A stretch of DNA of 64,000 nt, taken from Nitrospirota bacterium (GTDB lineage Bacteria; Nitrospirota; Nitrospiria; Nitrospirales; Nitrospiraceae). The stretch covers positions 310,001 through 374,000 of the forward strand of contig JAPLLG010000007.1 of NCBI GenBank assembly GCA_026387665.1. The letters are read 5' to 3'. The position numbers and the translations under genes were made by a program. Of this stretch, positions 1 through 64,000 are shown one piece after another (within the stretch, counting starts at the first letter, position 1; the number at the start of each line of letters is the position of its first letter). The notes under the pieces were generated by a model that ran no database searches, was not told the origin of the DNA, and worked only from the letters and a program-made list of their open reading frames with translations.

Positions 1-547
1 TCCCCAAAATGCCACGCCCGGGCGGGCAGGTCTCTGGCTCGCCCCGCAAGACCACCGCACCGGCTCCATCGCCGAACAAGAGCACGGTATCGCCATCAGC
101 TGGGTCGATAGAACGGGACTTCACCTCCGCTGCCACAACTAGACAGGTCCTGACCTGGCCACTCCGAATCATTGCATCGGCCATCGAAAGTCCATAGAGA
201 AAGCCCGAGCAGGACGCCGCCACATCGAAGGCCGGGATCGTGCCACAACCGAGCATTCGCTGCACATGGCAGGCCGTGGAAGGAAAAACCGAGTCGGGAG
301 AGGTCGTCGAGAGCACGATCGCCCCCAGCTCCGACACCGGGAGCCCTGCCGCGTCAAGCGCCTGCCTGGCTGCCTTCACCGCAAGATCGGAAGAGGCCTG
401 GGAGGCAGAAGCCCAGCGCCGTTCCTCAATCCCTGTCAGGCGAAAGACATCCGCCGGGTCGAGGCCTAACGAAGCCCCCACCTCGCGATTCGACACCACC
501 CGTTCCGGGAGGTATGAGCCAGTCCCAATAATCTTCGTCCGTATCAT
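1..547 (-). CDS. Beta-ketoacyl-ACP synthase III-like protein, 3' end cut by window
   Basis: Reading the minus strand from ATG at 547 gives an open frame to the window edge, starting MIRTKIIGTGSYLPERVVSN. This is the FabH N-terminal pattern, and the nucleophile region reads DVAASCSGFLYGLSMADAMI, with Cys as in the thiolase-fold KASIII active site. DTVLLFGDGAGAVVL follows. The His and Asn of the triad lie beyond the window. A complete FabH sits at 57310-58284 inside the fab operon, so this is a second, more distant paralogue. It could serve fatty acid initiation or a specialised acyl condensation. It is divergent from the bamD-like gene, with about 125 bp between. Confidence 0.85.
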   Translation of the reverse strand, partial: MIRTKIIGTGSYLPERVVSNREVGASLGLDPADVFRLTGIEERRWASASQASSDLAVKAARQALDAAGLPVSELGAIVLSTTSPDSVFPSTACHVQRMLGCGTIPAFDVAASCSGFLYGLSMADAMIRSGQVRTCLVVAAEVKSRSIDPADGDTVLLFGDGAGAVVLRGEPETCPPGRGILG

Positions 548-675
548 AGGTCTGAGTACTGCTATGCGATTCGTGACAATGTCGGCGGGATTATAGGTCT
601 CGGTGCCACAGGGGTCAACTCGTCGGCCCACATCATTGCATTCAACTCGCGCTCCTGTTACATTTTCACGCAGTG

Positions 676-1608
676 ATGGTACGTTCCTTTCCCATACTGA
701 CCTCTACTTCACGACTCGCAACGGCCCTCGGCTTGTGCGCGGTGATCTTTTGCGTCGTCACCGCCTGCTCCAGCACACCCAAGACACAAGATGCCGCGAA
801 GAAAGCCCTGAGCGGCACCGACGAACAGATCTTCCTGGGCGATACGATCGAAAAGAACTACGACCCCAACGTCATCATGAAGCGGGGCGAAGCCTTCTTC
901 GAAAAAGAAGAATACGCGGAAGCGATCACCGAGTATAACCATTTCCTCGACCTCCATCGCACCCATACCCTCGCCTCCTATGCCGCATTCCGGATCGGCG
1001 AAAGTCAGATGAAACGGGGCAAGGGAATCGATCGTGACCCGGAACCTGTCCAAAAAGCCATCGAAGCCTTTGAACGGCTACGGAAAGATTTCCAGGGAAG
1101 CCGGTACGACGGCCAAGCGCTCGAGAAGATCCAGGAATGCCACGACCTCCTGGCGCAGATGCATCTCTTCGTGGGCGAATTCTATTATCGACGAGGCTCC
1201 TATCTGGCCGCCGCCCATCGTTTCGAACAGATCATGAAATTGTACCCGGACAAGTCGGTCGCGCCAGACGCCTTATACTTTCTGGCGCTCAACTACCATG
1301 ACCTTGGTGCAGACGATTGGGCCCGTGAACAGCTGACCCTGTTGGCAGAAAAATACCCTCGCAGTAAACATTCCCAAGAAGGCGCCAGCCTGCTCGCGAA
1401 AATCAGCGGAGGAAAATCCGCGACCTTGCTGGCCAAACATACCGAACCAGCGCCTGCTTCCAGTACACCGACGACGCCCCCATCGAGCGATCAGCCGAGT
1501 CTAACATCGGGGCTCATCCCCTCTCTCACGGCCGAATCGTTCCGTCTTCCTTCCGCCACGGCATTGGGCCAATCTTTCGTGACCTGCCGCCTCGGCGCCT
1601 GGTGCTAA
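676..1608 (+). CDS. bamD: Outer membrane assembly lipoprotein, BamD-like (TPR)
   Basis: The protein is about 310 aa and opens with a hydrophobic signal segment ending in a lipobox (VVTAC then SSTP), so it should be lipid-anchored. TPR-like helices follow, including GEAFFEKEEYAEAITEYNHF, GEFYYRRGSYLAAAHRFEQI and ALYFLALNYHDLGADDWA, the spacing seen in BamD/YfiO. BamD helps BamA insert beta-barrel proteins into the outer membrane. The C-terminal ~70 residues are Pro/Thr/Ser-rich and unlike the family core. GTG at 673 directly precedes the chosen ATG; neither has a clear ribosome binding site. Another TPR lipoprotein of the YbgF type is less likely. Confidence 0.78.
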   Translation: MVRSFPILTSTSRLATALGLCAVIFCVVTACSSTPKTQDAAKKALSGTDEQIFLGDTIEKNYDPNVIMKRGEAFFEKEEYAEAITEYNHFLDLHRTHTLASYAAFRIGESQMKRGKGIDRDPEPVQKAIEAFERLRKDFQGSRYDGQALEKIQECHDLLAQMHLFVGEFYYRRGSYLAAAHRFEQIMKLYPDKSVAPDALYFLALNYHDLGADDWAREQLTLLAEKYPRSKHSQEGASLLAKISGGKSATLLAKHTEPAPASSTPTTPPSSDQPSLTSGLIPSLTAESFRLPSATALGQSFVTCRLGAWC

Positions 1609-1614
1609 TCAATA

Positions 1615-1657
1615 ACAGCTTTGAAGCTAACTGCTGAAGGCTGATTGCTGACGGCTA
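1615..1657. repeat. Short-period AGCTnnCTGAnGGCTGA repeat tract
   Basis: Directly after the bamD-like stop, the motif AACAGCTTTGAAGCTAACTG is followed by GCTGAAGGCTGATTGCTGAC, a 7-8 bp period. The same type of tract occurs at 20895-20984 and 23336-23410. It abuts the family A element that follows. Confidence 0.6.
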
Positions 1658-1784
1658 GCAGGATGCTCAAAACGTTCGTCCAGCAAGGCCGCAGCCGATG
1701 GAAGCACCGGAGGCGTAGCCCCTGGCTACGTTGAGGATGCTTTCGAGGCGAGAACGAAGCTGGCGGACGTTTTCAGCATCCTGC
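1658..1784 (-). repeat. Family A 3'-UTR palindromic element, copy 1
   Basis: This 127-bp element begins 3 nt after the ccdA stop when read on the minus strand. It starts GCAGGATGCTGAAAA and ends TTTTGAGCATCCTGC, so its ends are inverted repeats. The central hairpin is CGTAGCC-AGG-GGCTACG. Other copies have CGTACCC/GGGTACG here, which is a compensatory change. See copies at 2580, 9135, 16746 and 51279. Confidence 0.9.
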
Positions 1785-1787
1785 AGC

Positions 1788-2534
1788 TCACTGGCCGAGG
1801 TACCAGCCAACCCCATGCTGTTCCAGGAAGCTGGTAATCATCGTGAGGGTATTGGCGTAAATCATGATACCCACGATGATCAGCAAAACCCCGCTCACAG
1901 TCGATACGCCCCACAAATATAAACGCGCCTGCTTAAAGTAGGCGAGGAAGCGATCCACTCCCAGCGCGGTCAGAAACAACGGCAGCCCCAAGCCCAAGGA
2001 ATAACTCGTCAGCAACAGGACCCCGTTCATCATCGAATCGGTCGTACTGGCATACAATAAGATCGTTCCGAGCACCGGCCCGACGCAGGGAGTCCAGCCA
2101 GCAGCAAAGGCCACCCCGATCAAAAACGATCCCACATACCCAACGGGCCGACTTCTGAATTGGAACCGATGCTCCATTTTCAGAAAACTGATATTCAAGA
2201 CCCCCAATAAATAGAGACCGAAGATGATGATCAGGACCCCGCCGATCCGTCTAATGTGGTCTTGATAGGTGATCAAGGCCTGGCCGATGAAGCTGGCCGA
2301 CGCGCCGAACGACACGAAGACTACGGTAAACCCTGCAATAAACAGCAGCGCGTTGACGATAATGGATTTCTTAAACTTCGACCGCACCGTCGCATCAGTG
2401 AGTTGCTCGATGGACAGGCCCGTGATGTAGGAAATGTAAGAGGGCACCAGCGGAAGCACACAGGGGGACACGAACGAGAGGAGACCGGCCGAAAAGGCCG
2501 CGACGAGAGAAATGTTCGTGATCGATTGCGACAA
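1788..2534 (-). CDS. ccdA: Cytochrome c biogenesis protein CcdA (DsbD transmembrane family)
   Basis: This is a 248-aa polytopic membrane protein with about six hydrophobic segments. The hallmark SPCVLPLVPSYISYITGLS near residues 23-41 carries the first redox Cys, and AAGWTPCVGPVLGTILLYAS near 145-165 carries the second. CcdA passes electrons from cytoplasmic thioredoxin across the membrane to periplasmic thiol proteins that keep apocytochrome c haem-binding cysteines reduced. The start appears to be TTG, 11 nt after AGGAG. It is the last gene of a minus-strand cluster with resB, ccsB and two TlpA-like partners. A family A element separates it from the upstream tlpA gene. Confidence 0.92.
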   Translation of the reverse strand: MSQSITNISLVAAFSAGLLSFVSPCVLPLVPSYISYITGLSIEQLTDATVRSKFKKSIIVNALLFIAGFTVVFVSFGASASFIGQALITYQDHIRRIGGVLIIIFGLYLLGVLNISFLKMEHRFQFRSRPVGYVGSFLIGVAFAAGWTPCVGPVLGTILLYASTTDSMMNGVLLLTSYSLGLGLPLFLTALGVDRFLAYFKQARLYLWGVSTVSGVLLIIVGIMIYANTLTMITSFLEQHGVGWYLGQ

Positions 2535-2579
2535 TGTCGGACAGGCTCCTAGCAGGCTGCGGAAATACTCTGTAGGTAC

Positions 2580-2703
2580 GCAAGATGCTCAAAAAGTCCG
2601 TCCAGCAAGGCCGCAGCGAGCGAAGAGGCGAGGCGTACGCTTCGGTACGTTGAGCCTCTGAGCGATGCGAGAACGAGGCTGGCGGGATTTTTCAGCATCC
2701 TGC
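2580..2703 (-). repeat. Family A 3'-UTR palindromic element, copy 2
   Basis: This 124-bp copy lies between tlpA and ccdA. On the minus strand, the stop codon TAG of the tlpA-like gene supplies the first G of the element (TAGCAGGATGCTGAAAA). It ends TTTTTGAGCATCTTGC, 45 nt before the ccdA start. Its central hairpin is CGTAC-CGAAGC-GTACG. Confidence 0.9.
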
Positions 2704-3242
2704 TAGGACTTCATCAACAGCTGCACCAGCTGATGCGCTTCCGGCGCGCCCCAGTCACGCGCGCCGAAAATCTGGTGGCGGACGATTCCCTGCCGATCCA
2801 CCATGAAGGTCATCGGGAGGCTCCTGGCCCCATAGGTCAATCCCACGCGATAGTCGGCATCGTGGAGGATGGGAAAGGTCAGACGGTTCTCCTGCTGAAA
2901 CGGCCTGGTGATCGAGGCCCCTTGCGCATCGGTCGATACGGCAAGGATCTCAAAGTCATTCCGAGAAAACGCCCGATACAATTTTTCCATCGCCGGCATC
3001 TCCACCCGGCAGGGACCGCACCAGGTCGCCCAAAAATTCAGCAGCACGACTTTGCCACGCAAATCCGACAGCGCGACTTGGCGTCCGTTCAAATCGCGAA
3101 GCTGGAAATTCGGGGCCAGCTCACCCAATCTAACGACCGTACGCTCGGCAACCGGCAGGAAATCCAACGCAGTGGCACTCCCCATCCCTGTCAGAGCAAC
3201 CATGAAAGAGAAGACTGTTCCAGCAATGGCCCGCTTCGTCAT
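2703..3242 (-). CDS. TlpA/ResA-like thioredoxin-fold protein (CGPC)
   Basis: This exported thioredoxin-like protein of 179 aa has an N-terminal signal segment (AIAGTVFSFMVALTGMGSATA) and an AhpC-TSA/Redoxin fold. The active site is WATWCGPCRVEMPAMEKLY. It should act in the periplasm as a thiol reductant or disulfide carrier fed by CcdA for cytochrome c maturation. The ATG at 3242 overlaps the upstream stop by 4 nt (ATGA), which favours this start over a longer frame and implies translational coupling. It is paralogous to the next gene upstream, so the two form a tandem pair. Confidence 0.88.
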   Translation of the reverse strand: MTKRAIAGTVFSFMVALTGMGSATALDFLPVAERTVVRLGELAPNFQLRDLNGRQVALSDLRGKVVLLNFWATWCGPCRVEMPAMEKLYRAFSRNDFEILAVSTDAQGASITRPFQQENRLTFPILHDADYRVGLTYGARSLPMTFMVDRQGIVRHQIFGARDWGAPEAHQLVQLLMKS

Positions 3243-3868
3243 CCTCTCCCCGCTCCGCGATCCAAGGATTGCGCGTCCGTCGCCTTGGGTGTCACATTCA
3301 GCAGCTTGGTCAAGATCTCCAAACTGTCGAGCCTTGTCCAATCCCGCGGCCCGATGACAATTTCACGGATGACGCCTTCCCGATCAATGATGAAGGTTTC
3401 CGGCACACCCATGCGTTTGTAGGGTTTATCGGTCTTGCCCCAGGAATCGATCAGCACAGGGAAGGTCAAATTCATGCCCTTGATGAAGGGGGGAATGTCC
3501 TTGGTCGTCGTGACGCGATCGATGCTGACCGCCAGAATCACCAACCCGTCCTTTTCGAAGTTCTTATGGAGCACTTCCATCGAGGGCATTTCTTCGCGGC
3601 AAGGCTTGCACCAGGTCGCCCAAAAATTCAGAAAGACCACCTTGCCTCGAAAATCCGAGAGCCGCTGAGGCTTGTCGTTCAGATCGGTGAGGACGAAGTC
3701 CGGCGCCTGCTTGCCCACGGCCAGCAGCTCATATTTGGCGCTCTGCATCCAGACGATGCCGAAGACCACGGCAAGAATGACGGCGCCGACCAGGAGGATG
3801 GCCACGCGCGACGAGCCCTGCTCGTCTGCCTCGCCGTTCACGCTGTGTTCGGACTTATGCATACGCAT
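3239..3868 (-). CDS. TlpA/ResA-like thiol:disulfide interchange protein (CKPC)
   Basis: The protein is 209 aa, with a single N-terminal membrane anchor (VAILLVGAVILAVVFGIVWM) and a periplasmic Redoxin domain. The motif is NFWATWCKPCREEMPSMEVL. The CKPC dipeptide differs from CGPC in the neighbouring paralogue, so the two may have different redox potentials or partners. It sits between ccsB and the second TlpA, overlapping both by a few bases. That places it in the system II cytochrome c maturation operon. Starts at 3868 or 3862 are both possible. Confidence 0.88.
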   Translation of the reverse strand: MRMHKSEHSVNGEADEQGSSRVAILLVGAVILAVVFGIVWMQSAKYELLAVGKQAPDFVLTDLNDKPQRLSDFRGKVVFLNFWATWCKPCREEMPSMEVLHKNFEKDGLVILAVSIDRVTTTKDIPPFIKGMNLTFPVLIDSWGKTDKPYKRMGVPETFIIDREGVIREIVIGPRDWTRLDSLEILTKLLNVTPKATDAQSLDRGAGRG

Positions 3869-4769
3869 GCAGGCCTGAAAGCAGGAAATTCACGCCCCAG
3901 AAACAGAAGATCACCATCAAGAAGCCGAAGACCGCGTAGATGGCGGCACGGTGGCCTTCCCATCCGCGCGTCATCCTGGCATGGATGTAGGCGCCGTAAA
4001 TCAACCAGACGATCAGAGACCAGGTCTCTTTCGGGTCCCAGCTCCAGTAGCCACCCCAGGCATAGTTGGCCCACATGGCCCCGAGGATAATGCCGAAAGC
4101 CAGCAAGGGAAACCCGATCGTGATCGCTTTGTAGCCCAACTCGTCAATCGTTTCGAGGTCAGGGAAGGCCGCATAGAAGCGGGAGGTGCTGCCCCGCCGC
4201 TCCGCCCGTTCCTTGAAGAGATACATCACACCCAGGCCGCCGGCCATCGCAAAGGCCGCGTAGCTGGTCAACGTGATCGACACATGGATGTAGATCCAGT
4301 AGCTGTTGAGCGCCGGCACGAGAGGCTCCGCTGTCTGATACCGGTAGGGCAACAGGGAGGCCGCGCCCATGGCAATGAACCCGATACCCACCACGAAGGC
4401 GCCGATGGCTTTGATCTTGTACCGCAGCTCCAGCAGCACATAGCCCAGGATGATCGCCCAGGATACATAGGCCATGGCTTCGAACTGGTTCGACCAGGGG
4501 GCAAAGGTCCCGGAGGTCTGCATCCGCTCGAAGGCTCGCGTAAACAGGGCGCCGGTATTGACGAGCCATCCGAAGACCGTAATCAGGGTGGCAATCTGGC
4601 CCAATTGCGTAGCCCAGGCTCCGTCCCGTTCATCGAAGTTATCCGCCGAATGGCCGGCAGGAGCCAAGGTCATAACCGGACGGCGCGCAAACAGATAGGC
4701 GATGTAGAGGGTCAAGGCTGCGAGATAGAGCCAAAACGTCATGTCGAACAGAAACAAAGATCGGACCAT
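3855..4769 (-). CDS. ccsB: Cytochrome c biogenesis protein CcsB/CcsA (ResC), haem-handling subunit
   Basis: This multi-pass membrane protein of about 304 aa carries the tryptophan-rich WWD-type motif WGGYWSWDPKETWSLIVWLIY near residues 230-250. That motif is diagnostic of the CcmC/CcmF/CcsA haem-handling family. With ResB it forms the system II haem exporter and cytochrome c synthetase. ATG at 4769 is five nt from GGAGG and preferred to the adjacent ATG at 4772. It lies about 76 bp downstream of resB. Conserved His ligands (for example HVSITLTSYAAFAMA) are present. Confidence 0.93.
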   Translation of the reverse strand: MVRSLFLFDMTFWLYLAALTLYIAYLFARRPVMTLAPAGHSADNFDERDGAWATQLGQIATLITVFGWLVNTGALFTRAFERMQTSGTFAPWSNQFEAMAYVSWAIILGYVLLELRYKIKAIGAFVVGIGFIAMGAASLLPYRYQTAEPLVPALNSYWIYIHVSITLTSYAAFAMAGGLGVMYLFKERAERRGSTSRFYAAFPDLETIDELGYKAITIGFPLLAFGIILGAMWANYAWGGYWSWDPKETWSLIVWLIYGAYIHARMTRGWEGHRAAIYAVFGFLMVIFCFWGVNFLLSGLHAYA

Positions 4770-4848
4770 CATGTCCTCCGTCGAGCAGTTCAGGCCAATG
4801 TGCGTATCGTTATCATACTCAAACCAAAGACGGTTTGACTACCAGCCC

Positions 4849-6339
4849 TCAGGCCCCGCTGATTCGTGAGGGGGAGGCCGACAAGCTCTGAAGCTTCTCC
4901 GTCAACTTTCGAAATTCCCTCTGGAAATCGATCTGGCTCTTATGGGTCGTACCGCCGATATAGACCGTCACGCCCTCCGGGGCCGGAAGGATCTTCATCC
5001 AGATCCGACGGTGGAAGATAAACGAAGAGAGAGTAATGCCCACCACGATCATGGTCGAGCCGGTCCAGACGATATTGATCCCGGGATTCTTGGCAATCTG
5101 CAGACCGGTGAACTTCTTCGGCTTATAGCCCACTAATTCGAACTGATACTTCGATTCTTTGATATCGAAGAGGTCCGGGAACTGATAGAAAATCCAGGGC
5201 GTCGACTGGACCGTGCTCCGTTCATTGACGGCCAAGCGGATCGCGGGATTCGCATGTTCCACCGTCTTGGAGAAGACTTTTTTCTCGGTCGAGTTGAAGG
5301 CAAAGTCCGCCACGAAATCCGTAATCGAGAGTTTCAGGTCGAGCTCAGGGACCGCCTGCTCCTTTTGCCATTCCAGATCGACGGTCTTGAGGACCTTGTC
5401 CGTTTCTTTGTCCTTGATATTGATCCGCGCCACTTCAATCTGATCCCAGGAGTCGCCGTAGCTGGATTGATAAAACCAGATGCCCTTGTACACGAGGGGG
5501 TCGTTGACCGAAATCGTCTTGGTAACGACAGACTGGCCCCCGTCGATGACCGTCAAAGTACTGTTGTAGGACTTCACGGACCCGTTCTCGTGATAGTCGA
5601 TCCAGAACTTATCGACCTTGAGATCGAAGTTGCCTCGCGGGATATGATAGGTCTGCCCTTCGAGACAGACCCCGAACTCCTGGAATCCGTAGTAGGTGCC
5701 GATCAGGCCGCCGATGATGATGACCGTCGCGCTTAAATGAGCCATATGCGCGCCGACGCGTCCCAAGACGCCCTTCGTCGCATAGAGGGTCACCTCGCCC
5801 GGCTCATTCTTCGCCAGCACCTTATAGCCCTTCTCGATGAAATGCTGCGCCAGCTGCTGCGCCACGACCTCCTTGCTGTTTGCGATCGAAACCTCGGCCT
5901 GCTGCTTCATCCCCTTCACGAAATCCAATGACACGCTGACGCGGTCCTGCTTCATCGACCGCCAGACACCGGGGAACCGCTTATAGAAACAGGTGAGGGA
6001 GTTGACGCAGAGGAGGCCGAGGAGACTGGTGAACCACCAGGTGTGATAGACGTCGATGAAGCCCAGCCGGAGAAACCACCGGTAGGTGTTCTCTCCGTAT
6101 TCCTGAATATAGGATTCCGGCCGCTCGTTTTGTTGGATCACCGTCCCGATCGTGGCGGTGATGGCAATGAACAGAAAGAGGAACATCGCTAGCTTGATCG
6201 AAGCGAAGAACTCGACCAGCTCGCGAGAGAACTCCTCCCATCCCAGCCCTGGAACGGGTGATCGTGGACTCTTCTGTTCGGGAATCGCGTCCGGCTGGCC
6301 ATTCATCGTATTGACAATCCCTTTTTCGTCACGAGACAC
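4849..6339 (-). CDS. resB: Cytochrome c biogenesis protein ResB/Ccs1
   Basis: This 496-aa ResB-family protein has transmembrane segments near residues 42-62, 92-110, 190-210 and 425-445. A long extracytoplasmic domain lies before the last segment. Recognisable stretches include IKLAMFLFLFIAITATIGTV and GAHMAHLSATVIIIGGLIG. ResB works with CcsB to deliver haem to apocytochromes c. The longest frame starts at GTG 6339. An ATG at 6306 with AAAGGG upstream is an alternative, since AAGG is only one base from the GTG. It is the first gene of the cluster. Confidence 0.93.
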   Translation of the reverse strand: MSRDEKGIVNTMNGQPDAIPEQKSPRSPVPGLGWEEFSRELVEFFASIKLAMFLFLFIAITATIGTVIQQNERPESYIQEYGENTYRWFLRLGFIDVYHTWWFTSLLGLLCVNSLTCFYKRFPGVWRSMKQDRVSVSLDFVKGMKQQAEVSIANSKEVVAQQLAQHFIEKGYKVLAKNEPGEVTLYATKGVLGRVGAHMAHLSATVIIIGGLIGTYYGFQEFGVCLEGQTYHIPRGNFDLKVDKFWIDYHENGSVKSYNSTLTVIDGGQSVVTKTISVNDPLVYKGIWFYQSSYGDSWDQIEVARINIKDKETDKVLKTVDLEWQKEQAVPELDLKLSITDFVADFAFNSTEKKVFSKTVEHANPAIRLAVNERSTVQSTPWIFYQFPDLFDIKESKYQFELVGYKPKKFTGLQIAKNPGINIVWTGSTMIVVGITLSSFIFHRRIWMKILPAPEGVTVYIGGTTHKSQIDFQREFRKLTEKLQSLSASPSRISGA

Positions 6340-6629
6340 ACCTTAGTCATTGCCCACTGGATACAAAGACACGGCCTTGCGCATAGCACGATCATGGTCC
6401 CGGGAGACGGGGCCTATCCCAAACGCGCCCCTATGGCGTCGTAGATAAAGAAGGCGAGGACCGCGGAATTCGGTCATCTTACAAGTGCCAGAAAAGGGGT
6501 GTCAAGCAAGCAGGCCGCGATGCGACTCCACCATTCTACACAGTAAAAGAAATAGACAACAGAAGCCTAGTCATACTAATATCCCTTGGGAATCCGTTAG
6601 GTTATTGCCAACTGAACCTTGAGGAGCCA

Positions 6630-9134
<2,505 letters not shown>

Positions 9135-9135
<1 letters not shown>

Positions 9136-9262
9136 CAGGAATGCTGAAAATGTCCCCCAGCGTCGTTCTCAGTCGCCCGTCTCCCTGCAACGTACCCCAA
9201 GGGTACGCTTCGGTCGCCGAGCTCCCTGCGGCCTTGCCGGGATGCCATTTTGAGCATCCTGC
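9135..9262 (+). repeat. Family A 3'-UTR palindromic element, copy 3
   Basis: The stop TAG of ahcY flows directly into GCAGGAATGCTGAAAATGTC, and the element ends CATTTTGAGCATCCTGC (128 bp). The central hairpin is CGTACCC-CAA-GGGTACG. GCGGCCTTGCCGGGAT in the right arm matches GCGGCCTTGCTGGACG of other copies. Confidence 0.9.
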
Positions 9263-9504
9263 ATTCGGACAGAGTTCGGTGAATGCGCGGAGCTGAGAAC
9301 AGTCTTCACAGCACCTCAGCAAGAGAATAAACGGAAAGGCCACTGGAAACGGTGGCCTTTTTGTTTAGGCTCAAGGGAACGGCGCCTGACACCTTCTTCC
9401 ACAACAGAAATACTGATCGATACAGCAACTTGACGAGTTTGTCACTTAGCCTTTAGTCTTTCCCTCAAGACTCTTATGAATCCCAGAGAACAACCCCTGC
9501 TATC
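9136..9504. other. 369-bp gap: repeat, terminator, then upstream region of the HEPN gene
   Basis: The gap holds family A copy 3, a spacer, an intrinsic terminator at 9335-9367 and about 140 bp of AT-richer DNA before the HEPN-domain gene. I see no open frame with a ribosome binding site and no tRNA. The composition shift begins right after the terminator, so this is a likely left boundary of acquired DNA. Confidence 0.6.
9335..9367 (+). terminator. Rho-independent terminator downstream of ahcY
   Basis: AAAGGCCAC pairs with GTGGCCTTT (9335-9343 with 9352-9360) around an 8-nt loop, and the T tract TTTTTGTTT follows. This is a canonical intrinsic terminator for the metK-ahcY transcript. Confidence 0.9.
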
Positions 9505-10932
9505 ATGAGAAACAAGACACTTGGAGCCCTAGTTCGCCGAATTGTTTACCAGTTTGGATATGACTTTTGTGCCCATTATAAATATCCGTTGACAGCATTC
9601 ATCTCTGCGCAGACAGAGTCCACAGACGTACGCGCAATCGCTTCCCGTGGGTGGTCTCAAGAGGAGATACAAGCCAGCCTCCGAAGTATTCTCTCGCAAG
9701 ATGTTCATCTTCTGAAGTGCTGCGGTGATCCCTGGCATTTGGCTCAAGCTATCGACATTCTTTTCCTCCGCAAGTTAAGCAGTATTCACTTTACCGTGGG
9801 TGATGCGCTACCTGATACGGAGCCAGACATTCTGGATACCGCAATTGCAGAATTAGACAACCAACTCTACGAACAGGGAGAGTTTCAAAAGTTTGCGTGC
9901 TTTCACCTGTTCAATGTGAAGTTTCTCCCAGAACACCTAATCCAACCGCCCTATGACGGGTGGGTAATAAAGGAGCTCGACGGCACAGCAGTCCCTCGCC
10001 TGCTTGGAGAGTCATCCCTTCATAGCTTTATCAGTCCTCCATCAACTGGCACATGGTTCTTGATCTGCAAAGATACTAATGGATTTGAGACTGAACGACT
10101 TTACGAGTGGCTTGTCCGACGGTGGAAAGAGGCTCAGCCATTTCGTCAAGTCTTTCAGTATGCCGTCGACGGCATTCTGGACATTGACTATGTGGCGCCT
10201 CACTTTTCACCAGATTGGGTTAATGAAATTCAGAAATCTGGCTTGTCCTATCTAGGGCTCCCTCGCCAAGATACCGTTCCCTCGCACTTGATCCCCCATC
10301 TAACCGGGAATGAGCAAGAACAAATTAATCGAATGTGGCGAGTTTACACTCGCCATCGGACCCGTATTATCGAAGTAAATCACTCGCTCCGGAAAGCTCT
10401 TAGGATCGCAGGCGAGTTCTTTGAGGATTATCATCGAAAAGCTAATAGGGTGGAGCAGTTTACAAGTCTCATGATCGCACTTGAAGCTCTATTCACTCCA
10501 TCAGATCAAGCCGAGCAGACCTTTCGTATTTCTCTGAGCTGTGCGCTACTCGCGTGCGAATCTCATGACAGTGACGGAAGGCAGGCGGTGTTCGAGTTCT
10601 TGAAGAAAATGTTCAAGCGCAGAGGAAAATTGTTCCATGGACAATTCGATAGTTCGGAGGAATCCCCAGATAAACTTGCATCTGATGAGGAGATAAGCCA
10701 GCTAGCTTCTCTTGTACGAAAGTCAATTCTTCGATTGCTAACAATGTACCTACAGGGCGACAACGACTTAGAGATTCTCAGAAAGAACTTGCAAAAGGCA
10801 GCACTGGATGAAGGCTTACGTAATGAGCTATTGAGAAAGGGTGACTACAAAGAATTCATGGATGACAGTCAGGGTCTCTTACTGTCACTGCCGGAAAAAG
10901 GAAATCAGGTACAGAAAACAGAGCCACTCTAA
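9505..10932 (+). CDS. HEPN-domain protein (ApeA-like C-terminus), possible RNase/abortive infection
   Basis: I do not recognise the whole 475-aa protein. The C-terminal part (about residues 315-430) resembles the HEPN domain of ApeA-type proteins: FTSLMIALEALFTP, a helical stretch, then KKMFKRRGKLFHG. This contains R373-x4-H378, the Rx4-6H catalytic motif of HEPN ribonucleases. The N-terminal ~300 residues show no motif I can name. No membrane segment is visible. Codon and base usage are clearly more AT-rich than in the neighbours, suggesting transfer. It is co-directional with the VapBC and ZorAB-like genes downstream. A role in phage defence is inference from domain and context only. Confidence 0.6.
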   Translation: MRNKTLGALVRRIVYQFGYDFCAHYKYPLTAFISAQTESTDVRAIASRGWSQEEIQASLRSILSQDVHLLKCCGDPWHLAQAIDILFLRKLSSIHFTVGDALPDTEPDILDTAIAELDNQLYEQGEFQKFACFHLFNVKFLPEHLIQPPYDGWVIKELDGTAVPRLLGESSLHSFISPPSTGTWFLICKDTNGFETERLYEWLVRRWKEAQPFRQVFQYAVDGILDIDYVAPHFSPDWVNEIQKSGLSYLGLPRQDTVPSHLIPHLTGNEQEQINRMWRVYTRHRTRIIEVNHSLRKALRIAGEFFEDYHRKANRVEQFTSLMIALEALFTPSDQAEQTFRISLSCALLACESHDSDGRQAVFEFLKKMFKRRGKLFHGQFDSSEESPDKLASDEEISQLASLVRKSILRLLTMYLQGDNDLEILRKNLQKAALDEGLRNELLRKGDYKEFMDDSQGLLLSLPEKGNQVQKTEPL

Positions 10933-11199
10933 ATTTCCTAATGCCGCAGGTGGTGGTACTGGCGGGGGCGGAGATCACTGGGAGCGCGGGGCCCCGCCGA
11001 TGATCTTAAGGCGGAAACTGACCGAGCCTGCGAGGGAATTTCCGAAATCGCTCTGCCTCCCATTCTGGTGCCTTGTCACGGAAAAATTACTCAGCACTGA
11101 GGATCGACTTATTTCAGCCCCCTCGGTTTGCTCTGAACCATACGCCATCGGCTATCAGCCATACGCTCTTCGCAAAAGCCCCCCAATCTTCGCATCCGT

Positions 11200-11228
11200 T
11201 TGACGAGCCAGGATCTGCACTGTACAAT
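11200..11228 (+). promoter_or_regulatory. Sigma-70-type promoter of the toxin-antitoxin operon
   Basis: TTGACG at 11200-11205 and TACAAT at 11223-11228 are separated by exactly 17 bp. The antitoxin start lies 44 bp beyond the -10 box. The operator directly abuts the -10 box. Confidence 0.8.
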
Positions 11229-11258
11229 GTGCATCACTATGATGCACCTATGATGCAC
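11229..11258 (+). promoter_or_regulatory. Antitoxin operator: palindrome plus third half-site
   Basis: GTGCATCACTATGATGCAC is a perfect dyad with an 8-bp half-site and a 3-bp spacer. It is followed 3 bp later by another TGATGCAC half-site. The array overlaps the start of transcription, as expected for autoregulation by a ribbon-helix-helix antitoxin. GGAGG for the antitoxin follows immediately. Confidence 0.8.
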
Positions 11259-11272
11259 GGAGGCCTGACGCC

Positions 11273-11533
11273 ATGAAAGCCATTACATTGCGGAACCTTC
11301 CCCCCGACGTTGCCCGTACCGTTCAACAGCGGGCCAAGCAGAAGAAGACCAGTGTGAATAAGGCCGTCATTGAGCTGCTGGAAGAATCGGCAGGAGGCAA
11401 GGGGAAAAAGAAAACACCGGTCCGCTACCATGACCTCGACTATCTCGCCGGAACCTGGACGAAACAGGAAGCCGCCGCGATCGATAAACTCATTGCCGAG
11501 CAACGCACGATCGATCCGGAGCTCTGGAAATGA
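11273..11533 (+). CDS. VapB/FitA-like ribbon-helix-helix antitoxin
   Basis: The protein is 86 aa. The N-terminus MKAITLRNLPPDVARTVQQR with KTSVNKAVIELLEE is the short strand plus two helices of an Arc/MetJ-type (FitA-like) DNA-binding domain. The C-terminal half should wrap the toxin. GGAGG precedes the ATG, and the stop overlaps the toxin start by 4 nt. It should repress its own promoter through the dyads at 11229-11258 together with the toxin. Confidence 0.85.
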   Translation: MKAITLRNLPPDVARTVQQRAKQKKTSVNKAVIELLEESAGGKGKKKTPVRYHDLDYLAGTWTKQEAAAIDKLIAEQRTIDPELWK

Positions 11534-11931
11534 CCAGGCTACTGCTGGATAGCTCCGCATATATCGCGTTCAAGAAAAACCACCCCGACGTGATCACCAC
11601 CCTTCCACAAGCTGAAGAGATCTGGATCAGCCCGATTGTCCTCGGAGAGCTTCGCGCGGGATTTCTCCAAGGAAGCAAACGAGAAAGCAATGAGCGCGAG
11701 TTACGAATGTTTCTGGAATCCTCGCGCGTTCGCCTGCTGACAGTGGACGAAGAGACATCGGAACGGTATGCGACCATTCGTGTCGCCTTGAAAAAGGCCG
11801 GCACTCCGGTTGCCGCCAACGATCTCTGGATTGCCGCCAGCGCCATGCAACATGGGCTTCCAATCCTGACGTCCGACCGCGACTTTCAAAAAATCCCCCA
11901 GGTCATCGTTCTCCACTTCCCATCAATCTGA
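11530..11931 (+). CDS. VapC-family PIN-domain toxin
   Basis: This 133-aa PIN-domain protein keeps the acidic metal-binding set: D7 (LLLDSSAYIAF), E40 (IVLGELRAG), D98 (AANDLWIAASA) and D116/D118 (LTSDRDF). VapC toxins are Mg-dependent ribonucleases that typically cut tRNA or rRNA. Translation is coupled to the antitoxin by an ATGA overlap. All catalytic residues appear intact, so the pair is probably functional. Confidence 0.9.
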   Translation: MTRLLLDSSAYIAFKKNHPDVITTLPQAEEIWISPIVLGELRAGFLQGSKRESNERELRMFLESSRVRLLTVDEETSERYATIRVALKKAGTPVAANDLWIAASAMQHGLPILTSDRDFQKIPQVIVLHFPSI

Positions 11932-12176
11932 AAGCGACGAACCACACACCCTCGCTCTGCTTTACTCCAAGCCATTAGCCATACGCTCCCCTAAGAGGCC
12001 TAATCTGCCGGTTGCTAGGCAAAGAATGCCTGGCCCCTACGGAACAGATCCCGCGAAATAGACGGATCATGGGCTTTTTGATGGGTCCATCCTCTATTGT
12101 GCGCGGCACGGAAGTTGAGATGACTTTACCTAATCTTGCCGCTAACTGAGTCCATCATGCATGAATTGAGGATGCG

Positions 12177-13406
12177 ATGATCACGACGTCCAGCCTGTGG
12201 GAATTTTTGAGCCGCGATGCCTCCTTCTTCGGAGGGCCCCAAAGCCCGATGCTGAGCTGGATCGGATCGTTTAGCATCATCTTCTTTTTTCTCTGGCAGG
12301 TCCTACGATTACGCAGGGAAGTCGCTAGCGCGCAACGACCCTTCGATCGAGTCCGCCCGATGCTGACGGCTCTGGCTCATGACCGCGGCGACGGCGATCG
12401 TGAGCGATTCACAAGCCGCGCGCTGGTGGGATTCTCGGCTCAGGCTAGTCAGCCGGCATCCTCCTCTACCCGTATCGATTGCGACGACCTGCAGACCCTT
12501 GAAAAGGGTCTGCAGAAAGAACCCATGTTCCGGCAGGCCTGGGCGCAGTTCCGCAAGACCTTGGTGCTCGAACATGTGCCCTGGTTTGTGGAGCCTCGCA
12601 TTTTCAGCACCTGCCGGGCGGAAGAAATCTTTACGCAGGATATGCTTCTGAGCCATCGCGTGAACCTGGCCTTCTACAGCCAACTGCCTTCCCTGGTGAC
12701 CGGCATCGGGTTGCTGCTCACGTTCCTGGCCCTATTCATTGGCCTCAGCAAACTCCACGCAGACGGTCATGACATTGACGGCATTCAGGGGCTGATCAAC
12801 GGGCTGGCGGGAAAGTTCCTCACCTCCATCGTCGGACTGATTGCCGCGAATCTCTTCACGCTCATTGAAAAACCGATGGTCTTTCGGCTCATGAACGAGC
12901 ACCACACGTTCCTCGGTCTCCTCGACGAGCTCTTTCCCCGCAAGACCATGGAACAGATGTTGGAACAACTCACGCCGATGCACCGCGCGGCGGGAAGCAA
13001 CCGGCAGGCCCCGGGGGAAGAGCTTGAGGAGCGCACCGAAGACAGGGGCAAGGACAGTCTGGCGGCCCCCATTGCTGAACTGGCTGCGGCTGTCCGGTCC
13101 TTGATGCAATGGAAGCAGGAGGAACAGGCAGCGGGACGACGGATGACGGCAGAACTGCCGCAAGTTATCCGTGAGGAATTCACAGCTCCGATCACAGCGC
13201 TGAACGCCTCGATTCAGCGCCTCACCACATTGCTGAAAGATATGCCACGACAGAAGGCACAAGAACCGAGGACCCTTGATGAACTCATGAGCCGCCTGAC
13301 GGACGGGCTCGCGAAGCAGCGAACGTCTCCCGGGGCCGCGCAGCCTGAGGAACACCGATTTATACCCAGACGCTCGCTCGTATCCACGGAGGGGCCGACC
13401 TCATGA
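12177..13406 (+). CDS. ZorA/MotA/TolQ-like proton-channel subunit
   Basis: This 409-aa membrane protein has one hydrophobic segment near residues 26-44 and two more near 170-190 (SLVTGIGLLLTFLALFIGL) and 212-232 (GKFLTSIVGLIAANLFTLIE). The paired arrangement matches the MotA/TolQ/ExbB channel fold. The P-x-L-x-x-G-x-G-L-L-x-T-F-L sequence and a long helical cytoplasmic tail (residues ~240-400) resemble ZorA of Zorya defence systems more than flagellar MotA. GAGG is 5 nt before the ATG. The stop overlaps the ZorB-like start by 4 nt. No ZorC, ZorD or ZorE gene follows. A TolQ-like role not tied to defence remains possible. Confidence 0.65.
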   Translation: MITTSSLWEFLSRDASFFGGPQSPMLSWIGSFSIIFFFLWQVLRLRREVASAQRPFDRVRPMLTALAHDRGDGDRERFTSRALVGFSAQASQPASSSTRIDCDDLQTLEKGLQKEPMFRQAWAQFRKTLVLEHVPWFVEPRIFSTCRAEEIFTQDMLLSHRVNLAFYSQLPSLVTGIGLLLTFLALFIGLSKLHADGHDIDGIQGLINGLAGKFLTSIVGLIAANLFTLIEKPMVFRLMNEHHTFLGLLDELFPRKTMEQMLEQLTPMHRAAGSNRQAPGEELEERTEDRGKDSLAAPIAELAAAVRSLMQWKQEEQAAGRRMTAELPQVIREEFTAPITALNASIQRLTTLLKDMPRQKAQEPRTLDELMSRLTDGLAKQRTSPGAAQPEEHRFIPRRSLVSTEGPTS

Positions 13407-14080
13407 AACGCACAACCACGCAGGGCACCGGGCCCTCGCAGACGACCCTCGGCATCACCGATCTCATGACCTCCCTCGTGGTCGTCTTCATCCTGCTCTT
13501 CGCGGCGCAGTTCAGCAAAGTCTCTTCTGCTGCGCAGTCTGAATTACAAGACAACAAAGAAGACGTGCAAACGGCTCTACGCGATCACATTCAGCGCCTG
13601 GGGCTTTCGCTTGATGCGGATCCCCGCGACCCGCTCGCGCTCGTCATCGTGGTCCCGGAGGACCGGCTCACATTTGAGTTTGGGAAAAGTACGCTCTCGC
13701 CTGCGGCGGATCAATTTCTCGTGGACGCCTTGCCCTTCTATGTACGAGCATTGTGCGGGCCGCTGCGCGACAAGATCGACTCACTCGCGATCGAAGGGCA
13801 CACCGACGATTACGGCAGCGATGCGTTTAATTTGAAGTTGAGCCAGGAACGGTCGCTGGCCGTGATGGTGAAGGGGCTGGAAGTCATTCAAACCGCGGAA
13901 CCATATTCGTACCAGTGTTTTCAGGAAATCACGTCAGCGACAGGACGAGGAAGACAAGACCTGATGTACGAATCCACCTCCGTCATCAACCGCGAGAAAA
14001 GCCGCAGGGTAATCTTCAAGATTCGTCTCCGCTCCGCCGAACAGCGGCATCAGACCGAGCAATCCGCCAAGGGTCTGTAA
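13403..14080 (+). CDS. ZorB/MotB-like OmpA-domain stator subunit
   Basis: The 225-aa protein has a single N-terminal transmembrane helix beginning ITDLMTSLVVVFILLFAAQF. D20 sits where MotB and ZorB carry the proton-binding Asp (compare DFMT/DLMT motifs). Residues ~88-200 form an OmpA-like peptidoglycan-binding domain with IEGHTDDYGSDAFNLKLSQE. The last stretch is basic and polar. It is translationally coupled to the ZorA-like gene, so the pair probably forms a 5:2-type ion-driven motor that pushes on the cell wall. Family membership is established by motif; the specific Zorya assignment is inference. Confidence 0.68.
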   Translation: MKRTTTQGTGPSQTTLGITDLMTSLVVVFILLFAAQFSKVSSAAQSELQDNKEDVQTALRDHIQRLGLSLDADPRDPLALVIVVPEDRLTFEFGKSTLSPAADQFLVDALPFYVRALCGPLRDKIDSLAIEGHTDDYGSDAFNLKLSQERSLAVMVKGLEVIQTAEPYSYQCFQEITSATGRGRQDLMYESTSVINREKSRRVIFKIRLRSAEQRHQTEQSAKGL

Positions 14081-14188
14081 TCCTCTCCCACTCTCTCTGC
14101 TCAGACATAGACAGGCCGATACGATCTTCACCCGCTGAAAGGAAGCGACTCTTGCCGATCGCGGCAGGGCTCTCACGGCGCTGAGATT

Positions 14189-15196
14189 TTACGGCTTGGG
14201 TTGCTGAGGAGACGCTTGATGACAGGCTGCGCTAATCGCACAGGGCGTGGCACAGGGGTGACTGGTTGCCAATTGAGATTGACTGCTCCTGCGAACCATT
14301 TCAGCGCCGAGGAGAATGATGGCGCCACCCACCACCGTGCCGGGCTGGATCGTCTCACCCAAATATACGTGGGCAAAAAGAATGGCACATACAGGGGCCA
14401 GGTTCTGATACACCGCAACGGTCGCCGGGCAGATGGTTTGAAGCGCACGATAGCGCAGGAGGAAAACGGAGGCCGTGGCCACGCCAATGTAAAGCATCGC
14501 CGATACCAGCGTCAGCGAGAAATCGTCGGTGGGAGGCTGTCCCCAGACTGACGCCCCGAACAGAAGAAACAGAGCGCTGCTGCCGAACATCACGGTATTG
14601 GCGGTCATGGCTCCAAAGCGCTTGACGATATTGGCGCTCCAGGCCAGGTGCGCGGCCATCATGACCGTAAACAAGAGAATCAGCAGATCGCCTAATCCAA
14701 AATCTGCCTGAAAGTCGCCCAACTTATCCGACATGGCAAGCCCGCAACCCGTCAATGAGAGTGCGATGCCGGCCATCTTGAGGGGACAGCTCTGGCTCTT
14801 CCCCAGCAACACACTCAGCAGTGCGGTAAGCGGCGAAACCATACTATAAATCAAAATGTAATGCGTGGCGCTGGTAAGCTGAAGCCCCCAGGCCGCAATC
14901 ACATATGAACCAACCCCCAGCCCCCCCAAGAGGGTCAGCCGAAACACATCCCCGGCTGTCAAGGCGCTCAGCCCTCTGATGTCCTGCGCGAGGGTAATCG
15001 CAAATAGAAAGAAGAATCCGGTCATCACCCTGACCAGAGCCATGCCAAGCGGATCCACCGTGCTGTGTTGAAAGACATACTTCGTCAGAATCGGCACCGT
15101 GCTGAGCAGCAGAACTGCGCTGAGGAGGCACACGACTGGCTCGACGTGAGACGCCGCGCCTGCCGGACTGTTCGACTCCTCGTGGGGCGTGGCCAT
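14189..15196 (-). CDS. EamA/DMT-family transporter
   Basis: This 335-aa protein has about ten hydrophobic segments in two repeats, typical of EamA (drug/metabolite transporter) carriers. Examples are VVCLLSAVLLLSTVPILTKY, and in the second half GDLLILLFTVMMAAHLAWSA and AVYQNLAPVCAILFAHVYLG with ETIQPGTVVGGAIILLG. The PxxA/ETxxxxxxxGxxLI ending is the family signature. The substrate cannot be told. It starts 3 nt after the PilZ gene stop, so the two are probably one transcript. The polar C-terminal tail of ~25 residues is Cys/Pro-rich and unusual. Confidence 0.85.
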   Translation of the reverse strand: MATPHEESNSPAGAASHVEPVVCLLSAVLLLSTVPILTKYVFQHSTVDPLGMALVRVMTGFFFLFAITLAQDIRGLSALTAGDVFRLTLLGGLGVGSYVIAAWGLQLTSATHYILIYSMVSPLTALLSVLLGKSQSCPLKMAGIALSLTGCGLAMSDKLGDFQADFGLGDLLILLFTVMMAAHLAWSANIVKRFGAMTANTVMFGSSALFLLFGASVWGQPPTDDFSLTLVSAMLYIGVATASVFLLRYRALQTICPATVAVYQNLAPVCAILFAHVYLGETIQPGTVVGGAIILLGAEMVRRSSQSQLATSHPCATPCAISAACHQASPQQPKP

Positions 15197-15199
15197 AAA

Positions 15200-15523
15200 T
15201 TAAAACCCGGTAAGGTTGAGGACGTTCAGCTGCTCGATAAACTGCGAAAGGCATTGCTGGTGCTCAGGAGAAATCCTCGTAATGCGGGCGCCAAGTTGAG
15301 GAGACGCCACGTAGGTGACCTCGACGGTGCACTGGATCGGAGCCTCCTTGGTCAGAGGAAACTCAAGCTCCAAGAGGTCTCCCATGACCACAGGCAAATC
15401 AGTGCGTAATTGAAATCCCTTTTCCGTGAGGTCGAGCACCTCGCAGGAAGCGGTCTCGGCCCCTTTGGCAATCTGCCCGGTCCTCTCGATAGCGACTCTG
15501 AAGAATTCACGTTTCTGACTCAT
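15200..15523 (-). CDS. PilZ-domain protein (c-di-GMP receptor type)
   Basis: The 107-aa single-domain protein has KREFFRVAIERTG near its N-terminus (RxxxR motif) and LDLTEKGFQL (D/NxSxxG-type motif with Thr for Ser). These are the two c-di-GMP-binding signatures of PilZ. ATG at 15523 is preferred over an upstream frame because AAAGG lies about 11 nt upstream. It is followed immediately by an EamA transporter, whose link to c-di-GMP is unknown. A second PilZ protein is at 51424. Confidence 0.82.
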   Translation of the reverse strand: MSQKREFFRVAIERTGQIAKGAETASCEVLDLTEKGFQLRTDLPVVMGDLLELEFPLTKEAPIQCTVEVTYVASPQLGARITRISPEHQQCLSQFIEQLNVLNLTGF

Positions 15524-15765
15524 AGCGCGACCAACCTTTCGTCCCTCCTGCACACAACACATTTTCCCTTCCCCTTAGCCTGGCGGCTAATGAGAAAGAG
15601 CCATTCCTTCAAAAGTATAGCAGACGGTGAATAGGCCCCTATCTGTCGCTCCGTAGGCTGTAACCTATCAAGGGGAATTTGACGGAAAGAAACCGAATAG
15701 TGTCTACTGTACCCATCCGGCCCGCGAAGAACTTTCAATAAATTCATGCCCTTGGAGTGACACCC

Positions 15766-16731
15766 ATGGATAGTCCATATCGCTACGACCCAGCGCTGGC
15801 GCGGCTGCTCATCCTGGATGAGCTCTTCGACCTCTCCCTCTACAAAGTGCTACGGGACATTTCGGCGGATCCCGAGGCTAGGGATACATTGAGCCAGTTG
15901 GTGGTGATTGAAACCAGACACTTAGCTTTTTGGCAAAAATTCTTCGACATGAAGCTGGAGCGCCTCAACCTGGCGCGACGACTGAAGCTTTGGAGCTTCA
16001 CATGGCTCTGCCGCCTGTTCGGTTCGACGGCGATCCATCTCGTCCTGGAAGCGATCGAGATCTATGGGGTTAAAAAATACCTTTCCCTCTGGAATGCGTA
16101 TAAAGATCAGCCTCTGGGCGAAGCACTCAAGGGGATTCTACGGGACGAGTTCCAACATGAAGATGCCCTTGTTGCCAAACTCACTGCGCGCAAGATCAAT
16201 CCTGAAAAGATCCGCAATATCTTCCTGGGACTCAATGACGGATTAGTGGAGATTCTTGGCGCGGTGAGCGGATTCTTCGGAGCCTTCGGCGACGCCGTGA
16301 CCGTCTTGATTGCCGCCTCAACCACTGCAGTGGCCGGCGCGCTGTCGATGGGAGCCGGCGCATTTCTTGCGCTGAGCTCAGAAAAAGAAGTACGGACGAT
16401 GGAAGCGGCGAAGAAACAATTTCTGGGGGAAGAAACCAGCTCGAACGACATGCAGGAACAGCCGTTACGCTCGGCCTTATTTGTCAGCGTAGCCTACGTC
16501 ATCGGCGCGCTGGTGCCGGTGCTCCCCGTCCTCTTCGGCGCTAAGGACGCGCTGATTTCCGTCCTGACGGCCGGCACGATGGTCGTCCTCGTGTCCACGG
16601 TCCTCGCGTTTTTGTCAGGGATGGAGATGAAACGCCGGATTCTGCTGAATCTCGCAATCATCACCGTAGCGGTAACCGTCAGCTATGGAATTGGGTTGGC
16701 AGCGAAACAGATCTGGGGAATTGCGGTCTAA
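15766..16731 (+). CDS. MbfA-like membrane ferritin/VIT1 (CCC1) fusion protein
   Basis: This is a 321-aa two-part protein. Residues ~1-150 are a rubrerythrin/ferritin-like four-helix region with scattered E/H ligands (LILDELF, ETRHLAFW, LEAIEIYG, RDEFQHED). Residues ~155-321 form a VIT1/CCC1 metal transporter domain with GLNDGLVEILGAVSGFFGAF, which matches the family motif. The organisation resembles MbfA, the iron exporter with a cytoplasmic ferritin domain. It probably detoxifies iron or manganese. GGAG lies about 9 nt before the ATG; GTG at 15757 is an alternative. Confidence 0.8.
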   Translation: MDSPYRYDPALARLLILDELFDLSLYKVLRDISADPEARDTLSQLVVIETRHLAFWQKFFDMKLERLNLARRLKLWSFTWLCRLFGSTAIHLVLEAIEIYGVKKYLSLWNAYKDQPLGEALKGILRDEFQHEDALVAKLTARKINPEKIRNIFLGLNDGLVEILGAVSGFFGAFGDAVTVLIAASTTAVAGALSMGAGAFLALSSEKEVRTMEAAKKQFLGEETSSNDMQEQPLRSALFVSVAYVIGALVPVLPVLFGAKDALISVLTAGTMVVLVSTVLAFLSGMEMKRRILLNLAIITVAVTVSYGIGLAAKQIWGIAV

Positions 16732-16745
16732 CGAAAAACCATCTT

Positions 16746-16873
16746 GCAGAATGCTCAAAACGTTCGTCCAGCAAGGCCGCAGGCGGAGCAAGAACCGGAG
16801 GCGTACCCTCAGGGGTACGTTGAGGATTCTTGCGAGACGAGAACGAAGCTGGCGGACATTTTCAGCATCCTGC
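16746..16873 (-). repeat. Family A 3'-UTR palindromic element, copy 4
   Basis: Read on the minus strand, this 128-bp element starts one nt after the stop of the radical SAM gene and runs GCAGGATGCTGAAAATGTCC to TTTTGAGCATTCTGC. The central hairpin is CGTACCC-CTGA-GGGTACG. A flanking stem GCAAGAATCC/GGTTCTTGC corresponds to AAGCATCC/GGTGCTT in copy 1, again with paired changes. Confidence 0.9.
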
Positions 16874-16874
16874 C

Positions 16875-18509
16875 CTAGCGGGTATGGACCATGGGTAGCT
16901 CTCGCAACCCTTCTGCTTCCTGTTGAATGCGGAGCCGTTCCAGCCGAGACTCTTCCAGCACGTGATGGAGCACCTCATCCGTCATTTGCGTCATCTGCGC
17001 CGCAACATCTTTCATCTCGCCATGCTCGACGGCCCGTGAAAGCACTTCCGCCTTCGTGGCGCCTTTTTTCTGGCCCATAAACGGCTTGAGGATCAGGTAG
17101 GCCACGTCCCGAGCCGGCATAAAACGCAGGAATCGCCGTAGCAACCGAGCCGTTTGCAGGGGATAGTGCAGGAGCTTGTAGAGGAAGAGCCGCTTGAGCC
17201 CTTGACGTCGGACCTCGTTGATCACTTCGCCTGGCAAGCAGGTCGGATCGATCTCTGAGCATTTGAAATACTTGTACCAATCGGTCGTTTCGCTGACCAA
17301 CCCGCGCTTCACATATTCCTGCCAGAGCGGAGTGCCCCGATAGACGCAGAGCCGATTGAAGCCGAACGTATCGAGCGGCAGCTTGGAGGCCAAGTCGAAC
17401 GTCGCGTTCATATCTTCGACCGTTTCATCGGGATTGCCCACCGTGAAAAACCCGTGCACGATCTCGATGCCGGCCTCCTTGGCATTCTTAACAGCTGTGG
17501 CCACCTCCTCCAGCGTCTGCTCTTTCTTGAGCCGATCGAGAATCTTCTGACTCCCGCTTTCGATCCCGAACATGACCGTCCGGCAATGGGCCTTGGCCAT
17601 GGCGGGAAACAGATGCTGGGCGACCGAGTCCACGCGCCCCTCAATGCCCCACTGGATCGTGAGCTTCTCGTCCATCACGCCTTGGCAAATCGCCTCGATC
17701 CGTTTGGGTTGCAGCAAGAAATGATCGTCCACGAAGTAGACCGACCCGTAGCCGCAGGCTTCTAGATACTTGAGTTCACTGACCACATGCGCCGCAGTCC
17801 TCGCGCGCCACTTACCTTCGTTGAAGATCGGAATGTCGCAGAAGATGCAGGGCCAGGGGCAGCCGCGAGATGTTTGCATCGTCGTGAACCGCTCCATCGA
17901 GAGCACCGCCGGTACGTCGAGCGGCATGGACTCCACGAAATCGAGCTCGAGGCCTTCGCGATCGGGAAAGGGCCATTGATCGAGATGGCGCTCCATCGGG
18001 CGACCAGGGTTCTGAATGACCTGGCCGTCCTTGGCCCAGGTCAAGCCAGCCACAGCGACAGGATTTTCGAGCTGTCCGAGAAGATCGAGGAGCAACTGCT
18101 CGCCATCGCCACGACAGACGAAATCCACTTCAGGACATTGCAGTTTGACGAGCGCAGCATTCAAGCTCGCAAAGACGCCGCCGAAAGCCAATTTGACCTT
18201 TGAATTGACGACCCGAATCTGACGGGCCAAGATCTTGGCGTAGGGGTAGCTGGTAGTGCTAAGGAAGCTGAGGCCGACCAGATCCGGTTGTTGCCGGGCG
18301 ATCTCCGCGAGGATCACGTCGTTCGGCGTGTCCGGATTCGCCTGATCGAACATCACGCATTCGTGGCCGGCCTGTTTGAGCACCGACGAGAGGGACATGA
18401 TCCCGATGGGCGGAAAGCCCATCACCCTAATACGGCCGTTTTTTGCGCGAGTTTTAGCTGGAAGGGCGTAGAACTGGGGGTCACGAACGTGGATGAGAAA
18501 CACACGCAT
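16875..18509 (-). CDS. B12-binding-domain radical SAM protein
   Basis: The 544-aa protein has an N-terminal cobalamin-binding-like Rossmann domain (residues ~1-150, with PPIGIMSLSSVLKQAGHECV). A radical SAM core follows, with SRGCPWPCIFCDIPIF carrying the CxxxCxxC cluster motif, and GIESGSQKILDRLKKEQTLE. The ~130 C-terminal residues are helical, of the type seen after hopanoid-type (HpnP/HpnJ) and PhpK-like enzymes. Likely a methyl transfer or rearrangement on an unactivated carbon; the substrate is unknown. It stands alone, between a family A element and the sucD terminator region. A glutamate-rich helix near the end is visible. Confidence 0.85.
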   Translation of the reverse strand: MRVFLIHVRDPQFYALPAKTRAKNGRIRVMGFPPIGIMSLSSVLKQAGHECVMFDQANPDTPNDVILAEIARQQPDLVGLSFLSTTSYPYAKILARQIRVVNSKVKLAFGGVFASLNAALVKLQCPEVDFVCRGDGEQLLLDLLGQLENPVAVAGLTWAKDGQVIQNPGRPMERHLDQWPFPDREGLELDFVESMPLDVPAVLSMERFTTMQTSRGCPWPCIFCDIPIFNEGKWRARTAAHVVSELKYLEACGYGSVYFVDDHFLLQPKRIEAICQGVMDEKLTIQWGIEGRVDSVAQHLFPAMAKAHCRTVMFGIESGSQKILDRLKKEQTLEEVATAVKNAKEAGIEIVHGFFTVGNPDETVEDMNATFDLASKLPLDTFGFNRLCVYRGTPLWQEYVKRGLVSETTDWYKYFKCSEIDPTCLPGEVINEVRRQGLKRLFLYKLLHYPLQTARLLRRFLRFMPARDVAYLILKPFMGQKKGATKAEVLSRAVEHGEMKDVAAQMTQMTDEVLHHVLEESRLERLRIQQEAEGLRELPMVHTR

Positions 18510-18596
18510 GCGTTCAGCCTAACATGATTCATACGGAAGGGTGAAGATAAATAACGTGGCTCAGGCCGACAAGATCCAGCAGTAGGAGCAGCAATG

Positions 18597-18632
18597 AAAA
18601 GTGGGGATGGGTGATCGACCACCACATCCCCA
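18597..18632 (-). terminator. Rho-independent terminator of the rTCA operon
   Basis: On the minus strand GTGGGGATG pairs with CATCCCCAC (18624-18632 with 18601-18609) around a loop with a small inner GGT/ACC stem. TTTTCATT follows. It lies about 37 bp after the sucD stop and closes the long operon. Confidence 0.85.
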
Positions 18633-18668
18633 CGTCCTGATTGCCTGAAGCGCGAACGAGATTCTTAC

Positions 18669-19541
18669 TTACCGCCCGAGCGCAACCTTGACCGCATGGC
18701 CGATCTCAGCCGGGTTCTTCACCACCCGGACGCCGGCTGCTTCGAGAATTTTCATCTTCTCAGCCGCCGTCCCCTTGCCGCCGGAAACGATCGCGCCCGC
18801 ATGGCCCATGCGGCGGCCAGGAGGAGCCGTGATTCCGGCGATGAAACTGACGACTGGTTTCTTCACATGCTTTTTGATGAACTCAGCAGCTTTCTCTTCC
18901 GCATCGCCACCGATCTCGCCGATCATCACGATCGCCTGAGTCTCGGGATCCTGCTCGAACAGGGCCAGCACATCGACGAAGCCCGTACCATTGACCGGAT
19001 CGCCGCCGATGCCGACGCAGGTCGTTTCGCCAAGGCCTAATGTCGAGAGTTGATGCACGGCTTCGTAGGTGAGGGTCCCGCTGCGCGACACGACGCCCAC
19101 GACCCCCTTCTTATGGATGAAACCCGGCATAATGCCGATCTTCGCTTCATCGACGGTGATCACGCCGGGGCAGTTCGGTCCGATCAAACGGACGTCGCGG
19201 CCATAGAGCGCGCGCTTAACCTTGACCATGTCATTCACCGGGATGCCTTCGGTAATGCAGATGATCAGCTTCACACCGGCATCGGCCGCTTCCAGAATCG
19301 CGTCGGCGCAAAATGGCGGGGGCACGAAGATTAACGACGTATCGCACTGAGTTTTCTTCACGGCATCGCGCACCGTGTTGAATACCGGAATGCCCTCGAC
19401 TTCCTGGCCCGCCTTGCCCGGGGTCACGCCCGCGACCATCTGCGTCCCATAGGCCTTGCACTGCGTCGCATGGAACGAGCCTTCCTTGCCCGTGATCCCC
19501 TGCACCACCACCCGCGTATGCTTATTAACGAGAATGCTCAC
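18669..19541 (-). CDS. sucD: Succinyl-CoA ligase, alpha subunit
   Basis: This 290-aa subunit contains a CoA-binding Rossmann domain ([20 protein letters not shown]) and the phosphohistidine loop around H247 ([20 protein letters not shown]). With SucC it interconverts succinate and succinyl-CoA, which in the reductive cycle runs toward succinyl-CoA. GTG at 19541 is chosen because GAGGG lies 4 nt upstream and the length fits the family. The longer ATG frame would add 18 non-family residues. It is separated from sucC by a family B structured element. Confidence 0.96.
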
Positions 19542-19599
19542 AATTCCCTCTTCTTTCCTTCTTCCCCAGCTACAACGGGGAAACCTTTCCGTCACTCAT

Positions 19600-19695
19600 G
19601 GGAGGTACGGGGTTAAGTCCCCACTGCGCGCGTCCAACGAGGGCCTTCTCAGGCCGCGCGTTGCGCGAGCACAGGGACTTGGCCCCGTACCTCCC
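19600..19695 (-). repeat. Family B structured intercistronic element, copy 1 (sucC-sucD)
   Basis: The outer arms GGGAGGTACGGGG and CCCCGTACCTCCC are perfectly complementary. Inside is a core shared with 48430-48520: TGTGCTCGCGCAACGCGCGG, then a small hairpin GGCCT-GAGA-AGGCC, then CTCGTTGGACGCGCGCA (minus-strand sense). It starts 7 nt after the sucC stop. Confidence 0.85.
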
Positions 19696-19702
19696 TCATC
19701 TT

Positions 19703-20881
19703 CTATGCCGCTTTCCCCGTCAACTTCACAATTTTTTGCGCCGCTTCCCACAAGTCGTCCGCCACTTCCAGCTTGAGACCGGACTCTCCCAACAGCTTGC
19801 GGCCTTCTTCTGCATTCGTGCCCTGCAACCGGACCACCAACGGCACATTGATCTTCACTTCCTTGGCCGCTTCAATCACACCATGCGCAATCCGCTCGCA
19901 ACGGACGATCCCGCCGAAGATGTTGATGAAGATGCCCTTGACGTTCGGATCCTTGAGGAGAATCCGGAATCCTGCAGCCACAGTCTCCTTGGTGGCGCCG
20001 CCGCCGACGTCCAGAAAGTTCGCCGGCTCGCTGCCAGCCAGCTTGATCACATCCATCGTCGCCATAGCGAGGCCCGCGCCATTCACCATGCAGCCGATGT
20101 TGCCGTCCAGCTTCACATAGTTCAGATTGTTTTCGCCCGCTTCGATTTCGAGCGGTTCTTCCTCGTGGAGATCGCGCATCTGCTGCACGTCAGCATGCCG
20201 GAATAGGGCGCTATCATCGAAGGAAACCTTGCCGTCCAGCGCGATGAGCTTCTTGTCGCTGGTGATGACCAGCGGATTGATCTCCACCATGGCCGCATTC
20301 TTCTCCATAAACATGCGGTAGAGATTCCCCATCATCTGAATGAAGGGATTCACGACAGCCGCTTCTATGGCAGGCAGCCCAAGCGCAAAGGCGATGTTTC
20401 GCCCGTTGTAGCCCTGGAACCCGACAGCCGGATCGATCGCTTCCCGGATGATCTTCTCCGGCGTGTGAGCTGCGACTTCTTCGATCTCCATCCCGCCTTC
20501 CGTGCTCGCGATAAACACGGGCCAGCCGCTGTCCCGATCGACGACGATGCTCACATACAGTTCCTTGGCAATCGCAGCGCCTTCTTCGATCAGCAACCGC
20601 CGCACTTCCCGCCCCTTCGGGCCGGTTTGATGCGTGACCAACGTCTTGCCGATCAGTTCCTTGACCAGGCCAGGAACGGCCGCCTTATCCTTCGTGATTT
20701 TGACGCCACCGGCCTTGCCGCGGCCGCCCGCATGGATCTGCGCCTTGACGACGAAAACAGGAGTATTGAGCTCTGCCGCCCAAGCAGAACCGGCCTCGGG
20801 AGAAAGGATCTCTTTCCCGCGCGGCACCGGAATCCCGAACTGCCCGAACAACTGCTTCGCCTGAAACTCATGAACGTTCAT
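19703..20881 (-). CDS. sucC: Succinyl-CoA ligase, ADP-forming, beta subunit
   Basis: This 392-aa ATP-grasp subunit begins MNVHEFQAKQLFGQFGIPVP, the family start. It carries the nucleotide-binding stretch KAQIHAGGRGKAGGVKITKD and the C-terminal ligase-CoA part with FLDVGGGATKETVAAGFRIL and INIFGGIVRCERIAHGV. It pairs with SucD downstream. The gap to frdA upstream contains a long repeat-built hairpin. Family length is normal. Confidence 0.96.
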   Translation of the reverse strand: MNVHEFQAKQLFGQFGIPVPRGKEILSPEAGSAWAAELNTPVFVVKAQIHAGGRGKAGGVKITKDKAAVPGLVKELIGKTLVTHQTGPKGREVRRLLIEEGAAIAKELYVSIVVDRDSGWPVFIASTEGGMEIEEVAAHTPEKIIREAIDPAVGFQGYNGRNIAFALGLPAIEAAVVNPFIQMMGNLYRMFMEKNAAMVEINPLVITSDKKLIALDGKVSFDDSALFRHADVQQMRDLHEEEPLEIEAGENNLNYVKLDGNIGCMVNGAGLAMATMDVIKLAGSEPANFLDVGGGATKETVAAGFRILLKDPNVKGIFINIFGGIVRCERIAHGVIEAAKEVKINVPLVVRLQGTNAEEGRKLLGESGLKLEVADDLWEAAQKIVKLTGKAA

Positions 20882-20894
20882 GTCACCCTCACAA

Positions 20895-20984
20895 GAGCTG
20901 ATAGCTGATGGCTAATAGCTTATGGCTCAGACTGACGGCGTTGCGGCTTCTTGCCATACGCCATCAGCTATAGGCCATAGGCTC
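20895..20984 (-). repeat. Head-to-head TAGCTGATGGC repeat hairpin between frdA and sucC
   Basis: Left arm (plus strand) contains GATAGCTGATGGCTAATAGC. The right arm contains the inverse, GCCATACGCCATCAGCTATA. Each arm is itself a short-period repeat. The two arms can form a stem of about 30 bp with mismatches in the intercistronic RNA. Confidence 0.7.
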
Positions 20985-20985
20985 T

Positions 20986-22566
20986 TTATTCTTTACGCGT
21001 ATACGGCGGCAGGATCATGGGGGACACGACTCCGCTCGCGCTGCCATGCTTCTTGGCTTCGGCGCGGAACCCCTTCAGATGCCCAACCGTCAACTTTCCT
21101 TGCGGCATAGATGCGGCGCGAGCCGCAGCCGCCAACCCGGACCGTTTTCCAAACACCATCAGGTCGAGCAGGGAGTTCCCCATCAACCGGTTGCGGCCGT
21201 GCAATCCGCCCGATGCTTCTCCCGCCACGAACAGATTCTTCACGTTGGTTTCAGAATTCGTATCGATCTTCACCCCGCCGTTCTGATAATGCAGCGTCGG
21301 GAAAATCAGCACGGGATCCTTGCTGATATCGATGTTGAACCGCTCGAACTGCAACATCATCGCCGGGAAATGTTTCTCCATCGTCCCGGGGCCCTGCACG
21401 GCATCGAGCAACGGCGTATCGAGCCAGACGCCGACGCGGCCGGACATGGTGCGGATACCGCGCCCCTCTTCACATTCCCGAATAATCGACGCGGACACGA
21501 CATCGCGGGTATCCAGCTCGTTGACGAACCGCTCCCCCTTCGCATTGACCAAATGGCCGCCTTCGGAACGAATCCCCTCTGTGACCAAAGCCCCGATGAG
21601 CTGTTCGGGATAAACGGCACCGGACGGGTGATACTGGAACGTATCGATGTGCACGAGCTTTGCGCCCAGCCGATAGGATAAGCAGAGGCCGTCGCCGGTC
21701 GCGCCATAGTGATTGCTGGTTGGAAATCCCTGGATGTGGAGCCGTCCGATTCCGCCTGTCGCCAAGATGACGGACTTGGCCGCCACGACGACGTCACGGT
21801 GATTGTCGAGGTCTTTGAAGATCGCCCCGGTACAGTTGCCATTTTCATCGCTCGTCAACTCGACCGCGGCGCAGAACTCGAGCAGCTGGATGTTCTGATT
21901 CAGCACCTCGTCCTTGAGCACCCGCATGATTTCAAGGCCTGTGTAGTCCGAACAGGTCAGGAGGCGCGGCTTCGAGCTGCCGCCGCCTTTTTTCACATGG
22001 AGGTTGCCGTCCCCGTCGCGATCGAACAGGACGCCCAGGCTCAAGAGCCATTTCGCAATCGAAGGACCTTCCTCCACCATCACCTTGAGCAGCTGATGGT
22101 CGTTCTGCATGTGGCCGCCCTTGAGCGTGTCCACGAAGTGGGTAACGGGCGAGTCTTCCGGCGCGACCGAAATCTGCATGCCGCCCTGAGCCATCACACT
22201 GTTGGAGTCGCCGAGACGAAGCTTGGTCGCCAGCATGACCTTGGCGCCTGCTGCATGGGCATGGAGCGCCGCTGCACAACCCGCTCCTCCGCCACCCACC
22301 ACCAACACATCGGTCGTATAGTCCGGCGTCAGATCGAACCCATCGGTCACGGAGCTGTCTCCTTCCAACAAGGTCGCCAGCTCGATCGCCGTCTTGTCCC
22401 CGGCATTGGGACCAAAACGGAGCGGACGAAAGGCGCTCTCCCGAAAATCAGGATGATACTTATGGATCAGTTGATCTCGTTCAGCGGGGGAAAACTTGGG
22501 AAGGGTCTGCTTGCGTCGAGCATCCCGCGTCTGGTGCACAATCTGTTGAAGCGCATGGATGTCCAC
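20986..22566 (-). CDS. frdA: Fumarate reductase/succinate dehydrogenase flavoprotein subunit
   Basis: The 526-aa flavoprotein has an N-terminal extension of ~80 residues before the FAD-binding VLVVGGGGAGCAAALHAHAA. TEGIRSEGGHLVNAKGERFV is the fumarate site region, and GGLHGRNRLMGNSLLDLMVF the flavin tail contact. Where SdhA/FrdA carry the His that binds FAD covalently (RSHTVAAQGG-type motif), this protein reads DSNSVMAQGG. N122 replaces that His, so FAD is probably non-covalent. No membrane anchor gene is adjacent. It likely runs fumarate to succinate in the rTCA cycle. Confidence 0.88.
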   Translation of the reverse strand: MDIHALQQIVHQTRDARRKQTLPKFSPAERDQLIHKYHPDFRESAFRPLRFGPNAGDKTAIELATLLEGDSSVTDGFDLTPDYTTDVLVVGGGGAGCAAALHAHAAGAKVMLATKLRLGDSNSVMAQGGMQISVAPEDSPVTHFVDTLKGGHMQNDHQLLKVMVEEGPSIAKWLLSLGVLFDRDGDGNLHVKKGGGSSKPRLLTCSDYTGLEIMRVLKDEVLNQNIQLLEFCAAVELTSDENGNCTGAIFKDLDNHRDVVVAAKSVILATGGIGRLHIQGFPTSNHYGATGDGLCLSYRLGAKLVHIDTFQYHPSGAVYPEQLIGALVTEGIRSEGGHLVNAKGERFVNELDTRDVVSASIIRECEEGRGIRTMSGRVGVWLDTPLLDAVQGPGTMEKHFPAMMLQFERFNIDISKDPVLIFPTLHYQNGGVKIDTNSETNVKNLFVAGEASGGLHGRNRLMGNSLLDLMVFGKRSGLAAAARAASMPQGKLTVGHLKGFRAEAKKHGSASGVVSPMILPPYTRKE

Positions 22567-22608
22567 GTCTGAAACCTCTGGGTAAAAGGGGAAGCAGTCT
22601 TGTTGCGG

Positions 22609-23322
22609 CTATTTGACCGTCGCGCAGTGATCGGCCAGTTCTTTCTCGTTCATCTTGAGGAGCTTGGTCCATTCGTCGTTGAAACGGCCGTCCTGGATTT
22701 CTTTGATGCGGATATCCAGCCCCACCGGCTTCTCGGTGAAATGAGCCCCCTGCGCCCGGCTCACATAGAGGGCCACGAGGTTGGGAGCGATGTCCGCGAT
22801 ACAAACCGGCGTACACATCCCGCACATCACGCAATCCATGAACATCTCGGAGACGCTTTTGAAATCTCCAAACACGGCTTTCCAGACCCCCTCCCGCACA
22901 TCGATCTTCTGCGGGCAGGCCTCGGTGCAGGCGTTGCAATTCCGGCAGAGCGGCGCTTCGGGATAGAGGTTGAAGAGATCTTGCTTGGGGTCTTTGAGCG
23001 TCCGAATATCGTAGGTAGCCTTCCGGGCCGGAAACGGAGGCATCATCGTGATCGACATGCCGTCCTGCACCGCCATTTGGCAGGCTAGACAGGTCCGCAC
23101 TTTCGGATCGTCCTTAGTCCGATAGTAGGCAGCGCAAGCGCCACAGAACCCGCCGAGACAGCCGGCCCCACGGACGACTTCCTGGCCAGAATACCAGAGG
23201 GCCTTGATGATTGTGATCCCCTCCGGCACTTCGTACTTCTTGCCGGCGATCTCGACCGTGACCATCTTGTGCCGGAGGACTTCCGGCTGATCAATGATAT
23301 TCTCTTTGTCTTCTTGCGCCAT
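22609..23322 (-). CDS. frdB: Fumarate reductase iron-sulfur subunit
   Basis: The 237-aa subunit has three cluster motifs. C55, C60, C63 and C78/C81 form the plant-type 2Fe-2S site (GCLGGFCGAC). C126/C129/C132/C136 form a 4Fe-4S site (CRNCNACTEACP). C164/C167/C170/C174 form the third cluster (CVMCGMCTPVC). The 2Fe-2S loop differs from the CREGICGSC-type of classic SdhB. ATG at 23322 has GGAG 4 nt upstream, so the longer TTG frame is rejected. It lies 42 nt upstream of frdA and should relay electrons to its FAD. Confidence 0.88.
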   Translation of the reverse strand: MAQEDKENIIDQPEVLRHKMVTVEIAGKKYEVPEGITIIKALWYSGQEVVRGAGCLGGFCGACAAYYRTKDDPKVRTCLACQMAVQDGMSITMMPPFPARKATYDIRTLKDPKQDLFNLYPEAPLCRNCNACTEACPQKIDVREGVWKAVFGDFKSVSEMFMDCVMCGMCTPVCIADIAPNLVALYVSRAQGAHFTEKPVGLDIRIKEIQDGRFNDEWTKLLKMNEKELADHCATVK

Positions 23323-23335
23323 GGTCTCCAAAATC

Positions 23336-23410
23336 TGCTATCAGCCATCAGCTTTGAGCTATCGAACTTTTCCCGTTAGCTCATCGCTGATAGCTGACCG
23401 CTGAAAGCTT
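23336..23410 (-). repeat. Head-to-head CTATCAGC repeat hairpin between icd and frdB
   Basis: GCTATCAGCCATCAGCTTTG and the inverted TAGCTCATCGCTGATAGCTG flank a short AT-rich loop. It is the same short-repeat type as at 20895. It ends just before the icd stop (minus strand). Confidence 0.7.
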
Positions 23411-23412
23411 TC

Positions 23413-25668
<2,256 letters not shown>

Positions 25669-27915
25669 TCAGTTCAGCGCATTCAATGCTGAACCAGCCT
25701 TGAACCACGCAATCTGCTGTTCGGTGATGCTGTGGTTCGCCTGGATGGTGAGCGAAGTGCCATCCGTCTTATGTATCGTCACCTGCACCGGTTTGCCGGG
25801 AGTCAGATTGTTCAACCCCGTCACGCTGATGCGGTCCTGTTGCTCAATCTTCTCGTAATCCTTCGGGTCAGCGAAGGTCAACGCCAAGATCCCCTGTTTC
25901 TTCAAATTCGTCTCGTGGATGCGGGCGAAGCTCTTGGTCAGCACGACTTTCACATTGAGGAAGCGCGGCGACATGGCGGCATGTTCGCGGCTGCTGCCCT
26001 CTCCGTAATTCTCGTCCCCGACAACGATGGAGCCGATCCCCTTGGCCTTGTAGGCCCGGGCGATCTGCGCGATGGTCAGATTCGACTCGCCAGTGAGGAC
26101 ATTGGTCCCCTTGCCTGGCTCGGGCGAAAACGCATTGTTGGCGCCCAGGAACATGTTGTCGCTGATCTTGTCGAGATGACCGCGGAACTTCAGCCAGGGT
26201 CCGGCTGGAGAAATATGGTCCGTCGTGGTTTTGCCCTTGGTCTTGATCAAGAGCGGCAACTTCTCGAAGTCCTTGCCGTCCCACCGGGGAAAGGGCTGCA
26301 AAAGCTGCAGCCGCTCGCTGGTCGGAGGAATATCGACCGTGAGTCCATCGCCGTTTTCTGCCGGAGCCACAAACCCTTCATCGCCTTTGGCAAATCCCTT
26401 CGCCGGCAGCTCTTCACCCTGCGGGGGCTGCAATTTGAATTCTTTTCCGTCGGCACCCTTGAGGGTGCCGTTAACCGGATCGAATCCCAAATCGCCGGAC
26501 AGCGCATAGGCCGTCACCACTTCCGGACTGGCGAGGAACGACAGGGTTTCGTTGATGCCGTCGTTGCGGCCTGGGAAATTCCGATTGAAGGAACTGACGA
26601 TCGAATCCGCCTTGCCCTTCACTCCGTCAGCGCGCTTCCACTGACCGATGCAGGGGCCGCAAGAATTCGAAAGGACCGTGCCGCCCAACTGCTCGAAAGT
26701 CTCCAGAAATCCGTCGCGCTTCATCGTGTGATAGATGCGCTCGGAACCTGGCGAGACGAGAAACGAGGCCTTGGCCTTGAGGCCCGCCTTCAACCCCTGC
26801 TGGGCAATGTGCGCCGACCGGCTGATGTCTTCGTACGAGGAATTCGTGCAGCTGCCGATGAGGGCCGCCTTCACCTCGAGCGGATAACCCTTTTCCTTCG
26901 CTTCGGCTGCCATCTTGGAGATGGGTCGCGCGAGATCCGGCGTATGAGGGCCGACCACATGGGGCTCCAGCTTCGAGAGGTCCACTTCGACAATCTGATC
27001 GTAGTACTTCTCCGGCGATTGATAGACTTCTGGATCCGCCACGAGCGACTCTTTGTGAGAGATGGCCAGGTTGGCCAGATCCGCACGGTCCATGATGTTC
27101 AAATAGGCGACCATCTTCTGGTCAAAGGGGAACACCGACGTCGTGGCGCCCAACTCAGCACCCATATTACAAATGGTGCCTTTGCCGGTTGCGCTGATGG
27201 TTTCGGCGCCGGGGCCGAAGTACTCGACGATCTTGTTCGTTCCGCCTTTGACCGTGAGTAAACCGCAGAGATAGAGAATCACGTCTTTCGGCGAGGCCCA
27301 GCCGCTCAACTTGCCGGTCAATCGGATGCCGATCAGCTTCGGATGGAGCACTTCCCAGGGCAAGCCGGCCATGACTTCGCCGGCATCCGCGCCACCGACG
27401 CCAATGGCCAAGCCACCCAACCCGCCGCCGTTCGGCGTGTGCGAATCCGTGCCGATGATCAAGCTGCCGGGAAAAGCATAATTCTCCAACACGACTTGAT
27501 GGATGATGCCAGCGCCAGGCTTCCAAAAACCGATCCCGTATTTCTTCGCAGCCGAAGCGAGAAAATTATAGACTTCCTTGTTCTCGTCCATGGCGCGGAG
27601 CAGGTCCTTCTCGGAGCCCATTTCGGCGCGAATCAAGTGGTCGCAATGGATGGTGCTCGGCACGGCCGCCTGCTTCTTGTTGGCCTGCATGAACTGCAAA
27701 ATGGCCATCTGGGCCGTCGCATCCTGCATCGCCACGCGATCCGGACGCAGAGACAGCATCGCCTTGCCGCGCTCCCAGGTCTGCGTATCGAAATTATCAG
27801 CGTGCGAAACCAGCACTTTCTCCGCCAACGTCAACCCGCGGCCGAACTGCTTTCTGGCCTTGGCAAACACGGCAGGCATCTTCGCATACAAATTTTTGGC
27901 TAGATCCATCGACAT
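25669..27915 (-). CDS. acn: Aconitate hydratase
   Basis: This 748-aa aconitase carries the 4Fe-4S ligand motifs GSCTNSSYEDI and SNSCGPCIGQW, and the C-terminal swivel domain with GDENYGEGSSREHAAMSPR. Its architecture matches the mitochondrial-type aconitase with domain order 1-2-3-4. It interconverts isocitrate and citrate between Icd and ATP-citrate lyase. GAGG lies 5 nt before the ATG at 27915; an in-frame ATG also occurs at 27909. Confidence 0.96.
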   Translation of the reverse strand: MSMDLAKNLYAKMPAVFAKARKQFGRGLTLAEKVLVSHADNFDTQTWERGKAMLSLRPDRVAMQDATAQMAILQFMQANKKQAAVPSTIHCDHLIRAEMGSEKDLLRAMDENKEVYNFLASAAKKYGIGFWKPGAGIIHQVVLENYAFPGSLIIGTDSHTPNGGGLGGLAIGVGGADAGEVMAGLPWEVLHPKLIGIRLTGKLSGWASPKDVILYLCGLLTVKGGTNKIVEYFGPGAETISATGKGTICNMGAELGATTSVFPFDQKMVAYLNIMDRADLANLAISHKESLVADPEVYQSPEKYYDQIVEVDLSKLEPHVVGPHTPDLARPISKMAAEAKEKGYPLEVKAALIGSCTNSSYEDISRSAHIAQQGLKAGLKAKASFLVSPGSERIYHTMKRDGFLETFEQLGGTVLSNSCGPCIGQWKRADGVKGKADSIVSSFNRNFPGRNDGINETLSFLASPEVVTAYALSGDLGFDPVNGTLKGADGKEFKLQPPQGEELPAKGFAKGDEGFVAPAENGDGLTVDIPPTSERLQLLQPFPRWDGKDFEKLPLLIKTKGKTTTDHISPAGPWLKFRGHLDKISDNMFLGANNAFSPEPGKGTNVLTGESNLTIAQIARAYKAKGIGSIVVGDENYGEGSSREHAAMSPRFLNVKVVLTKSFARIHETNLKKQGILALTFADPKDYEKIEQQDRISVTGLNNLTPGKPVQVTIHKTDGTSLTIQANHSITEQQIAWFKAGSALNALN

Positions 27916-27917
27916 AG

Positions 27918-27958
27918 TGACCTCAATTTAAAATTGACAATTTAAAATTAGAAATTGT
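27918..27958 (-). repeat. AT-rich inverted repeat between aclA and acn
   Basis: On the minus strand, GACAATTTCTAATTTTAAATTGTC can fold, and AATTTTAAATTG repeats a second time. It fills the 45-bp intercistronic gap and is much more AT-rich than its surroundings. Confidence 0.55.
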
Positions 27959-27960
27959 CA

Positions 27961-29781
27961 TTACTTGAGCGGCGGCACTTCGCGCCGTTTGGGCGCCGCA
28001 TAGTTGACGAGGTAATCGAACAGCCGGATCAGGCGGCTGTCCTGACGCTTCTGATCCACCCAATGGCCGATCAATCCGATCGTGCGCGAGAGGATGAAGA
28101 AGCCGTTCAAGCTGTCGACCGGGAATCCGATATCGACGAGCACCGCCGCCATCGTGCCGTCCACGTTGAGAATCAAATTGTCCTTCTTCACCGAGGTAAC
28201 CTTTTCCACTTCGAGCGCGAAATCCAGGCAGGGGGTCTTCGTATTCAAGCTCTTGACGTACCCGACCAGCTCCTTCACCCGCTTGTCCGGATTACGCAAG
28301 CTCTTGACGCGATGGCCGATCCCAGGGACCGGGCCATGGTTCTTCTTCATATAGACGAGGAATTCATCCACCGTCATCTTGTTGTCGACGGCATACTTAA
28401 AGAACCGGCCTGCATCGGTCACAGCGCCGCCAAAGCGGGGGCCGATCATGATCAAGCCTGCTGCCACCGACTGGGACATCCCGATCCCGGCGCAGGCCGC
28501 GATGATCGTCCCCAAGGCGCCGCTGACGCAGGGCCCATGGTCGGCCGAGAGCATCATGATGCGCTTGATGATTTCGGCTTCCTGTTTGGAAATGAGCCGC
28601 TTGTCCCACAAGAGTCCCACGACATGGGGGATCTCGTAGCCCTTGTTGATGAGCTCGGAAGCCGGATAGCCGTCGTAGCAGGGTTCATCGCCCCGGTCGT
28701 CGCTGATGGTCGTGCGGATCAGCGGGGCCACCATCACTTCATCAGCCTTCATGGCCTCTTCAACCGTCTTCGGCAACTTCGGCAAGGAGGCCGGCTCAAC
28801 CGGCGCCTTGACCAGACCGGACTTCAACATCTCTTGATAGGCTTCTTTGATCGCAGGCCCCAAGGCGCCGAACGTCGCAGGCACAATCGCGCCGGCATTC
28901 TTCAACGCATCGGACTTGGCACGGGCCGATCCTTCGCCCTTCAACCCTTCCTTCGCGCCGGCGTGACCGAACTTCATGCCCTTCGGCAAACTTTCCTGGC
29001 AGAAACCGGAGACGACGGCCATCAACTTCACCCGCCGCTTCTTGGCCCCGTACCATTCGGCTGCCCGCTCTTCGAGATCGCCGCCCATTTCGCCGACGAT
29101 GACGACCGCCTTCGTCTGCGGATCGTTTTCGAACATTTCCAAGTAGCTGACATAGTCGGTGCCCGGATAGGCATCGCCGCCGATCCCGATGGCCGTCGTG
29201 ATGCCGTCGGCAAACTGCGAACAGATCCAGATGATTTCATTGGAGAGGCCGCCAGACTTGGTGATAACGCCGAACGAACCTTCGCGGTAGAGCTTCGAGA
29301 GCACCAGATTGTCGAATGCGCCGCCAATGACACCGAGCCGACAGGAGCCGGCTGAGACGATCCCGATCGACGAAGGACCGTTGAAGACCTTCCCGAGCTT
29401 GGTCGCATGGCGCCCCAGGATCTTGGCGTCTTTTTCCGGCACACCCTCGGTGATCATGGAGACTACTTTGATGTGGGAATCGTCCAAGGCTTCCATCCCG
29501 CCCTTCATGGCCCGATCCGCGCCGATGTAGACGAGGCTGGTATTGATCTGGGGATGGTTCTTGGTGGCTTCCCCGACGGTCTTATAGATGGGAACGGCCA
29601 CTAAGCCGCTGCCATAGGGGATCTCATGGCTCTTGCCTGCGTCAGGCGGATAGACGAAGGCCAGAACGTTCAGCGAGCGTTTGATCAGGTAGCAGAACTC
29701 GGCCATCCGGCGCGCGGCGTTGACGCCGGCGACGCCGCCCTGAATGACCACATAGGTATCTTTATTCGCCAGGATACTCAT
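27961..29781 (-). CDS. aclA: ATP-citrate lyase, large subunit (CoA-ligase plus citrate synthase-like)
   Basis: This 606-aa subunit has an N-terminal CoA-binding domain (VVIQGGVAGVNAARRMAEFC) and a ligase domain with the phosphohistidine region KFGHAGAKEGLKGEGSARAK. The C-terminal citrate synthase-like domain contains AACAGIGMSQSVAAGLIMIG and GIGHRVKSLRNPDKRV. With AclB it splits citrate into acetyl-CoA and oxaloacetate using ATP and CoA, the defining step of the reductive TCA cycle. Two-subunit ACL with this size split is typical of Chlorobi and Nitrospira. Confidence 0.95.
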   Translation of the reverse strand: MSILANKDTYVVIQGGVAGVNAARRMAEFCYLIKRSLNVLAFVYPPDAGKSHEIPYGSGLVAVPIYKTVGEATKNHPQINTSLVYIGADRAMKGGMEALDDSHIKVVSMITEGVPEKDAKILGRHATKLGKVFNGPSSIGIVSAGSCRLGVIGGAFDNLVLSKLYREGSFGVITKSGGLSNEIIWICSQFADGITTAIGIGGDAYPGTDYVSYLEMFENDPQTKAVVIVGEMGGDLEERAAEWYGAKKRRVKLMAVVSGFCQESLPKGMKFGHAGAKEGLKGEGSARAKSDALKNAGAIVPATFGALGPAIKEAYQEMLKSGLVKAPVEPASLPKLPKTVEEAMKADEVMVAPLIRTTISDDRGDEPCYDGYPASELINKGYEIPHVVGLLWDKRLISKQEAEIIKRIMMLSADHGPCVSGALGTIIAACAGIGMSQSVAAGLIMIGPRFGGAVTDAGRFFKYAVDNKMTVDEFLVYMKKNHGPVPGIGHRVKSLRNPDKRVKELVGYVKSLNTKTPCLDFALEVEKVTSVKKDNLILNVDGTMAAVLVDIGFPVDSLNGFFILSRTIGLIGHWVDQKRQDSRLIRLFDYLVNYAAPKRREVPPLK

Positions 29782-29800
29782 CGGGATCTCCCTCTTCTTT

Positions 29801-29875
29801 CAGTGCTGAGTGCTAAGTGCTGCGTGCTGAGTTGAAGAGCAGTTCTTACTACTCAGCACTCAGGCCTCAGCACTC
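29801..29875 (-). repeat. Head-to-head GTGCTGA repeat hairpin between aclB and aclA
   Basis: The plus strand has AGTGCTGAGTGCTAAGTGCT followed after about 18 nt by the inverse ACTCAGCACTCAGGCCTCAG. The unit is a 7-bp GTGCTGA. It ends 1 nt before the aclB stop codon (minus strand). Confidence 0.7.
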
Positions 29876-29876
29876 G

Positions 29877-31076
29877 TTACTGTTTTTGTAGCGCTTTGTC
29901 GACGATATCGGTCAACGGCGTGTTGCGGTCGAAGACGTTGATGTCAAATCCTTCGTCTTTGAGCGCGCGCATCGCATCGAGCCCTTCCTTCTCACGCGGG
30001 CCACCGCGACGCACCCAGATCTTGACGCCCTTGAGCTTCCCCTCGGACTTCGCCTTGCGGAATCCATTGATGATGCCGCCAAACGTCTTCTTCACGTCGG
30101 TAAAGTTGGCAATCGCCCCGCCGACGATGATGTTCTTAATCCCGGGCAACGAGCAGACCTTGTCGGTCAAGACTTCGACTGCCCAGTCCGGCGGATCACC
30201 GGAGTACTCGGCATAGTTCGCAAGCTTGCCGCCACGGGCAACGACTGCATCGGAATAATAGACACTGGCGCCACCGCCGGCCGGAAGCATGGCCGTATCG
30301 CCGCCAGGGATCTCGATAAACTTGACCGAGCCCTTGATCTTGGAATCGACCGCCATGACTTCCATCTCATGCTTGGAATAGGCGCGGCCGAATTCTGCGG
30401 CAAAGGCAAAGTTCCAATCGGGATGCCGGAACTTGGCGTCGCCATCGAGCAGCGTGACCGCATCCAAGGCAATCAACTCGCCATCCTGCTCGCGCAGGAC
30501 GACGGGGTTCACTTCCAGATACTGCGCATCTTCGCTGTCGAAGCAGGTAAACATCTTGCCGGCAAAATCGGCCATCTTCTTGACCAATGGGCCGGTAAAG
30601 CCCGCCTCCTTGGCCACCTTCTCAAGCGCCTCCGCCGAGGGCTGCTGCCCGACTTCCAGGGCCAGACGTTTCACACGCTCCCAATTCGATTCGACTTCGA
30701 TGCCGCCGCAATTGGCGACCAGAATGTCCGTCCCTTCGCGGGTGGACTTCACCGCACAATAATATTCTTCCTTGTGCGGAATCATTTCAGACACAATCAC
30801 TTGCGTGACGGTGATGCTGCCCACCTGGCGGCCGAGCATCTCCTTCGCCGCCGCTTCCGCCCCCTTAAAATCCAGATCGACCTTCACCAGGCCGAGCTTG
30901 AACCGGGAGCCGAGCGCTTCATGCGCCTTCACGACCAGCTTGGATTTCTTCAGCCATTCATTGGCTTGGCCGAGTTTCGTCAGTTCGTCAACCGAGGTGA
31001 CGACGACATAGTTGGGGACCGTGATACCCCACTTTTTCATCAGCCCCATCCCGGGACCTTCGAGCACCTTCGCCAT
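29877..31076 (-). CDS. aclB: ATP-citrate lyase, small subunit (ATP-grasp)
   Basis: The 399-aa protein is the succinyl-CoA synthetase beta-like ATP-grasp half of ATP-citrate lyase. Recognisable regions are AKVLEGPGMGLMKKWGITVP, EVNPVVLREQDGELIALDAV and IIVGGAIANFTDVKKTFGGI. It is first in the operon, with a candidate promoter at 31128-31156 and AAGGAGT before the ATG. It acts with AclA in the cytoplasm. Confidence 0.93.
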   Translation of the reverse strand: MAKVLEGPGMGLMKKWGITVPNYVVVTSVDELTKLGQANEWLKKSKLVVKAHEALGSRFKLGLVKVDLDFKGAEAAAKEMLGRQVGSITVTQVIVSEMIPHKEEYYCAVKSTREGTDILVANCGGIEVESNWERVKRLALEVGQQPSAEALEKVAKEAGFTGPLVKKMADFAGKMFTCFDSEDAQYLEVNPVVLREQDGELIALDAVTLLDGDAKFRHPDWNFAFAAEFGRAYSKHEMEVMAVDSKIKGSVKFIEIPGGDTAMLPAGGGASVYYSDAVVARGGKLANYAEYSGDPPDWAVEVLTDKVCSLPGIKNIIVGGAIANFTDVKKTFGGIINGFRKAKSEGKLKGVKIWVRRGGPREKEGLDAMRALKDEGFDINVFDRNTPLTDIVDKALQKQ

Positions 31077-31127
31077 GACGTCACTCCTTCAGACAGAATG
31101 GTGAGGAACAAATTGTAAAGGAGGAGG

Positions 31128-31156
31128 ATTCTAACGAAATCAGCTGGATGACTCAA
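31128..31156 (-). promoter_or_regulatory. Candidate sigma-70 promoter of the rTCA operon
   Basis: On the minus strand TTGAGT (31156-31151) and TAGAAT (31133-31128) are separated by 17 bp, about 52 bp upstream of the aclB start. A small dyad ATGGTTGAAACCAT lies further upstream at 31229-31242. Matches are good but not perfect, so this is a prediction. Confidence 0.55.
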
Positions 31157-31297
31157 TACGCCAGAGGAACTAAGCCCATTGGTTCAAAAGGCCTATCGGC
31201 GAGGACAACGAACGACACATATGCCTAAATGGTTGAAACCATAGAGCAATATACAACGTGCTGCCTGGCGCACCTCGCAGGGCCAAAATACGAATTA

Positions 31298-32134
31298 TCA
31301 TGAAAGACGATTAGCCTGGCAAACCGGACAAAAAAATGAGCTGCGTTCGCTTTGGAGACGGCGAATTACCCTCCCGCAACGGTTCGGACAGGGCTGCCCT
31401 TCCTTGCCATAGACGAGATGACAGCTCTTGTATTGGCCTTCTGTGCCATCCGGCGCGAAGAAGTCCTTGACGCTTGAGCCACCACAGGCAATCGCCTCGC
31501 GCAGCACTGCCTGCATCGTGTCGTAAAGCCGGATCATCGCCGTCTCACGCAGCCTCGCCACCTCGCGGTTCGGATGGAGTCTGGCGCGGAAGAGAATTTC
31601 GTTCGCGTAGATATTCCCGATCCCCGCGATGACTTGCTGATGCATCAAGAGTGGCTTCAGCCGTCCCCGCCTGGCTTGCAGGAGACGAACGAACTCTTCG
31701 CGCGACACGGTAAGGGGATCGACTCCGAAACGGCGCGCGCGATAGGCCTCGAGCCCCGTCTGATCGAGCAAGGACATCCGTCCGAACCGCCGGGGATTCC
31801 AATAGCGCAGTTCCGATTCCCGTCCCCCTGTAAACGACAAGCGGACATGCACATGCTGCGGATGTCTCGTCTGCGTGGCATGAAAGAGCAGAAGCCCCGT
31901 CATGCCAAGCTCCGCGACGATATACCTGAGCTCGCCCTCTTTTCTGAACCCCAGCGCCACGCTCTTGCCGTATCGCTCCACATCTTCCAGCCTTGCGCCC
32001 CGATACCAGGAAAGCGTGGACAGCCCTTCCCGGACAATATCCGCCCGCCCCACCACACAGTCATTCAACTGCGCGCCGAGAAGACGGGCTCGTATCTGCC
32101 TGGCAACGGCTTCTGCTTCTGGCAATTCCGGCAT
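31298..32134 (-). CDS. mutM: Formamidopyrimidine-DNA glycosylase
   Basis: The 278-aa repair enzyme starts with the catalytic MPELPEAEAVARQIR (Pro2 nucleophile, Glu3). It ends with a zinc finger built from CHLVYGKEGQPCPNRC and FFCPVCQ. It removes 8-oxoguanine and ring-opened purines from DNA. The longer frame upstream of MPELPE is rejected because Pro must follow the initiator Met. It is 22 nt downstream of the phosphatase gene and probably co-transcribed. Confidence 0.96.
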   Translation of the reverse strand: MPELPEAEAVARQIRARLLGAQLNDCVVGRADIVREGLSTLSWYRGARLEDVERYGKSVALGFRKEGELRYIVAELGMTGLLLFHATQTRHPQHVHVRLSFTGGRESELRYWNPRRFGRMSLLDQTGLEAYRARRFGVDPLTVSREEFVRLLQARRGRLKPLLMHQQVIAGIGNIYANEILFRARLHPNREVARLRETAMIRLYDTMQAVLREAIACGGSSVKDFFAPDGTEGQYKSCHLVYGKEGQPCPNRCGRVIRRLQSERSSFFCPVCQANRLS

Positions 32135-32156
32135 TGAAAGAGATCCTTGTACGGGA

Positions 32157-32612
32157 TTACGAGCTAGAGGCTGGATGTGACACGGAGCCCTGCTTGTCCT
32201 TCGCGCGAGCCTCGCGAAGGAGGCGCACCTGCTTGATCGCATCTTCAAGCTTGGGAAGGGGCGTGGCACCGGGGCGTCGCGCCATCACTAACTTCAAGAC
32301 CTCAGCATAGGTCATGCCCTGCACACAGCAGAGATAGGCCATCACGACCGATACAGACCGGCCCATCCCGGCACGGCAGCAGACGATCACCCGATTGCCT
32401 GGATGATGTTGCTCAACCCAGCTCACCGCCTGATCCAATAACAGCGGCTCAGCTTCGGCATACTCAGAAAAGGGAACCCTGCCAGATAACAACCGTCTGG
32501 GCGGCTGTGCCGTAAACTCAGCCGCAACCTGCAGCACCACATTGATCTGTGGTGGCGGCTGGCTTATGTCGTTGATATTTCCAACCAGGAGGGTCTCGGT
32601 AATAAAATGCAT
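32157..32612 (-). CDS. Dual-specificity protein phosphatase-like protein
   Basis: The 151-aa protein has a cysteine-phosphatase loop VCCRAGMGRSVSVVMAYL: C79, five residues, R85, then Ser. The residue before the nucleophile is Cys78 instead of the usual His, and the general-acid Asp region reads PFSEYAEAE with Glu rather than Asp. It therefore resembles DSPc/tyrosine phosphatases with altered active-site surroundings. It could act on phosphoproteins or on phosphorylated nucleotides or sugars. It precedes mutM. Confidence 0.78.
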   Translation of the reverse strand: MHFITETLLVGNINDISQPPPQINVVLQVAAEFTAQPPRRLLSGRVPFSEYAEAEPLLLDQAVSWVEQHHPGNRVIVCCRAGMGRSVSVVMAYLCCVQGMTYAEVLKLVMARRPGATPLPKLEDAIKQVRLLREARAKDKQGSVSHPASSS

Positions 32613-32744
32613 CGTAGCCTCAGTATCGGCAGCACCTCTGCCAGTTCAAGAAGGAGTCCGAATCTTATCCCGTTGCGATCACTTCCGCATGAACGCTATA
32701 CTGAACACATACCGTTGCAGAACCTTGCACAAGGAGCCGACTCA

Positions 32745-33104
32745 ATGCCCAGCCTGACCGTTGAAGAAGTCGAAACCAGACTGAAAACCGTCCCCTGCGC
32801 CATTTGCAAGGAGTCGAACTTTGGAGTCGACCGGCGGTTCATGCAATCGGACGGTGAATGGCGCGGCGTCTGCAGGAAGTGCCATTACAGCTTCCCCATC
32901 TATACGGACATGGAGTTCTACCAGCGCACCCAGCCGGATATTCCCTACCGGCTCAAAGAAATGTCCTGCCCGACCTGCAACCAACGGGGCGTGAGCCTCA
33001 ATTTCCGCATCACCATGTCCGTCCGGGAATCCATCTACTTCCTGACCTGTACGACTTGCCAGCAAACATTCCCGGAGCGCTCATCCCTGGAAGCTTTTGA
33101 GTAA
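32745..33104 (+). CDS. Small four-CxxC zinc-ribbon protein
   Basis: This 119-aa protein has CAIC near residue 18, CRKC near 45, CPTC near 76 and CTTC near 103, enough for two zinc ribbons. The rest is polar and soluble. I do not recognise a named family. AAGGAG precedes ATG at 32745, so the longer upstream frame is rejected. It is divergent from the phosphatase gene. Confidence 0.75.
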   Translation: MPSLTVEEVETRLKTVPCAICKESNFGVDRRFMQSDGEWRGVCRKCHYSFPIYTDMEFYQRTQPDIPYRLKEMSCPTCNQRGVSLNFRITMSVRESIYFLTCTTCQQTFPERSSLEAFE

Positions 33105-33130
33105 CTCCCCTTTTTACCCTCATCCTCGTG

Positions 33131-33136
33131 TATACT
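33131..33136 (+). promoter_or_regulatory. Candidate -10 box for a leaderless transcript
   Basis: TATACT ends 6 nt before the ATG at 33143 and no Shine-Dalgarno is present between. Transcription would begin at or near the start codon. No good -35 box is visible. Confidence 0.4.
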
Positions 33137-33142
33137 TTACTT

Positions 33143-33337
33143 ATGACTGACACACCAAAAACTCCAGCCAAGACCCCAGAATCTCCCGCAGCCGAGAGCG
33201 CGCCGAAAACGAGAAAAGAAATCCCGCTCGTGTCGGTGCCCAACGACCGCGACATGATCGCCGCGGAGATGGCCGAGATGTTCGACGAAGACCGGGTCTC
33301 GCATCGGCACGGGAACTCAGAACCAGAAGCGGATTAG
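33143..33337 (+). CDS. Small hypothetical protein, Pro/Lys-rich N-terminus
   Basis: The 64-aa protein has a low-complexity N-terminus rich in Pro, Thr, Lys and Glu (TPKTPAKTPESPAAESAPKT), then an acidic helical segment (DMIAAEMAEMFDEDRVSH). No family is recognised. There is no ribosome binding site, but a TATACT -10-like box sits so close that leaderless translation is possible. It is convergent with the Rsm22-like gene. Confidence 0.5.
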   Translation: MTDTPKTPAKTPESPAAESAPKTRKEIPLVSVPNDRDMIAAEMAEMFDEDRVSHRHGNSEPEAD

Positions 33338-33343
33338 CCCCAT

Positions 33344-34555
33344 TCAGGCTGGCCTGATCAGCTCCACTGTTCCCTCTGCCGGTATCCGTCCCAGCGTCGA
33401 TCCTTCTTTCCGCGTTACCCCGTCGAGCCGAATAATCGCTCCGCGATGACAGACTTTCAATGCCGCATTGGTCGCGGAGGCTGCCCGATCAAGTCGCCCG
33501 ATCTCCGATCGGCCCAGCTCGTTGCAGAGCCAGGCTCTGGTATCGCCCTTCAATTCCCGTAGTTCGCTCACAACCCGAAAAGTCTGAGGACTCCGCGGCA
33601 CAATAGTACGGCCGTCTGTGCGTAACAACAGATAGGAAAACTTCAGCGCATCTTTAATAAACCCCACCTTCTGATCGATGGCGGCAATCGCAGGAGGCGG
33701 CTGCCAGGGTCGCTCCTCATGACACCAATCATCAGGATGGTCTAACGCAGGACAGGCCCCCTCATGCAGGCACGGACTGTAGACCGTGCAGAGGCCCTGT
33801 TTGAGCAGGTGATTGCGTACTTGGTGCAAGGCTCTGGCCGTCTGCCGCAACGCCGGTTCGATGATCATGATCGTGCCCTGTGGTGCGAGAAACGGCAGAA
33901 GCTGCCCAACAACCGCAGCCCGTTCTGCCGGGGGATCGGACGCGGCCGCAAACAATTCATTGAGGCAGTTTGCCATGATAATGAGGTCGTAGGGGCCCCC
34001 CTTCGCAATCTGCTTACCGAGATCGCCCTTGAGCGGATGTTCCAGATTGCCCCCGAGACACCGAAGACCTGCGCTGGCGATCCCAACCTCCTGGCAATAG
34101 GCCTCCCATAATTTCTTCGTCTCCTGCAATGGAGCCGGGGAGGAGTCGGACGCCAACACAGACAGAGACTTCGCCCGCTCCGGATTGCGATGCCACAACC
34201 AATCCAGCAGGGCCAAGCTTCCAGTCCCTGGGCCACAACCGAGGTCCAGCACCGCCATGGGGCGGTCCGACGCTCCCGCGGCATTGTCGCTCGGCAATTC
34301 ATCCAATAGAACCTGGACCTTAGAGAGGTTTACGGGAAGAAAGTAAGCCCGATAGGCGGCGGCGTGAGCCGGATCATCCAGATAGCCTGGCGCCAAGGTG
34401 GCTCGCGCGGTCGTAAACAAACGTGACAGGTTCAGGACCGCCTGGGCCAAAGCCTCACCCTGAAGGTCCCGCTCAAGTGGTACCTTCGATAAGATCTTCA
34501 CCACTAGCGGTGACAAACTCGAGGGCTTCTGCTCATTGAAGGGTTGCATGGGCAT
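33344..34555 (-). CDS. Rsm22-family SAM-dependent methyltransferase
   Basis: The 403-aa protein has a SAM-binding core, VLDLGCGPGTGSLALLDWLW near residue 103. The cysteine-rich motif YSPCLHEGACPALDHPDDWC with HEERPWQPP is characteristic of Rsm22/METTL17 proteins, where cysteines hold an Fe-S cluster. These associate with the small ribosomal subunit. In the motif, the C...C..H and WCH elements are intact. It is flanked by small genes on the other strand. Confidence 0.82.
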   Translation of the reverse strand: MPMQPFNEQKPSSLSPLVVKILSKVPLERDLQGEALAQAVLNLSRLFTTARATLAPGYLDDPAHAAAYRAYFLPVNLSKVQVLLDELPSDNAAGASDRPMAVLDLGCGPGTGSLALLDWLWHRNPERAKSLSVLASDSSPAPLQETKKLWEAYCQEVGIASAGLRCLGGNLEHPLKGDLGKQIAKGGPYDLIIMANCLNELFAAASDPPAERAAVVGQLLPFLAPQGTIMIIEPALRQTARALHQVRNHLLKQGLCTVYSPCLHEGACPALDHPDDWCHEERPWQPPPAIAAIDQKVGFIKDALKFSYLLLRTDGRTIVPRSPQTFRVVSELRELKGDTRAWLCNELGRSEIGRLDRAASATNAALKVCHRGAIIRLDGVTRKEGSTLGRIPAEGTVELIRPA

Positions 34556-34587
34556 AGTGTAAGCTGATGATGATTAGGAGGACAACC

Positions 34588-34836
34588 ATGACAGACGCAA
34601 TTTTATTGGCCTACAAAGAAGTCGAGAACTCCATGGAGCGGTTTACCCTACTCCTCCAGAGCCACGTAGAGACGATGGGTACGGCTACAGCCCACAGTCC
34701 GGAGCAAGTCTTCCGTTTGTCGCAAGGCTCCAAGGCCATGAGAGACAGCGCGATGATCTATCTCTCCTACGCCAAATACGTGGCCTACGGGATGCCGGAA
34801 ACCGAAGACCTGGTGCAGGACGAGCTGCAAGGCTAA
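34588..34836 (+). CDS. Small hypothetical protein, helical
   Basis: The 82-aa protein, MTDAILLAYKEVENSMERFT and on, is predicted largely alpha-helical with an acidic C-terminus. No known family is recognised. AGGAGG lies 7 nt upstream of the ATG, so it is very likely translated. It is divergent from the Rsm22-like gene and ends before a strong bidirectional terminator. Confidence 0.65.
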   Translation: MTDAILLAYKEVENSMERFTLLLQSHVETMGTATAHSPEQVFRLSQGSKAMRDSAMIYLSYAKYVAYGMPETEDLVQDELQG

Positions 34837-34880
34837 CCCGTCGTTCGCCGCTCGTGAAGCATATCTCGTTTTCGGAAACA

Positions 34881-34918
34881 AAAGAGCCCGTCAGGTTTTC
34901 AGGCCTGACGGGCTCTTT
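34881..34918. terminator. Bidirectional intrinsic terminator with perfect 15-bp stem
   Basis: AAAGAGCCCGTCAGG pairs perfectly with CCTGACGGGCTCTTT around an 8-nt loop. T tracts lie on the outer side in both directions (CTCTTTATTTC plus; CTCTTTTGTTTCC minus). It separates the small gene at 34588 from the 3' end of the oxidoreductase operon. Confidence 0.92.
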
Positions 34919-34935
34919 ATTTCTTTCGCGACCGA

Positions 34936-36273
34936 CTAGATGCTGCGCATAAAGTGCGCGACGTCATCCTGATTGACGGCTCCGCCCATGACCGAAGACT
35001 GGGCGACGTTGGTCGACTTCTTCCCGGTCAACCCGGACTCGACTTCGTCCACGATCAACTCCACAGGCATCGACTGACCGCCGTACACTCGCGGTCCACC
35101 GATGATCTTCGCCTTGGAGAATCCGTAAATCGCGGTGGCCACTTCCTTCGCCAACCAGCCGACATAGTTGAACTCAGGCACCACGATGAGCTTGGCATTT
35201 CCGCAGAGCGCCCGCAATTCCTGCGTCGGAAACGGGCGGAGCGACCGGATCTTGATCAAACCGATCTTGATGCCCTTTTCCGCGCAAATACGAACCGCTT
35301 CCCTCGACTGAGCCGCGGCGCTGCCTGAAGCGATGATCACCGCCTCGGCACCTTCCACATTCTCGGCCGTGAGCAATCCGCCCATATACTGATTGATATA
35401 TTTGCGGGACCGTTCGACCGCCGCCCAGACTTCCTGCTGCCACACCGCATGGATGTTGTACGCCATGAAGTTCGACTTCTGCACCGGGGCGTCGCGGGAC
35501 AAACGGGCGGGAGGATTCTCCGCATCGAGCACCGGGACCGCGCCGCGCCAGGCTTCGCGAGGAGGCAGCTTCATGCTGCGGTCCTGCATGCGGACATAGC
35601 CACGGGCGTGGGTCACGAAGAACCCGTCGCAGCAGACACCGACGGGCAGCGTCACATCGTTCTTTTCGCTGATCGTGAAGCCCGCCAAGGTGAAATCGTA
35701 CATATCTTGTTGGTTCTCGGCATGGAACACGATCATGCCGCAGTTCAACAGGTAGGCCACTTCGATATTGTCCGGCTGAATGGCCAACGGGGCGTTGACG
35801 ACGCGGCAGGTGAACATCGCGACCACCGGCAACCGGTGACCAGGCCAGGAGGCGATGCCTTCCAAGCCGCGCAACGTGCCGGGACCGGCCGTCGCCGTGT
35901 AGCAACGGACGCCGGCTCGTGATCCGCCGGCAATCGCCGCCATCACGCCGACCTCTTCTTCACCGCGGTAATATTCTTTCACATAGCCTTCGCCATAGAG
36001 CACGCCCACGAGCTGCATCGTTTCACTCTGCGGCGTGATCGGATAAGCGATGGCCAAATCGACGTTGGATCGCCGAATGGCTTCCTTCGCCGCTTCGCTG
36101 CCCGTAATGAACTCTTTCGTACGCGGGGCCTCGAGGAACAGATATTCCGGCGTCACCACCCGCTGCCGCTTGGCTTCGGCATGGGGATCTTTCCGGGCGG
36201 CCGGCTTGGCGGCGGCCACGGCTGAATCGGCCGGTTGGCTTGTCGTTTCTGGGGCTTTAACTGTTTCGCTCAT
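34936..36273 (-). CDS. 2-oxoacid:ferredoxin oxidoreductase, alpha subunit
   Basis: This 445-aa subunit contains LAIAYPITPQSETMQLVGVL and YRGEEEVGVMAAIAGGSRAG, the pyrimidine-domain signatures of pyruvate/2-oxoglutarate ferredoxin oxidoreductases. It has a ~45-residue Ala/Lys-rich N-terminal extension. The last gene of a five-gene operon (beta, gamma, delta, epsilon, alpha order). The enzyme would carboxylate acetyl-CoA to pyruvate or succinyl-CoA to 2-oxoglutarate with reduced ferredoxin; which substrate cannot be decided from sequence alone. Confidence 0.9.
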   Translation of the reverse strand: MSETVKAPETTSQPADSAVAAAKPAARKDPHAEAKRQRVVTPEYLFLEAPRTKEFITGSEAAKEAIRRSNVDLAIAYPITPQSETMQLVGVLYGEGYVKEYYRGEEEVGVMAAIAGGSRAGVRCYTATAGPGTLRGLEGIASWPGHRLPVVAMFTCRVVNAPLAIQPDNIEVAYLLNCGMIVFHAENQQDMYDFTLAGFTISEKNDVTLPVGVCCDGFFVTHARGYVRMQDRSMKLPPREAWRGAVPVLDAENPPARLSRDAPVQKSNFMAYNIHAVWQQEVWAAVERSRKYINQYMGGLLTAENVEGAEAVIIASGSAAAQSREAVRICAEKGIKIGLIKIRSLRPFPTQELRALCGNAKLIVVPEFNYVGWLAKEVATAIYGFSKAKIIGGPRVYGGQSMPVELIVDEVESGLTGKKSTNVAQSSVMGGAVNQDDVAHFMRSI

Positions 36274-36316
36274 TGTGACACCTCTCGGCTATATCGCCTG
36301 TGCTGTTCGACTGTCC

Positions 36317-37081
36317 TTAGCCTTCACGCTTCATCTGCTCGGCGGAATGGCCGAAGGCAGCCGCGCCGGCAACGCCCACCGTCACGGGCGCAAAAGTGAG
36401 GGGATTCGTGTGAGTTTTTCCGCCATGCACCCTCGATTGCGTACCGGTAAAGCGCACGTTCTCGCCGTTTTCCGGCAGCTTGATGCCCATTTCTTCGCGC
36501 ACCCGCTTAAAGACCTGCGCGGTCTTTCTCAGCTTGATGATGTCCGAATCCCGGATCGTCAGCATCGCATCTTCATGGCCCTGCTCCGCGCAGATCGCCA
36601 TCGTCAGGCAGTTCGTGCCCGCGCGAATCATTTTCAAGGTCAAGTTGGCGTAATGACAATGCACGCCGATGAAAATGCAGGCCTCAATCTTATTGCCCCA
36701 AATCGTGAGATTCGGGTGGTTCGGATTGATGACCTCTTCCGGATCGATCTTCGGATACTTCGGACGATAGTCCGGCATGGGGATGATCATGACGTTCGGA
36801 ATCTGAGCGGCGATCTCCAGCACGGCTTTGGCTTTTTCGACGGCATGCTCGTTCCACGCCCAGAGGACCAAGGGGCCCGGGAAAATCGTGGCGTTGGGGC
36901 TGGTCAGCATTTTACGGGCCATCTCTTCGATGACCTTATCTTCGTTGGGCTCCAGCAATCCGTAGAAAAGCCCTTCGCCCGGGTCAGGCAGCGCGACTCC
37001 TAACTGAGCCGCCGACGGCGGATGGAATCCGGCTGGACCAGGAACAATGATGCGTTCTCGTGTATCAGGCGTCGTTGCCAC
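36317..37081 (-). CDS. 2-oxoacid:ferredoxin oxidoreductase, accessory (epsilon-type) subunit
   Basis: The 254-aa protein sits between the ferredoxin-like and alpha subunits. It lacks TPP and CxxC motifs, but has conserved-looking stretches FPGPLVLWAWNEHAVEKAKA and IFIGVHCHYANLTLKMIRAG. It resembles the fifth (E) subunit described for Hydrogenobacter-type five-subunit enzymes, whose function is not established. Its place inside the operon supports a structural role. The N-terminus matches the GEGLFYGLLEPNEDKVIEEM pattern I associate with that subunit only loosely. Confidence 0.7.
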   Translation of the reverse strand: MATTPDTRERIIVPGPAGFHPPSAAQLGVALPDPGEGLFYGLLEPNEDKVIEEMARKMLTSPNATIFPGPLVLWAWNEHAVEKAKAVLEIAAQIPNVMIIPMPDYRPKYPKIDPEEVINPNHPNLTIWGNKIEACIFIGVHCHYANLTLKMIRAGTNCLTMAICAEQGHEDAMLTIRDSDIIKLRKTAQVFKRVREEMGIKLPENGENVRFTGTQSRVHGGKTHTNPLTFAPVTVGVAGAAAFGHSAEQMKREG

Positions 37082-37093
37082 TCCCGTACCTCC

Positions 37094-37426
37094 CTAATTA
37101 CCTATAACAACCATCGGATTGGACAGGGTCACAATAGTCGACTTTTCTTCATACCGAATGTTGTCGGTGACGGCGGCCAGCGGCAATTGATCGATCATGA
37201 TCATCTTGATGGCATTGTTTTTCGCCATATTGTCGCAAACCCACACGCACTGCGCGCAGCCCTTGCAGCGATCCACCGCCACATAGGCCGAGCCGTACTT
37301 AAAGCCCTTGGACTTGCCCAATTCTTCGCTGTACTGAATGGTGTTCGCTTCAGGACAATATTGCGTGCAGAGCTTGCAGCTCTTCTCGGCGCATATTGAA
37401 ACATCGATATCGGCTACCAGATACAT
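37094..37426 (-). CDS. 2-oxoacid:ferredoxin oxidoreductase, delta (2x4Fe-4S) subunit
   Basis: This 110-aa ferredoxin-like subunit has two cluster motifs, CKLCTQYCPEANT and CKGCAQCVWVCDN, with an additional upstream Cys. It should pass electrons between ferredoxin and the TPP-bound intermediate. It starts 26 nt after the gamma gene and is 12 nt upstream of the accessory subunit gene. Confidence 0.88.
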   Translation of the reverse strand: MYLVADIDVSICAEKSCKLCTQYCPEANTIQYSEELGKSKGFKYGSAYVAVDRCKGCAQCVWVCDNMAKNNAIKMIMIDQLPLAAVTDNIRYEEKSTIVTLSNPMVVIGN

Positions 37427-37452
37427 GGTGACTCCTTCGTGCTAAATCCTGG

Positions 37453-38166
37453 TTAGGCCCCTACGGTCGCACTGGCTTCCGACCGTTTCACTGTCGGCGC
37501 AGCCCAACCGTGATCGACCGCATAGTTCCAGCCGGCCTGAATCACCGCCACATTTTTATCGATCAATTCCTGCTTCTTTTTGAACTTCCGCTCGACGACG
37601 CTGTCCAAGGCCGCGGTTCCTCCGGAGACGACAAATCCCTTGCCCAGGAACCGGTCCTTCACCGACTGCTCCAGCGCTTCAACCGTGGTCAGCCCCGTGA
37701 TGGCGCCAATGCAGCCCATCAGGGCCATATTCGTGCAGAGATCCATGCCCGAGACTTCGAGGGACAACTTGGTGGCAGGGAAGTAATAGAGCTTCGCGCG
37801 GCGTTCTTCCAATTCACGGGCCTGATCCTTATGCAGCGACATCGGGCCGTCGTTGTTGATCAGCGCAATCCCGTCTTCCTTCAATCCGAAGTAGAAGGGC
37901 ATCGTATAGGACTTGCCGTGGGTAATGACCTGCGGATGGAAGATGATGATGATGTGCGGGAAGGTGATCTCCCCGATCTCATAGATCGGCTCATCCGACA
38001 CGCGGACATAGCTCTCAACCGGGGCCATCCGCTTTTCCGACCCATAAAATGGGACGATCGTGCTTTCGCCGCCGGCCTGGATCACCGCGGTGCTCAGAAT
38101 GTGTGACCCCGTCACGACACCTTGACCACCGACCCCCGCCATCCGAATGTTGAAGCGCTTTGCCAT
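37453..38166 (-). CDS. 2-oxoacid:ferredoxin oxidoreductase, gamma subunit
   Basis: The 237-aa subunit opens with FNIRMAGVGGQGVVTGSHIL, the gamma-subunit signature GxGGQG. YGSEKRMAPVESYVRVSD follows. Its role is structural, in the CoA-binding region. It is second in the operon, 23 nt after the beta gene. Confidence 0.92.
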   Translation of the reverse strand: MAKRFNIRMAGVGGQGVVTGSHILSTAVIQAGGESTIVPFYGSEKRMAPVESYVRVSDEPIYEIGEITFPHIIIIFHPQVITHGKSYTMPFYFGLKEDGIALINNDGPMSLHKDQARELEERRAKLYYFPATKLSLEVSGMDLCTNMALMGCIGAITGLTTVEALEQSVKDRFLGKGFVVSGGTAALDSVVERKFKKKQELIDKNVAVIQAGWNYAVDHGWAAPTVKRSEASATVGA

Positions 38167-38189
38167 ATCCGAGTCTCCCTCTGGGTCGC

Positions 38190-39092
38190 TTAAGCCTTGG
38201 TTGGAATTGCGGCGGCAGGAGCAGCCGGCTTCGGAAGAAATTCCTTGTAGCCATACCGCTCGGCCAGATACTGCTTGGCCTCTTCGCTCACATATTCCGT
38301 GAACTGATACCGGTCGTTCTCGACGTTCTTCGCGTCTTCCATGACCTTGTCGGTCGGAATCGCATACTCAATGTTACAGGAGGTGTAAGCCTGAATGTAG
38401 GTGGAGCCCACTTCGCGGGCGATCAACACGGCTTTCTTGATGACGCTCTCGACGCGGCGGGGATTGTTCGGGACGACCGTCGCCACGTAGGCACAGCCGG
38501 CCACCTTCGCCATCTGCAACATGTCCATCTTCTCGAACTTCTTGCCCAAGGGGGCCATCTTCAATACGGCGCCACGGTTGGTCATCCCGCTCTCCTGGCC
38601 GCCGGTGTTGCCGTACACTTCATTGTCCAACATGATCGTGGTGAACCGCTCCTTGCGGAACCAGGAATGGAGGACCTGCTGGAAACCGATGTCGGCCGTG
38701 CCACCGTCTCCCGCAATGACCACCACATCTTTCGGCTTGTCGCCGAACCGCAGCCGCAAGCCACGAGACAGTCCGCTCGCGACACCGTTCTGGTCGCCGT
38801 AGTTGCCGTACACAAAAGGGATCGCCGCCTGCGAAATCGCCAACCGTCCGCAGCCTGCCGTGCCGACGGTGATGGTGTCTTCCGGGTTGGGGAAGGCAAT
38901 GATCGCCAGCCGGATGAACAGGGTCATCGCGCAACCGGCGCACATCGGATGCTCTTCAAGAATTTCCTTGAAGCTCCCCATTTGGGAGACAGAAATCTTC
39001 TTGCCAAAGGGGCCATGCTCGACCATGTCCCGATATTCTTTGGGCATGAACTTCTCAAAGCCACCGGAAAATTTTACATAATCAAGACTCAT
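38190..39092 (-). CDS. 2-oxoacid:ferredoxin oxidoreductase, beta (TPP-binding) subunit
   Basis: The 300-aa subunit carries the TPP motif GDGGTADIGFQQVLHSWFRK with NEVYGNTGGQESG, and cluster cysteines in HPMCAGCAMTLF, C-x-x-C, plus GTAGCGRL. It binds the thiamine diphosphate that activates the 2-oxo acid. It is first in the operon with GGGAGG before the ATG, and a perfect hairpin sits 22 nt upstream of the start. Confidence 0.92.
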   Translation of the reverse strand: MSLDYVKFSGGFEKFMPKEYRDMVEHGPFGKKISVSQMGSFKEILEEHPMCAGCAMTLFIRLAIIAFPNPEDTITVGTAGCGRLAISQAAIPFVYGNYGDQNGVASGLSRGLRLRFGDKPKDVVVIAGDGGTADIGFQQVLHSWFRKERFTTIMLDNEVYGNTGGQESGMTNRGAVLKMAPLGKKFEKMDMLQMAKVAGCAYVATVVPNNPRRVESVIKKAVLIAREVGSTYIQAYTSCNIEYAIPTDKVMEDAKNVENDRYQFTEYVSEEAKQYLAERYGYKEFLPKPAAPAAAIPTKA

Positions 39093-39507
39093 CGGAACAC
39101 CTCCCTCTATCGTTGCAACGGAAATCCGTTGCCTGTCGGAAAGACGCGGTTATGTGCAACAAACCCGCAGGAAGTCGAGGTTGGAAAAACAGAACCGACC
39201 CGCGCATAGACAGTCAAACGAATTTGTATGGTAGCAAAGCCCAAAAAAGACTGTCAATGAGAAACGTCGGCACATCCTCGAACCACATGCGCACGGTAAA
39301 ATTCTATAACTTCCTGATAATCAACACAACTTCACAGAAGGCCCACCGTGCCAAAAAGAAGGCCTAGCGCATCACCGGCCCGTAGGCCATTCGCCCTAAC
39401 AACCGGCGTTTTGGCAATATTTCCGCATTAAATCAGAACCAGCAACCCGCGGCACAGCATGAGAGAGAGATTGCCGATTCCGCAAAATCTGTCTAGACTA
39501 ACCTTCT
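39093..39507. other. 415-bp gap: divergent control region of the oxidoreductase operon
   Basis: Near the operon start are overlapping dyads at 39111-39132. A second inverted pair, GACAGTC and GACTGTC, lies around 39208 and 39250. I see no tRNA or convincing gene; an 84-codon frame at 39113-39367 has no ribosome binding site and is composed of unlikely residues. Promoter motifs were not clear. Confidence 0.5.
39115..39132 (-). promoter_or_regulatory. Perfect dyad upstream of the 2-oxoacid oxidoreductase operon
   Basis: GCAACGGAAATCCGTTGC has 8-bp arms and a 2-nt centre. It overlaps a second palindrome CGTTGCAACG (39111-39120), which allows two alternative pairings. It lies 22 nt before the beta-subunit start, so it could be an operator or a leader hairpin. 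Confidence 0.55.
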
Positions 39508-39756
39508 ATGCCAACACGCGTAATGATCCCAGGGGAAGACGACAGCGCGCAGCAGGCCGGCGGAGTCCATAAGCGCCCCCCGATTCCCGACGGGTCGCTC
39601 AAGGCCGAGTGCCCGAAGTTCATGAGCCACGGCCCCTGTGGAGGCGTGCGCAAGGGGGGCTTCTGCGAGGTGTACCCAGAGATGACCTGCCCCTGGGTCA
39701 CCCTCTACATTCAATTGGAAAAAATCGGCCAGCTGGAATGGATGAAACAAGTCTAG
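39508..39756 (+). CDS. Stand-alone MTHFR_C-like cysteine mini-protein
   Basis: The 82-aa protein has C35, C44, C53 and C61 in the pattern CPKFMSHGPCGG, FCEVYPEMTCPW. This matches the methylenetetrahydrofolate reductase C-terminal domain (MTHFR_C) found in MetV partners of MetF, where Cys residues bind a metal or Fe-S cluster. Here it is a separate tiny protein, upstream of queF. metF itself is at 47514. A role as electron-transfer partner of MetF is inference. Confidence 0.68.
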   Translation: MPTRVMIPGEDDSAQQAGGVHKRPPIPDGSLKAECPKFMSHGPCGGVRKGGFCEVYPEMTCPWVTLYIQLEKIGQLEWMKQV

Positions 39757-39776
39757 AAAGACGTGAGGCGTAAAAC

Positions 39777-40193
39777 GTGAAACGTAAAACAGTAAAAAGA
39801 AAATCCACGACGACCAAGCTTGGCTATGACGAGCGCCATGCCAAGAGCGGCATCACGGCCCCCCTGCCGGACATTGAGACCTTCCCGAACCAATACAAGG
39901 GCTACGAGATCACCATCGAGATTCCTGAGTATACCGCTATCTGCCCGAAAACGGGCCTCCCGGACTTCGGCACCATTACCCTGCATTACAAACCAGGCAA
40001 AAAATGCCTAGAGCTGAAGTCGCTGAAAATGTATCTCCATGCCTACAGAAATCTCGGCATCTTCTACGAAAACGCCGTCAACCGCATCCTGCACGATATC
40101 GTGAAGGCCTGTCGGCCGGTCCAGGCACGCGTCACAGGCGAATTTACGGCGCGCGGCGGGCTATCCAGTAAAATCGAAGCAACTTATCCCTAA
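39777..40193 (+). CDS. queF: NADPH-dependent 7-cyano-7-deazaguanine reductase (QueF)
   Basis: This 138-aa unimodular QueF reduces preQ0 to preQ1 in queuosine synthesis. C56 (nucleophile in AICPKTGLPDFG) and D63 are present, and the LELKSLKMYLHAYRN motif holds E79. The start is GTG with GAGG 8 nt upstream. A basic N-terminal stretch MKRKTVKRKS is unusual. No preQ1 riboswitch was recognised upstream; the other queuosine genes are not in this window. Confidence 0.94.
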   Translation: MKRKTVKRKSTTTKLGYDERHAKSGITAPLPDIETFPNQYKGYEITIEIPEYTAICPKTGLPDFGTITLHYKPGKKCLELKSLKMYLHAYRNLGIFYENAVNRILHDIVKACRPVQARVTGEFTARGGLSSKIEATYP

Positions 40194-40446
40194 GAATTCA
40201 ACGCTGTCCACGGCAGCACCTTCCTCCGTTAGCATAACCATTCCACTCGCATCGAAAACAGTGGCGGCTCGGCCGAGCCCCAACGCTTAGAATCATTACC
40301 ATGCGGCAGCCACCGGACGATGAGGAGCTGGCCTGCGAACTGGAGCCTGTGGATAGTGCAGATTCAGCTCCAGTGTCTCTCCTCCGATAAGGTATCTACT
40401 AAGCAATAAGCCAATCGCCTCTTTCTGTTCTCATTGAGGAAGCCGC

Positions 40447-43400
40447 ATGAACTCACAGAACACGCTTGCCTCAAAGGCGGAGCCCCAATCATTCAAACAC
40501 CGGCTTACAGTACTTGTCGGTGTCGCGGCCATCGCCACAGGGGGATTCACCCTCGCGGTGTACGATACGGTCACGACGGTGCAGATTGATGGACCGCTCT
40601 ATACCCAAATTGTCCGGACCAAGGACCTGGCAGCCGATGCACTCCCGCCTCCACTGTACATCGTGGACTCTTACCTCGTGACGCTGGAACTGCTGAGTGC
40701 CCCAGCCGAGAAACAAGAAGCCCTCGTCGCACGATTCAAACAACTCGAGCAAGATTTCCTTGCCAAGCAAGCCGAATGGCGCGTCCGCCTGCCTCCTGGG
40801 CCGTTGCGGGATAATCTCACCGGGTCGTCCGGCCGGTTGGCACACGAATTCTACGAACAATGGAACCGCGAATTTCTCCCGGCCATAGAACGCGGGGATA
40901 CCCGCACCGCGACGAATCTCGTGTACGGCCCCCTCACCAACCGCTTTGAGCAGCATCGCCTGGAAATTCTCACACTCGTCCAACTCGCTGACAAGGAGCG
41001 TCGCCAGATCGAAGGGCGAGCCGACTCCGTGCTCAAAAACCGGGCATACCTTCTCGGGAGCCTGGGTCTGGGCCTCCTCGGCACAATTTTTCTTGTGGGG
41101 TGGCTGATCAACCGTCGGGTCAGCGCACCACTTATCCGCAGCCTCCAAGACAGCGAAGAGCGAACCCGTTCAATCGTCAATACCGCCCTGGATGCCATCG
41201 TCGTCATGGACGAGCAGGGTCGGATTATCGAATGGAACCCTCAAGCCGAACAGATCCTGGGATGGACCAAACACGAAGTGATCGGGCGGAAGCTCTCGGA
41301 CACCATCGTCCCCCCGCAATATCGCGAGGCCCACGACCAGGGATTACAGCACTACCTGGCAACCGGTGAAGGCTCGGCGCTAGGGAAGCGCCTGGAGCTT
41401 ACTGCGCTGCGCTCCGATGGAACCGAATTTGTGATTGAACTGGCCATTACACCGCTCAAGCTGGCATCGGGAACAATCTTCAGCGGCTTTATCAGGGATA
41501 TTTCCGAGAAAAGAAAGTGGGATGAAAGACTGCACGAGCAGATGCAACTGTCATTGCTGAACGCAGAGATCAACTCGGCCCTGGTCCAAGGCACCACGCT
41601 GCCGACCACGCTCCAGCAATGCGCAACCACGCTGATTCGGCAACTGGATGCCGCCTTCGTCCGCATCTGGCTACTCAACCCCAGCGATCTCTGCGACGAC
41701 TGTCATAAGGCGGCCGCCTGCACCAATCGCACAGAGTGTTTACACCTGGCTGCCAGCGCCGGCCTCTCGGAGAATCTCAACGGCGAATTCCGCCGGGTTC
41801 CGCTGGGCGTGCTGAAGATCGGCAAGATCGCCCAGGGCGGGGGTGTGATGACGACCAACGACGTTCTGACAGAGGACCGCTTGCCCAACAAGCCATGGCT
41901 CACGGAAAATGGCCTGCAGGCGTTCGCCGGCTACCCCTTGATGATCGGCACTCGTGTGGTCGGCGTGCTGGCGCTGTTTTCTCGGCATCGACTGAGCGAC
42001 CAGGCGCTGAAAGCGCTGGAGCGCGTCGCGCAGGTCATCTCCCTCGGCGTCGAGCAGAAGCGGAACGAAGAGGCGCTGCGCGCCAGTGAAGAACGGCTCG
42101 CGTTGACGGTGCAGGGCGCGAACGTCGGGATCTGGGATTGGAATCTCAACACCCAGGCCGTGTATTTTTCGCCGTTGTGGAAAAGCCAGCTCGGCTATGA
42201 AGACCACGAATTCGTCAACGAATTCTCGGAATGGGCATCCCATCTGCACCCCGACGATCGCGATCGCGCGCAACAGGCCGTCCGCGCAATCATCGGCAGC
42301 GCACAGAACCGGTTCAACATGGAATTCCGCTTGCGGCATAAAGACGGTTCGTACCGGTGGATACTCTCTCTCGGCGCCGTCACCCGCGACGGCAACGGTG
42401 TCGCATCGCGGATGACGGGGATCCATATCGACGCGACCGAGGACAAGCGTGCGGAAGAAGAGTTACGACGGGCTAAAGAAGCGGCCGAAACCGCGAGTAA
42501 AGCCAAAAGCGAGTTTCTCGCGAACATGAGCCACGAGATCCGGACGCCGATGAACGGCGTGCTCGGCATGACCGAGCTGCTCCTCACGACGGACCTCTCC
42601 AGCCGGCAACGGCACTTGACGGAAACCGCACATCAGGCCGGCGCGACGTTGCTCAACATTCTTAACGACATCCTGGACTTTTCCAAGATCGAGGCCGGGA
42701 AACTTGAGATGGAAACCATCCCCTTCACCCCCCGCCAAATCATCGAGGAAGTCGGAGACCTGTTCGCGGAGTCGGCGCAACGAAAGCACGTCGAGCTGGC
42801 CTGCCTCATCACGGAGACGGTGCCCCCTCTCCTGCAAGGCGACCCGTCCCGCCTCCGCCAAATTCTCGTGAATCTGCTCGGCAACGCCATCAAATTCACC
42901 GAGCAAGGAGAGGTCTTCCTCCATGTCACCACGGTCGAGAGCACGGCCACTGACGTGCTCCTCCGCTTCGAAGTGAGGGACACGGGCATCGGACTCTCAC
43001 CCGATGCCCAAACTCGCATCTTTCAACCATTTATCCAGGCGGACGGATCGAGCACCAGAAAATACGGCGGGACCGGCCTGGGGCTGGCCATTGTGAACCA
43101 GCTCGTGCAGATGATGGGTGGCGCCATCGGTGTCGAAAGCGTAGAAGGCAACGGCGCAACATTCTGGTTTACTGCACGCTTCCACATCGCGGCCGAGGTG
43201 AAACAGGCTGCGCACACAACTGGGAACGGCTGCAGAGGGAAACGGATGTTAATCGTGGATGACAACGCGACGAACCGGATGATCCTGGAACACCACCTTC
43301 AATCCTGGGGGGCCACGTATAGCAGCGCAGAGTCAGGATTGCAGGCCCTAGACCTCCTGCGTGCGGCCATCCACGAAGGCCATCCCTACGATGTGGCGAT

Positions 43401-44550
43401 CCTCGACTTGCAGATGCCGGGAATGGATGGATTCGAATTGGCACGGACCATCAAAGCCGATGCGGCCATTCGGGATGTGCGCTTGATCCTGCTCACCTCG
43501 TTAGGCCCACAAGGAACGGACAAAACCGAGCAAATCGGCATCCTCGACACCCTGTCCAAGCCGGTCAGACAGTCCCAGCTATACGATTGTCTCGTAACAA
43601 TTCTCGCCGCCTCTTCGCACGAAGGCGCGCCTCGCGAACGCCAAGCCCGGCTGCACCCGCGCCCAAATCGAGGTAAGGGCCGCAGAATCCTGCTGGCCGA
43701 AGACAATGCGGTCAACCGGGAAGTCGCCCTCGGCATGCTGGAACTCGCCGGCTACGAAATACATGTGGCGAAAACCGGACGTGAAGCCGTCGAATTATCG
43801 GCGAAAACTTCGTACGATCTGATTCTGATGGACTGCCAAATGCCAGACATGGACGGGTTCGAGGCGACAGCCCTGATCCGGAAGCGGGAAGCGTCTCTCG
43901 TGAAACCTGACGAACACAACACGAGAGCGGCAGCACAGGACAAGCACGTGCCCATCATTGCCCTGACCGCTCACGCCATGGCGGGAGATCGGGAACGGTG
44001 TCTAGCCGCCGAGATGGATGATTATCTCGCCAAACCGTTCACCCAAGATCAACTGGATGACACATTGAGTCGTTGGCTTAGCCAGACGGACGATTCATCG
44101 GTCTACAGTGCTGAATCGGCTTCAACCGACGTCATGGCTGCATCTTCCATCCCGACGAGTCACACGGAGCAAGTCGACCCCGCAAACGTAGTCGACTTCA
44201 CCGCATGGGAACCCATCAGAAAGCTGAAGCGGCCAGGACACCCCGATCCGCTAGGAAAGCTGCTGGCCAGATACTTGGAAGATTCCCGGCCACTCGTTGA
44301 CCAATTGCGCCACGCCATCCAAGAGAACGACCCGACGACACTCCACGCTGTGGCACACCGCCTCAAATCGAGCAGCGCCACCATGGGGGCCTTGACCGTG
44401 GCGGCTCTCTGCAAAGAACTGGAGGCCCTGGGTCTCAGTCGTCAGATCGAAGATGCCCCACCACCCTTTCGGCAATTGGAACGGGACTTCGAAGCAGTGT
44501 GCTCCGTCTTTCAAGCCACGCTCACAAAGAAGGCGCACGATGAAGCCTGA
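40447..44550 (+). CDS. Hybrid sensor histidine kinase (PAS-GAF-PAS-HisKA-HATPase-REC-REC-Hpt)
   Basis: The 1367-aa protein begins with transmembrane segments near residues 22-44 and 200-222 around an extracytoplasmic sensor loop. PAS (~237-355), GAF (~370-535, with a C-rich insert [16 protein letters not shown]) and a second PAS/PAC (~545-670) follow. The HisKA domain has H696 ([15 protein letters not shown]), then HATPase. Receiver domains carry D987 ([13 protein letters not shown]) and D1129 ([13 protein letters not shown]), and an Hpt domain H1304 ([13 protein letters not shown]). It is a self-contained phosphorelay. It overlaps the next kinase by 11 nt. Confidence 0.93.
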
Positions 44551-45754
44551 CCGGAAAGAGACTCTCCTAGCCTTAGTTGTGGACGACGATGCCGTGAACA
44601 GGCTGCTGGCGTGCGCAGCCCTGGAGAGCGCCGGATGGAATGTCGAAGAAGCTGAGAATGGGCGGGAAGGGCTGGAAGCCTTCCAGCGGCTCCAGCCTGA
44701 TGTCGTGCTGCTTGATGTCATGATGCCGGAAATGGACGGCTATACGACCTGTGCATCCCTCCGAAAACTTCCAGAGGGAACACACACCCCCGTGCTCATC
44801 ATGACCGGTCTGGACGATTACAACTCCGTCACACAGGCCTACGATGCCGGCGCCACCGACTTCCTGACAAAACCGCTGAACGGACTGCTGTTGACGCACC
44901 GCGTCCGCTACATCGTGCGGTCGAGCCGGATCGTACAGGAGTTGCGGGACAGCCAGGCGAGCCTGGTCCAGGCTCGCGATGCGGCGCTCGAAAGCACGCG
45001 ACTCAAATCGGAATTTCTTGCCACCGTCAGCCACGAAATCAGGACGCCCATGAACGGCGTCCTCGGCATGACCGAATGGCTCATGGAGACACAGCTGACG
45101 CCTGAGCAACGTGACTGTGCGGAAGCGATTCGCACATCGGGTGATACCTTGCTCTCGATCATCAGTAACATCCTAGATTTCTCGAAAATCGAATCCGGCA
45201 AGCTGCAGCTGCAACAGATCGACTTCGACGTCAAAAAGCTGCTCGAAGACATCGTCAGCCCGTTTCGCCAACGGGCGCAACTCAAAGGGGTAGCATTGGC
45301 TTGCCAAATCCAGGAACAGGTGCCGCTATGGCTGCACGGTGACCCCGATCGACTGTGCCAGATAGTGAGCAATCTTCTGGGCAACGCCATCAAATTTACC
45401 GAGCATGGAGAGATCGTGCTCCGCGCGGAAGTAGATGAGAGGCAAGACCCGATCGATCCGGACAGGCCGGTCGCGTCAAGGCCCGTCAACGGGAACACCA
45501 GACGGCTTGTCACTGTGCGCTTTTCTGTCGCAGATACGGGGATTGGCATCGCCCCGGAGGCCTGCACAAGGATTTTCCAACCCTTCATGCAAGCCGATGG
45601 ATCGACGACGAAAAAGTACGGTGGCACGGGATTGGGACTGGCGATCTGTCAACAGCTTGTCGATCTAATGGGTGGATCCATCGGCGTAGATAGCGAGCCG
45701 GGCCAGGGCAGCGTCTTTCACGTTACCGTCCCTCTTGAACACAAGGCGGAATAG
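44540..45754 (+). CDS. Receiver-histidine kinase hybrid protein
   Basis: The 404-aa soluble protein has an N-terminal receiver domain with D59 (VVLLDVMMPEMDGY), then HisKA with H165 ([12 protein letters not shown]) and an HATPase domain ending in [20 protein letters not shown]. No output domain is present. ATG at 44540 lies within the last codons of the upstream kinase gene, so the two are translationally coupled. The upstream Hpt may phosphorylate D59. Confidence 0.92.
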   Translation: MKPDRKETLLALVVDDDAVNRLLACAALESAGWNVEEAENGREGLEAFQRLQPDVVLLDVMMPEMDGYTTCASLRKLPEGTHTPVLIMTGLDDYNSVTQAYDAGATDFLTKPLNGLLLTHRVRYIVRSSRIVQELRDSQASLVQARDAALESTRLKSEFLATVSHEIRTPMNGVLGMTEWLMETQLTPEQRDCAEAIRTSGDTLLSIISNILDFSKIESGKLQLQQIDFDVKKLLEDIVSPFRQRAQLKGVALACQIQEQVPLWLHGDPDRLCQIVSNLLGNAIKFTEHGEIVLRAEVDERQDPIDPDRPVASRPVNGNTRRLVTVRFSVADTGIGIAPEACTRIFQPFMQADGSTTKKYGGTGLGLAICQQLVDLMGGSIGVDSEPGQGSVFHVTVPLEHKAE

Positions 45755-45849
45755 GGCGCGCTCACATTTCCGCGCCGACGCGCATCAGGCTTCTGCTTGT
45801 GTTCTCACGGTGTGCAGGATAGGCTCACCCGTCGGAGAACTCTCCCCTC

Positions 45850-46671
45850 ATGGCTACCTACGCAATCGGCGACGTCCAAGGCTGCTTCACTTCTCTCCAG
45901 CAACTGCTCTCACACATTCGCTTCGAGCCGACTCGGGATCGCCTGTGGTTTGTGGGCGATCTGGTCAATCGCGGCCCCGACTCGCTCGGCGTCCTGCGAT
46001 ACGTGAAAGAGCTTGGCCCAGCGGCCGTGACCGTGCTCGGCAACCATGATCTGTTTCTCTTGGCCGCCGCGTCCGGAATCGCCGCGCCCCGTGCCATGGA
46101 TACGATCCAGCCGATCCTGGCCGCGCCAGACCGTGACGAGTTGCTGGCCTGGCTCCGATGCCAACCCCTGCTCTACCGTGAGGGCCCCTTCACGATGGTG
46201 CATGCAGGCCTGCTCCCGCAATGGACGATCGAGCAAGCCGAAGGGCTGGCGCGCGAAGTCGAGACGGTCCTGGCCGGCCCGGACTATCAAGAAGTGCTGC
46301 GAGCCTCCGTTGCATCTCCCTCCGTCCAATGGTCGGATGACCTGACCGGTCTGCCACGGCTCGCCTCCCTGGCCCACGTCTTCACCAGACTCAGAACCTG
46401 CACGGTGGATGGTATGATGAGTACGTCCTACAACGGCCCGCCGGATCATGCCCCATCGGGCTTCTTACCCTGGCTTCACATTCCCACTCGCCGCAGTTCC
46501 GAAGCCACGATTGTCTGCGGACATTGGGCCGCGTTAGGTCTGTATCTAAGTGATAACGTCTTGGCCTTGGATAGCGGATGCGTGTGGGGCAGAGAGTTGA
46601 CGGCTGTCAGACTCGAAAACCGTCAGGTGTTCCAAGTGCCCTGCAACAGCGAGGACTGTCCCGGCTATTAA
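45850..46671 (+). CDS. apaH: Bis(5'-nucleosyl)-tetraphosphatase, symmetrical
   Basis: The 273-aa metallophosphatase shows the calcineurin-like motifs GDVQGCFTSLQQ, GDLVNRGPDSLG, and LGNHDLFLLA, with HAG later. ApaH hydrolyses Ap4A to ADP, removing alarmone or stress-damaged nucleotides. ATG follows within 100 bp of the kinase stop; a separate promoter is possible. Length and motifs are normal. Confidence 0.95.
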   Translation: MATYAIGDVQGCFTSLQQLLSHIRFEPTRDRLWFVGDLVNRGPDSLGVLRYVKELGPAAVTVLGNHDLFLLAAASGIAAPRAMDTIQPILAAPDRDELLAWLRCQPLLYREGPFTMVHAGLLPQWTIEQAEGLAREVETVLAGPDYQEVLRASVASPSVQWSDDLTGLPRLASLAHVFTRLRTCTVDGMMSTSYNGPPDHAPSGFLPWLHIPTRRSSEATIVCGHWAALGLYLSDNVLALDSGCVWGRELTAVRLENRQVFQVPCNSEDCPGY

Positions 46672-46725
46672 GCCGTCACAGTTTAGCCCAACCAAACATT
46701 ACTAACGGGAGATTCAACAGGAGGG

Positions 46726-47517
46726 TCAGTGGTAGCTCTCAGAATCGCTCGGAAAGATGCCTTCTTCAACTTCTGTTTTGTAGCGCCGTAGCGCTTGCAG
46801 TGCATCGGTCTTGAGGTGGGCATAGGGCTTCACGAACTTCGGCACGAAGTCGTCGAACAGACCGAGCAGATCGTAGAGGACGAGGACTTGGCCGTCGCAG
46901 TGAGGACCTGCGCCAATTCCAATGGTCGGAATGGTTAATTGTTCCGTCACGCGCTTGGCCAACTCAGCGGGAATCGCTTCAAGGACGATGGCGAAAACAC
47001 CGGCTGCTTCCAACGCCTTGGCATCCTTCAATAGAGCCGCGGCATGATCCGATTCTTTCCCCTGCACCTTGTACCCGCCATAGCGATGGACCGATTGAGG
47101 CGTCATGCCGAGATGTCCCATCACCGGAATGCCGATACTGGTCATCGCCGCCACCCGATCGACGACGGCTGCGCCGCCTTCCACCTTGACCGCCTGGGCT
47201 CCGGCCTGTAGAAACCGGCCCGCATTGCGGAGCGCATCCTCGCTGCTGGCTTGATAGGACATGAAGGGCATATCGCCGATCACGAGCGCCCGTTGCGCCG
47301 CCCCTGCCACCAGCTTCGTGTGGTAGAGCATGTCCTCCATCGTCACGGAGAGGGTATCGGCCTTCCCCTGCACGACCACGCCCAGCGAATCCCCGACCAG
47401 GATCGCTTCAATGCCGGCCTGCTCGACAATGCGCGTGAAGAGCGCGTCGTAGGCCGTCACGACGATAAGTTTTTTCTTGTCGCGCTTGTGCCGCTGAAAC
47501 TCGGGGATTGTCATCAA
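46726..47517 (-). CDS. panB: 3-methyl-2-oxobutanoate hydroxymethyltransferase
   Basis: The 263-aa enzyme transfers the methylene of 5,10-methylene-THF to 2-oxoisovalerate to make ketopantoate for CoA synthesis. Motifs are VVTAYDALFTRIVEQAGIEA, GDSLGVVVQGKADTLSVTME and IPTIGIGAGPHCDGQVLVLY. Its start overlaps the metF stop by 4 nt. It therefore sits in a C1-folate operon after folD and metF, which share its substrate. Confidence 0.95.
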   Translation of the reverse strand: MMTIPEFQRHKRDKKKLIVVTAYDALFTRIVEQAGIEAILVGDSLGVVVQGKADTLSVTMEDMLYHTKLVAGAAQRALVIGDMPFMSYQASSEDALRNAGRFLQAGAQAVKVEGGAAVVDRVAAMTSIGIPVMGHLGMTPQSVHRYGGYKVQGKESDHAAALLKDAKALEAAGVFAIVLEAIPAELAKRVTEQLTIPTIGIGAGPHCDGQVLVLYDLLGLFDDFVPKFVKPYAHLKTDALQALRRYKTEVEEGIFPSDSESYH

Positions 47518-48404
47518 CCCACTTCTGCTTTGGTGAGAATCTCTGACAGCCGATGGGTGGCCTTGATGGCCATAATATGGACCCCGTCGCAGTAGGGCCG
47601 CACCGCCTTGATCGTCCGCACCGCGATGTCCACCCCCACATCCTCCGCGCGCCCGGGACCGGCAGCCCTGAGCTCGTCGATCATCTCCTGGGGGACCGAC
47701 ACGCCGGGGATATTGGCGTTCATGAATTCCGCCATCTTGGCGTTGCGCAGCACGAGAATGCCAGCCAGCACCTTGACCTTGAAGGGGCGAACCGCTTTCA
47801 TGAAGGACGCAAACTGCTCCGGATGGTAAATCGCCTGCGTCTGGAAAAACTGGGCGCCCGCTTTCACCTTCACTTCGAACTTGGCCAGCATCGGTCCCAA
47901 CGGGTCCGCTTCCGGCGTCACGGCAGCCCCGATCGTAAAGTCCGTCGAGCCATCCAGCTTGTTACCGGACATGTCCAGCCCGTTATTGAGACCCTGCACA
48001 AGCTGCATGACTTGGACTGAGTCCAGATCGTACACCGGCTTGGCTTCTTTATGGTCTCCGACGGTCGGATAGTCGCCAGTGAGGCAGAGAATATTGCGGA
48101 TACCGAGCATGGAGGCACCCATGAGGTCCGACTGGATCGCAATCCGATTCCGGTCACGACAGGTCATCTGCATCACGGGATCATGGCCGAGTTCATAGAG
48201 GAGCCGGCAGACAGAGAGAGACCCGGCCCGCACCACGGCTGCCGTGTTGTCCGTCACGTTGACCCCGTGCACGCGCCCCACCAGCTGCTTAGCATTCTCC
48301 AGCACGCCGGAGATGTTGGTGCCTTTGGGAGGATTGTACTCAATCGTGACAGCGAACTGTCCCTGAGCAAGCACATCCTTCAGCCGTTTCGGTTCTCGAC
48401 TCAT
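47514..48404 (-). CDS. metF: 5,10-methylenetetrahydrofolate reductase
   Basis: The 296-aa TIM-barrel flavoprotein has FAVTIEYNPPKGTNISGVLE, MQMTCRDRNRIAIQSDLMGA and LCLTGDYPTVGDH, as in MTHFR. It makes 5-methyl-THF for methionine synthesis. ATG at 48404 has GGGGAC upstream and removes a non-family 32-residue extension. It overlaps panB and follows folD across a family B element. A stand-alone MTHFR_C-like domain is encoded at 39508. Confidence 0.9.
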   Translation of the reverse strand: MSREPKRLKDVLAQGQFAVTIEYNPPKGTNISGVLENAKQLVGRVHGVNVTDNTAAVVRAGSLSVCRLLYELGHDPVMQMTCRDRNRIAIQSDLMGASMLGIRNILCLTGDYPTVGDHKEAKPVYDLDSVQVMQLVQGLNNGLDMSGNKLDGSTDFTIGAAVTPEADPLGPMLAKFEVKVKAGAQFFQTQAIYHPEQFASFMKAVRPFKVKVLAGILVLRNAKMAEFMNANIPGVSVPQEMIDELRAAGPGRAEDVGVDIAVRTIKAVRPYCDGVHIMAIKATHRLSEILTKAEVG

Positions 48405-48429
48405 GTCCCCTGCCCTCTCTCCAACCAAG

Positions 48430-48520
48430 AAGGTGGCTGGGATGCTCCATCGTGCGCGCGTCCAACGAGGGTCTGCTGAGACCGCGCGTTGCGCGAGCAC
48501 AGGAGCGTTCCAGCTGCCTT
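48430..48520 (-). repeat. Family B structured intercistronic element, copy 2 (folD-metF)
   Basis: On the minus strand the folD stop TAA is followed by GGCAGCTGGAACGCTCC. That pairs with GGAGCATCCCAGCCACC at the far end through G-U and Watson-Crick pairs. The core TGTGCTCGCGCAACGCGCGG and the later CTCGTTGGACGCGCGCA are identical to copy 1. The small hairpin is GGTCT-CAGC-AGACC, with a T-A pair replacing the C-G pair of copy 1. Confidence 0.85.
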
Positions 48521-49379
48521 ACTTCATCCCTGCTTGTCGCTTCGCCGACTCCACCGTATTGTCCAGCAACATCGCAATCGTCATTGGTCCCACACCGCCC
48601 GGCACAGGACTGATCCAGCCGGCCTTCTGACTGACCGGCTCAAAATCGACGTCACCGCACAATTTGCCGTCCGGCAACTTATTGGTGCCCACATCGATGA
48701 CCACCGCTCCTTCGCGCACCATATCGGCCGTCACGAACTTGGCCCTTCCGATCGCCACCAGCAGCAACTCGGCCTCCCGGCAGACCGAGGCCAAATCCTT
48801 GGTCTTGGAATGGCAAATCGTCACGGTGGCGTTGCGTTGCAGCAACATGAGCGCCAACGGCTTGCCGACGATATTGCTCCGGCCAAGCACGACCGCGCGT
48901 TTGCCCTCGATCGTGATCCCCGCCGACTCGATCATCTTGATGACACCCTTGGGGGTGCAGGCCTCGAACACCGGATTGCCTTCGACCAACCGGCCCAAAT
49001 TATAGGGATGAAATCCATCGGCGTCCTTGTTCGGCGATACCGCCTCAAGGACGACCCGGCTCTCGATATGTTTCGGCAAGGGGAGCTGCACCAGAATGCC
49101 GTGAATCTTCGGATCGGCGTTTTTCTTCTCGATCAAAGCCAATAACTCTGCCTGAGTCGTGCTGGCAGGCAGCTTGTGGTCATCCACATAAATGCCGGCC
49201 AACTCGCAGGCCTTCTGCTTATTTCGCACATAGACCTGGGAGGCAGGATCGTCTCCCACTAAAATGGTCGCCAGGCCAGGCTTAATCCCGGTCTTGGCCA
49301 AGACTGCCGCCGATTCGACGGCCAACCGCTCCCGTACTTGCAGTGCCAATGCTTTGCCATCAATCAATCGTGCCGCCAC
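48519..49379 (-). CDS. folD: Methylenetetrahydrofolate dehydrogenase/cyclohydrolase
   Basis: The 286-aa bifunctional enzyme interconverts methylene-, methenyl- and formyl-THF. Visible: YVRNKQKACELAGIYVDDHK (catalytic Lys), VQLPLPKHIESRVVLEAVSP with NKDADGFHPYN, GKRAVVLGRSNIVGKPLALM and the ending ITPVPGGVGPMT type (here ISPVPGGVGPMTIAMLLDNT). It is first in the C1-folate operon. The stop codon lies inside the start of a family B element. Confidence 0.96.
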   Translation of the reverse strand: MAARLIDGKALALQVRERLAVESAAVLAKTGIKPGLATILVGDDPASQVYVRNKQKACELAGIYVDDHKLPASTTQAELLALIEKKNADPKIHGILVQLPLPKHIESRVVLEAVSPNKDADGFHPYNLGRLVEGNPVFEACTPKGVIKMIESAGITIEGKRAVVLGRSNIVGKPLALMLLQRNATVTICHSKTKDLASVCREAELLLVAIGRAKFVTADMVREGAVVIDVGTNKLPDGKLCGDVDFEPVSQKAGWISPVPGGVGPMTIAMLLDNTVESAKRQAGMK

Positions 49380-49568
49380 AACACCCTCCTCAGTGAGAGA
49401 CTACCAGGGAAAACCAAGGCACCATAGCAGGGCATTTTTGAGCAAGTCAACGACAGGAAGGCGTGAGGTTCGCGGCTGTTTCTTGACAGGCTCTCCGCCT
49501 GGCAGCTACGATGGATTCATCAAGCACGATCAATAGCCATCTACTTTGTGAGCAGAACCTCCCCCGTG

Positions 49569-50582
49569 ATGTCCCTTCTAACACGCAGCATCAATCATCC
49601 AGCCTCTTGGCTGATCTGGACCCTCTCCCTTGTGACCGTCAGCCCGCTGGGTGCCCAGATCACCGTGACGGAGCTGCAATCCCCCTATAGCTTCGTCAAC
49701 GATCCGGTCGGAAAAGGCTATTTCATCTCCAGCGTCAACGGCGAGGCGGAGACCGCCGACAACAACGGGTTCATCACCAAACTCGATCCGAACGGCAAGC
49801 TCCTCAATCTGAAATTCATCCAAGGCGGAAAAGGCGATGTCACCCTCCATGCCCCCAAAGGCATGGCCCTGGTGGAACATGTGCTCTACGTCGCTGACCT
49901 TGATACCTTACGGGGCTTTGACACGACCACCGGCAAGCCGGTCCTGGCTCTGACCATCCGGACACCAGCGACCTCGCACGCAACAGTGCCACAAGCCTCC
50001 TTGATCGACGTGACCTTCGATGGCAAGGGCCACTTGTATTGCTCCGACCAAAAGGCCAACACGATTTACCGGGTCGATCTGGCCACCAAGACCTTTTCTG
50101 TGCTGGTCACGGACCAAGCCCTGGCAGGCCCCTCCGGCCTGGTCGTCCATCCCAGGTCCGGCCAGATCATCGCCGTGAGTTGGGACAAGGGCAAGATTTC
50201 CGAGATCTCTCCGGAGGGCCAGGTCACGGAGCTCGTCTCCAACGGGTTCTTTTCCAACCGCTTCCAAAATCTTCGCGGCGTGGATTTCGACCGTTGGGGC
50301 AACATGTACGTATCGGACTTCACGACGGGAAAAGTGTGGCGTATGAGCTGGGACAAGCGGTTCCAAGTCATTGCCGAATTCCTCCCCTCGCCGGGAGACC
50401 TGAGTATCGACCGGGCCAACAACCTGATTCTCGTGCCCTATGAATATGCCGATGCCGCAGAGATGAACGGGCTCGAAACCCCCAGCGATGGAAAACCCAA
50501 ACAAGAAAAACGGACGTTGGCGGACTACGGGTTCATCCCTCCCCCGCCGAAACCGGCGCCGGAAGGATCCATAAGAAAATGA
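49569..50582 (+). CDS. NHL/SMP-30-like beta-propeller protein, exported
   Basis: The protein is about 337 aa, with an N-terminal signal-like segment (LIWTLSLVTVSPLGAQ) and repeated blades such as LIDVTFDGKGHLYCSDQKAN, GLVVHPRSGQIIAVSWDKGK and GVDFDRWGNMYVSDFTTGKV. These resemble NHL/SMP-30 propellers. Function is unknown; it is probably periplasmic. A GTG at 49548 is an alternative start. Its stop overlaps the next gene (ATGA). Confidence 0.72.
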   Translation: MSLLTRSINHPASWLIWTLSLVTVSPLGAQITVTELQSPYSFVNDPVGKGYFISSVNGEAETADNNGFITKLDPNGKLLNLKFIQGGKGDVTLHAPKGMALVEHVLYVADLDTLRGFDTTTGKPVLALTIRTPATSHATVPQASLIDVTFDGKGHLYCSDQKANTIYRVDLATKTFSVLVTDQALAGPSGLVVHPRSGQIIAVSWDKGKISEISPEGQVTELVSNGFFSNRFQNLRGVDFDRWGNMYVSDFTTGKVWRMSWDKRFQVIAEFLPSPGDLSIDRANNLILVPYEYADAAEMNGLETPSDGKPKQEKRTLADYGFIPPPPKPAPEGSIRK

Positions 50583-51277
50583 GCCAATGCGCCTATTGCA
50601 CACAACGGAAAGGCAAGCGGCCTTGCCCCGCCTTGTCCGGCCTGATCTGCAGCCAATGTTGCGGTGAGCATCGAATCGTGCGGGTTGCCTGCCCGCAAGA
50701 CTGCGTCTACCTCGAATCGGGGAGCGACTATCAGCAGAAGCGGCTGGCGGTGCAGTTCATGCCGTTGCGGCGGGACTTCTATCGCGAGCTGTCGGAGCTC
50801 GGCGGCGAGAAGGCCGTGGCTCTGTTCAACCTCGTCGAAGTGGTGATCTTCGGCTATTTCCAGTCGCGCCGCGATGGGCAGGATGCGGAAATCGTGGCGG
50901 CACTCCAGGGCCTGCGACGGACGCTGAGTCCGCTCCATGTGCCGGCGGCCCCGGCGCCGGTCTTTGCGGAGCATCTCATGAAGGAGTATGACGCGTTCAA
51001 GAAGCAAAACCCGCAGCAAATCGCTGATACGTCCTCCGCGCCGGAGATCCTGGACCGTGCGATTGCCTTCGTCTCAAACTTTTCCGGTACGGATTTTCAA
51101 TCACACAGGTTTCTGGACGGGCTCGTCGGCTATGTGCGCGCCTACCATCCGGATATTGCAACGCACCTGACCAAACAACGGGAGCCGGGCCACATCATCT
51201 TGCCAGGGCAACAATTCATGCCACCTCCGGCTCCAGAGCAACACACTCACGATCCTGGGTGCCAGCACCACCATTAA
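50579..51277 (+). CDS. Cys-rich hypothetical protein with His-rich tail
   Basis: This 232-aa protein is not recognised as a named family. The N-terminal 45 residues contain eight cysteines (C4, C7, C16, C24, C27, C28, C38, C42), likely a zinc- or Fe-S-binding ribbon. The middle is helical, and the tail ends EQHTHDPGCQHHH, a possible metal-binding patch. It is translationally coupled to the propeller gene by ATGA overlap and precedes a family A element. Confidence 0.65.
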   Translation: MSQCAYCTQRKGKRPCPALSGLICSQCCGEHRIVRVACPQDCVYLESGSDYQQKRLAVQFMPLRRDFYRELSELGGEKAVALFNLVEVVIFGYFQSRRDGQDAEIVAALQGLRRTLSPLHVPAAPAPVFAEHLMKEYDAFKKQNPQQIADTSSAPEILDRAIAFVSNFSGTDFQSHRFLDGLVGYVRAYHPDIATHLTKQREPGHIILPGQQFMPPPAPEQHTHDPGCQHHH

Positions 51278-51278
51278 T

Positions 51279-51402
51279 CAGGATGCTGAAAAATGCCGCC
51301 AGCGTCGTTCTCGCATCGTTCAGACCCTCAACGTACCCTGAAGGGTACGCCTCGGCCCTTCACTCGCTGCGGCCTTGCTGTCGACATTTTTGAGCATCCT
51401 GC
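51279..51402 (+). repeat. Family A 3'-UTR palindromic element, copy 5
   Basis: The element starts one nt after the TAA of the Cys-rich gene (TAATCAGGATGCTGAAAAAT) and ends TTTTTGAGCATCCTGC, 124 bp. The central hairpin is CGTACCC-TGAA-GGGTACG. It is followed closely by the PilZ gene. Confidence 0.9.
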
Positions 51403-51423
51403 TAGACGGGGTAGGCACAGCCT

Positions 51424-51747
51424 ATGAGCGCAGGAAGCGAACGAACCATCAGAAAAGCGCGCCGAGTGGAGTTACGCTGCACCGTCAGCTTATCGTCGGG
51501 GGAGATCAAAGGGGACGCCACGGTCACAAACATCTCGATCGCCGGATGCCGAGCCGAGTCTGGTGTCACCTTGACGGAAGGGCTCAACGTTCAAGTCCTG
51601 CTGCACCTGCCGAACCAATCGCCTCCGGTGAAAGTCGAACGGGCTTCCGTTCGTTGGGTCTCGGGCAACGCCTTCGGCCTCAGCTTCATCCTCTTCTTCC
51701 CGTCAGAACGAGCCCGCCTCCGCACCTTCCTCGAAAACATCACATAG
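51424..51747 (+). CDS. PilZ-domain protein (second copy)
   Basis: This 107-aa protein has the PilZ signatures RKARRVELRCTVS (RxxxR) and NISIAGCRAES (D/NxSxxG), so it probably binds c-di-GMP. It is distinct from the PilZ protein at 15200. It lies right after a family A element, with no clear ribosome binding site in the short leader (AGGCACAGCCT then ATG). It is convergent with the cyclophilin genes. Confidence 0.8.
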   Translation: MSAGSERTIRKARRVELRCTVSLSSGEIKGDATVTNISIAGCRAESGVTLTEGLNVQVLLHLPNQSPPVKVERASVRWVSGNAFGLSFILFFPSERARLRTFLENIT

Positions 51748-51769
51748 CCCTGGCTCTTCTACGCGCCCG

Positions 51770-52390
51770 CTACTCAACAATCGTCACGGTCATCTCAATT
51801 CGCTCGTTCGGCAGGTCGTGATCGTTTCTCGGCAAACTCACGATCTTATCGGCAATCCCAAGGCCTTTGATCACCTCGCCGAACGCCGTGTATTTCCGAT
51901 CGAGGAAGGGGGACGTCTCGACAACGATGAAGAACTGCGATCCCGCCGTGTCCGGCTCGGTCGCCCGCGCCATCGACACGATGCCCCGCTTGTGCTGCAC
52001 CTCGCTGAATTCCGCCTTGAGATAGATCGGGTTCCCCTTCTCATCCTTCGGCCCGCCCGCCCCATAGGTCTCCTTACGCAGCGAGTTCTTGGTGTTGGGA
52101 TCACCGCCTTGAATCATAAAGCCTGGAATGACACGGTGAAAAATCGTCCCGTTGTAAAATCCCGCCTTGGCCAAGGCGATAAAATTCTCAACATGCTTCG
52201 GGGCCACATCCGGGTAAAACTTGAAGTGAATCTCCCCGAACTTCGTCTTGATAATGGCTTTGGGACGAGGGTCCGGCGCAGCCACCACCGGCTTCACGTC
52301 CGGCTTCCCTCCGCAGGCTGTAACCAAACTGAGCGCCACGAGCAACGTACAGAGCCGACCCAGTCTCACGGCAGCAGCATGGCCTGTCAT
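51770..52390 (-). CDS. Cyclophilin-type peptidyl-prolyl isomerase, lipoprotein
   Basis: The ~206-aa protein has a lipobox after a hydrophobic stretch (SLVTACGGKPD), so it should be anchored to a membrane. The cyclophilin core follows: AIIKTKFGEIHFKFYPDVAP, NFIALAKAGFYNGTIFHRVI, GFMIQGGDPNTKNSL and GSQFFIVVETSPFLDRKYTA. It assists folding of exported proteins. It is a near-tandem copy of the next gene, which lacks the lipobox. ATG at 52390 is chosen; 52408 is an alternative. Confidence 0.9.
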   Translation of the reverse strand: MTGHAAAVRLGRLCTLLVALSLVTACGGKPDVKPVVAAPDPRPKAIIKTKFGEIHFKFYPDVAPKHVENFIALAKAGFYNGTIFHRVIPGFMIQGGDPNTKNSLRKETYGAGGPKDEKGNPIYLKAEFSEVQHKRGIVSMARATEPDTAGSQFFIVVETSPFLDRKYTAFGEVIKGLGIADKIVSLPRNDHDLPNERIEMTVTIVE

Positions 52391-52411
52391 GGTCCAACAA
52401 GGTTGCATCAG

Positions 52412-53017
52412 TTACTCGACTACCGTGACCGTCAGCTCCACCCGATCCGCCGGGAGGTCCCGGCTGTTTCTCGGCGCGCTAACAATCTTATCCACCACGT
52501 CCATCCCCTTCACCACCTCGCCGAAGACCGTGTACTGGCCATCCAGGAAATTCGAATCCTTCACGACAATAAAGAACTGCGATCCGGCGCTGTTGGGGTC
52601 GCTCGTGCGCGCCATGGAAAGAATGCCGCGCCGGTGAGGGATATCGTTGAATTCCGCCTTCAACCGCTGGCTCGGCCCTCCCTGGCCATAGGTCTCCTGC
52701 TTGTTCGGATCTTTGGTGTTGGGATCGCCGCCCTGGATCATGAACCCGGGAATCACCCGATGAAAAATCGTCCCGTTGTAGAAGCCGGACTTCGCCAGCG
52801 CCATGAAATTTTCGACGTGTTTGGGGGCCTTGTCCGGGAAAAACACGATTTCCATCTCTCCGAACTTCGTCTTGATAATCGCCTTGGGACCTTTGGCCGT
52901 CTCCACTTTCCCTGCCGGGGCCTTGTCGGCTGCCTGAAGCAGGTCCATTCCCAACAACAGAGTCCCACCCAGCGCAAGCACCATCGCCACCCTACGTACC
53001 ATGATTCGCCTCTGCAT
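52412..53017 (-). CDS. Cyclophilin-type peptidyl-prolyl isomerase, periplasmic
   Basis: The 201-aa protein has a Sec-type signal (VAMVLALGGTLLLGMDLLQAA) and the cyclophilin core KHVENFMALAKSGFYNGTIF, GDPNTKDPNKQETYGQGG and SAGSQFFIVVKDSNFLDGQY. It shares long identical stretches with the downstream lipoprotein, so the pair arose by duplication. GGGAGG lies 7 nt before the ATG at 53017, rejecting the long upstream frame. Confidence 0.9.
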   Translation of the reverse strand: MQRRIMVRRVAMVLALGGTLLLGMDLLQAADKAPAGKVETAKGPKAIIKTKFGEMEIVFFPDKAPKHVENFMALAKSGFYNGTIFHRVIPGFMIQGGDPNTKDPNKQETYGQGGPSQRLKAEFNDIPHRRGILSMARTSDPNSAGSQFFIVVKDSNFLDGQYTVFGEVVKGMDVVDKIVSAPRNSRDLPADRVELTVTVVE

Positions 53018-53079
53018 CGTCTGCCTCCCTGAAATGAGAATTGGTCTCGTGGTGAAGTGATCCCACCCTGCCGACAGGA

Positions 53080-53787
53080 TCAGCGCCCTAACTGCTGGAG
53101 GGCCTGCTTCGCCGCCTGTTGTTCCGCTTCTTTCTTGCTGCGCCCGGCCCCAGTCCCTACAACCTTGCCCTGAACGGATAGCTCGACTTCGAAAAGCTTT
53201 TGATGGTCCGGTCCTGTTTCTCGAATGGTGACATAGCATGGCAAGGTGTCATGTGTCTTTTGACACCACTCCTGAAACTGGGTCTTATAGTCTCCCGCTC
53301 CCGGCTGCTCCTGCTGCGCGGCAATATTGGCCAGCTCCTCGGCGAAAATGTGGCGCGTCACCACCCGGCTCGCCTCGAATCCTCCGTCCAGATGCACCGC
53401 CGCGAGCACCGCCTCCAGCGCATCGGCCAACAGCGAGTCTTTCTCGCGCCCCTTCGAACGGTCTTCCCCGCGCCCGAGTTTGAGATGCTCCCCCAGCCCA
53501 AGCCGGCGAGCCACCTGCGCCAACGATCCCTCACTCACCACCTTCGCCTTCAGCTTCGAGAGAGTCCCCTCGGACGACTGCGGCAAGGCGGAGGCCAGGT
53601 ACTCGCTCATCACCAGAGACAGCACGGCATCGCCGAGAAATTCGAGCCGCTCGTTATGGGGCAGAGGGACCGTTTTCTGTTCGTTGACGTGAGAAGAATG
53701 GGTCAGCGCCTCTTCGAGTAAGGCGAGCGCCTTGAATCGATAGCCCAACAGAGACTGGAGGGAATCGGAAGAAGAAACCGAAGTCAT
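53080..53787 (-). CDS. rnc: Ribonuclease III
   Basis: The 235-aa enzyme has the signature NERLEFLGDAVLSLVMSEYL and the downstream acidic DALEAVLAAVHLDGG, then a C-terminal double-stranded RNA-binding domain (DYKTQFQEWCQKTHDTLPCY, GTGAGRSKKEAEQQAAKQAL). It processes rRNA and structured mRNAs. It follows fabF by 30 nt on the same strand. It could cut the palindromic 3' elements noted here, which is speculation. Confidence 0.96.
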   Translation of the reverse strand: MTSVSSSDSLQSLLGYRFKALALLEEALTHSSHVNEQKTVPLPHNERLEFLGDAVLSLVMSEYLASALPQSSEGTLSKLKAKVVSEGSLAQVARRLGLGEHLKLGRGEDRSKGREKDSLLADALEAVLAAVHLDGGFEASRVVTRHIFAEELANIAAQQEQPGAGDYKTQFQEWCQKTHDTLPCYVTIRETGPDHQKLFEVELSVQGKVVGTGAGRSKKEAEQQAAKQALQQLGR

Positions 53788-53817
53788 AGTGGCGAGTCTA
53801 TCCCTCGCACAGGCCTG

Positions 53818-55068
53818 TTAGGCGTCCGGTTTTCTAAAGAGCAGACAGGCATTGACCCCGCCGAATCCGAAGGAGTTCGACAGCGCAACCGTCACCGCCG
53901 CAGGCCTGGCCTTATGCGGAATGTAGTCCAGGTCGCAAGCTGGGTCCGGATGGTCCAGGTTGATCGTCGGGGGCAGGATTCCGTGATGAAGCGCCAGCAC
54001 ACTGAATACCGCTTCGATCCCGCCTGCGGCTCCGAGTAAGTGTCCGGTCATCGACTTGGTCGAACTCACCGGAATCTGATAGGCCCGCTGGCCGAACACC
54101 TGCTTGATGGCCTTGGTCTCGATGGCATCTGCCATCGTCGAGGTGCCGTGGGCGTTGATGTACCCGACCTGGTCCTTGCCGATCCCGGCATCCTTGAGCG
54201 CCAGTTCCATACAGCGGACCGCTCCCTCGCCCTCTTCGGACGGGGCCGTAATATGATAGGCATCGCTGTTCATGCCGTAGCCGATGAGTTCGGCATAGAT
54301 CCGAACCCCGCGACGGCGCGCATGCTCCAGCTCCTCCAGGACCACGACGCCGGCGCCTTCGCCGAGCACGAACCCGTCGCGATCCTTGTCGAAGGGCCGG
54401 CTCGCTTTCGTCGGCTCATCGTTGCGGAACGAGAGGGCCTTCGAGGCTGCAAACCCTGCGACCCCCAACGGCGTAATGGCGGCCTCCGCCCCACCGGCGA
54501 TCATGACATCGGCATCGCCCGCCTGAATCAGCCGGAACGCGTCGCCGATGCAATGATTGCCCGTTGCGCAAGCTGTCACGGCACAGGAATTCGGCCCCTT
54601 GGCGCCCAGTCTGATCGCCACCTGCCCCGACGCCAGGTTGATGATGGTCATCGGGATGAAAAATGGCGAGACACGCCCCGGTCCTTTTTCCTGCAAAATC
54701 TTATGGTAATGTTCGATCGACCCCAGCCCGCCGATGCCGGACCCGATATAGACCCCGACCCTCGTGGCCTCTTCCGGCGCCACGGTGAACCCCGCATCAT
54801 CTACCGCCAGCTGGGCGGCGCCCACGGCGTAATGGATGAACGTATCCATCTTTTTGATGTCTTTTTTCTCGATAAACTGGGCCGGGTCGAAGTCTTTCAC
54901 TTCACCGGCAATGCGGGCATCGTAGGCCGCGGGATCGAACTTCGTGATCGGACCGATGCCGGATTCACCAGCACAGATGGCCTTCCACGTTTTGTCGATA
55001 CCGGTGCCCAGAGGTGTCACCACCCCCAAGCCGGTCACGACGATCCGTCTGGTTGAACGAACACTCAT
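53818..55068 (-). CDS. fabF: 3-oxoacyl-ACP synthase II
   Basis: The 416-aa condensing enzyme has the C-H-H triad: [37 protein letters not shown] and [20 protein letters not shown]. It elongates acyl-ACP. It starts about 15 nt after acpP and ends before rnc. Length and motifs are normal for KASII. Confidence 0.97.
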
Positions 55069-55083
55069 AGCGTCTTGCGGCCT

Positions 55084-55317
55084 CTAGGCCTTTTCCTTGA
55101 TATAGTCCAAGGCTTTCCCGACCGTCAGAATCTTTTCTGCGTCTTCGTCGGGAATTTCGATCCCGAACTCTTCTTCGAGGGCCATCACCAGCTCGACCGT
55201 ATCGAGCGAGTCGGCGCCAAGGTCTTCCACGAAGCTGGCTTCGAGCGTGACCTCATCCTCCTCGACTCCGAGCTGCTCACCGATAATTTTCTTCACCCGT
55301 TCTTCTACAGTACCCAT
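55084..55317 (-). CDS. acpP: Acyl carrier protein
   Basis: The 77-aa protein is acidic with the phosphopantetheine Ser in [20 protein letters not shown]. It shuttles acyl chains for Fab enzymes. Two starts are possible: ATG at 55317 (GGAGG 11 nt upstream), which gives the family N-terminus [11 protein letters not shown], and ATG at 55341, with the better-spaced AAGGAGG and an 8-residue extension MGKEAGKS. The shorter form was chosen on family grounds. Confidence 0.95.
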
Positions 55318-55408
55318 TGATTTTCCTGCCTCCTTCCCCATCGTAGATCCTCCTTGTCGCTGCGAATCTGTCGCCGCAGCATCGTACAAAATTCCGTCTG
55401 CACCGTCG

Positions 55409-56152
55409 TCACGGCATCAGCATGCCCCCGTTCACGTGCAACACGTGCCCCGTGATGTAGGCCGCCTCGTCCGACACGAGAAAACGCACCGCTGCCGCAA
55501 TATCGGCCGGCGTACCCAACCGTCCCAATGGGATTTGCTTTTGAAGCGTGTCTTTCACCTCGGGCGACAACCCCTGCGTCATGGCGGTGTCGATGAATCC
55601 CGGCGCGACTGCGTTCACCGTCACGGACCGGCTCGCATATTCCCGCGCGACCGTCTTGGTCAAACCGATCACCGCCGCCTTGGAGGCCGCGTAATTGGCC
55701 TGGCCCACATTGCCCATCACCCCGACGATCGACGCAATGTTGACGATGCGACCATACCGCTGCTTGGTCATCGGGAGCAAGACCGCTTTGATGCAATTGA
55801 ACGTCCCGGTCAAATTCACTTGCAGCACCAGGTTCCAGTCGTCTTCCTTCATCCGCAACAGCAGCCCGTCGCGCGTGATCCCGGCATTGTTCACCAGGAT
55901 ATCGACCTTCCCCCACTCCTTAATCACCTGATCGACCATGGCTTTGGTGTCGGTACCGTCCGCCACATTGACCTTGACGTTCAGCGCCTTGCGGCCCAAC
56001 TGCTCCACCGCCGCAACCGTGTCCTTCGACCGGCTCGGATCGAGGTCGGCGACAACGATATCAGCCCCGGCCTGCGCCAACGCTTCCGCGATCGCCCGGC
56101 CGATCCCTTGCGCCGCCCCTGTGACAATTGCAACCTTACCATGTAGTGACAT
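55409..56152 (-). CDS. fabG: 3-oxoacyl-ACP reductase
   Basis: The 247-aa short-chain dehydrogenase has [18 protein letters not shown] for [19 protein letters not shown], and the Ser-Tyr-Lys core [20 protein letters not shown]. It reduces 3-oxoacyl-ACP. ATG at 56152 has GAGGAG 8 nt upstream, so the five extra residues of the longer frame are dropped. It is between fabD and acpP. Confidence 0.96.
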
Positions 56153-56173
56153 TCGTTCGCTCCTCACATCCCT

Positions 56174-57133
56174 TCACGCGCTCAATGCGGCGCGAGTCGC
56201 CTCAAGCGACTTTGGATCATTCACGTTCAAGGTCACCGCGTCCGGCACGATTCGTTTGATCAAACCGCTCAAGACCGCTCCCGGCCCGACTTCGACGAAC
56301 GTCGTCACGCCCATCGCAGCCATCGCCTTCACCGAATCTTCCCAGAGCACCGACGAAGGCAACTGCCGCACTAACGAGGCCTGGATATCGCCGGCCTTGC
56401 TGATCGCCCTGGCTTCCGCATTATTCACCAAAGGCATCTTTAGATCGGACCAAGTGATCCCGGCTAAATCGCCCGCCAGCCTATCGGCCGCCTTCTGCAT
56501 CAGCGGCGTATGGACCGGCACACTGACAGGGAGCGGAATCGCCTTCTTACAGCCCCTGGCCTTCGCCAGTTCAATGGCTCGCTCGACGGCAGCCTTTTCT
56601 CCGGCAATGACCACCTGTCCAGGCGAATTGAAATTCGCCGCAGCCACAACTCCGACAGCCGAGGCTTCCCGGCAGAGCTCTTTCACAACATCGGCCGTCA
56701 GGCCGAGCAGCGCGGCAACCAACCCGGTCCCGGGCGGCACAGCTTCGGCCATATAACGGCCCCGCTTCTGCACGATCGCCACCGCCTCACGATAGGTCAG
56801 GCCCCCGGCTGCCACAAGAGCCGAGTATTCTCCCAAACTATGGCCTGCGACCGCAACCGGTCTAATGCCTAACGGCTCGAACGCACGGAGCGCGGCCAGA
56901 CTGCTCACCAACAGAGCCGGCTGAGTATATTCCGTGAGGTTCAACCGTTCTGCCGGCCCCTCGAAACACAACGCAGCAATATCATACCCCAGCACCGACG
57001 AGGCCTCCTCGTAGAGACTCCTAATGCCGGGATTGGACTCGGCCAAGGCTCGGCCCATCCCGACCGACTGGGACCCCTGGCCAGGAAAGACCAATCCAAC
57101 GTTGGAAGACCTTGTTGATTGGAGAATCGTCAT
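56174..57133 (-). CDS. fabD: Malonyl-CoA:ACP transacylase
   Basis: The 319-aa enzyme starts with VGLVFPGQGSQSVGMGRALA after a 12-residue lead, and the nucleophile region is AVAGHSLGEYSALVAAGGLT. It loads malonyl onto ACP for the Fab cycle. It lies 21 nt upstream of fabG. A gap of about 176 bp with no obvious gene separates it from fabH. Confidence 0.95.
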   Translation of the reverse strand: MTILQSTRSSNVGLVFPGQGSQSVGMGRALAESNPGIRSLYEEASSVLGYDIAALCFEGPAERLNLTEYTQPALLVSSLAALRAFEPLGIRPVAVAGHSLGEYSALVAAGGLTYREAVAIVQKRGRYMAEAVPPGTGLVAALLGLTADVVKELCREASAVGVVAAANFNSPGQVVIAGEKAAVERAIELAKARGCKKAIPLPVSVPVHTPLMQKAADRLAGDLAGITWSDLKMPLVNNAEARAISKAGDIQASLVRQLPSSVLWEDSVKAMAAMGVTTFVEVGPGAVLSGLIKRIVPDAVTLNVNDPKSLEATRAALSA

Positions 57134-57309
57134 ACTACCGGAGTGATTGCACGGGGCTGCTGGTTACTCTCATCATCGTAATACTCGAAATTGGAGCGGG
57201 CGCCATGCGCCGCTTCCGTGGTTAGATATCGTCGAATTTCCCTTGAATGTCAACGGGAAAAGTTTCTTGAGCCCGTAAGCTGCACGCTGGTGGCTGATCG
57301 TTTTAGGTC

Positions 57310-58284
57310 CTACCACCTGATGAGCGCCGAGGCCCAGGTCAAGCCGGCCCCGAAGGCCCCCAACATGACCAAGCTGCCCTCTTTAATCCGGCCCTGACGC
57401 ACCGCTTCATCCAGGGCAATGGGAATCGAAGCAGCCGAGGTATTCCCATACCGATCGAGATTCAGCATCACTTTTTCAGGAGGAAGTCCGAGACGGCTGG
57501 CCACTGCCTTCAGAATGCGGATATTGGCTTGATGCGGCACATAGAGATCGAGATCCTCCACACCAAGATTATTCGCAGCTAGAGTCTCGCGCGCCACTTC
57601 CTCCAGGGTTCGCACCGCCACCTTGAAGGTCTCGTTCCCCTTCATCTTGATGTACTGCATCCGCTCCGCCACAACTTTTTCAGAGGGAGGCAAACGCGAC
57701 CCGCCGCCTGGCACCGTGATCAAATCGCAGAGACTCCCATCGGAACGGAGGTGCGTCGAGAGAATACCCCGCTCATTCTCACTGGCACTGATCACGGCGG
57801 CTCCGGCCCCATCGCCGAACAGGATGCAGGTGTTGCGATCGGTCCAGTCGGTAATCCCCGACATCACTTCCGACCCGATGATCAACACATGGCGCATGCC
57901 GGTTTTGATATAGGCATCCGCCATCGACAGGGCATAGACAAACCCGCAACAAGCGGCCGACAGGTCGCAGGCCGCCGCTTTCGTCGCCCCCAGTCGATGC
58001 TGGATCACACAGGCCGTGGCAGGAAGCGGATAATCGCCCGTGCAGGTCGCCAGGAGAATCAGATCGAGTTCGGCCGCACTCACCCCCGCAGCAACCAAGG
58101 CCCGCTCCGCCGCTTTCACTGCCAGATCGGAACAGGCTTCACCGGGACCGGCCACATGCCGTTCGCGGATACCGGTCCGCTCGACGATCCATTCGTCCGA
58201 GGTGGCCACCATCCCTTCAAGGTCGGCATTGGTCAATACTTTGACCGGTACGTACGATCCGGTCCCTGCAATGCGGGATCTCAT
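57310..58284 (-). CDS. fabH: 3-oxoacyl-ACP synthase III
   Basis: The 324-aa initiating synthase has the Cys site DLSAACCGFVYALSMADAYI, His in LYVPHQANIRILKAVASRLG and Asn in DRYGNTSAASIPIALDEAV. It starts by overlapping the plsX stop (ATGA). A second FabH-like gene is cut at the start of this window (1-547); this copy is in the typical fab cluster and is probably the housekeeping one. Confidence 0.97.
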   Translation of the reverse strand: MRSRIAGTGSYVPVKVLTNADLEGMVATSDEWIVERTGIRERHVAGPGEACSDLAVKAAERALVAAGVSAAELDLILLATCTGDYPLPATACVIQHRLGATKAAACDLSAACCGFVYALSMADAYIKTGMRHVLIIGSEVMSGITDWTDRNTCILFGDGAGAAVISASENERGILSTHLRSDGSLCDLITVPGGGSRLPPSEKVVAERMQYIKMKGNETFKVAVRTLEEVARETLAANNLGVEDLDLYVPHQANIRILKAVASRLGLPPEKVMLNLDRYGNTSAASIPIALDEAVRQGRIKEGSLVMLGAFGAGLTWASALIRW

Positions 58285-59306
58285 GCCGACGATTCCTCAG
58301 TGGGCTTGGGTTGAGAGAGGCTCTCTTGAATATCGCGTTGAATCAACTCATCGACGCGACTCTCTGCCAAGCCCTTCGCACGGCGAATGGCATTCTTAAT
58401 CGCCTTGGCGGACGAACGGCCATGGCAGATCATCGTAATGCCATTGACGCCCAGCAGCGGCGCCCCGCCGAATTCTGCGTAGTCGATTCGTTTTTTCAAG
58501 TTCAGCAGCGGCTTGGCAATGAGCGGGTAGGCCAAGCGACCGAAGAAGGACCCGGAAATTTCTTTGAGCAGCAATTTCTTGATCGTATCGGCCACGCCCT
58601 CGGAAATCTTCAGCGCGACGTTGCCGATAAACCCGTCGCACACCACCACATCCGCGCTCCCGCTGTACACATCGCGGCCCTCGACATTACCGATGAAGTT
58701 GAGCGGGCTGGCCTTCAAAAGCTTGAACGCTTCCTTCGTCACCTCATTGCCCTTGCTGTCCTCTTCCCCGATGCTTAACAGTCCGACGCGCGGATTGGGC
58801 TTCCCGAAGAGATGTTTGCCGTATTCATTCCCCATGATGGCGAATTGCGCCAGATGCTGGGCGCTACAATCCACATTGGCCCCGACATCCAGCATGATGG
58901 CCATGCCGGTCAGCGTCGGCAGACAGGTCGCAATCGCCGGGCGCTCAACGCCTTTGGTCAGCCCGAGCACAAAGAAGGAGGCCACCATGCTGGCGCCGGT
59001 GTTCCCGGGACTGACAACGGCACTGGCCTCGCCACTCTTGACCAGCTCGGTCGCAATCCAAATAGAGGAATTTCTCTTTTTGCGGGCGACCGTCGCGGGC
59101 GATTCGTGCATCTCGACGACTTGCGAGGCATGGCGAATCGACAGACGAGGATCGGTGCAGCCAAGGCGGCGGCATTCGGCGGTGAGCAGGGCCTCATCGC
59201 CGACGAGGATGACCTCGACATCACATTCCTGGGCAGCCTGGAGCGCCCCCTCAATGGCCGGGGCCGGTCCATGGTCACCGCCCATGGCATCAAGCGCAAT
59301 TTTCAT
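58281..59306 (-). CDS. plsX: Phosphate acyltransferase PlsX
   Basis: The 341-aa enzyme makes acyl-phosphate from acyl-ACP for phospholipid synthesis. Family start MKIALDAMGGDHGPAPAIEG, then VSPGNTGASMVASFFVLGLT and DGFIGNVALKISEGVADTIK. It is between rpmF and fabH, in the usual order. Confidence 0.96.
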   Translation of the reverse strand: MKIALDAMGGDHGPAPAIEGALQAAQECDVEVILVGDEALLTAECRRLGCTDPRLSIRHASQVVEMHESPATVARKKRNSSIWIATELVKSGEASAVVSPGNTGASMVASFFVLGLTKGVERPAIATCLPTLTGMAIMLDVGANVDCSAQHLAQFAIMGNEYGKHLFGKPNPRVGLLSIGEEDSKGNEVTKEAFKLLKASPLNFIGNVEGRDVYSGSADVVVCDGFIGNVALKISEGVADTIKKLLLKEISGSFFGRLAYPLIAKPLLNLKKRIDYAEFGGAPLLGVNGITMICHGRSSAKAIKNAIRRAKGLAESRVDELIQRDIQESLSQPKPTEESSA

Positions 59307-59490
59307 AGCGACCAGGTACTCATCGAATGATGATGTGTCACGCGGTCACGGTCGACGACCGGCCGTCACCACGCGACATGCGGGAGGAGTGTAAAGCAGT
59401 GAAATGATTGACGCAACAGGCGAGAGGCATCATCCCGTCGTGATCCTTGAGCCATCGAACCCTGCGGGCATCGCCCACAGGCACGGTGAC

Positions 59491-59676
59491 CTAGGACTCT
59501 TCGACCTGGATGACCGCCTTGCCCTTATACGTTCCGCACTTCAAGCAGGTGTAATGCGGCAGCTTGATCTCATGGCACTGCGGACAGACGGACATGCCCG
59601 GAGGGGTCATGCGCAATTTCTGGGTGCGTCGCGTATCGCGGCGTTCCCGTGAATGTTTATGTTTCGGATTTGGCAT
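59491..59676 (-). CDS. rpmF: 50S ribosomal protein L32
   Basis: The 61-aa protein starts MPNPKHKHSRERRDTRRTQK and has CPQCHEIKLPHYTCLKC, a zinc-binding four-Cys form. It lies 38 nt after the DUF177 gene and upstream of plsX. AAGGAG precedes its ATG. Confidence 0.97.
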   Translation of the reverse strand: MPNPKHKHSRERRDTRRTQKLRMTPPGMSVCPQCHEIKLPHYTCLKCGTYKGKAVIQVEES

Positions 59677-59714
59677 GGCAACTCCTTCTCACTCTTCGTA
59701 GCAGGCGGTCAGGC

Positions 59715-60305
59715 CTAGGAGGCTGATGATCCGCCGGTCTTGCGTTTCATGCTCTGGACCACCCGAAACGTCGGGATCGGTGGTTCCGCGGCACACTGAC
59801 AGGGCCCCTCATTCAAATTCTTCCCACATCGCGCGCACAGCCCCAAACACTCGTCGCTGCAGATCGGCTGCATCGGCGCGGCCAGGATCACGTGTTCGCG
59901 TAACATGGGAGCGAGATCGAGACGGTTACCCTGATATTGATACTGATCGTCCAGGTCCTCTTCTTCTTCGGCCGCTGCGGCCTCCTCGCGCGCCTTTCTG
60001 GGATCGACACGCTTCGGATGCTTCGACGCGGGTTTGGGCTCCGGGATAAAGGCCGCCCGCACAGAGAAAGCCAAGGGATCTTCATACTGTTTCAAACACC
60101 GCACGCACTCGCGCACGATCGTGCCTTCCAGCACACCGGTCACGGCAACCAGCCCTTCGACGTTGGTCAGGTCCAGACTGACAGCCAACGGGCCACGGGC
60201 TGCGGCATCATCCTCGGTCAAGCCGAGCTCCTCGGCCGTGACCTCGCCAACCAGCGAAAGCCCGTCGTCCGTGATGTCCGCCAGCAGCGGCGTCAGCAAA
60301 TCCAT
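59715..60305 (-). CDS. DUF177 (YceD) family protein
   Basis: The ~196-aa protein has RECVRCLKQYEDPLAFSVRA, an acidic linker (EEAAAAEEEEDLDD), then CSDECLGLCARCGKNLNEG and CQC. The C-x-x-C pairs and the position directly upstream of rpmF are those of the YceD family, linked to 23S rRNA metabolism. ATG 60305 is preceded by AGGTAGGTG; starts at 60323, 60329 or 60341 are possible. Confidence 0.85.
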   Translation of the reverse strand: MDLLTPLLADITDDGLSLVGEVTAEELGLTEDDAAARGPLAVSLDLTNVEGLVAVTGVLEGTIVRECVRCLKQYEDPLAFSVRAAFIPEPKPASKHPKRVDPRKAREEAAAAEEEEDLDDQYQYQGNRLDLAPMLREHVILAAPMQPICSDECLGLCARCGKNLNEGPCQCAAEPPIPTFRVVQSMKRKTGGSSAS

Positions 60306-60348
60306 CGTGGCACCTACCTGCATTCCCATCCCCAACGTCACCGGTTAT

Positions 60349-60606
60349 CTATCGCTCTTCCGCAAAGCTGATGAGGGCGATGTGCCGGGCCCGCTTGACG
60401 GCTGCCGTCAATTCGCGCTGGTGCCTCATGCAATTGCCGGAGATACGCCGCGGAACAATCCGACCCCGCTCCGTCAAAAAGTTTCTCAGCAAGCCGACAT
60501 CTTTGAAATCAATCGCCCCTTTTTCGATGCAAAACCGACAAGGCCTGCGGCGTTGAAAAAACCGTCCGCCGCCACCGTCACGATCTCCGCCCTGTTCACG
60601 CTCCAT
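60349..60606 (-). CDS. rpsR: 30S ribosomal protein S18
   Basis: The 85-aa protein has a Gly-rich lead, then [20 protein letters not shown] and [17 protein letters not shown]23, C26, C59 and H62 form the zinc-type (C+) S18 site. It follows ssb by 17 nt, in the normal rpsF-ssb-rpsR order. Confidence 0.97.
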
Positions 60607-60623
60607 AACCGTCTCCCTCTCTG

Positions 60624-61022
60624 TTAGACGTGCTCTTCGGGTTCATAGCCGACATCATCATGCGCCGGCGCCTCAGCCCCACCGCCGCCATCCTGGCGCT
60701 TCGGCATGAACGTTACCGTTTGGGCCACCACCTCGTGCTTGCTGCGCTTCTGGCCGTCTTCCGTTTCCCACCGGCGCTGCTGCAGCCGCCCGTCGACGAT
60801 GACCCCGCTCCCCTTACTAAGATACTGTCCGCAATGTTCCGCTTGCTTGCCAAACACCACAATGTCGACAAAACAGACTTCCTCTTTCAATTCCTCGCCC
60901 TGCTTATAGCGCCGGCTGACCGCCAGGCCCAGACTGGCCACCGGCGTCCCGTTCGGCGTATACCGCAACTCGGGATTCCTCGTGAGGTTCCCGATGAGGA
61001 TGACTTTGTTAAACCCGGCCAC
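60624..61022 (-). CDS. ssb: Single-stranded DNA-binding protein
   Basis: The 132-aa protein starts [20 protein letters not shown] and has the OB-fold stretch [20 protein letters not shown]. The C-terminus ends GYEPEEHV rather than the usual DDDIPF-type tip that recruits partners. The tail is acidic but lacks the terminal Pro-Phe. It overlaps rpsF by 14 nt. Confidence 0.95.
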
Positions 61023-61356
61023 CGGCGAACTCCTCCGATGACGCCTCGAGCGGACGTGGCGCCACCAGTTCTTTTTTCAGATGGACGGTCAAAAACTTGA
61101 TGATGGGGTCTTCCAACCGATAGGACCGCTCCAATTCACCAACCGTGATACTGGGGGCTCTGAAGTAGAAGTAGGCGTACGTGCCCTTCCGCTCCCGCTT
61201 CACCTCGTAGGCGAGCTTTTTCTTGCCCAAGTTTTCAGATTTGATGAACTGTGCGCCGGTCTTTTCCGCCACTGCCTTCATCTTGGCGATCAGGGCAGCG
61301 GTCTCCTCATCGGAGATAGACGTACGAATAATGAACAGAGACTCGTAGAGCTCCAT
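61009..61356 (-). CDS. rpsF: 30S ribosomal protein S6
   Basis: The 115-aa protein starts MELYESLFIIRTSISDEETA and has AYEVKRERKGTYAYFYFRAP and the acidic-tailed end. AGGAGG lies 8 nt before ATG at 61356, so upstream frame is excluded. It heads the rpsF-ssb-rpsR unit. Its leader contains two stable hairpins (61382-61430), listed separately. Confidence 0.95.
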   Translation of the reverse strand: MELYESLFIIRTSISDEETAALIAKMKAVAEKTGAQFIKSENLGKKKLAYEVKRERKGTYAYFYFRAPSITVGELERSYRLEDPIIKFLTVHLKKELVAPRPLEASSEEFAGGRV

Positions 61357-61381
61357 GCGGCAATCCTCCTGGACAAAGGCC

Positions 61382-61430
61382 CCCGAACAAGTCGGGAGCA
61401 AGGTGTAGGCGCGCTGGTTCAGCCAGCGCG
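61382..61430 (-). promoter_or_regulatory. Two hairpins in the rpsF leader, possible S6:S18 autoregulatory site
   Basis: On the minus strand CGCGCTGG-CTGAA-CCAGCGCG (61430-61410) is followed by CCCGA-CTTGT-TCGGG (61396-61382). They lie about 25-75 nt upstream of rpsF. rpsF operon mRNAs are known to carry S6:S18-binding leaders with a CCG element; CCCGA here is compatible, not proven. Confidence 0.45.
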
Positions 61431-61499
61431 AAAGGGTGAAACTACCATAGCCTTGAAGAAACTGTCAAATCAAAGGGGGAAGCGCTCCTACCCATGCGC

Positions 61500-62096
61500 T
61501 CAGCCGGGATGCGCCCCCGCATCGTCCCCCGGCTTCTCCCGTATATTAAACTGGTTCATCGCCACAGCCGTCCCCCGGTGGATCAGACATTCCAAGGCGT
61601 CGACGGCGCGCTCCAGACAGGGGTTTAAGACCTCGACCTCTTCTTTCGTGAAGGCCTGCAGCACGTAATCCGCTGAATCCTGACGCGGGGCCGGTCGGCC
61701 GATTCCAACCTTGATCCGCACAAACTCCGGCGTCCCGATCGCCTCAATGACCGACTTGATTCCGTTATGCCCCCCATGCCCGCCGCCCTGCTTGATCCGG
61801 AGACGTCCCAGGTCAAGGTCCAGATCGTCGTGGATGAGGATGAGGTCGTCGGCGGTGAGTGAATACTCGCGAAGGAGACCTTTGAGCTGAGGACCGGTAA
61901 GATTCATCCAGTCGAGCGTGCCGGCGAGTTCGAGGAGTTCCGACCCGAGCCGTCCCGAGCCGCGCTGGGCCATCCCGCGCCTGGAGAGACGGATGGACCA
62001 CCGAGCGGCTGCCCGCTCGATGACCCACATGCCTGCGTTGTGGCGGGTCTGGGCATAGGAAGCGCCCGGATTGCCCAGCCCAACAATGAGACGCAA
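61500..62096 (-). CDS. pth: Peptidyl-tRNA hydrolase
   Basis: The 198-aa enzyme starts MRLIVGLGNPGASYAQTRHN, with the catalytic His in TRHNAGMWVIE, and later DDLDLDLGRLRIKQGGGHGG and HNGIKSV. It frees tRNA from stalled peptidyl-tRNA. It is 2 nt downstream of the L25 gene. Confidence 0.97.
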   Translation of the reverse strand: MRLIVGLGNPGASYAQTRHNAGMWVIERAAARWSIRLSRRGMAQRGSGRLGSELLELAGTLDWMNLTGPQLKGLLREYSLTADDLILIHDDLDLDLGRLRIKQGGGHGGHNGIKSVIEAIGTPEFVRIKVGIGRPAPRQDSADYVLQAFTKEEVEVLNPCLERAVDALECLIHRGTAVAMNQFNIREKPGDDAGAHPG

Positions 62097-62098
62097 TG

Positions 62099-62869
62099 TT
62101 ACTTCTTCTTTTCGGTTTCTTTCTTCTCAGCTTTTGGTGCAGCAGCGCCCTTTTTGTCGCCGCCCTTGGCATCGGCAGCCGCGCCAGCCTTCGCCGCATC
62201 GCCACCAGCCGCGCCTTCAACTTTGCCCTTCGCGGCCACTTCAGGCTCTTTCCCGCCCTCCGCACCGGCTACGCCGCTCGCAAGGAGCGACTCCAGCTTG
62301 GCTTCCGTGATCGGCGCCGCCACGCTCACCACCATCTGCTCAGGATCGTCGAGATAGCGGATCCCTTCGTGCACGACCACATCTTTCAGGTGGAGACCCT
62401 GAGAAATGTTGAGACCCGACGCATCGACTTCGATGAAGTCCGGCAACACATCCGGCAGACATTCAATATGCAACTCACGCATATTGTGGTGCAGGATACC
62501 GCCTTCCTTGACGCCGGCCGGCACGCCGCCGGTCAAATGCAGGGGTACCTTGACGCGAATCGGCTTATTCATCGAAATTTCGAACAAATCCGCATGCAGG
62601 ACGTTGCCCTCGACCGGATCGACCTGAAAATCGCGCAAGAGCGCGGTCCGTTTCGGTTTGGACTTCGCGCCGGTCAACGTGAGCGACACGAGCGCGGACC
62701 CTCCAGACTGGGCCTTCAAAATCTTGACCAAGCTATCCGGCTCAATCGTCAACATCAGGCATTCGCCCTGCCCGTACAACACGCCGGGGATCTTGCCTTC
62801 CCGCCGAAGCTGGCGCGCCGCACCTTTGCCCGTTGTTTCTCTTACTGTGACTGCTAGTTCAAATTTCAT
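62099..62869 (-). CDS. rplY: 50S ribosomal protein L25/CTC family
   Basis: The 256-aa CTC-type L25 has the N-terminal 5S rRNA-binding part (ELAVTVRETTGKGAARQLRR) and TL5-like C-terminal domain. A Lys/Ala/Glu/Gly low-complexity tail of ~45 residues ends in EKKK. It is 50 nt downstream of prs and precedes pth. Confidence 0.94.
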   Translation of the reverse strand: MKFELAVTVRETTGKGAARQLRREGKIPGVLYGQGECLMLTIEPDSLVKILKAQSGGSALVSLTLTGAKSKPKRTALLRDFQVDPVEGNVLHADLFEISMNKPIRVKVPLHLTGGVPAGVKEGGILHHNMRELHIECLPDVLPDFIEVDASGLNISQGLHLKDVVVHEGIRYLDDPEQMVVSVAAPITEAKLESLLASGVAGAEGGKEPEVAAKGKVEGAAGGDAAKAGAAADAKGGDKKGAAAPKAEKKETEKKK

Positions 62870-62919
62870 GGTACTCCTCCGTCCCCTTCTCGCTAATCTT
62901 CAGATGCTGTGATCTCGAG

Positions 62920-63861
62920 CTAGGCAAACAATGAACTGACCGACTCATCTTCATGGATACGCCGGATCGCTTCACCCAAGAGTGGCGCGACCGATAATTG
63001 ATGCAACTTCGGACAGATCTTTTCCTTGCCCCGCAATGGAATCGAATTGGTGACGATCACCTGCTTCAGGCAGGACTGCTGAATCCGGTCCAACGCCGGC
63101 CCGGTCAGCACGGCATGGGTGCACGCGGTCCAGACTTCCCGCGCCCCTTTATCGAGACAGGCCTGCGCCCCCTTCACGATGGTGCCGGCCGTGTCGATCA
63201 TGTCGTCCAACAAAAGCGCGCTCTTGCCCGCGACGTCGCCGATGATATTCATCACCTGCGTCTGGTTGGGTCCTTCACGCCGCTTGTCGATAATGGCCAA
63301 ATTCGCTTGAAGCCGTTTCGCAAATGCTCTGGCTCGTTCCACGCCACCGGCATCCGGAGACACCACCACCAGATCACTGACCTTTTGCTTGGTAATGTAA
63401 TCCAGCAAGACCGGAAGCGCGTAGAGATGGTCCACCGGGATATTGAAGAATCCCTGAATCTGCCCCGCATGGAGGTCCATCGTGAGGACACGGTCCGTGC
63501 CAGCCGTGCTGATCAGATCAGCCACGAGCTTCGCTGAAATAGGCACCCGCGGCTGGTCCTTGCGATCCTGCCGGGCATAGCCGAAATAGGGGATGACTGC
63601 GGTGATGCGGTTCGCGGAAGACCGTTTGAGCGCGTCAATGATGATCAACAACTCCATCAGGGAGTCATTGACCGGCTGACAGCTGGACTGCACGACGAAG
63701 ACGTCGGCGCCGCGCACGTTTTCCTCGATCTTGACGCGAATCTCACCGTCACTAAATGACGCAACCGTGGCCTCGCCGAGCTTTATCCCGAGATAGGCGC
63801 AAATCTCATGGGCCAGGGCCGGATTCGCATTACCGGAGAATATCTTGATCTCTCGACTCAT
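62920..63861 (-). CDS. prs: Ribose-phosphate pyrophosphokinase
   Basis: The 313-aa enzyme makes PRPP from ribose 5-phosphate and ATP. Motifs are [60 protein letters not shown] and the PRPP loop [23 protein letters not shown] at 63861 removes a non-family 32-residue lead. It is the first complete gene of the prs-rplY-pth unit. Confidence 0.97.
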
Positions 63862-64000
63862 TGATTTCCCAGATGGTCCTTTGGATGCAACTGCTAAGAT
63901 TCTGATTTCGTTGCGTGGTTCGTCTCGACGGCGGACATTCGGCAGGCGCAACAGCACTGCTCGCCTACCCCTCTGAACTGCGCGCTATTGAGGAAGCCAA

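Follow-up and report, generated by a model that had tools for sequence, protein, structure and literature searches.

What does the motor of an anti-phage system do in a genome that lacks the rest of the system? The window, a stretch of 64,000 nucleotides from a Nitrospirota bacterium, raises this question, as it carries two genes whose top profile matches are ZorA and ZorB of the Zorya system (Table 1). The original prediction was that this is an orphan pair that either serves a new defence layout, perhaps with the HEPN-like protein upstream as its effector, or else does something different in this phylum. The second alternative is better supported. Because the ZorA tail is short and none of Zorya's DNA-attacking partners is present, the pair looks like a defence-type motor that has been put to other, resident work in the cell envelope.

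Table 1. Positions in the window of the gene pair, its conserved parts, and the surrounding region
Feature	Position	Strand	Remarks
Variable-cargo region between metK-ahcY and radical SAM-sucDC	9136-16874		in genus g1
HEPN-like gene	9505-10932		RGKLFH motif
FitA/VapB-like antitoxin and PIN-domain toxin	11273-11931		
ZorA-like A subunit	12177..13406	+	409 aa; N-terminal segment, TM1, Zorya-type cytoplasmic domain, TM2, TM3, short tail
N-terminal segment before/at TM1	12177..12266	+	residues 1-30; motif WEFLxRD...GG..SPxLSWxGS
ZorA T182 codon	12720..12722	+	invariant in 40 ZorA
ZorA S217 codon	12825..12827	+	invariant in 40 ZorA
Cytoplasmic tail	12972..13403	+	residues 266-409; poorly conserved; predicted helices 296-354 and 367-383
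ZorB-like B subunit	13403..14080	+	225 aa; single membrane helix and OmpA-type peptidoglycan-binding domain
Overlap (ATGA) of the two genes	13403..13406	+	4 nt
ZorB D20 codon	13460..13462	+	invariant in all aligned rows
ZorB C118	13754..13756	+	invariant in short family
ZorB R150	13850..13852	+	peptidoglycan-binding arginine; invariant
ZorB C172	13916..13918	+	invariant in short family

Both open reading frames and their short overlap are present as predicted, and so is the resemblance to ZorAB. The best PADLOC matches are ZorA1 for the A subunit (E 7.6e-24) and ZorB1 for the B subunit (E 1.9e-39), and the B subunit also matches the OmpA domain (E 3.4e-8). The A subunit scores 66.7 bits against ZorA_2 from NCBIfam, which does not reach that profile's own cut-off of 100, and it has a weak hit to MotA_ExbB from Pfam (E 0.012, under the cut-off). 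Among sequences in the PDB, the top matches of the A subunit are the E. coli-type and Shewanella ZorA, and those of the B subunit are the three solved ZorB. The predicted structures give the same picture: the A subunit aligns to solved ZorA with Z of 14.7, as compared to about 9.5 for ExbB/TolQ, and the B subunit aligns to solved ZorB with Z of 12.8 and 11.8. According to a published account, two cytoplasmic helices and a beta hairpin set Zorya-type A subunits apart (PMC12505986). These are visible in our model of the A subunit, whose mean pLDDT is only 62, with helices predicted at residues 101-126 and strands at 129-132 and 141-144.

In a tree of 52 A subunits that was rooted with TolQ/ExbB, the short ZorA (those with tails like the one in the window) and the long ZorA are united with support of 100/100, while TolQ/ExbB form a separate clade (100/100). 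The 25 short ZorA form a clade with support of 99/99, which rises to 100/100 if the B subunit is added. In the best tree, the nearest kin of the short clade are long ZorA from Nitrospirota (97/92), and four of their loci (L092, L095, L179, and L181) hold ZorC-like and ZorD genes. Taking sequence, model, and rooted tree together, the pair belongs with ZorAB and not with TolQR, ExbBD, or MotAB, as was anticipated.

Key channel and peptidoglycan-binding residues of the motor are kept. T182 and S217 of the A subunit are the counterparts of channel residues T147 and S184 of the E. coli-type ZorA. In the B subunit, the aspartate that binds ions is D20, which matches D26 of the E. coli-type ZorB, and R150 corresponds to R159 there, with the caveat that several of these residue assignments rely on the titles of PDB entries. 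D20 lies at the start of the membrane helix, as had been noted from the sequence, and is invariant in 24 homologues from short pairs. Few if any rows of the alignment deviate from the N, L, R motif of the peptidoglycan-binding domain (N143, L146, and R150). In the N-terminal segment of ZorA, D14, P24, S27, and G30 are invariant across 20 aligned homologues. Values of dN/dS are 0.03-0.11 for the conserved core, 0.04-0.23 for the N-terminal 100 residues, and 0.11-0.32 for the tail. Judging from the alignments, then, the channel residues and those that bind peptidoglycan are intact, and purifying selection acts on them. Also, the A and B genes are side by side at every locus where both are intact; given this and the low dN/dS of the core, we do not think that the pairing is due to chance. 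The two periplasmic cysteines of the B subunit, C118 and C172, might form a disulfide. Outside of the short family, both are present only in the ZorB of L092 and L095.

The short pair thus shares with the ZorAB of type I Zorya (8qyd, 8vvn) its clade, channel residues, ion-binding aspartate, peptidoglycan-binding residues, and A-then-B gene order. It differs at E86 and E89, the two glutamates that are altered in the calcium-site mutant (8qyh), which are Q and K here. We considered whether the short family could be told by the absence of these glutamates, but several of the long relatives lack one or both of them as well.

A larger difference is in the tail. The A subunit was predicted to be long-tailed, and this alone in the original description does not hold: just 147 residues follow the channel, as compared to 373-587 in 15 long ZorA, so for a ZorA this tail is short. 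Across 25 short proteins, the range is 139-186. Even the ZorA of type II Zorya, which is shorter than that of type I, still has a tail of about 278 residues in S. kujiense (PMC11890865). At core identities of 0.4-0.5, the identity of the tail is 0.15 for short pairs and 0.30 for long ones (a bin of just 16 pairs for the long), so by this comparison the constraint on the sequence of the short tail is relaxed.

The description of the pair as an orphan holds up, both nearby and across the genome. None of the annotated genes beside the pair is ZorC, ZorD, or ZorE, and none resembles ZorF or ZorG of type III. Neither the ZorC marker PF15611 nor ZorD was found anywhere in the genome of the window (G000), and the genome-wide search with the ZorE profile gave a single weak match of 48 residues, about the size of an HNH domain. 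Other genomes of the order show the same split: PF15611 is missing from all 12 of the tested genomes that have the short pair alone, while it is present in 7 of the 8 tested genomes that have a long ZorA. Several relatives encode a helicase that matches just part of the ZorD profile, and the ZorE profile yields only short, HNH-sized matches. So the short pair stands apart from type I, with its ZorC and ZorD, from the long ZorAB of its own phylum (L092, L095, L179, and L181), which sit in operons with effectors and have long tails, and from type II (8vvi), which shares the 5:2 motor superfamily and a peptidoglycan-binding B subunit but has the nickase ZorE.

The short pair is widespread, within limits. 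It is present in 121 of the 175 genomes of the family, counting one genome per species, some of them incomplete, and leaving out two genomes that have only a long ZorA (G163 and G086). By genus, it is found in 28 genomes of g14, 68 genomes of g16, and 19 of the 32 genomes of g1, which is the genus of the window. A profile search of 396 genomes from the phylum found 90 full-length short proteins, all from families f1 and f2 of the Nitrospirales. So the idea that the pair does something else in this phylum should be narrowed to one order, and there to most rather than all of the genomes of the family. The locus of the pair is fixed within each genus or subgroup and differs between genera. Beforehand, universal housekeeping genes in the genus had been named as a finding that would speak against the prediction; with the pair in just 19 of the genus's 32 genomes, this is only partly the case. 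In contrast to the short pair, which is resident in genera, Zorya is sporadic: long ZorA occur in about 6 genomes of the family, some in complete ZorABCD operons, and one genome (G027) has such an operon alongside a short pair. We also considered whether the short pair might be mobile cargo, but P0001, which represents it, had no match in collections of plasmids and phages. A different query did turn up ZorA on plasmids; these are long, and most are annotated as members of full operons.

Upstream of the pair are metK, ahcY, the HEPN-like gene, and the VapBC-like pair, and downstream are an EamA gene (on the other strand, as had been described), PilZ, VIT1, a radical-SAM gene, sucD, and sucC. 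(The names of the suc genes and the HEPN motif are from reading the sequence.) In two small genomes without the pair (G001 and G029), about 400 bases separate ahcY from the radical-SAM gene, which leaves an empty site. A search for neighboring genes that are common to pair loci across genera found none, and a scan of the region for promoters gave no signal over chance. The HEPN-like gene, which had been proposed as a partner, has no significant match in Pfam, PADLOC, or NCBIfam. It is an accessory gene, present in 4 of the 32 genomes of the genus, and in both of the relatives with strong matches it is on a different contig from the pair. Homologous pairs elsewhere adjoin unrelated genes. Given the sparse distribution and the lack of linkage, we reject the HEPN-like protein as partner or effector, and that branch of the original prediction is not supported. 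A close copy of the VapBC-like pair is also found near the short pair at locus L056.

How did this pair arise? The RpoB tree splits families f1 and f2 cleanly, but in the tree of the pair genus g1 falls with family f2, and g16 is divided. Forcing the f1 sequences together was rejected (AU test, p 0.0016), and so was forcing g16 together. In the deep branches, the conflict with RpoB implies that genes were exchanged within the order or that paralogs are hidden; within genera, inheritance is stable. As for the direction of change, the opposite polarity, with the short family branching first and all long ZorA in one clade, was rejected if the long-branch sequence L191 was included (AU p 0.015) but not without it (p 0.15 and 0.29). 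So we say only that the short pair is probably derived from Zorya, a direction that these trees favor but do not secure. The fuller story, in which the Nitrospirales domesticated an anti-phage motor, stripped of its effectors and its tail, as a resident motor of the envelope, seems to us to have about an even chance of being right.

Overall, we think it fairly probable that the pair encodes a resident, stand-alone rotary motor of the ZorAB clade, most likely from type I Zorya, that now works on the envelope. The solved ZorAB are 5:2 ion-driven rotary motors (PMC11890865). By analogy, five A subunits would ring two B helices, and ions (protons) would pass D20 of the B subunit and the ring of T182 and S217 from the A subunits and drive rotation, with the B dimer anchoring the motor to peptidoglycan. 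The ancestor would have been a type I motor, from which the effectors and the greater part of the tail were lost. Because the channel and the B subunit are the most constrained, and the N-terminal segment is more so than the tail, we infer that its partner is on the envelope side. The parts that are conserved, along with residency, point to a role in the envelope, which might be the maintenance of peptidoglycan or the outer membrane, or the sensing of stress. Counting against a resident motor, the tree of the pair disagrees with that of RpoB, 13 of the 32 g1 genomes lack the pair, and the locus in that genus has variable cargo.

The main rival is that the pair is a resident defence motor, which would sense infection at the cell wall and act alone (for instance, by leaking protons) or with distant effectors. 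Its membership in the Zorya clade, with channel and peptidoglycan-binding residues kept, is consistent with this, as is the variable-cargo region in g1 with its VapBC and HEPN-like genes. Nevertheless, the genome has no ZorC, ZorD, or credible ZorE, the pair has no neighbor in common across genera, and in two genera nearly every genome has it, in contrast to the long Zorya of the family. Furthermore, ZorAB without the other components gives no protection (PMC8565338, PMC11890865), and defence is lost in published mutants that lack the tail of ZorA, the aspartate that binds ions, or the peptidoglycan-binding domain (PMC11890865, PMC8565338). Because the tail is reduced and relaxed and the effector is absent, defence in the manner of Zorya is unlikely, and we consider any defence role to be unlikely. 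We are more doubtful still that a stand-alone ZorAB came first, with the pair as a retained envelope motor and the long tails and effectors of Zorya added later. A single clade of long ZorA would fit with this, and it is not rejected without L191, but in the best trees the short clade is nested next to long ZorA from loci with ZorC and ZorD, and within the phylum the short pair was found in one order only.

The other possibilities seem remote by comparison. Some decay would explain why the effectors are missing and why the tail is short and variable, yet all parts are under purifying selection, the channel most strongly, and the pair persists in 121 genomes of the family; the dN/dS contradicts the idea that this is what is left of a Zorya operon in decay, which we judge to be very improbable. 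The same goes for an ordinary energiser of the TolQR/ExbBD type: the ion-driven 5:2 motor fold and the superfamily are shared, and there is the faint MotA_ExbB hit, but this idea is contradicted by the separate clade of TolQ/ExbB, by the fold comparison, and by the genome's own copies (a TolQ and two ExbB-like genes), and the B subunit bears an OmpA-type peptidoglycan-binding domain. A second flagellar stator is the least credible of all. The pair is akin to MotAB, whose B subunit also has an OmpA-type domain, but the model of the short A subunit has Zorya-type cytoplasmic helices and hairpin, and the distributions do not agree: the genome of the window has the pair and no match to a flagellar MotA-type gene, and G020 has the reverse.

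If we are right, then a defence machine has turned into a resident component of the cell, in bacteria that are important for nitrification; many relatives of the nitrite-oxidising Nitrospira carry the pair. Because motor and effector functions would be separated here, the activity of the ZorAB motor itself could be tested. In the meantime, matches to the ZorA and ZorB profiles in Nitrospira should be left out of any count of Zorya defence systems. We also asked if the pair goes along with ammonia oxidation in genus g1, but the 12 of 32 genomes that have AMO include carriers of the pair as well as genomes that lack it. Finally, the operon in G027 (L097, on contig 96) is a complete type I Zorya, and its ZorA is 60% identical to a plasmid ZorA from Nitrosospira sp. 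NRS527. The likeness of these sequences suggests exchange between nitrifiers.
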